Source: a virus. From it: 20,095 nucleotides of DNA. The translations under genes and the position numbers were made by a program. This document shows, in pieces, positions 1-20,095 of the stretch; within the stretch, counting starts at the first letter, position 1, and every line of letters begins with the position of its first letter. The DNA lies in IMG/VR virus record IMGVR_UViG_3300047322_001132, positions 1 through 20,095 of that record; one strand, 5' to 3'. The notes beneath the pieces were generated by a model, which was given only the letters and a program-made list of their open reading frames with translations, made no database searches and was not told the DNA's origin.

Positions 1-3000
1 GTCTTTACGGATGTGAAGAAGGGCACGTTTGCCGCGACGTCCGTCAGGCCGACTCACGGGCAGAGCGTTCGAGATGACGTGACTGGGAAGATCGTCAGCG
101 TGATTGATCCTGCCTCCGCAGATGATGTGTTGAAGGGTGAGGAGATTACGACGGCGCTGAAACATGCCTCGAGAGGCGATCTTCTAGAGGCGCTTGCAGC
201 TGCTCGCGAGTCAAAAGACCTCGATCAGATGAAGGTCATCGGTGCGGAGCTTTCGGAAAGGACTGCCGCAAGAGTTAAGGCGCTCGGTAACACTCTTAAG
301 GCGGAGCTTCTTACGAGAGGGTATTCTCAGGCAGAGATCGACACGATGGCGAAGCCTCGCGCAGAGCGCCTCGTTCGAGAAGACTTCCGTAAGCCAGGTT
401 CCCAGGCGCAAGATCTATCGACGCCAAAAGGCATCCAGGGTCCGCTGTTTAAGTGGGATGAGTCCAGCGGAAGCCGAAGTACGAATGAAATGGGCGTGGG
501 CGGTTTTCAGCGGCGCAGCGGGGAGAACACGCTTGTCAGGCTGATGAACGCCGCTAAGCGGGAGAATACGCTGAGGGAAGTTGAAAGACGCATGGCTGCC
601 GGACAGCTCACGCCTGAAGCTGAAGCGGTTGTCAAGCGCAGAGCGGAGAAGGGCGGAGACCGTCGCACGCGCATGCAGAAGATCCGGGACGATGCTCACG
701 CGTATTCGAAGGATCAGTCGACGCTCTCTGACGAGGCCGCAGGCCGACCGAAAGGTGCAGCTGAGAAGCTAGCGGAGGCTCGTGCGTCTCTCGCGAAGAA
801 CGTCGAGCTGAACAAGGACAATCCATACTCTCCCTCCTACAGCCCGTTCGAGGTGCAAGTTCGCACGGACGGCGGGAAGGTTGAACGCAGGACGCTTGCG
901 CAGCTTACTCCCGTGCATACCGTTCTCGAGTATGCAGGGATGAAGGGACAGATGGGGCTGAAGCCTCACTCGACTGGGGAGGTGCGTCATGGAGTAATCG
1001 ATCTCCAGGGAGGGAAGGTCGAGCTGGAAGCGTTCGACAATCCCTCGAAGGAGTGGGAGAACCCCGCGATGAAGATTATCGTGGACGATGATCACCTTGT
1101 CGGGCATCAACCTCGAATCTTCCTCCACAACGAAGGTGTGACGTTCTCCATTGCCAACACGCAGCAGTACGATCCTCTGCGTGGCGACTGGAAGATGGAG
1201 AATAGGCATCCCGTCCTCGGGTACGAAGCAAAGGTCACGGATGTAGGACCGATCGACTCGATCGCAGCCTATCAGCATCCGCAAAAGATATATACGACTA
1301 CGGGTGCTGCAGATCTTGGGTATCGGCAGGAAGACTCTATCACCAGGCGTTTCGGACTGTTCCAGCGAGAGAAGGCCCTTCAGGACAAGGAGTATACCTT
1401 CTCCAATCGAACAGTTCGCGTCAAGGGAGGGATTACTGCGGGTGACGAAGTCTCGGGACGCCTGCGTTCTCGTCGCGCCTGGACGGAGACGGAAGTCCCT
1501 GGGCGAGGCGAAACTCTCCGCAAGAAGACGTCGCTCGGGAATCAGTATGAGACGTTCGCTTCTCAAGCGGACGAGTTCGAAGCTGCCCCGAAGTTCGATG
1601 CAGGCTTCTCTTCGTCGAAGGCAACGGACTACGGGGCAGGAGACTTCACCAGCGAGACGCATCCTCGAACTCTCGAACGCACTCCCAACGAACTTGAGCC
1701 TGGAGACATCGTCGAGCGTCCGCCCTCCTTCGCAATTTCGAAAGAGACTGCGTCCCAGCATCTCGAGATGGCGTCGGCCAAACGTATGGCCAAGGTGATG
1801 ATCGAGGAAGGTGCGGATCCCTCGACGAAAGTCCGTATCACGATTAGCGGAGGTCAGTGGGACGATCTTCACGCGCCCTTCGAATGGTCCCTGGGAGAGC
1901 TTTCCACGCAGCGCTTCCGACCTGTCGCTTGGCATAGCCTGACGGCAGTCGCACAGAGCCGTGGCTACCAAGCGATTCCTAACGGCTACGAGGTCCTCCT
2001 GAGGAGCGCAGGGCGCACGACCCGCTTCCCTTCGGGCGAGGAGGCTTTGTCCTTCCTCACTCGCGAGCCCCGCATGAAGAAGTACTCTCCCGTTCTGGAG
2101 AAGGACCTCCTCGAAGCTTGGGCAGCAGGCGGGGCCGAGAGAGCAACAGATCATCCGATCGACACCGCCCGCTACCGTGCAGTCAAGGTTCAGGAGTCGT
2201 CCATCAACGAAGTCGTCGGGGGAAGGAGTCCTGCAACACTCATCTCCTCGCGTGACGAAGAGTCGCTTCGAGCGGCTGTGCAAGGCCTTGCGAAGTCTCA
2301 GAACGTCGGGGGAAGGTTCGAAATCTTGAACCTCGACCCTGTCGTCATGCCGGAGCGTACAGGGAAGGTCTCTACGGTCGTAGGGAAGGGAAAGAATAAA
2401 GTTCTTCAAGCGGGTGCGACTGAGGCGGAGACCACGTTGCCTCCTGCGGACATCCCGCACAAGCCTGGCGCGAAGGACACTGTTCCGGAACCTTCACGCT
2501 TCATCGTATACGAGGAGAACTCCGTCAGGGCGAAGCTCCTCCAGCAGCAAAAGACGTTGAAGAAGATGGGCATCGACCTGTCGAAGTCAACTCAGAACAT
2601 CCTCTTCCAGCTCTCGCAGTATGGGAAGGGAAGGGGCATTGACTTCCTCTTCGGCAATCGAGATGCAGGCGACGCCCTTCTCTACGCACAGCTGCGGCAG
2701 TGGAACAAGCCCAGTCTTTTCAGACTCGGCGGCATTCGCGACGATGCGCATGGAGCGTTCCGCACGTATGGCCCCGAACTCCGAGAGAAGATCGGTGCTC
2801 AGCTCGCCGCCAAGCCTCCTCTCAACTCCTACGACCCCGCTCTAACGCAGCGGCTGCGCGGTATGCCTCAGGGACCGGAAACGATTAACATTGGCGGGAA
2901 GAAGGTCACGACGAAACTTTCCGAGCCGATGGATCGTGCTCCGGGCCCAGGAGATGAAGGCGTGCCGGACGAACTTCACGACATCGGCGATCTTCTCAGT

Positions 3001-4968
3001 CCGATCGGCGGAGGGAGCGGAGACGAGCGTCCTCCGCTCCTCGAGCTGACGCCCGACATGCACGAGCAAGTTGAGAAGATCATCCCGAACACTCGCGGCT
3101 ACAAGTTCCTCGACATCTTCCGCGTCCCGATGCAACTCTTCAAGGAGTATCAGGCGGCGACGGGCATTCCCTTCTATCGCTGGTGGGAAGAGATCGATCA
3201 CGGTCGTACGCAGGTCACTCGCTTCACGAACCCTGTGTTCAACCAGATTCACGCGCTGACGCGAGGGATCAAGGCTGCAGAGCGACAGCAGGTAGGGCAG
3301 CTCTTCGAACTTCGCTACTCCGACCCGACGCACTTTGCCCGGATACAAGGAGACTACTCGCAGTTCTCCGAACTCGCGCAGAAGGGTGAGAAGCTCCTCG
3401 ATAGCACGATGAGGAAGTTCCTCACGGACATGGATTTGGATCCCGACAAGGAACTTGCCGAACTTCCCTTCTTCCGTAAGCACAACATAACGGAGAAGGA
3501 AATGCGTCCGTATGAGAGTGGGCGGCCGCCTTCTCCCATCACAAGGAAGTCTTCCGGGTTCATGGAGGACCTTGCCTTTGACGAGAGGGAGTACGACTTC
3601 TCCTCAACGATGAAGCGCTACGCCACGGCCATTGCCCACGAGAAGTTCCTCGCACCGCAGTGGGAAGCGATGAACAAGACGATGGGCGAGTTGATGGGAA
3701 CGACCTCCGATCCCGCCACCGAGCACATGCTTCAGCTGTTCAACAGGCACCGGGCGGAAGCCATGCACGCTCAGGACCGTATGGGCTACGGCATGGCCAT
3801 CGGCATTCAGAACGTGGCGAAGCGGTTGAAGATGGATCTCACCCTGGAGCAGTCTCAGGACATCATCAACACGTTTGCAGGGGCGAACTACTTCGCCAAC
3901 CTCGCATTCAACGTCGGCGTGACTGCACGCAACTACCTCCAGACGTTGCAGACGGTCTTCCCTGTAATGGGGTCGAAGGCAACGTCCTACGGCATTAAGA
4001 AGGCCTTGGAGTGGAAGAGGGATCCCGCGTTGCGCAAGTCGATGGAGGCGCTGGACATCGTTAACACCGACACGATGCTGCAGGGCCTCTCGAACATCCA
4101 GAAGGCCGTCTTGGAGTCCGACACACTCTCTCACGTGGCGAAGCCTCTGGGACAGATCTCCGACTTGATGAGCAAGGGCGTGGCGATGTATCAGTCGGCG
4201 GACGACTTCAATAAGGTCGCGGCGTATCACGCGCAGTACTTCCATGCTGAGAAGGCCGCGAAGGAGTTTCTGGAGAAGGGGAACTGGGAGAAGTTCCTCG
4301 TCGACAGCAAGTTGCAGATGAGGGACATCCGAATCAAGGATCCACAGACCGGGATGATGGTTGATGGTCCCTTGATGACGAACGTGAAGAATCTTCTGGC
4401 GGAGGGCAAGCCGGCCACAGCTGCACACGTTATGGCACTGGACTTCGCGAAGGAGTCGCAGTTCCTCTACAGCCGGGGCAATGCTCCTGCCGCCATGCAG
4501 GGGACCGTCGGCCGCCTCCTCTTTCAGTACGGCACGTGGCCAGCTTGGTATGTGGAGTGGGTCGGGAACAACATGATGTTTCGACGAGGATCGAAAGAAG
4601 AGAACCTCAAGAACATCGCACGCTGGGCCGGTGTCAACGCCACTCTCTACTACGGCATGTCTGAAGTCTTCGGCGTGGACTTTGCACGGTGGACGTTCTT
4701 CGCGCCGCTCTCTTATCAGGGTGGACCACTCGCCCAGATCGCGCAGGAGGGCATGGCCACGTTCGCTGCGAAGACGTCAGGGGATGACGATCCAGTCGCA
4801 CGCATCCAGGCAAAGCGCCTAGGCAACGCTTGGAAGCAGCTCGTTCCGTTCCCGACGGTTGCAGCGAGAGGCGTCGCGGGCGCGGCAGGAGACCTCATGG
4901 ATGGAGAGTATGCCGAAGGCGTTAAGAAGGCCCTCGGCTTACCCTCCACGGACAAGAGGAAACACTAG
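1..4968 (+). CDS. Giant virion-type protein, 3' part (5' end outside window)
   Basis: The frame is open from the first base and ends at TAG 4966-4968, so this is at least 1655 codons of a larger gene; a GTG at 13 lies in frame, but nothing shows it is the true start. No enzyme motif was recognised. The first ~300 residues are charged and helical; the middle is mixed, with low-complexity linkers (Gly/Pro/Asp-rich near residues 970-1020). The last ~600 residues are helical with aromatic, hydrophobic stretches near the C-terminus (LLFQYGTWPAWYVEWVG; LYYGMSEVFGV). This layout resembles the large polyvalent or ejected internal virion proteins of tailed phages, whose C-termini carry LPD-type domains. 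That assignment is inference from architecture, not a domain match. The lysis amidase directly downstream fits a late structural region. Other options are a tail-associated or other injected protein. Confidence 0.75.
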   Translation, partial: VFTDVKKGTFAATSVRPTHGQSVRDDVTGKIVSVIDPASADDVLKGEEITTALKHASRGDLLEALAAARESKDLDQMKVIGAELSERTAARVKALGNTLKAELLTRGYSQAEIDTMAKPRAERLVREDFRKPGSQAQDLSTPKGIQGPLFKWDESSGSRSTNEMGVGGFQRRSGENTLVRLMNAAKRENTLREVERRMAAGQLTPEAEAVVKRRAEKGGDRRTRMQKIRDDAHAYSKDQSTLSDEAAGRPKGAAEKLAEARASLAKNVELNKDNPYSPSYSPFEVQVRTDGGKVERRTLAQLTPVHTVLEYAGMKGQMGLKPHSTGEVRHGVIDLQGGKVELEAFDNPSKEWENPAMKIIVDDDHLVGHQPRIFLHNEGVTFSIANTQQYDPLRGDWKMENRHPVLGYEAKVTDVGPIDSIAAYQHPQKIYTTTGAADLGYRQEDSITRRFGLFQREKALQDKEYTFSNRTVRVKGGITAGDEVSGRLRSRRAWTETEVPGRGETLRKKTSLGNQYETFASQADEFEAAPKFDAGFSSSKATDYGAGDFTSETHPRTLERTPNELEPGDIVERPPSFAISKETASQHLEMASAKRMAKVMIEEGADPSTKVRITISGGQWDDLHAPFEWSLGELSTQRFRPVAWHSLTAVAQSRGYQAIPNGYEVLLRSAGRTTRFPSGEEALSFLTREPRMKKYSPVLEKDLLEAWAAGGAERATDHPIDTARYRAVKVQESSINEVVGGRSPATLISSRDEESLRAAVQGLAKSQNVGGRFEILNLDPVVMPERTGKVSTVVGKGKNKVLQAGATEAETTLPPADIPHKPGAKDTVPEPSRFIVYEENSVRAKLLQQQKTLKKMGIDLSKSTQNILFQLSQYGKGRGIDFLFGNRDAGDALLYAQLRQWNKPSLFRLGGIRDDAHGAFRTYGPELREKIGAQLAAKPPLNSYDPALTQRLRGMPQGPETINIGGKKVTTKLSEPMDRAPGPGDEGVPDELHDIGDLLSPIGGGSGDERPPLLELTPDMHEQVEKIIPNTRGYKFLDIFRVPMQLFKEYQAATGIPFYRWWEEIDHGRTQVTRFTNPVFNQIHALTRGIKAAERQQVGQLFELRYSDPTHFARIQGDYSQFSELAQKGEKLLDSTMRKFLTDMDLDPDKELAELPFFRKHNITEKEMRPYESGRPPSPITRKSSGFMEDLAFDEREYDFSSTMKRYATAIAHEKFLAPQWEAMNKTMGELMGTTSDPATEHMLQLFNRHRAEAMHAQDRMGYGMAIGIQNVAKRLKMDLTLEQSQDIINTFAGANYFANLAFNVGVTARNYLQTLQTVFPVMGSKATSYGIKKALEWKRDPALRKSMEALDIVNTDTMLQGLSNIQKAVLESDTLSHVAKPLGQISDLMSKGVAMYQSADDFNKVAAYHAQYFHAEKAAKEFLEKGNWEKFLVDSKLQMRDIRIKDPQTGMMVDGPLMTNVKNLLAEGKPATAAHVMALDFAKESQFLYSRGNAPAAMQGTVGRLLFQYGTWPAWYVEWVGNNMMFRRGSKEENLKNIARWAGVNATLYYGMSEVFGVDFARWTFFAPLSYQGGPLAQIAQEGMATFAAKTSGDDDPVARIQAKRLGNAWKQLVPFPTVAARGVAGAAGDLMDGEYAEGVKKALGLPSTDKRKH

Positions 4969-5519
4969 TGAAAGTATGTCTTGACGCTGGGCATGGAGGC
5001 AAGGACATCGGCTACCCCTTCAAGAGGTACCGCGAGAAAGATATCACGCTCGCGGTCGTACGTCAACTCGAGTCCCTTATGAAGGCCGAAGGAAAACATA
5101 CTCCGGTTCTCACGCGGGTGCTCGATCAGGACGTGCTGCTCGACGAGCGCCTCAGCATTGCGGATGGAGAGAACTGCGACGTAATTCTCTCCATCCACCT
5201 CTACGCCGACCCACAGGACTATACGCCAGAGTGGCGCGGAGCAGAAGTTTGGGTCAACCCAGGTCATCAGAGGAACCGTGCCTTGGGACAGCTGTTGCAC
5301 GAGAGGCTCTTCGATACCTTCGAGGGGTATCCCTGGAAGGGGGTTCGCCACTCTGAACAGCTTGACATACTCAAGCGTGCCACGGTGCCAGCAGCTGTAG
5401 TCGAGCTTGGGTTTATTGATCTTCGCCATGAGGCGGAGTTCCTTTCTCGTCCTGGGGTTCAGCACATGGCTGCTCAGGCTCTTCTCTCTGCTCTCGACGC
5501 TTACGCCGAGCGTCTTTAG
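4968..5519 (+). CDS. N-acetylmuramoyl-L-alanine amidase (Amidase_3), endolysin
   Basis: This 183-aa protein is a single Amidase_3 domain. It would cleave the bond between N-acetylmuramic acid and L-alanine in peptidoglycan at lysis. The zinc ligands are visible as H9 (LDAGHGG), E23 (REKDI) and H77 (LSIHLYAD), and the catalytic glutamate is E146 (VVELGFID). There is no signal peptide and no added cell-wall-binding domain, as is usual for small endolysins of Gram-negative hosts. The GTG start overlaps the TAG stop of the giant gene by one base (TAGTG), with a GAGGA ribosome site about 8 nt upstream. The last 107 nt are antisense to the 3' end of the leftward helix-turn-helix gene. No holin was recognised next to it. 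Confidence 0.93.
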   Translation: MKVCLDAGHGGKDIGYPFKRYREKDITLAVVRQLESLMKAEGKHTPVLTRVLDQDVLLDERLSIADGENCDVILSIHLYADPQDYTPEWRGAEVWVNPGHQRNRALGQLLHERLFDTFEGYPWKGVRHSEQLDILKRATVPAAVVELGFIDLRHEAEFLSRPGVQHMAAQALLSALDAYAERL

Positions 5520-5835
5520 TCCTCTTGTACACGGAAGTGTAGTCGACGCCCAGGCGACGCGCAACCGCCGTCACTCCCGTAGCTTCAATCTCATCCAGGA
5601 GGTCCTCAGTCACGTCGAACTTGACGTACTGGGCACCTCCTTGCGTCTTGACTTCGATCTGGAACCGTTCGAACGCGAGCCTCACCGTGTGCCGCGAGAT
5701 CATTAGCTCGTTGGCGATGCCCTCGATCGACTTGTGCTCCTTGTACATCACTTCGAGCATCAGCTTCGGAATACCTGTCTCACCTGTCGGATCCGTGAAG
5801 CCGCGCTCCTTCGCAATTTTCGGCCAATCGATCAT
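5413..5835 (-). CDS. Small protein with two helix-turn-helix segments
   Basis: The gene encodes 140 aa from an ATG that overlaps the helicase-like gene stop (ATGA, 5832-5835), with GAGGG about 9 nt upstream. Two helix-turn-helix-like segments can be read: residues ~36-60 (SIEGIANELMISRHTVRLAF) and ~86-108 (TGVTAVARRLGVDYTSVYKR). The tail is very basic (DARRKRREQRE), then rich in Pro, Glu and Gln. This fits a DNA-binding regulator or a small terminase-like or replication accessory protein; the first is favoured, but no partner is evident. It is the last gene of the long leftward operon, and its 3' end runs antisense into the amidase. An in-frame extension upstream to 6123 exists, but it lies inside the helicase gene and lacks the coupled start. 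Confidence 0.75.
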   Translation of the reverse strand: MIDWPKIAKERGFTDPTGETGIPKLMLEVMYKEHKSIEGIANELMISRHTVRLAFERFQIEVKTQGGAQYVKFDVTEDLLDEIEATGVTAVARRLGVDYTSVYKRTKDARRKRREQREEPEQPCAEPQDEKGTPPHGEDQ

Positions 5836-7208
5836 TGTTTCCAACCCTCTGCCGTAAGCAGATACTTCCCACTCTTCGTGTCTTTGATGATGAGACCGGC
5901 CTGTACTCCGGTCTCGATGGTCTGTTTGAACGTCAGTGCGTTCATCTTCTTGCTGTTGAGGCGAAGCAACTCGCTGTGCCCTGCTCCACCCTGTCTTCCT
6001 TTGAGCTGTTTGATCAGTCCGCCGAGCGCTGCTCCTTGTTGTGACTCCTGCAGACTGTCGAAAGTCCCTGGTAACCATGCTTCGATCCAGTCGAGAATAC
6101 GGACGGCGTGTTGTAGGTGGCATCGCTGCATCTCCAAGTGATTGCCGCCCTCGCTGACGTTTAGTAGCATGGCGAGCCGCATTGCGTGATCGGGTTTTCT
6201 TTCGTAATACCCGCTGAATTGTTTGTTCTCGTGACGCTGTCGCTGGTTAGTCGTATACCACGACATGTACCAGTCCCGGCAGTCCGACGACATCATCACC
6301 TTCCCGCGGATCTGCGTGAGAAGGCGTAGCCTCTCCATCAGAGCGAACTTCTGCTCCTTATCCATTTCAGGTGGTAGAGGAAATGAACGTGGTGTGTCTT
6401 CTTGCACGACGAACAGTAGCCTCGATATGAAGCCACCTCCAAACGCGCTTTTGGGGATTTCCGTCTGAATCCAGTCCAGTGTACTCGCCCCCAGAAACGT
6501 AAGGGCCACGTTCCGCAATTCTGCATCACCACGCATGATCGTCGCTGATTTCCAAACGTCAGGACAATCCATAAGTCGGGTGAGCATCGGAACCATGCCC
6601 TCTTGGTACTTCTGCTTTCCGAGAAAGGCAGCGAGCTCTGGAGCATAGAGGAGGCCAGTTGCCGGATTCTTATCCTTGAGAGATTCAACGAGGACTTCTG
6701 GCGTGAGCTTGTCGGCGAGGACATTGAGACCTATTCCGTTCATCATGTTCACGGCGATTTGACATGCGGACGTCTTTTTGCAGCGGCCGCTCGGCGCCAC
6801 GATGACGACGCAGAGATTCGGAAAAAGCTGATACGGGCCCATGTCGTAGAAGAGATTGCGGGAGAGGGCTGACGATATCGCCATCATCCCCGCAAAGAAG
6901 TGGAAGACCGTAGGAGGCTCGGTATTCCGCGTGTATCTCACGTAGTCAGCTATCCAGCCGCTCCGTGGGACGAGGTCGTCAAAGTCATTCGGGCGAGTTG
7001 CTGATGGATCAACTTCCCTCCTAACGTCCTCAATTGTCATGTGGAAGACTCGAGCGAGACTCGAGTACAGCTCCTCAGGACGTGCCGCCGGTGATACGTC
7101 TCGCACCCAAGAGAAGATTTTCGTCTTCGACTCGGGTGCGATATCGGTCATCGTATTGAGCGCATCCATCAGCTTGTGAATCTGGGTGGAGAGCTCAAGG
7201 TCCTTCAC
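5832..7208 (-). CDS. DUF3987-type helicase/primase-like ATPase
   Basis: Length is 458 aa from the GTG at 7208. I chose this start because GGAGG lies 8 nt upstream and GTG overlaps the dpdA stop (GTGA). An ATG at 7229 would lengthen it by 7 codons but lies inside dpdA. The central part resembles DUF3987 phage ATPases: a P-loop-like segment APSGRCKKTS (~138-147), LADKLTPEVLVESL, the Walker B-like LLYAPELAAFLG with E191, and a later FLGASTLDWI and GGGFISRLLFV. The P-loop departs from GxxxxGKT, which I believe also occurs in phage members. The C-terminal ~60 residues look like a winged helix. Next to the polymerase, the likely role is replicative helicase or helicase loader. No TOPRIM or zinc primase domain is seen, so priming activity is unproven. 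Confidence 0.8.
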   Translation of the reverse strand: MKDLELSTQIHKLMDALNTMTDIAPESKTKIFSWVRDVSPAARPEELYSSLARVFHMTIEDVRREVDPSATRPNDFDDLVPRSGWIADYVRYTRNTEPPTVFHFFAGMMAISSALSRNLFYDMGPYQLFPNLCVVIVAPSGRCKKTSACQIAVNMMNGIGLNVLADKLTPEVLVESLKDKNPATGLLYAPELAAFLGKQKYQEGMVPMLTRLMDCPDVWKSATIMRGDAELRNVALTFLGASTLDWIQTEIPKSAFGGGFISRLLFVVQEDTPRSFPLPPEMDKEQKFALMERLRLLTQIRGKVMMSSDCRDWYMSWYTTNQRQRHENKQFSGYYERKPDHAMRLAMLLNVSEGGNHLEMQRCHLQHAVRILDWIEAWLPGTFDSLQESQQGAALGGLIKQLKGRQGGAGHSELLRLNSKKMNALTFKQTIETGVQAGLIIKDTKSGKYLLTAEGWKQ

Positions 7209-7930
7209 GCGAGAAACCTCCGAAGGCATGCCACGTTATAGAGGGCAGTGGCCATCTGGTCAAGTTCCATTTCAGGCGCGTCGAGGAAGCTGTCGTAGTG
7301 AGGCCAGGCACCGTGAGTGGTCGTCACGTTGTCCAGGCGCTCTACTTTATATCCCCACTTCAACGGCTTCGAGGTGTCGAACGTCCCTTTCGGAAAACGT
7401 GTTGCTGCTCTCCTCGCCTCGGAGAGGTCCTGCATTCCGAGGAAATGTACTTGCTTCCCGAGGTCCCAGCCTTTGTGGTGGATATCGAACTCCGCTATCC
7501 ACGCTTGACGATCTCTTCGATAGGGGAAGCAGATCGTCGGTACGTACATCATTCGGTAGAGCTCGAGCAGGCCCATTCTATCACCTTCATCGTCTCCGAC
7601 GATCACTGCCGCAGTACGAAGGTTGAACTGCTCCAAGCACCATTCGAGGTTGTTCCGAGTGAACTCTACGTCGTCGATGCGGTCAGGGCTAATCACGATG
7701 TCCGCCGCGATGATCGATTGTGCGATGACGATGTCTTCCCTCTTCGCCATATGCCCGAGTTCGTGGAAGCCGTTGTCGAGAATGATCGTTCTTCCCTTCT
7801 CACGTTGACCGACGAAGAAGTCTCTATACTCCCTGTCTCCGACAATCCTGTGTGCTATGGCGAAGTCGAAGTCCGTCAGGCGACTCAACTCCTCTGCGTG
7901 TGACTTTGGAATTTCCATTCCTAGCTTCAT
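7205..7930 (-). CDS. dpdA: DpdA-like DNA 7-deazaguanine transglycosylase (TGT superfamily)
   Basis: This 241-aa protein shows a TGT-like fingerprint. LDNGFHELG (51-59, Asp52) sits where TGT has its DSGGFQ loop. SPDRIDD (81-87) follows at a beta-strand end, VHFLGM (161-166) matches the conserved HLLG-like strand, and FDTSKPLKWG (184-193, Asp185) is where a catalytic Asp and base-contact residues are expected. DpdA is a TGT relative that exchanges guanine in DNA for preQ0. Supporting context is strong: folE, queD, queE and queC are all in the window. The ATG overlaps the polymerase stop (ATGA), so synthesis is probably coupled to replication. It is short for the TGT superfamily, and I see no zinc-binding Cys cluster like that of bacterial TGT. 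The assignment rests on motif order plus context, not on an alignment. Confidence 0.8.
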   Translation of the reverse strand: MKLGMEIPKSHAEELSRLTDFDFAIAHRIVGDREYRDFFVGQREKGRTIILDNGFHELGHMAKREDIVIAQSIIAADIVISPDRIDDVEFTRNNLEWCLEQFNLRTAAVIVGDDEGDRMGLLELYRMMYVPTICFPYRRDRQAWIAEFDIHHKGWDLGKQVHFLGMQDLSEARRAATRFPKGTFDTSKPLKWGYKVERLDNVTTTHGAWPHYDSFLDAPEMELDQMATALYNVACLRRFLA

Positions 7931-10287
7931 CCGAGCAACTCCTTCGTGAGGGAGGCGTTACCTTCCTTCGCCTCTTTCCAATTGAGGCCGAAAACTGTCT
8001 CAGCGGGACAGCTCCAGCCCTGCGGATAGTACACCCTGATCATGTCGGGATTCGCACTCGCCTCGACAATCTGGGGCCACTTTCGATTCATGTGAGTGTC
8101 GACACACTCCTTCACTTGCTTCGCCAGGTCCTTTGGTGTGACGCCTACGACTTCGTCATGGACGCTTAAGCGGAGAGAAGCTCCTGCGGGTAGGTCTCCG
8201 TCAATGTCGATGATCGCATCGTACATCATGTCTGCGGCGGTGCTCTGCTGAGGGAAGTTGTAGACTTCCGTTACTTGCCTGGAGAACCACCATCTCCGTC
8301 TGTTCCACGGATTCTTGAGGTAGCCGTTCTTCTCGACGAACTTGACGTTGCGTTCTCTCCACTTCCAGAACGTTTCGAAACGCTTGGCGAACTTGCTAAC
8401 GAAGGTCGTCACCCTGACAGTCGCCTGTTGATACGTCAGCCCCTGATACGAAGGCGTCTTCATCAACTGCTTGACGATGGACGGAATGCCTCGTCCGTAA
8501 GAGAGACCGTAAACGATAAACTTAGAATCGTAACGTTCATCCTTAGTAACGTCCTCGATTCGCTTACCAGAGGTTTCGGCAGCAATTCCGTAGTGCTGGT
8601 CGACTCCCGAGGCGAGAAGATCCAATCCCACCTTGTCTCCTGAGAGAACCATTGCAAGTCTCCACTCAACTTGACTCCAATCGGCGGAGAAGAAAACGTG
8701 CTCCGGAGTGTCCGGGATGTAAATCTCCCGAAGCTCCAGCGGGATGTTCTGAGCGTTGGGTTCCCACGAGTTAAGTCGACCAGTTGCAGCCTTCGCCGTG
8801 CCAAAGCGAGGGTGAATATAATTGGAGGAGTCAGTCTCCACGCTGACGAAGGTACTGTCAGCTTTGAGAAGGCTGCGCCTTTCGATGATTTGGAGGAAAA
8901 CGGGATTGTCCGAGATTTGGGCAAGGTTTTCTAACGCCTCCTCATTTGCGGTAGGACGCTGACCACGATTTCGATCCCGTACGTATTGCACGGGAAGACC
9001 GAGGTCTTCGTAGAGGACTTTCATCAGTTGTTTCGGACTGTCGAGGTTGAGCGTTTGATCACCGAAACCTTCCTTCAGGACGGCTTCGATTTCCATCGCC
9101 CTCTTCCTCATGACGAACGACCACATGATCGCCTTGTCCACGTCCTTCTTCAGGCCCTTCGCGGACATGCGACGAAGGATCGGCTGGACAGGCGCAACGT
9201 GTTTCGTGTAGAGGTCGAGCATGTCGAGAGAGCGTAGCTCCTTCTTCATCTCGAGGAAGGCGCGCGTCGTGCTGTCGATGTCCTTACAGTTATACGTGAA
9301 GAGATCGCCCTTCTTCGCCTCGTCCTTCCAATACGGCATGTCTGTGTAGAACGAGGCGACAGTGGCAAGGTCCTTCTTCATGTCCGAGTTGATGAGGTGA
9401 AACATCAACATCGTGTCCCAGGTGGGACCGTTGAAGTGAACACCTTTGTACTCGAGGAAGGGTTGGTCGAAAGACTCAGAATTCTGCCCGACTTTCGCAA
9501 CGCGACCGTCGAGCATGATCTCCGCGTGGACTTTCCTCATCTCAGGGTGCCAGCGGAAGCACGTGCTTTGGCCAGGGAGGACTCCCAAGCCATTGCAAAT
9601 GATGTCGCTGTTACGAGGGTCTAGGTTCGTCGTCTCAAGGTCGTAGACTACGTAGCCGTGCTCAAGTGCGAGAGCGTGAAGGTCTCTCGCTTCCTGCACA
9701 CTCCCGTCTCTCACGTAGGCAGTGGGAACGCGACGAATCTCAGGAAAGGCACTCTCCCCGAGGACCCGCTGAAGATCGAAGATTGGATAGGCAAACGCGC
9801 CTTGATCCCTCATTACGTAGGCGGGGTGGAGTGTTCCAACAACTTTCACACCCTCCAGCCCCGGCAGCGGAACACCTCGATGCAGAAAGATCCCCGTTTT
9901 GTACGTCAGGGCATTGAGAGGGGTATCCCCCATCGCCGCTACGACGTTGGGCTTGACGTCTTGGATCTCCTGCGTGAGGATAGTTGAGCAACACGTAATC
10001 TCTTCTCCCGTGGGTTTTCTGTTGCCTGGAGGACGGCACTTAACGGCATTCGTGACGAATACGTCCTTACGACTAATCCCAGCCTTCGCGAGAAGTACTG
10101 TAAGAACCTGGCCACTTCCACCGATGAAAGGACGACGATATCGGGCTTCTTCTTCTCCCGGCGCCTCACCGACAACCATAATTCTTGCGTTGGCGGGTCC
10201 TTCGCCGAATACGGGGCCCGGTGCGTGGTATAGAGGACATTGCTGACAGAATGACGGTTTTCCTGCGCCATGATCTTCTTCCTCCAC
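7927..10287 (-). CDS. UDG-DNA polymerase I fusion (family A, with 3'-5' exonuclease)
   Basis: This 786-aa fusion has three parts. Residues 1-180 are a family 4/5-type uracil-DNA glycosylase: C14/C17, GEAPGEEE (40-47), TNAVKCRPPGNR (C84), C99 or C100 as the fourth iron-sulfur ligand, and LHPAY (H154). Residues 210-350 are a DnaQ-like proofreading exonuclease: YDLET (D216/E218), NSESFD (N269/D274), YNCKD (Y332/D336). Residues 360-786 are a family A polymerase: motif A ADWSQVEWR (D536/E541), motif B R585-K589-Y593-Y597-G, motif C VHDE (710-712). No 5'-3' exonuclease is present. UDG-like domains on phage polymerases are known (for example SPO1). GTG starts inside the folE stop (TAGTG), with GGGAGG 5 nt upstream. 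It is the replicative polymerase of this phage. Confidence 0.95.
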   Translation of the reverse strand: MEEEDHGAGKPSFCQQCPLYHAPGPVFGEGPANARIMVVGEAPGEEEARYRRPFIGGSGQVLTVLLAKAGISRKDVFVTNAVKCRPPGNRKPTGEEITCCSTILTQEIQDVKPNVVAAMGDTPLNALTYKTGIFLHRGVPLPGLEGVKVVGTLHPAYVMRDQGAFAYPIFDLQRVLGESAFPEIRRVPTAYVRDGSVQEARDLHALALEHGYVVYDLETTNLDPRNSDIICNGLGVLPGQSTCFRWHPEMRKVHAEIMLDGRVAKVGQNSESFDQPFLEYKGVHFNGPTWDTMLMFHLINSDMKKDLATVASFYTDMPYWKDEAKKGDLFTYNCKDIDSTTRAFLEMKKELRSLDMLDLYTKHVAPVQPILRRMSAKGLKKDVDKAIMWSFVMRKRAMEIEAVLKEGFGDQTLNLDSPKQLMKVLYEDLGLPVQYVRDRNRGQRPTANEEALENLAQISDNPVFLQIIERRSLLKADSTFVSVETDSSNYIHPRFGTAKAATGRLNSWEPNAQNIPLELREIYIPDTPEHVFFSADWSQVEWRLAMVLSGDKVGLDLLASGVDQHYGIAAETSGKRIEDVTKDERYDSKFIVYGLSYGRGIPSIVKQLMKTPSYQGLTYQQATVRVTTFVSKFAKRFETFWKWRERNVKFVEKNGYLKNPWNRRRWWFSRQVTEVYNFPQQSTAADMMYDAIIDIDGDLPAGASLRLSVHDEVVGVTPKDLAKQVKECVDTHMNRKWPQIVEASANPDMIRVYYPQGWSCPAETVFGLNWKEAKEGNASLTKELLG

Positions 10288-10847
10288 TACGGCCTCCCGA
10301 TCAGCATCATGATTTCTTCACGGGCCTTCGAATCAACAAAGAAGGCTCCTCGCATCGCGGAAGTGACGACGTCAGCGTCGGAACGTATGCCTCGAAACTG
10401 CATGCATCCGTGCCGGCCGGTGATGATAACACAGCACCCGATAGGCTCGAGGTGTGCTTCGAGAGCATCTGCAACATCTTGTGTAAGTTGCTCCTGCAGG
10501 ACGGGCATGGACAGTCGCTCTTCAACTGCTCGAGCCAGTTTAGATAGGCCCAGAGCCTTTTTCTTGGGAATATACGCAACGTGTACTCGCATTGGAACCG
10601 GCTGCAAGTGATGCGGACAGAGGCCGATGACTTCGTGGTTCCGAAGGAGGACGGCGCCCCGGTACGATGTGGGAAAAGTCTTCCAGTTAGATGCGGCTGG
10701 GGAGAGCATTTCTTTGAAGAGGCTGGCGACGCGTTTCGGCGTCTCTTTGTAGTTGTCGTTTTCGACATCGATTCCCATTCCTTGTAGGAGGAGCGTAACG
10801 CCTTGCTCCATTTTGGCGGTGTTAAAGCGACTGCGTTTCTTGGTCAT
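10287..10847 (-). CDS. folE: GTP cyclohydrolase I (FolE)
   Basis: This 186-aa cytoplasmic enzyme opens GTP to 7,8-dihydroneopterin triphosphate, the first step of preQ0 synthesis. Zinc ligands are visible as C77, H79, H80 (LCPHHLQPVP) and C148 (RHGCMQFRG). Other family blocks are AYIPKKKALGLSKLAR (91-106) and LQEQLTQDVADAL (117-129). Length is slightly below the ~220 aa of E. coli FolE, mostly at the N-terminus. The ATG overlaps the stop of a 31-codon gene (ATGA), with GGAGA about 6 nt upstream. The stop overlaps the polymerase GTG. With queD, queE and queC present, its job here is base modification, not folate supply. Confidence 0.97.
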   Translation of the reverse strand: MTKKRSRFNTAKMEQGVTLLLQGMGIDVENDNYKETPKRVASLFKEMLSPAASNWKTFPTSYRGAVLLRNHEVIGLCPHHLQPVPMRVHVAYIPKKKALGLSKLARAVEERLSMPVLQEQLTQDVADALEAHLEPIGCCVIITGRHGCMQFRGIRSDADVVTSAMRGAFFVDSKAREEIMMLIGRP

Positions 10848-10939
10848 CGTTTTCTCCAGGCGATGAGGAGCAGGATGAGAGCCCAGGCGGCGAGGATGAG
10901 GTAATATCCCCAGTCTGCCATCAAGGCTCCGTCCGGCAT
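10844..10939 (-). CDS. 31-aa single-pass membrane microprotein between queE and folE
   Basis: A 31-codon gene fills the gap between queE and folE exactly. Its ATG shares one base with the queE stop (TAATG), and its TGA overlaps the folE ATG (ATGA). The product begins MPDGALMADWGYY, then has a hydrophobic stretch (residues ~12-28, LILAAWALILLLIAW), and ends in RKR. That is a single membrane-spanning helix with a positive cytoplasmic tail. There is no signal-peptide cleavage site. The second Met (residue 7) is an alternative start. Function is unknown; possibilities are a membrane-anchoring partner of a neighbouring enzyme, a small lysis or exclusion factor, or a peptide whose main role is to couple translation of queE to folE. 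Confidence 0.7.
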   Translation of the reverse strand: MPDGALMADWGYYLILAAWALILLLIAWRKR

Positions 10940-11586
10940 TATCGCACTTTCAGAAGCTTGTGCATCTGCACACTGAGGCGGAGTTCAGGGTGTTGACGCT
11001 GGAGGTCCTGGACGACTTTCAGGGCTTCGAAGTCAACTTCGTACTTCTTGTTGCACGGTTGGAGGAAGGTGGGTTTGGCACACTCATTCGCGAAGTAGAG
11101 TGCGTCGTCGATCGTTGGCCAGCCTGGACCGTTGCCGAGGCCGCCGACAATCACCTTGACTTCCTTGCAGGGGGTGACGTTCTCTTTGAGCCAGCCGGGT
11201 TTCGGACTCATCGTAATCCAGATTTGGTCGTGCGACGCCCAGTCAGGCAGTTTGATAGTGCCGGACGTTTCGATGTGGATCTGGAAGTCGTCCTGGATGA
11301 AGGCTTCGGCGAGGTTCTCAAGGTGAGGCTGGTCGAATGGCTCACCGCCCGTAAAGCAGACGTGAACGAGTTCATTGGCCTTCGCCCAGTCTACGAGAGC
11401 GGTCAGCGTGAGAGATCCGCCACCTTTCCACGGATCCATCCTGTCGAAGTCCGTGTCGCAGTGGTGACAGACTTTCTTCCCGACGCTGCATCCCGTAAAG
11501 CGAATGAAGCCCATGAGAGTCCCTGCGTACACGCCTTCGCCTTGCGGACTGACGAAGCGTTCAGCGATTTGGAATGAGTGATGCAT
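10939..11586 (-). CDS. queE: 7-carboxy-7-deazaguanine synthase (QueE), radical SAM
   Basis: This 215-aa protein converts 6-carboxytetrahydropterin to 7-carboxy-7-deazaguanine (CDG), the ring-contraction step of preQ0 synthesis. The N-terminal ERFVSPQGEGVYAG (9-22) is typical of QueE. The iron-sulfur cysteines are C33, C40 and C43, followed by DTDF. The SAM-binding FTGGEPFDQP (78-87) and ETSGT (106-110) are present. The cysteine motif is CX6CX2C, not CX3CX2C, a variant that deserves note. The ATG lies 26 nt inside the 3' end of queD, with GAGG about 10 nt upstream. The stop is shared with the 31-aa gene (TAATG). Confidence 0.95.
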   Translation of the reverse strand: MHHSFQIAERFVSPQGEGVYAGTLMGFIRFTGCSVGKKVCHHCDTDFDRMDPWKGGGSLTLTALVDWAKANELVHVCFTGGEPFDQPHLENLAEAFIQDDFQIHIETSGTIKLPDWASHDQIWITMSPKPGWLKENVTPCKEVKVIVGGLGNGPGWPTIDDALYFANECAKPTFLQPCNKKYEVDFEALKVVQDLQRQHPELRLSVQMHKLLKVR

Positions 11587-12031
11587 GGTTCTCGTACCTC
11601 GCGCTCGTGTTGGAGCTCTCGTAAACCGTTACCGCGCTGACGTACATGCTTCCGTCTTCTCGGCCGATCTTCGCGTCGAGTTCTCCGAGCCAGTGTTTGG
11701 CCAGGCACTCCGCCGTTGGCGGAGCACCGATCTCGAAGATTCGATCCATGCCCAGGCGAGCGTTTGAGACGCCACCTTCCCACGCGTAACGCTGGAGCTC
11801 GGCGAACGGATCGCCCATCTCGCAGACGAAGGCGTGGTCGTACTTCTTGAAGACGGCTTCCATCTCCCGTTTGAGGTCGGAGAAGTCGATGACCATTCCC
11901 TGCTCGTCGAGACTGTCAGCCTGGACTTCCACCTCAACGCGATAGTTGTGTCCATGGATGTGACGACAGAGCCCTGCGTGATGCTGCAGGCGGTGTCCCA
12001 TGGGAAATTCAATGCTGCGTGTTACGATCAT
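11561..12031 (-). CDS. queD: 6-carboxytetrahydropterin synthase (QueD)
   Basis: This 156-aa protein of the 6-pyruvoyltetrahydropterin synthase fold makes 6-carboxy-5,6,7,8-tetrahydropterin from dihydroneopterin triphosphate. Zinc ligands are H13 (FPMGHRL), H26 and H28 (HIHGHNY). The catalytic Cys is C22, four residues before the HGH motif, as in QueD. VIDFSDLK (47-54), YDHAF (D65/H66) and VYESSNTSARY (E138) are the other family blocks. It is somewhat longer than E. coli QueD (~120 aa), with an insert around residues 70-100. The ATG overlaps the stop of the 62-aa gene (ATGA). The 3' end overlaps queE by 26 nt. Confidence 0.95.
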   Translation of the reverse strand: MIVTRSIEFPMGHRLQHHAGLCRHIHGHNYRVEVEVQADSLDEQGMVIDFSDLKREMEAVFKKYDHAFVCEMGDPFAELQRYAWEGGVSNARLGMDRIFEIGAPPTAECLAKHWLGELDAKIGREDGSMYVSAVTVYESSNTSARYENHASLIPNR

Positions 12032-12216
12032 GCGGTCAAGTCCTTAATGCGCCTGAGGAGATCGACAAGATCGACGGCGCACTTGTCGATGATGGCGTAA
12101 AGCTCTTCCTTCGTGACATCGTTCAGCGTGAGTTTGGCGTGACCGTGAAGATCGAGTGTTTCGACAGTCAAGCGGAGCTTTGCGTGTCCGCCTTCCAAGA
12201 CTCTGTCGATCTTCAC
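12028..12216 (-). CDS. 62-aa hypothetical protein upstream of queD
   Basis: I do not recognise this family. The gene starts with GTG overlapping the stop of the DUF5664-type gene (GTGA, 12213-12216) and ends with TGA overlapping the queD ATG (ATGA, 12028-12031). That tight placement is the main evidence that it is real. The ribosome site is weak, so it probably depends on coupling. The N-terminal half has two similar strands (GGHAKLRLTVETLDL and HGHAKLTLNDV), suggesting a small beta-hairpin. The C-terminal half looks helical (KEELYAIIDKCAVDLVDLLR). A small accessory protein of the preQ0 genes or of nucleotide metabolism is possible but unproven. Confidence 0.6.
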   Translation of the reverse strand: MKIDRVLEGGHAKLRLTVETLDLHGHAKLTLNDVTKEELYAIIDKCAVDLVDLLRRIKDLTA

Positions 12217-12566
12217 GCGGGCACCGCGTCTCTATGTTTCTCTCGAGCTTCCCAGAGCATCATCAGAGCCCACGCTGCGCCTGCAAGGTCGTCGTCGGTC
12301 TGGTGAGGGAAGTCTCCGTGGTTGTGGTAGTGGTTGGAGAGCTCTTGGAGGTGCTTCAGGCCGTGCGCGAAGCCTTGCTCGATGAAGTCGCGGTCAAGCA
12401 GGCCTTTGCGGTAGTTGAAGCGTCCATACTTCACCTCGCCCTCGTCACCCCGACGAGCGATGAGCTCGAGAAACCCTTGAGGGATGCGAGTCGTATTAGG
12501 GAGCTTCTCCGACCGCCGTGCGCCGCTCGAAAAGGCCGTGTCCTTGTCTTTCTTCTGCTTGGGCAT
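12213..12566 (-). CDS. DUF5664-type protein, putative dATP/dGTP diphosphohydrolase
   Basis: The 117-aa product resembles the phage DUF5664 family (also called dATP/dGTP diphosphohydrolase N-terminal domain). Recognisable features are the early FSSGARR block, PQGFLELIARRGDEGEVKYG, FNYRKGL and a late helix with DDDLAGAAWALMMLWE, in the usual order. Members are thought to have an all-alpha, MazG-like fold and to trim purine deoxynucleotides; this is family-level knowledge, and no activity can be read from sequence. ATG at 12566 has a GAGAGGA ribosome site ~7 nt upstream. The first 71 nt overlap the membrane-protein gene. Next to preQ0 genes, a role in dGTP pool control is an inference. Confidence 0.7.
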   Translation of the reverse strand: MPKQKKDKDTAFSSGARRSEKLPNTTRIPQGFLELIARRGDEGEVKYGRFNYRKGLLDRDFIEQGFAHGLKHLQELSNHYHNHGDFPHQTDDDLAGAAWALMMLWEAREKHRDAVPA

Positions 12567-12678
12567 GCTTCTTCCTCTCTAACGTGAATCGGGTTCCGAG
12601 TACGAAGGAAGCGATGGCGACCGCGGTAAGTGCGATACCAAAGATCATTCCTCCGAAGAAGATGTTTCCGTCAATCAT
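12496..12678 (-). CDS. 60-aa single-pass membrane protein
   Basis: The chosen ATG (12676-12678) has GGAGG exactly 5 nt upstream. The longer reading from 12690 would start inside that ribosome site. Residues ~6-27 are hydrophobic (IFFGGMIFGIALTAVAIASF), followed by a charged segment (RFTLERKKHAQAEERQGHG), giving one transmembrane helix with a cytoplasmic tail. It overlaps the downstream DUF5664-type gene by 71 nt, so its last ~23 residues share DNA with that gene's start. It is the first gene after the pair of strong hairpins. Function is unknown. It could be an anchor, a holin-like protein or a superinfection-exclusion factor, though its position in the replication block argues against a classic holin. 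Confidence 0.6.
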   Translation of the reverse strand: MIDGNIFFGGMIFGIALTAVAIASFVLGTRFTLERKKHAQAEERQGHGLFERRTAVGEAP

Positions 12679-12699
12679 GAAATCCTCCAAATAGGGAAC

Positions 12700-12735
12700 C
12701 CCCCTGAGGCGGACTGCGAATCACACCTCAGGGGG
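12700..12735 (-). terminator. 10-bp perfect hairpin, possible terminator or 5' leader element
   Basis: Positions 12700-12709 (CCCCCTGAGG) pair perfectly with 12726-12735 (CCTCAGGGGG) across a 16-nt loop. On the leftward RNA the stem is followed by GTTCCCTATTT, which is only moderately U-rich, so it may be a partial terminator, an mRNA 3'-end stabiliser or a leader of the membrane-protein gene. It lies between the DUF669-type gene and the next gene. Confidence 0.6.
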
Positions 12736-12740
12736 CCCAT

Positions 12741-12785
12741 GGCTAGGAGGCGTAGTAGGAGGCTACGCCATGCAAGTTCCTAGCC
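12741..12785 (-). other. Two-tier hairpin overlapping the DUF669-type stop codon
   Basis: The outer stem pairs GGCTAGGA (12741-12748) with TCCTAGCC (12778-12785). Stacked directly inside, GGCGTAG (12749-12755) pairs with CTACGCC (12763-12769) around a 7-nt loop. An 8-nt bulge (12770-12777) lies on one side, so 15 bp pair in total. The stop codon of the upstream gene (12780-12782) is inside the outer stem. On the leftward RNA the loop reads CCUCCUA, which is complementary to a ribosome site. Confidence 0.6.
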
Positions 12786-13226
12786 GAAGACGCTGATGTA
12801 GTTCTTGACGCGATTCCGCGCCTCGTACGTGTTGCCCGTGTTCGGGTCCGTGCGTTCCGCCTCGACTTCGACGACGAGGATGACCTGAGCGTCGAGCATG
12901 TCGCTCTTGCCGACGAAGACGCCGTCTTCGAAGACCGGCTTGTCATCCGGCCACGCGATCGCATCGAGGAACTTGCGGAGCATGAAGGCCTTGCCGGGGG
13001 CCAGCGTGAGGTTGTCGAAGATGTGTCTTCCGAACATCTCCCCTTCATCTTGAATGACCCAGTCCGGGCGGAGTGAGGCGTGCTGGGCGTCGGTCTTCTT
13101 GCCCTGAGCACGAGCCTCGTCAGGATCGAAAGCCTCGATCTTGGCGAGACGACCCTTGTACGTACCGGCGGGAACGGGATCTGATCCCTTGACTTCTCCA
13201 CCGGCGAGATTCTGAGGAAGTGGCAT
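12780..13226 (-). CDS. DUF669-type protein, probable ssDNA-binding protein
   Basis: This 148-aa protein follows the pattern of the DUF669 phage family: PVPAGTYKGRLAKIEAF near the N-terminus, a middle strand block (RPDWVIQDEGEMFGRHIFDNLTL), FMLRKFLDAIAWP, and a C-terminal strand with a charged end (YEARNRVKNYISVFG). These proteins usually sit beside a Sak4/RecA-like ATPase and are thought to be OB-like ssDNA-binding or annealing partners; that neighbour is present here, 16 nt upstream. The ATG has GGAG ~8 nt upstream. An acidic Glu/Asp tail like that of cellular SSB is absent. The stop lies inside a hairpin. Confidence 0.7.
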   Translation of the reverse strand: MPLPQNLAGGEVKGSDPVPAGTYKGRLAKIEAFDPDEARAQGKKTDAQHASLRPDWVIQDEGEMFGRHIFDNLTLAPGKAFMLRKFLDAIAWPDDKPVFEDGVFVGKSDMLDAQVILVVEVEAERTDPNTGNTYEARNRVKNYISVFG

Positions 13227-13242
13227 TGAACTATCTCCTACG

Positions 13243-14025
13243 TTAACGAGCGGCTGTCACCGCGACAGCCTTGGGTTTACCGACTTGAGGTGTGAGCTGT
13301 GCAAGGAGTTTCGCGTCTCCCGTACGCATCCAATCGCACAGTATTGCGGTGTTCGGGAGCAGGAATTCAGGCACGTTTAGTCCGGGCACCCGAATTCCTG
13401 CGACTGCTCGCATATGAGTGCGAGTTCGTAGGAGACGCTGTCCGTTGACAATGTCTCCGCGCAGAGTGGCATCGGGCCACCCTGGAAGTTCATGAGGGAG
13501 TTTCTGTCCGGGGAACTCAGGCACCTTATACGTGATGATCTTGCCTTCGGTGTCCTTCTCCTCGGCCATGCTCTCTCGGGCGATGGCGAGGAAGTTTGCT
13601 TGAACGTTCATCAGCAGCTTCATCAACTGCCGCATCTTCTCGTTCATGTAGGGATAGGCCATGCGAGGGTCCTTCCCTCCCGTGCCCATCGTGTCCCAGA
13701 GACCTTGCCAGCCCTTGATCTTCTGTGCGCCTTCCAGGCCTAGCTCTCCCGCGACGCTCGCGCTGTCGAGGATGACAGTTTCAAACTCTTCCCCTTCGAA
13801 CGTGCAGACGTCTCGATTCTTGCCGAGCTCACGTGCGACCTGCAAGAGCGTTTCCATGTCGTCGATGGGAAGGTAGGGAATGGCGAGGTCTTGGAGTGTT
13901 CCCAGGCCACGTTTCGCTCCCATCTCACACGCGAGGACAAGTGGGCGTCGAGCCGTCCGCGTGAGCATCGTCTTTCCCCAGCGAGGCACGGCGTATGCGA
14001 GGATCGTAGCCCACGCATCGCCCAT
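13243..14025 (-). CDS. Sak4/RecA-like recombination ATPase (AAA_24 type)
   Basis: Length is 260 aa from the ATG at 14025, chosen because it begins 13 nt after the preceding stop; the frame continues further upstream, but that would overlap the 72-aa gene by ~100 nt. No strong ribosome site precedes it. The P-loop is AVPRWGKT (12-19), with Ala replacing the first Gly. A Walker B-like strand follows (VILDSASVAG, D87). The later FLAIARES block and an MRAVAGIRVPG region fit the single-domain RecA-like ATPases known as Sak4, which promote phage homologous recombination with a single-stranded DNA-binding partner. The DUF669-type gene directly downstream and the Cas4-type nuclease upstream make a recombination set. 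Confidence 0.75.
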   Translation of the reverse strand: MGDAWATILAYAVPRWGKTMLTRTARRPLVLACEMGAKRGLGTLQDLAIPYLPIDDMETLLQVARELGKNRDVCTFEGEEFETVILDSASVAGELGLEGAQKIKGWQGLWDTMGTGGKDPRMAYPYMNEKMRQLMKLLMNVQANFLAIARESMAEEKDTEGKIITYKVPEFPGQKLPHELPGWPDATLRGDIVNGQRLLRTRTHMRAVAGIRVPGLNVPEFLLPNTAILCDWMRTGDAKLLAQLTPQVGKPKAVAVTAAR

Positions 14026-14038
14026 TTCGTTCGTCCGC

Positions 14039-14257
14039 TTAAGACTTGGTATCAAAGGTGATGTCCCGTTCTTTCGTATAGTCGTGAGGAAGGAAGACCA
14101 CTTGGCCGTTGACGACTGCCAGCGTGAGAAGTGGTCCACTCACGTTTTCGTGCGTCAGCTGTATCTGCCAAGCGTCTTCCATCGAGTTCTCCACGACCGT
14201 TAGGATGCCGAGGCGAGGTACCCGGATCTCTCCGAGTACCTTCACGACGGGGCTCAT
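14039..14257 (-). CDS. 72-aa hypothetical protein
   Basis: I do not recognise this protein. The ATG at 14257 follows the stop of the GroES-like gene by one base (TAAGATG), so it starts where the upstream reading frame ends. The frame is open to 14350, but that part lies inside the GroES-like gene and reads as a basic shadow of its acidic tail. The product looks like a small all-beta protein: VVKVLGEIRVPRLGILTVV, then WQIQLTHE, LLTLAVVNGQVVFLPHDY. There is no membrane segment or Cys pair. Placement between the GroES-like and Sak4-like genes suggests expression with them. Confidence 0.6.
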   Translation of the reverse strand: MSPVVKVLGEIRVPRLGILTVVENSMEDAWQIQLTHENVSGPLLTLAVVNGQVVFLPHDYTKERDITFDTKS

Positions 14258-14258
14258 C

Positions 14259-14732
14259 TTAGGCTTCTTCCTTCTCTTCCGCCACGTCCTCGTCGTCGTC
14301 CTCTTCCACGCCGATTTCGTCTTCGGCCCAGGCGGTGATCTCTTCCGCAATCGCAGTCAGATCGCTGCTCGAGAGTTCTTCGCCTTCGACGAGGCCAAGC
14401 TGCTTCGTCACTTCTTCCAAGAAGGTCTTCTTTTCCATGCTTTCGCTCCTAGTGAATACGGCGAGTACGTCTCGCTCGTCAACGGTGCAGAACATTCTGC
14501 CACCGAGTTGAAATTCCCTCTCCGAGTACTTCGAAAAGAGAATGCGCCGACCGTCGAGGACTCGTCCGTCCCAGTCTCCGGCAGCGTTGTGAATGTGAAC
14601 GAGTCCGCTTTGCGCACGGATCCGCTCATTGTCGGGCATGTGAAGAACGACCTTCCCATCCTTCGAAACGTACACGCCGGCGTCAGCGTCTCGTGTGACG
14701 ATCATCATCCCGTAGAGAGGGCGGATGTTCAC
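14259..14732 (-). CDS. GroES-like (Cpn10) protein with acidic C-terminal tail
   Basis: From the GTG at 14732 the product is 157 aa and begins MNIRPLYGMMIVTRD, close to the MNIRPLHDRVIVKR start of GroES. Residues 1-95 follow the Cpn10 pattern: a mobile-loop region with KVVLHMP, SGLVHIHNA near the GEVLAVG position, VLDGRRILFSKYS where GroES has the 'GD-V-F' strand, and a final TVDERDVLAVF. The last ~60 residues are an added helical and very acidic tail (EEDDDEDVAEEKEE). AAGGAGG lies 4 nt before the GTG, and the GTG overlaps the 27-aa gene stop. A longer ATG start (14768) exists but lies in the 27-aa gene. Phages such as T4 (gp31) replace GroES for capsid folding; a similar role here is inference. 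Confidence 0.75.
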   Translation of the reverse strand: MNIRPLYGMMIVTRDADAGVYVSKDGKVVLHMPDNERIRAQSGLVHIHNAAGDWDGRVLDGRRILFSKYSEREFQLGGRMFCTVDERDVLAVFTRSESMEKKTFLEEVTKQLGLVEGEELSSSDLTAIAEEITAWAEDEIGVEEDDDEDVAEEKEEA

Positions 14733-14812
14733 CTGTCCTCCTTCGACCATTGGAGGTATCCGCACCAAGCGCAGAAGAAGCCGATCCAGAAAGTAGGCCA
14801 GTCCCAGATCAC
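14729..14812 (-). CDS. 27-aa Trp-rich microprotein between nuclease and GroES-like genes
   Basis: A 27-codon gene fills the gap exactly. Its GTG overlaps the nuclease stop (GTGA, 14809-14812), and its TGA overlaps the GTG of the GroES-like gene (GTGA, 14729-14732). A GGAG motif lies ~7 nt upstream. The peptide starts MIWDWPTFWIGFF, continues with CAWCGYLQW and ends in SKEDR. It has five Trp and a short hydrophobic, probably membrane-inserted core, and a CxxC pair. The family is unknown. Its layout resembles the 31-aa microprotein at 10844-10939. Confidence 0.6.
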   Translation of the reverse strand: MIWDWPTFWIGFFCAWCGYLQWSKEDR

Positions 14813-15798
14813 GGCTTCTCTCCCTCCGTCAGGAGCACTGCATCATCGACGTAGTCTTCCTTGCGTCTCACGAACTCCGCACGAAGTCCGATGTTCGAAG
14901 GATCCATGCACAGTCCGCGGTAGAGACAAGTTCCGAATCGGAAGCATTCCTTCTCATCCCGCGGAAAGGCGAGCCAAGGCTCCGTAGTCGGCACGACGTA
15001 GACGTTGTCAGTCGTTCCTTCGTAGCCGAGGTCGAAGTGGCACCGTTGGATCGTCCGCGCCCAATTCGTGAAGTTGTATTCGAACTCACGGAGCTCAGCA
15101 TCCGTCCGCTCGAACGCCTCTCTGTTGAACTGAGGGACTTTCGTCTTCACAAGGAAGTCGACAATCACGCCCTGGACACGAGTCTTCAGGAGTTTCGTCG
15201 CGCCGTAGATGTATGCGGTCATCTGCAAGTCCATCTGATACTTCATCATCTCCCGCATGTCCATCTTCGCGGCGGTCTTGTGATCGACGATCCACAGTCC
15301 CCCGAAGGCGTGAACGAACTTGTCGGTGCGGAAGCGAAGGAAGATCCCGGTGCCCTCCCCTACTTCGACGGTCCCAGCAACTTCGTTTCCGAGCGGCCTG
15401 AACATCTTCCCTTGGTCGCCCCAGAACTCGACATAGTGGATGAGGAGCTTCTCAACGAGCTCTTCCCCCTCCGCATACATCTCATCATCACCGGGAAGAC
15501 GACGTTTCGGAAGATCGCGTCGGAACCTTTCCTTAGCGGCGACGATTGACGCTGGAAGATCCACTCCCGCGCCCAGCTGCGCAAGTCCCTCATGAGTCGC
15601 GCTCCCCACTTCCAGGTTCATTGCTGGTCGGTCCGCCTCGAGATTCTCCACGAACCTCCAGTAGAACTTCCTCGGGCAGTCCCGGAAGATCTGCATGCGG
15701 GATTGGTTCAACGTTATGTCCCTCGCCCAGGCTGCCGCGGCTAACTTCGCGGACTCCGTAACCTGTGAGAGGGACGTTATTCTGTCCTGTAAGTGCAT
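14809..15798 (-). CDS. Cas4/RecB-type PD-(D/E)XK exonuclease with 4Fe-4S cysteines
   Basis: From the ATG at 15798 (GGAGGAAGGG 6-11 nt upstream) the product is 329 aa. RecB-nuclease motifs appear in order: SRMQIFRDCPRKFYW (C41), GSATHEGLA (H69), FRTDKFV (D159), IVDHKTA (D172/K174) and QMTAY (Q192/Y196). A C-terminal trio C285, C291, C297 (CFRFGTCLYRGLC) plus C41 gives the four ligands of a Cas4/AddB iron-sulfur cluster. No CRISPR array or cas gene is present, so it is most likely a phage recombination exonuclease working with the Sak4-like and DUF669-type proteins. The frame stays open upstream to 15900; the first 209 nt overlap the preceding gene. Confidence 0.88.
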   Translation of the reverse strand: MHLQDRITSLSQVTESAKLAAAAWARDITLNQSRMQIFRDCPRKFYWRFVENLEADRPAMNLEVGSATHEGLAQLGAGVDLPASIVAAKERFRRDLPKRRLPGDDEMYAEGEELVEKLLIHYVEFWGDQGKMFRPLGNEVAGTVEVGEGTGIFLRFRTDKFVHAFGGLWIVDHKTAAKMDMREMMKYQMDLQMTAYIYGATKLLKTRVQGVIVDFLVKTKVPQFNREAFERTDAELREFEYNFTNWARTIQRCHFDLGYEGTTDNVYVVPTTEPWLAFPRDEKECFRFGTCLYRGLCMDPSNIGLRAEFVRRKEDYVDDAVLLTEGEKP

Positions 15799-16390
15799 TG
15801 TACGCCCTTCCTCCGAATATGCCGTTGGGAAATGGAATTGCATTGCCTGCGCAACTCCGAAGATAACCGCTGTAGGTAGAGTAGCCGTCGGCATCGACAC
15901 TCCTCACGCTCGTTACGACGTGGATGCTTTCTCCACCCTTCCAGGTGAATTGCACCCAGCCGTAGCCGTCTTTTGCGTCGTAGAACAATGTCCGCTTGAG
16001 AGGAGCAGGCGGTGCAGGTACCTCGAGGTCTCCGTAGACTGCTCGGAGGACGTTGATAGCATGTCCCTGTGCACCTTCCACGCCCAACTTGGCGAGGTAT
16101 CGTTCGACATTGAGTCGTGCTCCATAGTCCGTCCCTGCCTTGAGGATGTCGGTGAGGTGTGTTTGCACCTCTTCATCCGACCACGTGTTGTCTCCAACAC
16201 CCATGCCTCCGACTTCGAAGACATCGTCACCTCGACGTTCAGTCGCGAGGAAGAAGTACGGAAGATCTAACTCCTCCGACCCCTTCCACCTAAACTGGAT
16301 CCAGGTGTCCTGTGACGTCCCTGGCTTCCACTGACGGTCGATGAGAAACTCCTCCAGTTGGAGCTTCTCCGCGTCCGTTATGAAGACCAT
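15590..16390 (-). CDS. Unknown 266-aa protein with a repeated WxQFxWKGxE motif
   Basis: I do not recognise this protein. The ATG at 16390 overlaps the nucleotidyltransferase stop by 13 nt; a TTG at 16402 would add four codons. Two similar segments occur, DTWIQFRWKGSEELDLP (~29-45) and GYGWVQFTWKGGESIHV (~143-159), each followed by beta-rich sequence, suggesting a duplicated small domain. No catalytic motif, Cys cluster or membrane segment is seen. The last ~70 codons share DNA with the 5' end of the nuclease gene in another frame. It is unclear whether the protein truly ends at 15590 or whether a frameshift lies in the overlap. Confidence 0.6.
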   Translation of the reverse strand: MVFITDAEKLQLEEFLIDRQWKPGTSQDTWIQFRWKGSEELDLPYFFLATERRGDDVFEVGGMGVGDNTWSDEEVQTHLTDILKAGTDYGARLNVERYLAKLGVEGAQGHAINVLRAVYGDLEVPAPPAPLKRTLFYDAKDGYGWVQFTWKGGESIHVVTSVRSVDADGYSTYSGYLRSCAGNAIPFPNGIFGGRAYNALTGQNNVPLTGYGVREVSRGSLGEGHNVEPIPHADLPGLPEEVLLEVRGESRGGPTSNEPGSGERDS

Positions 16391-16710
16391 CCGAGCACCC
16401 AAAAGTCAATGCGCTTGGTTGGTTCCAACTTCCACTGGACCTTACGAGCGGCTCGATAGCCTGGCTCCGTCGGGTACTTATCCCGTTCTGCCATGTCCTC
16501 GGCGTACCCCCAATGAATGTCCAGCGCGCCGATGAGACCATCGCAGTCAGGACGGCCGGTCCCGTGCATTGGGAGGAAGTAGATGTCGACATCCTTTTCA
16601 CTGTGACCGACGTGCAGGATGCTTCCACCGAGACAGACGTGGTAGTTGAAGCGCATTGCGACTTCTCGCACGTCCGCGATCAGTTGGTAGGCTTGTGAAC
16701 GATTCCACAT
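16378..16710 (-). CDS. Minimal nucleotidyltransferase-fold protein
   Basis: The 110-aa product has the nucleotidyltransferase signature: GGS (28-30) ten residues before DVD (D40, D42), and a third acidic residue on a later strand, RIDFWV (D102). This spacing matches minimal, MNT-like nucleotidyltransferases that transfer a nucleotide to a small molecule, protein or RNA. The ATG overlaps the DUF3846 stop (TAATG), with GGAGG ~10 nt upstream. No HEPN partner, which often pairs with such proteins, is seen beside it. Proximity to queC does not prove a link to modification; substrate is unknown. Confidence 0.65.
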   Translation of the reverse strand: MWNRSQAYQLIADVREVAMRFNYHVCLGGSILHVGHSEKDVDIYFLPMHGTGRPDCDGLIGALDIHWGYAEDMAERDKYPTEPGYRAARKVQWKLEPTKRIDFWVLGWSS

Positions 16711-17000
16711 TATTGGAAATCCTCCTCTTTGACGAGGACGACATCGCCGACGATCGGACTTGTCGTGCCTGGATGACAGACGCTGTGGTAGAGCTTCGTA
16801 GCCTTCGCATTGAAGGGAAGCTGCTTTGCGTAGCCGTTATCGTCCACGAGCATCACCTGCTTGTGTATACGTAAGTTCACGATGTTCACGCAGTCGCAGT
16901 TGATGAGACGGTGCACTTCACCGAGGATGTAGTCTTCGGGGTTGAGGTCGAGAACGTGAGTCTCTTCCGTACCGTTCGCACGAATCACTTCGACTGTCAT
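16710..17000 (-). CDS. DUF3846-type protein
   Basis: From the ATG at 17000, which overlaps the queC stop (ATGA), the product is 96 aa. The C-terminal block VMLVDDNGYAKQLPFNAKATKLY followed by SPIVGDVVLVKEED matches the DUF3846 pattern of phage and plasmid proteins (a short acidic strand, LPxNxxAT, then GDVVVV). Function of that family is unknown to me. There is a Cys pair (CDC) in the middle. The upstream in-frame extension to 17096 lies inside queC. Gene order queC-DUF3846-nucleotidyltransferase is very tight, so the three are co-translated. Confidence 0.7.
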   Translation of the reverse strand: MTVEVIRANGTEETHVLDLNPEDYILGEVHRLINCDCVNIVNLRIHKQVMLVDDNGYAKQLPFNAKATKLYHSVCHPGTTSPIVGDVVLVKEEDFQ

Positions 17001-17674
17001 GCTGCGTACGTTGTGGGATCGAATCCCTCCAACGCCTCTTTGCGTTCCACGCACGTGCCACACAGGCCGCAGTGGACGTCCTTTCCTTCGTAGCACGAAT
17101 ACGTCAAGCGGATCAGCTCCGGACGGTTGTTGATGATCTTGCCGATGCTCCGCTTGGACAGCGTGATGAAGGGAGTGAACAGCTCAATCGGATCGAAGTG
17201 GATCCGTTCGAAGAGGACGGAGAGTGCCTCTGCAAACTCGGGACGACAGTCCGGGTATACTGCGTGGTCCCCCGCGTGAGCAGCGTATGCGACAGTCTTC
17301 GCGTTCGTGGAGATCGCCCATGCTGCTGCGTAGTTGAGCATGAGGCTGTTGCGGTTAGGAACGACAGTCACTCGCATGCTCTCGTCGGCGTAGTGACCGT
17401 GTGGAACGTCGATCTCGAAGTCCGTCTGCGAGGACCCTCGGAACGCGTCCTTCGGCAGCCTGATGATCTTGTGCCGCACGCGAAGCATGCTCCCGATCGC
17501 CATCGCTGCGGTGAGTTCACGAACGTGGCGTTGTCCGTAGTCGAAGCTGATTGCGGTGACTGCCTCGTTTCCGTGACGGTCCACGCACATCTGCAGGAGA
17601 GCGGACGAATCTAACCCGCCGCTGAAGCATACCACGATTGGTGGCACGGTGTTCTGGAAATCTTTCCTCAACAT
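16997..17674 (-). CDS. queC: 7-cyano-7-deazaguanine (preQ0) synthase (QueC)
   Basis: This 225-aa enzyme uses ATP and ammonia to turn CDG into preQ0. The PP-loop is SGGLDSS (18-24). Zinc cysteines are C194, C202, C205 and C208 (HCGLCGTC). Other family blocks are SFDYGQRH (43-50), VPNRNSLMLNYAA (105-117) and HAGDHAVYPDCRPEF (133-147). Length fits stand-alone QueC (E. coli ~231 aa), so no glutamine amidotransferase domain is fused; such a fusion makes the archaeosine-type base in phage 9g. ATG is chosen with AAGGAG ~9 nt upstream; a TTG seven codons earlier is less likely. A terminator-like hairpin lies 28 nt upstream. Confidence 0.96.
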   Translation of the reverse strand: MLRKDFQNTVPPIVVCFSGGLDSSALLQMCVDRHGNEAVTAISFDYGQRHVRELTAAMAIGSMLRVRHKIIRLPKDAFRGSSQTDFEIDVPHGHYADESMRVTVVPNRNSLMLNYAAAWAISTNAKTVAYAAHAGDHAVYPDCRPEFAEALSVLFERIHFDPIELFTPFITLSKRSIGKIINNRPELIRLTYSCYEGKDVHCGLCGTCVERKEALEGFDPTTYAA

Positions 17675-17701
17675 TGAATGCAACTCCTTGACCAAACGAA
17701 A

Positions 17702-17724
17702 GGGAGGACAAACCTCGTCCTCCC
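17702..17724 (-). terminator. Intrinsic terminator or attenuator ahead of queC
   Basis: GGGAGGAC (17702-17709) pairs perfectly with GTCCTCCC (17717-17724) over a 7-nt loop. On the leftward RNA the stem is followed by TTTCGTTTGG, the U-rich tail expected of a Rho-independent terminator. It lies between the 17-residue-repeat gene and queC, with no room for a separate promoter before queC. It would therefore reduce, not fully stop, transcription of queC and downstream genes. Confidence 0.65.
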
Positions 17725-17737
17725 CTACGTCGGCCTG

Positions 17738-18085
17738 TTAGGCCTTGAACCCGAATTCCTTCACGTCGATGCCCTGCTGTTGGGCCGCGGCGATCAGGAG
17801 CTTGGTGCGTTCCTGGCGAGCCGTCCGATAGGCCTTCTGCTTCTCCTTGACCTCGGGGCGAGCCATGTACGCCTTGCGGTGCTCGGTCCGCTTCGCCTGA
17901 ACCTCGGGGCGCGAGTTGTACTCCTTCGAGTACTGCTTGCGCTTCTCCTGGTTTTCGGGCTTGGAGTTGTACTCCTTCTGCTTGGCCATGTGCTTGGCCT
18001 GCAGATCCTTCGCCTTCGCCAGTTCAGCGCGAACCTGGTCAGGCGTCATTGCCGCGATCTCGGTTTGGAACTTGGACATGTCCAT
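17738..18085 (-). CDS. 115-aa highly charged repeat protein
   Basis: The product is rich in Lys, Arg, Glu and Gln and is dominated by three tandem 17-residue repeats (residues 32-82), each ending in a turn-like segment such as EYNSRPEVQAK or AYMARPEVKEK. A helical N-terminus (TPDQVRAELAKAKDLQAK) and a short tail (QQQGIDVKEFGFKA) flank them. Such Y-x-x-RPEVK-repeat proteins occur in other phages; I know no function for them. A basic coiled-coil or helix-turn array that binds DNA or protein is plausible. ATG at 18085 has AGGAG ~10 nt upstream; a second Met two codons later is less well placed. It is the first recognisable gene after the promoter at 18207-18236. Confidence 0.75.
   Translation of the reverse strand: MDMSKFQTEIAAMTPDQVRAELAKAKDLQAKHMAKQKEYNSKPENQEKRKQYSKEYNSRPEVQAKRTEHRKAYMARPEVKEKQKAYRTARQERTKLLIAAAQQQGIDVKEFGFKA
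17840..17992 (-). repeat. Three tandem 51-nt coding repeats (17 residues each)
   Basis: Residues 32-48, 49-65 and 66-82 of the 115-aa protein align without gaps. The shared core is Y(N/M)(S/A)(K/R)PE followed by a short charged turn. The copies differ by several substitutions, so they are old or selected rather than freshly duplicated. Confidence 0.7.
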
Positions 18086-18206
18086 GTGTAACGGTCTCCT
18101 GCTCTACTTACGTTTACGAAGATATGAAGTATACCACAACACAGATTTTGAAATCAACGTCTGTTTCGAAGGTGACGGTGTTGGTGGCTGACTTCATGGT
18201 ATAGTA
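18086..18206 (-). promoter_or_regulatory. 5' leader between promoter and repeat-protein gene
   Basis: This ~120-nt leader is visibly richer in A and T than its surroundings. It holds no strong ribosome site except that of the 115-aa gene. It contains a 27-codon frame (ATG 18197, TAA ending at 18114) starting 2-3 nt after the expected transcription start. That would make it leaderless if translated. I cannot support it as a gene. No riboswitch fold is recognised, although a preQ-type sensor would be a sensible thing to find here. Confidence 0.35.
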
Positions 18207-18236
18207 ATTATACATCAGAATGAATGGGACAATCAA
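18207..18236 (-). promoter_or_regulatory. Sigma70-like promoter for the modification/replication block
   Basis: On the leftward strand TTGATT (18236-18231) and a perfect TATAAT (18212-18207) are separated by 18 nt. Transcription should start near 18200. The -35 box lies exactly in the loop of the inverted repeat at 18223-18244, so a dimeric regulator bound there could block it. It is the only convincing promoter I see for genes 18085 to 5413. Confidence 0.6.
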
Positions 18237-18244
18237 GTCCCATT
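18223..18244 (-). terminator. 8-bp inverted repeat: weak terminator and possible operator
   Basis: AATGGGAC (18223-18230) pairs with GTCCCATT (18237-18244) around the 6-nt loop that carries the TTGATT -35 box. It begins within the stop codon of the 98-aa gene. On the leftward RNA the following CATTCATTCTG is only partly U-rich, so termination may be incomplete. As DNA it could equally be an operator. Confidence 0.5.
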
Positions 18245-18540
18245 TACAATCTTTCCCCCTCCTTGTCGTCGTCCTCGTGGTCGGGAATGGGGTGCGCCAC
18301 TTGCGTCGGGAGCGTGCTGATGTAGTCTTGGTGGACCTGAATCCAACGCTTCGCAACGTCCAGCTTTCCGTCGAGGAGGTCCATGCGTTCAACAACGCCC
18401 TCATCGCCGAGCTGGAGAAGATCCGTGATGTACTGCGCGACCTTCTCAAGTTCGAGTCGTGCGTACTGCATTGCCGTTTCGGAGATGATCTCCCTCTCCT
18501 CAGCTTTCGTCAGATGGTGATGATGCGGATGCCGTTCCAT
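18244..18540 (-). CDS. 98-aa hypothetical helical protein
   Basis: I do not recognise this protein. ATG at 18540 is preceded by a very strong GGAGGAGGAG site, and the frame upstream of it lies inside the neighbouring gene. The N-terminus carries a natural His run (MERHPHHHH). Residues ~12-80 look alpha-helical with heptad-like spacing (ETAMQYARLELEKVAQYITDLLQL; VERMDLLDGKLDVAKRWIQ), so a helical bundle or coiled coil is likely. The tail is acidic (HEDDDKEGE). It is the last gene of the small-gene block, and its stop codon lies in a hairpin. Confidence 0.6.
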   Translation of the reverse strand: MERHPHHHHLTKAEEREIISETAMQYARLELEKVAQYITDLLQLGDEGVVERMDLLDGKLDVAKRWIQVHQDYISTLPTQVAHPIPDHEDDDKEGERL

Positions 18541-18781
18541 GTGTCTCCTCCTCCAACCGAAGTTTGTAGAGTTGCCAACCGTACTTCCCGAGCGACTTAC
18601 GTTGCTGAGCGCGGTGATGGGATTTCTCCCACCACCTTGCTGCCGAGCGAAGCACTTCACCTGGAACGGTCACGCCGATCTTTGCTGCGTAACGTTCTCC
18701 CGCCTTCAGTCCTTCCCTGCGAAGGACGTTGCGGATGTTGCGGATCTGGGCCTCGACGCCCTTCTTCCTACTTCTTTTCAT
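18500..18781 (-). CDS. 93-aa basic hypothetical protein
   Basis: The ATG at 18781 has GGAG 6 nt upstream and overlaps the preceding stop by 14 nt. The N-terminal ~70 residues are strongly basic (MKRSRKKG; IRNIRNVLRREGLKAGERYA; KSHHRAQQRKSLGKYGW), suggesting nucleic-acid binding. The last ~20 residues are Ser/Glu-rich and overlap the next gene by 41 nt. I do not recognise a family. The frame upstream of this ATG runs inside the neighbour and is not used. Confidence 0.55.
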   Translation of the reverse strand: MKRSRKKGVEAQIRNIRNVLRREGLKAGERYAAKIGVTVPGEVLRSAARWWEKSHHRAQQRKSLGKYGWQLYKLRLEEETHGTASASSPSDES

Positions 18782-19169
18782 GCTGTGCTCCGTAGACGAT
18801 GTGTGCGATGATCTCTCCGATGTCTCGGAGGCTGTTCTCCGCAGCGTGTGCCTCTGCACAGGCTAGGGTGACGGTCCTCATCAGCTTGGCGAGGGACATG
18901 CACGAGAGGGTCATCAGGGCGATTGCCGTGACACTCTCAATGCGCCATTGACCGAAGTCATAGCCGTGCCTGGCAATGTCCTCTTGGAGGAACTTGCGGA
19001 GGTCCGCCCACGAGGCAGGGCCTGCGGATGGAAGGCTCTTCAGTTCGATCCACGACGCAATCCAATCGCCGTGTGAGAGGGCGATGTCGGAGAAGAACTT
19101 GACGAGCTCCTTTGTCTCCGTGCCGGACGAAACGAGCTCACTGAAGGATTCGAGCGGGGTCTTGCTCAC
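18768..19169 (-). CDS. 133-aa hypothetical protein
   Basis: GTG at 19169 overlaps the stop of the CxxC-pair gene (GTGA), with GGGAG 7 nt upstream. The product looks all-helical. A moderately hydrophobic stretch (SVTAIALMTLSCMSLAKLM) is followed by RTVTLACAEAHAAEN; this may be a buried helix pair or a membrane-associated segment. Two Trp-containing segments (GDWIASWIELKSL, FGQWRIESV) lie before it. No family is recognised. Confidence 0.6.
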   Translation of the reverse strand: MSKTPLESFSELVSSGTETKELVKFFSDIALSHGDWIASWIELKSLPSAGPASWADLRKFLQEDIARHGYDFGQWRIESVTAIALMTLSCMSLAKLMRTVTLACAEAHAAENSLRDIGEIIAHIVYGAQHEKK

Positions 19170-19372
19170 GGTTCAACTCCCATCTTCTCACGTGTCGTGA
19201 GGTCGTAACGTTGTCCCTTGCCAATGCCTTCACCGACACCGTGTTTCCAGTGGCAGATGGCACACATAATCGCCCAGGGACCCATTACGGTCTTCCCATC
19301 GACGAATTGCTGAGAGAGGGGTCGGCTGCACAGCTGGCAGTGTGTGGGGAGAGATCCGCTCCACTTAGACAC
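19166..19372 (-). CDS. 68-aa protein with two CxxC pairs (probable zinc binding)
   Basis: GTG at 19372 is chosen because GGAGG lies 6 nt upstream and it overlaps the preceding stop by only 8 nt. Two pairs, CQLC and CAIC, are 22 residues apart, with FVDGKTVMGPWAIMC between them and GVGEGIGKGQRYDL after. This is a zinc-ribbon-like arrangement. Proteins with a similar 'GPWAxMC...GxGxGQxY' pattern are common in phages and, to my knowledge, uncharacterised. The downstream gene starts in its stop (GTGA). The in-frame extension to 19513 is a shadow of the 69-aa gene. Confidence 0.65.
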   Translation of the reverse strand: MSKWSGSLPTHCQLCSRPLSQQFVDGKTVMGPWAIMCAICHWKHGVGEGIGKGQRYDLTTREKMGVEP

Positions 19373-19574
19373 CACGCACCTCCAGAACTTGCAGAACGAA
19401 GTCGTGATAGTTCCCTTCGTTGTTGACGAGATCGACTTGCGCGTACATCGCCCGGAGCGTCGTATGCACTTCGGGGTCGAACACTTCTTCGTATGCCTGG
19501 GCGACAGTTTCAAGCGTGGTCCAATCGGTTTCCCGAACGTTGTCTTCCCAGCCTATACGTAGGATGAATTTCAT
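19365..19574 (-). CDS. 69-aa hypothetical protein
   Basis: ATG at 19574 overlaps the stop of the 72-aa gene (ATGA), with AAGGA ~8 nt upstream. The product begins with a strand (MKFILRIGWED), continues with helices (DWTTLETVAQAYEEVF; VHTTLRAMYAQVDLV) and ends in a strand (YHDFVLQVLEV), an alpha/beta mini-domain. No motif or relative is recognised. It is acidic and probably cytoplasmic. Confidence 0.6.
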   Translation of the reverse strand: MKFILRIGWEDNVRETDWTTLETVAQAYEEVFDPEVHTTLRAMYAQVDLVNNEGNYHDFVLQVLEVRGV

Positions 19575-19789
19575 ACTCTTGTCCTTTCGTTAACGACGTA
19601 CTGCATCCACTCGGAATTCCCCTCGACGGGGCAGTATACCCGTTCGGTGCGGCTGTTGGTCACGTCGACGTAGAGCTTCCCTGCTTCGAACAACTCCCGT
19701 GCCTTCTCTCGTGGGATGAACTTGTCTTTCCGTCCATCACGGGCGTCAGGGGTTATCTTTGACAGGAGCGGCGTAATCTTCCCTTTCAT
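19571..19789 (-). CDS. 72-aa hypothetical protein
   Basis: ATG at 19789 overlaps the stop of the 90-aa gene (ATGA), and the gene ends in the ATG of the 69-aa gene (ATGA). The first ~38 residues are basic (DARDGRKDKFIPREKARELFEAGK). The rest is probably a short sheet (KLYVDVTNSRTERVYCPVEG; EWMQYVVNE). I do not recognise it. Confidence 0.6.
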   Translation of the reverse strand: MKGKITPLLSKITPDARDGRKDKFIPREKARELFEAGKLYVDVTNSRTERVYCPVEGNSEWMQYVVNERTRV

Positions 19790-20058
19790 TCCTCGTCCTC
19801 CTCGTTCAGTTCGTACGTGTTCGCATAGTCAAGTTCCGCTTCGCGGAACTCCTTGCCTACGGCCTCTCGTGCCTTCTCCGCTTCCGCCTCTGTGTCGAAC
19901 TCCCACTGACCGTCTCGCACGCCAAAGCCGCATCCGCCAGAGTCGGAGTCACGGCCAACGGCCTTCTTCAACCTCTTGTCAATCGTGGTGAGCGACGCAA
20001 CGTACTTCACGAAGACGCCGACGTCAAGCACCCACCGTGGATTCGCCTTAAGCTCCAT
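19786..20058 (-). CDS. 90-aa acidic hypothetical protein (start near window edge)
   Basis: The ATG at 20058 has GGGAGGG ~10 nt upstream. The frame also stays open to the right edge at 20095, so an earlier start outside the window cannot be excluded. The N-terminal half is hydrophobic and basic (ANPRWVLDVGVFVKYVASLTTIDKRLKK), the centre is Gly-rich (GRDSDSGGCGFGVRDGQW), and the C-terminal half is a charged helix ending in NEEDEE. No family is recognised. The ATGA overlap with the next gene supports it. Confidence 0.55.
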   Translation of the reverse strand: MELKANPRWVLDVGVFVKYVASLTTIDKRLKKAVGRDSDSGGCGFGVRDGQWEFDTEAEAEKAREAVGKEFREAELDYANTYELNEEDEE

Positions 20059-20095
20059 CAGGCACCGTCCCTCCCTTGCTGCGGTCGGTGTCAGG

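Follow-up and report, generated by a model that had tools for sequence, protein, structure and literature searches.

A compact DpdA-type protein beside a complete preQ0 pathway points to 7-deazaguanine-marked DNA in an uncultured phage

Does a phage that carries preQ0 genes among its replication genes mark its own DNA with 7-deazaguanine, and if so, by which enzyme and with which base? The locus that raises this question lies in the 20,095-base IMG/VR fragment IMGVR_UViG_3300047322_001132 from an uncultured phage, a fragment taken whole and called the window here. Our preferred reading, to which we give a probability of roughly 0.8, is that a preQ0 pathway and DpdA-type insertion together yield 7-deazaguanine-marked phage DNA, most simply with dPreQ0.

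The preQ0 genes and their surroundings

FolE, QueD, QueE and QueC are all intact, confirming at the sequence level a complete predicted preQ0 pathway, a four-gene set already known in phages. The catalytic residues that the original prediction credited to these proteins were borne out by motifs in all four. FolE has CPHH at 77 and RHGCM at 145, QueD has CRHIHGH at 22 together with YDH and YES, QueE has the three Cys of a C-x6-C-x2-C cluster motif plus TGGEP, and QueC has SGGLDSS at 25 and C-x7-CxxCxxC from 201, which supplies four zinc Cys. FolE, QueD and QueC were unambiguous by Pfam, and QueD and QueC also scored above NCBIfam cut-offs (Table 1). The QueC start was moved, as the ATG first proposed, at 17674, is internal to an open frame that extends to a TTG at 17695.

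Table 1. Features of the window, listed downstream along the minus strand
Feature	Coordinates	Strand	Basis
QueC, 7-cyano-7-deazaguanine synthase (last step to preQ0)	16997..17695	-	Pfam QueC 3e-50; TIGR00364 155.9 bits vs cut-off 150.3
dATP/dGTP diphosphohydrolase N-terminal-like small protein	12213..12566	-	PF18909 1.6e-6, 28.5 bits vs cut-off 27
QueD, 6-carboxytetrahydropterin synthase	11561..12031	-	PTPS 9e-34; TIGR03367 above cut-off
QueE, radical SAM 7-carboxy-7-deazaguanine synthase	10939..11586	-	Radical_SAM PF04055 4e-8; PHROG QueE 2e-24
FolE, GTP cyclohydrolase I	10287..10847	-	GTP_cyclohydroI PF01227 5e-44
Family 4 UDG fused to family A DNA polymerase (UDG-PolA)	7927..10287	-	PF03167 1.5e-30, PF00476 2.5e-55, TIGR00758 above cut-off
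DpdA-type DNA transglycosylase (putative), 241 aa	7205..7930	-	Profile match to 7ui4, predicted fold, alternation with 9g-type DpdA
Allelic divergence block coinciding with dpdA (window vs L006)	7247..7907	-	30-nt identity scan
DUF3987 helicase/primase-type protein, downstream of insertase	5832..7229	-	PF13148 6.7e-11; PHROG DNA primase 2.5e-36

All preQ0-pathway and insertase-region genes lie on the minus strand. Read downstream from QueC, the order continues with a DUF3846 protein, two unknowns, a PD-(D/E)XK nuclease, a Cpn10-like protein, an AAA_24 ATPase, an unknown small protein, a dGTP-diphosphohydrolase-like protein, QueD, QueE, FolE, UDG-PolA, a TGT-like protein, a DUF3987 helicase/primase and an HTH protein, with replication/recombination genes (the AAA_24 ATPase and the nuclease) between QueD and QueC. 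The HTH gene, at the left end (5413) of the range first proposed, falls outside the pathway. The small dATP/dGTP diphosphohydrolase-like protein also occurs in relative loci L003, L005, L006 and L016-L018. As predicted, the TGT-like protein is flanked by polymerase and helicase genes, and its gene overlaps both: the 3' end of the UDG-PolA gene, whose UDG motifs are intact, overlaps its start codon, and its own end overlaps the start of the DUF3987 gene. No tRNA genes were found in the window, and a megablast search of phages with the full window returned no matches.

Near-identical contigs lengthen the window by 25.6 kb leftward, through terminase, portal, capsid and tail genes, and by 1.2 kb rightward, bringing the known sequence in overlapping contigs to ~47 kb, ~27 kb of it flanking. 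The prediction that QueF and an amidotransferase-QueC fusion are missing held across both window and flanks, as QueC carries no fused amidotransferase and neither QueF, GATase_6 nor a formyltransferase was found in the ~47 kb (the Pfam search for QueF covered all but the right-hand 1.2 kb). The remainder of the overlapping 37-kb contig encodes virion and packaging proteins wherever genes were recognised, and no modification enzyme was seen there. With none of these three found in ~47 kb, dPreQ0 is the simplest product, as had been expected, and gene content makes it the likeliest base. In CAjan and Rosebush, where the preQ0 genes come without a finishing enzyme, dPreQ0 amounts to about 30% of G (PMC6884629). 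dADG is also possible because ADG is an intermediate of the QueC reaction (PMC13329287). The known sequence shows no overlap between its two ends, and every contig is an incomplete genome, which leaves room for a later-acting enzyme in the missing part.

The candidate insertase and its relatives

Searched as a single protein, the candidate insertase matched neither the Pfam TGT model (PF01702), six frames included, nor any NCBIfam model, and phmmer found no match in the PDB. The DpdA proteins of 9g, CAjan and nt-1 likewise have no Pfam match at E 0.01, and we therefore rejected the missing match as evidence against DpdA. A scan with an alignment of homologous proteins from Flavobacterium phage immuto, Campylobacter phages, Youna2 and BSP7 returned 276 relatives, of which 80 were retained. 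Across 38 aligned sequences, E6, P8, R47, D52, N53, E57, P82, D83, R141, H162, L164, G165, E171, D185, T186, P189 and N232 are invariant; D52, D83, H162 and D185 are the putative active-site residues. When the profile of these 38 members was compared with the PDB, the DNA-guanine transglycosylase 7ui4 (8e-4) was the sole chain below 0.2, with an alignment spanning HLLG...DTSnP.

An AlphaFold model of the protein (pLDDT 92.6, pTM 0.89) was most similar in Foldseek to mouse TGT (7b2i, 1.2e-5) and then to the DNA preQ0 insertase DpdA (7ui4, 5e-5). The next barrel follows at 5.3e-5, a small margin, so sequence motifs decide the TGT/DpdA assignment. In hhalign, alignment to 9g-type DpdA (E 1.7e-4) paired D52 with D72 (the DSGA Asp), H162 with H196 and D185 with D215, and E. 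coli TGT aligned weakly (E 0.012), with 'LLGc..DTSnP' against 'LMGVG..DCVMPT'. Of the two marks of TGT, PF01702 and a CxCxxC zinc site, the 241-aa protein has neither. The predicted TIM-barrel fold, with conserved positions for the Asp nucleophile and the base-binding Asp, argues that the protein belongs to the TGT/DpdA superfamily.

The original prediction took 9g and CAjan as its models, but tblastn with the window insertase reached neither, leaving only the remote hhalign likeness. The matches were to a protein of immuto annotated as DNA guanine transglycosylase (1e-6), Campylobacter phages, Weizmannia phage Youna2 and Bacillus phage BSP7. Judged by sequence, the putative insertase is one of a compact subgroup with its nearest characterised relatives in immuto and the Campylobacter firehammerviruses, at an identity to characterised members of only 20-25%, which makes 9g and CAjan the wrong template for the extent and sites of replacement. 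A tree of 39 relatives, midpoint-rooted for drawing only and with some long branches, placed the window within a nine-member clade (99/99) without QueF; a separate clade, in which QueF and formyltransferase are common, holds immuto and Campylobacter CJLB-12. The nt-1 DpdA2 did not join the family, as its alignment covered 45 non-catalytic columns at a probability of 4%. The immuto/Campylobacter family is probably the DpdA3 of Cui et al. 2023, a name reportedly given to this insertase group and tied to full guanine replacement.

Bacterial and archaeal genomes held just two distant loci, each of which has QueF as well as preQ0 genes, and so allow no host inference. A PolA-based search for more close relatives returned no lineages beyond those already in the comparison. 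The insertase of this phage group escapes standard family searches, and its putative function extends DNA 7-deazaguanine systems to these uncultured phages.

Sampling seeded with QueC, and not with the insertase, gave 25 loci holding all four preQ0 genes. The DpdA1-type (9g-type) protein was present in 11 and the window type in 10; no locus had both, and the four with neither end before the expected insertase position. All 21 untruncated clusters carry one type or the other, a zero overlap with a chance of about 3e-4 if loci are independent, a figure made less strict by kinship among them. The ten remote window-type insertases retain D52, D83, H162 and D185, with FD for PD at D83 in one, and adjacency to and overlap with polA recur among insertase relatives. 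Since preQ0 clusters that are otherwise equivalent hold one or the other of two remotely related insertases and never both, the two appear to fill the same role.

Divergence at dpdA

Nucleotide identity between the window and the relative L006 is 90-100% at 8057-7937, averages about 60-65% over 7907-7247 and is 93-100% at 7217-7097, with a drop that starts and stops at the borders of dpdA. At the protein level, identity is 97% for FolE, 98% for QueE, 96% for PolA and 100% for DUF3987 as far as it is sequenced, versus 65% for the insertase. Two further relatives show the same pattern, with the insertase at 67% versus 89-94% for FolE, QueE, PolA and DUF3987 in L005, and at 63% versus 88-97% for other genes in L007. 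QueD and the dGTPase-like gene are divergent too, indicating a mosaic region, yet dpdA forms an isolated island between conserved neighbours. Chimeric assembly was rejected as the cause because the breakpoints are gene borders, the ORFs are intact and the island appears in three lineages that come from different samples.

Synonymous divergence was also higher in dpdA (dS 1.44) than in polA (0.52) or folE (0.14). The excess suggests that an older allele was imported, beyond any speed-up in amino-acid change, and a dN/dS of about 0.2 indicates purifying selection. Among all locus pairs with at least three other genes, mostly from the QueF clade and not independent of one another, the insertase was the least conserved protein in only 11 of 689. 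The island suggests that dpdA has been exchanged between close relatives as a separate allele block, and we infer that the alleles may differ in recognition, probably in DNA site preference. More tentatively, dpdA could be a swappable specificity gene, in which intact but diverged alleles, swapped precisely between the conserved polA and helicase ends, would switch the sites that receive preQ0; we consider this doubtful but worth stating.

Apart from this proposed exchange, the novelty of the locus is modest, as the preQ0 and insertase gene set was already known. The new element is the sharp divergence of dpdA between close relatives, where allele exchange may change which DNA sites get marked. 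The island raises the question of whether the sequence preference of base-exchange enzymes diversified under host restriction or modification-sensing defences.

Readings of the locus and comparison with known systems

The analysis shows which genes are present and in what order, that their motifs are intact, how the insertase is predicted to fold, where it falls in its family, and that its type alternates with known DpdA. From these observations we infer that the insertase is catalytically active, that it acts on DNA and not tRNA, which base it inserts, and that the DNA is protected. During infection, FolE, QueD, QueE and QueC would convert GTP to free preQ0, and the 241-aa insertase, co-expressed with the polymerase, would act after replication to replace guanine in the phage DNA with preQ0. 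The exchange would pass through a covalent Asp intermediate, with D185 as the nucleophile and D52 and D83 binding the base, and the 7-deazaguanine-marked DNA, most simply containing dPreQ0, would resist host nucleases.

The same pathway and insertase might instead replace guanine fully, insert dADG, or both, as in firehammerviruses, either because QueC releases its intermediate ADG (PMC13329287) or because ADG is inserted directly. CP220 and CPt10 carry a member of the insertase family, 95% identical to its CJLB-12 counterpart, and in both phages dADG takes the place of 100% of dG (PMC8306585; also PMC10273834). The window clade is nevertheless separate (99/99), identity to the characterised members is low, neither QueF nor a formyltransferase was found, and dpdA in the window evolves unlike that of the immuto/Campylobacter clade; together these points favour a different enzyme that may be site-selective. 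We therefore regard full replacement or dADG as unlikely.

A far less probable reading is that the TGT-like protein modifies host tRNA, with the pathway boosting queuosine in tRNA and so aiding phage translation. The top single fold match is indeed a tRNA-guanine transglycosylase, and such a role was proposed for phages with preQ0 genes but no recognised DpdA (PMC6884629). Against this, the protein is just 241 aa and has no CxCxxC zinc motif, the window has no tRNA genes, and the insertase gene overlaps polA and alternates with 9g-type DpdA. The usual substrate of bacterial TGT is preQ1, and no QueF was found for making it. Slightly less probable still is a degenerate or decorative pathway and unmodified phage DNA, for which Mycobacterium phage Orion, with dpdA only and no modification, is a precedent (PMC6884629); here, however, all genes are intact, dN/dS between relatives is below 0.3, and catalytic residues are conserved across 38 insertase relatives. 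Modification of the phage DNA, most simply with dPreQ0, thus remains our preferred reading.

Among known systems, 9g and CAjan have the same four preQ0 genes and one insertase near the polymerase, and CAjan carries dPreQ0 without an amidotransferase (PMC6884629); their DpdA1 proteins are longer (306-317 aa) and remote homologues of the window insertase. Vibrio phage nt-1 also has a TGT-superfamily insertase, DpdA2, in a preQ0 cluster, but this 464-aa protein gives no meaningful profile alignment to the window insertase and lacks the His196 of 9g (PMC6884629), whose counterpart H162 is invariant among window-type insertases. The insertases of immuto (QQO91982, annotated DpdA), CP220, CPt10 and CJLB-12 are closer in size (258-264 aa) and share the LDN, PD, HxLG and DTSxP motifs, and in immuto the gene adjoins the preQ0 genes with polA about 3 kb away. 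These proteins are 20-24% identical to the window insertase and form a separate clade, and many clusters of that clade also encode QueF, a formyltransferase and a thymidylate-kinase-like protein, none of which is present in the window. In gene order, Youna2 and BSP7 resemble the window, with QueC, QueD, QueE, FolE, insertase and PolA in one run without QueF and with an insertase gene (annotated 'hypothetical protein') that overlaps polA. Their insertase lies upstream of polA rather than downstream, is about 22-25% identical, and accompanies a PolA without the UDG motifs of the window. The allele exchange proposed for dpdA in this phage group would in turn be similar to the switching of specificity subunits in restriction-modification systems.

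Divergence at the insertase gene

Among the window and its close relatives (L005, L006 and L007), which are otherwise near-identical, dpdA forms a divergence island with sharp borders and raised dS, and this pattern suggests precise allele exchange at the gene. At the compared loci L074 and L076, a single phage carries two insertase paralogues side by side.

Neighbouring small proteins and the HTH frame

Both insertase clades encode a small nucleotide-pyrophosphohydrolase-like protein near the insertase, from different families, and these proteins are perhaps linked to dGTP pools. The HTH ORF, called at 236 aa, is probably too long, because an alternative start near 5835 would abut the end of the DUF3987 gene at 5832.

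Coordinates of the features discussed
Feature	Locus	Position
HTH ORF	window	5413-6123
dpdA	window	7205-7930
UDG-PolA	window	7927-10287
QueE	window	10939-11586
PF18909 protein	window	12213-12566
PRA-PH protein	L012 (immuto)	11279-11803
Insertase paralogues	L074	6572-8231
	L076	8765-10424
QueC-like	L022	6159-6998
	L073	4468-5349
QueD-like	L012	7917-8378
	L022	7556-8023
	L073	6189-6656

Comparison with immuto, CAjan and other phages

The four zinc cysteines are missing from the QueC-like proteins of immuto-type clusters (L022, L073), which may therefore have a different function, and in the QueD-like proteins of such clusters (L012, L022, L073) the zinc motif reads HGY, not HGH. In the window clade, QueE carries the iron-sulfur motif C-x6-C-x2-C (GC[ST]VGKxxCxxC) in 8/8 aligned members (window, L005, L006, L016-L020), whereas the spacing is C-x3-C-x2-C in CAjan and 9g, and immuto QueE has a longer second spacing. 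The phage PolA of this clade (window, L005-L007, L016-L020) is fused to a family 4 UDG domain, with the HPA motif in every listed member and GEAPG in all except L016; in contrast, PolA of immuto, Weizmannia phage Youna2 and Bacillus phage BSP7 is without UDG, as judged by motif.

Follow-up and report, generated by a model that had tools for sequence, protein, structure and literature searches.

In the chemistry of tRNA-guanine transglycosylases (TGT), an Asp nucleophile attacks C1′, guanine leaves and a new base takes its place, with a second Asp handling the protons. Bacterial DpdA (7UI4) and TGT (the E. coli enzyme and mouse TGT, 7B2I) share with the protein described here a (βα)8 barrel in which the nucleophilic Asp of strand β8 is aligned; both are larger, however, and E. 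coli TGT has a CxCxxC zinc motif that our protein lacks.

Related enzymes are also found in phages. DpdA of phage 9g (DpdA1, 317 aa) has collinear D72, H196 and D215, no CxCxxC, and a gene adjoining preQ0 and replication genes, but it is longer than our protein. DpdA2 of Vibrio phage nt-1 shows a similar motif style (DSGGLQ, MLGFG and YDSSTHT) and is encoded next to FolE, QueD and QueC, yet at 464 aa it is nearly twice as long. A shorter family includes gp206 of Flavobacterium phage immuto (YP_010114477, 264 aa, annotated as DpdA), whose gene adjoins those for FolE, QueD, QueE and QueF, and a 258-aa protein (PHROG_19058) of the Campylobacter phages CP220, CPt10 and F379. In 2023, Cui et al. 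reportedly named a DpdA3 and described it as allowing complete guanine replacement. Purely as a lead, the short family may be this DpdA3, and the clade discussed below may fall outside their set. The description fits the Campylobacter members, since CP220 and CPt10 carry the short family and 100% of the dG in their DNA has been reported as dADG (PMC8306585); the 2019 survey had listed Campylobacter phages of this group without DpdA (PMC6884629). By analogy, this record of the Campylobacter relatives suggests that complete guanine replacement may be possible within the short family.

Here we analyze a 20,095-base stretch of viral DNA (IMG/VR record IMGVR_UViG_3300047322_001132), hereafter the window. 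One of its open reading frames very probably encodes a DpdA-type DNA-guanine transglycosylase, and we hold it highly likely that the product is a single-domain enzyme of the short family that places into DNA the preQ0 made by the phage's own FolE, QueD, QueE and QueC.

The probable dpdA gene and its neighborhood

The reading frame, proposed as a compact DpdA candidate by a first-pass annotation made from the sequence alone, proved to be real. It runs from an ATG start to a TGA stop and encodes 241 aa with the motifs LDNGFHELG, SPDRIDD, VHFLGM and FDTSKP in the order proposed, and Asp is found at both positions named, 52 and 185. Its only Cys residues are at 98, 134 and 235. The polA gene lies directly upstream and the gene for a DUF3987 protein downstream (Table 1).

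Table 1. Positions of the predicted genes, and of key DpdA codons, in the window
Feature	Position	Strand	Evidence
DUF3987 (primase/helicase-like) protein, GTG start	5832..7208	-	Pfam PF13148 E 7e-11
Short DpdA-type DNA-guanine transglycosylase (predicted)	7205..7930	-	241 aa; ORF, AF2 barrel, Foldseek, profile alignments
Asp185, predicted nucleophile	codon 7376-7378	-	profile alignments
His162	codon 7445-7447	-	profile alignments
Asp83, predicted base recognition	codon 7682-7684	-	profile alignments
Asp52, predicted proton handling	codon 7775-7777	-	profile alignment to 9g DpdA
Family A DNA polymerase (polA); uracil-DNA-glycosylase domain at the N terminus	7927..10287	-	PF00476, PF03167
FolE (GTP cyclohydrolase I), first preQ0 step	10287..10847	-	Pfam PF01227 E 5e-44
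QueE-like radical SAM (7-carboxy-7-deazaguanine synthase)	10939..11586	-	Pfam Radical_SAM E 4e-8; PHROG_2076 E 2e-24
QueD (6-carboxy-tetrahydropterin synthase)	11561..12031	-	Pfam PTPS E 9e-34; PHROG_2389
dATP/dGTP diphosphohydrolase N-terminal-like, near queD	12213..12566	-	PF18909 28.5 bits, cut-off 27
QueC (preQ0 synthase)	16997..17695	-	Pfam PF06508 E 3e-50

The stop of polA and the start of dpdA share ATGA, the stop of dpdA and the GTG start of the DUF3987 gene share GTGA, and a GGAG-type ribosome-binding sequence lies upstream at both junctions. From these two couplings, which are indeed present, the first-pass annotation had gone on to suggest action at the replication fork with consequences for target choice. 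That extension found no support. Overlaps of 4 nt are common in this operon and are also seen on both sides of a 62-aa ORF, where it meets the dGTP hydrolase gene and queD, and because such overlaps connect nonreplication genes as well, coupling to the fork is left unsupported. Gene order also varies among members of the polA-linked clade described below: three farther members (L016, L018 and L019) keep the order polA-dpdA-DUF3987 with little or no overlap between polA and dpdA, and in L020 dpdA precedes folE rather than directly following polA. The arrangement likely shows co-expression with replication genes; on whether the enzyme acts at the fork it is silent.

FolE, QueD, QueE and QueC together convert GTP to preQ0, and this full pathway is encoded in the window. 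Among the 38 relatives whose sequence context spans 14 kb or more, 34 carry two or more of these four genes. A search for QueF-type genes in the window and in contigs of the polA-linked clade, which may be incomplete, found none, and dPreQ0 is therefore the likeliest product. Correspondingly, preQ0 is the likeliest base to be inserted, with unrecognized later steps being possible. The annotated QueF of immuto, which is matched by none in the window, was the only one that we encountered; QueF matches in Youna2, BSP7 and G005 were rejected, as they coincide with FolE genes and are cross-matches within that fold.

Three further representatives of the polA-linked clade also have the dATP/dGTP diphosphohydrolase-like gene. 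It might be an accessory that tunes the dGTP pool during guanine replacement. Elsewhere in the window, a protein with a GroES-like Cpn10 domain (PF00166) is encoded in the phage replication region (14259-14768, minus strand), and a small Lys/Arg-rich protein (17738-18085, minus strand) is built of repeat units of the type NSRPEVQAKR / MARPEVKEKQ.

Predicted fold, catalytic residues and family membership

With an alignment of 38 family members as input, AF2 modeled the window protein with a pLDDT of 92.7 and a pTM of 0.89 as a complete (βα)8 barrel of eight alternating β/α units, in which D52 is the final residue of β3 and D185 that of β8. A TIM barrel had been anticipated by the first-pass annotation, with any other fold counting against it, and none arose; in the model, the two Asp residues are predicted to sit where, in barrels of this type, the strands end at the active site. 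In a Foldseek search of the PDB, mouse TGT (7B2I) ranked first (E 1e-5) and DpdA 7UI4 second (E 3e-5), with moderate TM-scores of 0.62 and 0.59 to these solved structures, and other TIM barrels, many at E values of about 1e-4 to 1e-3, ranked behind them. Matches in BFVD included a 259-aa protein of Cellulophaga phage phiST (TM-score 0.86) and several phage queuine tRNA-ribosyltransferases.

Profile comparisons placed the residues in the same way. Aligned by hhalign to 9g-type DpdA (E 8e-4), the family pairs D52 with D72, H162 with H196 and D185 with D215, and none of 60 block-shuffled controls reached this score. In the alignment to E. coli TGT (E 0.015), D185 falls on D264. Barrel and residues together thus place the protein in the TGT/DpdA superfamily, its two Asp being equivalent to D89 and D264 of E. 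coli TGT, an equivalence drawn for D52 via D72 of 9g DpdA and not directly via D89. Taken singly, the hhalign comparisons (to E. coli TGT, nt-1 and 9g) have low probabilities, and the best PDB match of the family profile, DpdA 7UI4, is weak (E 0.075). An AF2 model of 9g-type DpdA, intended as a positive control and built from four sequences only, reached a pLDDT of 51 and was left unused.

Standard searches with the single window protein gave no match in Pfam, NCBIfam or the PDB sequences; two PHROG families without a known function were matched, but only weakly. The TGT domain PF01702 likewise found nothing in the window, a weak test because DpdA2 of nt-1 also escapes it. Among named phages, tblastn identified immuto gp206, proteins of Campylobacter Firehammervirus, and homologues in Weizmannia phage Youna2 and Bacillus phage BSP7; the latter two are annotated as hypothetical proteins and are encoded between a FolE/QueD/QueE/QueC cluster and polA. 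A scan of IMG/VR yielded at least 276 relatives on viral contigs, and none was found in the cellular genome contigs searched. At the nucleotide level, no named phage matched the window in a megablast search.

Across 38 homologues on viral contigs, R47, D52, N53, E57, P82, D83, R141, H162, L164, G165, E171, D185, T186, P189 and N232 are invariant, which argues that the motifs are not due to chance. The family profile recovered phages outside its training set (F379, E 1e-76; Youna2, E 1e-29; BSP7, E 2e-28), and the window protein belongs to this short, immuto/CP220-like family (PHROG_19058) by profile match, invariant residues and linkage to preQ0 genes. It is a distant relative of the named members. 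Immuto gp206, the annotated DpdA, shares the positions of the catalytic Asp residues, His162, Arg141 and N232 but is only ∼24% identical, with VVQGKT and DTSNPV in place of VIVGDD and DTSKPLK; the Campylobacter homologue is ∼20% identical, and its F379 copy is not adjacent to polA. In Firehammervirus phages CP220, CPt10, CP21 and F379, and at L008:5001-5777, the short homologue is labeled a hypothetical protein. At 241 aa, the window protein stands at the small end of a family whose members mostly have roughly 250 to 290 aa.

It is neither a 9g-type nor an nt-1-type enzyme, since the short-family profile misses both and nt-1 DpdA2 has 464 aa. Nor does the window protein show the length of about 420 to 464 aa and the mutual profile match that would mark it as a DpdA2; with nt-1, hhalign gave a weak alignment over 44 columns. 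Run without a positive control, the 9g-type profile matched neither the window nor any of nine other records. The absence of a zinc site, which the first-pass annotation had singled out, turned out to be the rule: CxCxxC occurs in 0 of 38 short members, 0 of 4 9g-type and 0 of 6 nt-1-type DpdAs, which makes its absence ordinary among the sampled phage DpdAs, and the Cys3His site (CxCxxC...H) of tRNA-guanine transglycosylase proper is likewise found in none of the 38. In fold, residue placement, homology to 9g DpdA and the preQ0 genes of the window, the proposed identity as DpdA is supported. Short-family DpdAs are already recognized in other phages, and the window protein is a divergent member.

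The polA-linked clade and divergence of dpdA

In a maximum-likelihood tree, the window protein and eight relatives formed a polA-linked clade with support 100/99, separate from the group of immuto and the Campylobacter phages; the deep joins of this tree are uncertain because some branches are long. In place of VQG, the motif aligned with the base-reading Gln of TGT (Q187, E. coli numbering), members of the clade have V, C or others, with Val110 in the window protein, and DTSNPV has become DT[S/A]KPxK. As judged from these sequences, the well-supported polA-linked lineage of nine, without the base-reading Gln and with DT[S/A]KPxK, is new at the clade level. We consider it possible, if rather doubtful, that the clade represents a functionally distinct 241-aa single-barrel DpdA which, having lost the guanine-reading Gln and gained DT[S/A]KPxK and [F/L]P[Y/F]RxxR, would replace most or all genomic guanines whatever the sequence around them, and might insert another 7-deazaguanine.

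Between the window and its relative L005, polA, folE, queE and the DUF3987 gene encode proteins that are 96 to 99.6% identical, whereas the two DpdAs share only 65%, and dS reaches 1.44 in dpdA compared to about 0.5 in polA and DUF3987. The drop in DNA identity coincides with the ends of dpdA, which suggests that the allele was replaced between the two. In other pairs, dN/dS of dpdA is about 0.2 to 0.3, compared to 0.04 to 0.1 in polA and DUF3987, and queD also evolves faster at the protein level. More generally, dpdA and the block comprising the dGTP hydrolase gene, the 62-aa ORF and queD (11561-12566) show 44 to 80% amino acid identity between close relatives, compared to about 88 to 99% for the genes between and around them. 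Variable sites of DpdA are rarest in the strands and active-face loops (29% of sites in these loops, compared to 69% in the outer helices and 59% at the C terminus). Switching of target specificity found no support as an explanation of the fast divergence, given that the variation lies mostly in outer helices and the C terminus and that dN/dS is about 0.2 to 0.3.

Proposed mechanism and alternatives

From the predicted fold, the placement of residues, the homology, the pathway genes and their linkage to dpdA, we infer the following course of events. Phage FolE, QueD, QueE and QueC would convert GTP to preQ0, and the barrel would hold a guanine of DNA as its substrate. Asp185 would attack C1′ of the guanosine, releasing guanine, and preQ0 would then be joined to that position while Asp52 handles the protons. 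The outcome would be 7-deazaguanine-modified phage DNA that may resist restriction.

Since TGT belongs to the same superfamily and is the top fold match, the enzyme might instead act on RNA, raising preQ0/queuosine in host tRNA for better translation while the phage's own DNA stays unmodified, a role suggested by Hutinet et al. (2019) where a phage has preQ0 genes and no recognized DpdA (PMC6884629). We regard this as improbable, because the zinc-containing C-terminal domain of E. coli TGT (CxCxxC at 302) is missing, the profile fits 9g DpdA better than TGT (E 8e-4 versus 0.015), and relatives are carried by Campylobacter phages whose DNA is reportedly fully substituted. A resemblance to TGT through the common barrel fold alone, in an otherwise unrelated TIM-barrel enzyme, could be argued from the many such barrels in the fold search, but it is scarcely credible given that TGT and DpdA take the first two ranks, that the motifs and the catalytic Asp follow the order seen in DpdA, with a score above all shuffled controls, and that linkage to preQ0 genes is strong.

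Modification could also precede polymerization, with the polymerase using a modified dGTP and the window protein acting otherwise on preQ0 or nucleosides, for example in base exchange at the nucleoside level that yields the modified deoxynucleotide. The adjacency of the gene to polA in the clade and in Youna2 and BSP7 would suit such a route, as would the dGTP-diphosphohydrolase-like gene in the cluster of four clade members, and a route of this kind has been proposed for Campylobacter phages (PMC6884629). That proposal, however, predates a known DpdA in Campylobacter phages, a gap that the short family fills; fold and catalytic residues match transglycosylases acting on polynucleotides, and the dGTP-hydrolase family was undetected in the Campylobacter, Flavobacterium and Bacillus relatives, all of which makes this route very unlikely in our view. 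Exchange of guanine within DNA remains our preferred reading.

If our reading is right, phages with modified DNA are under-called, because Pfam and NCBIfam miss the polA-linked clade. The window would then encode a DNA-guanine transglycosylase of very small size, reduced to the barrel and without a zinc domain. Such an enzyme would be a good minimal system for how these enzymes choose, or do not choose, their guanines, and a possible tool for replacing guanine genome-wide.
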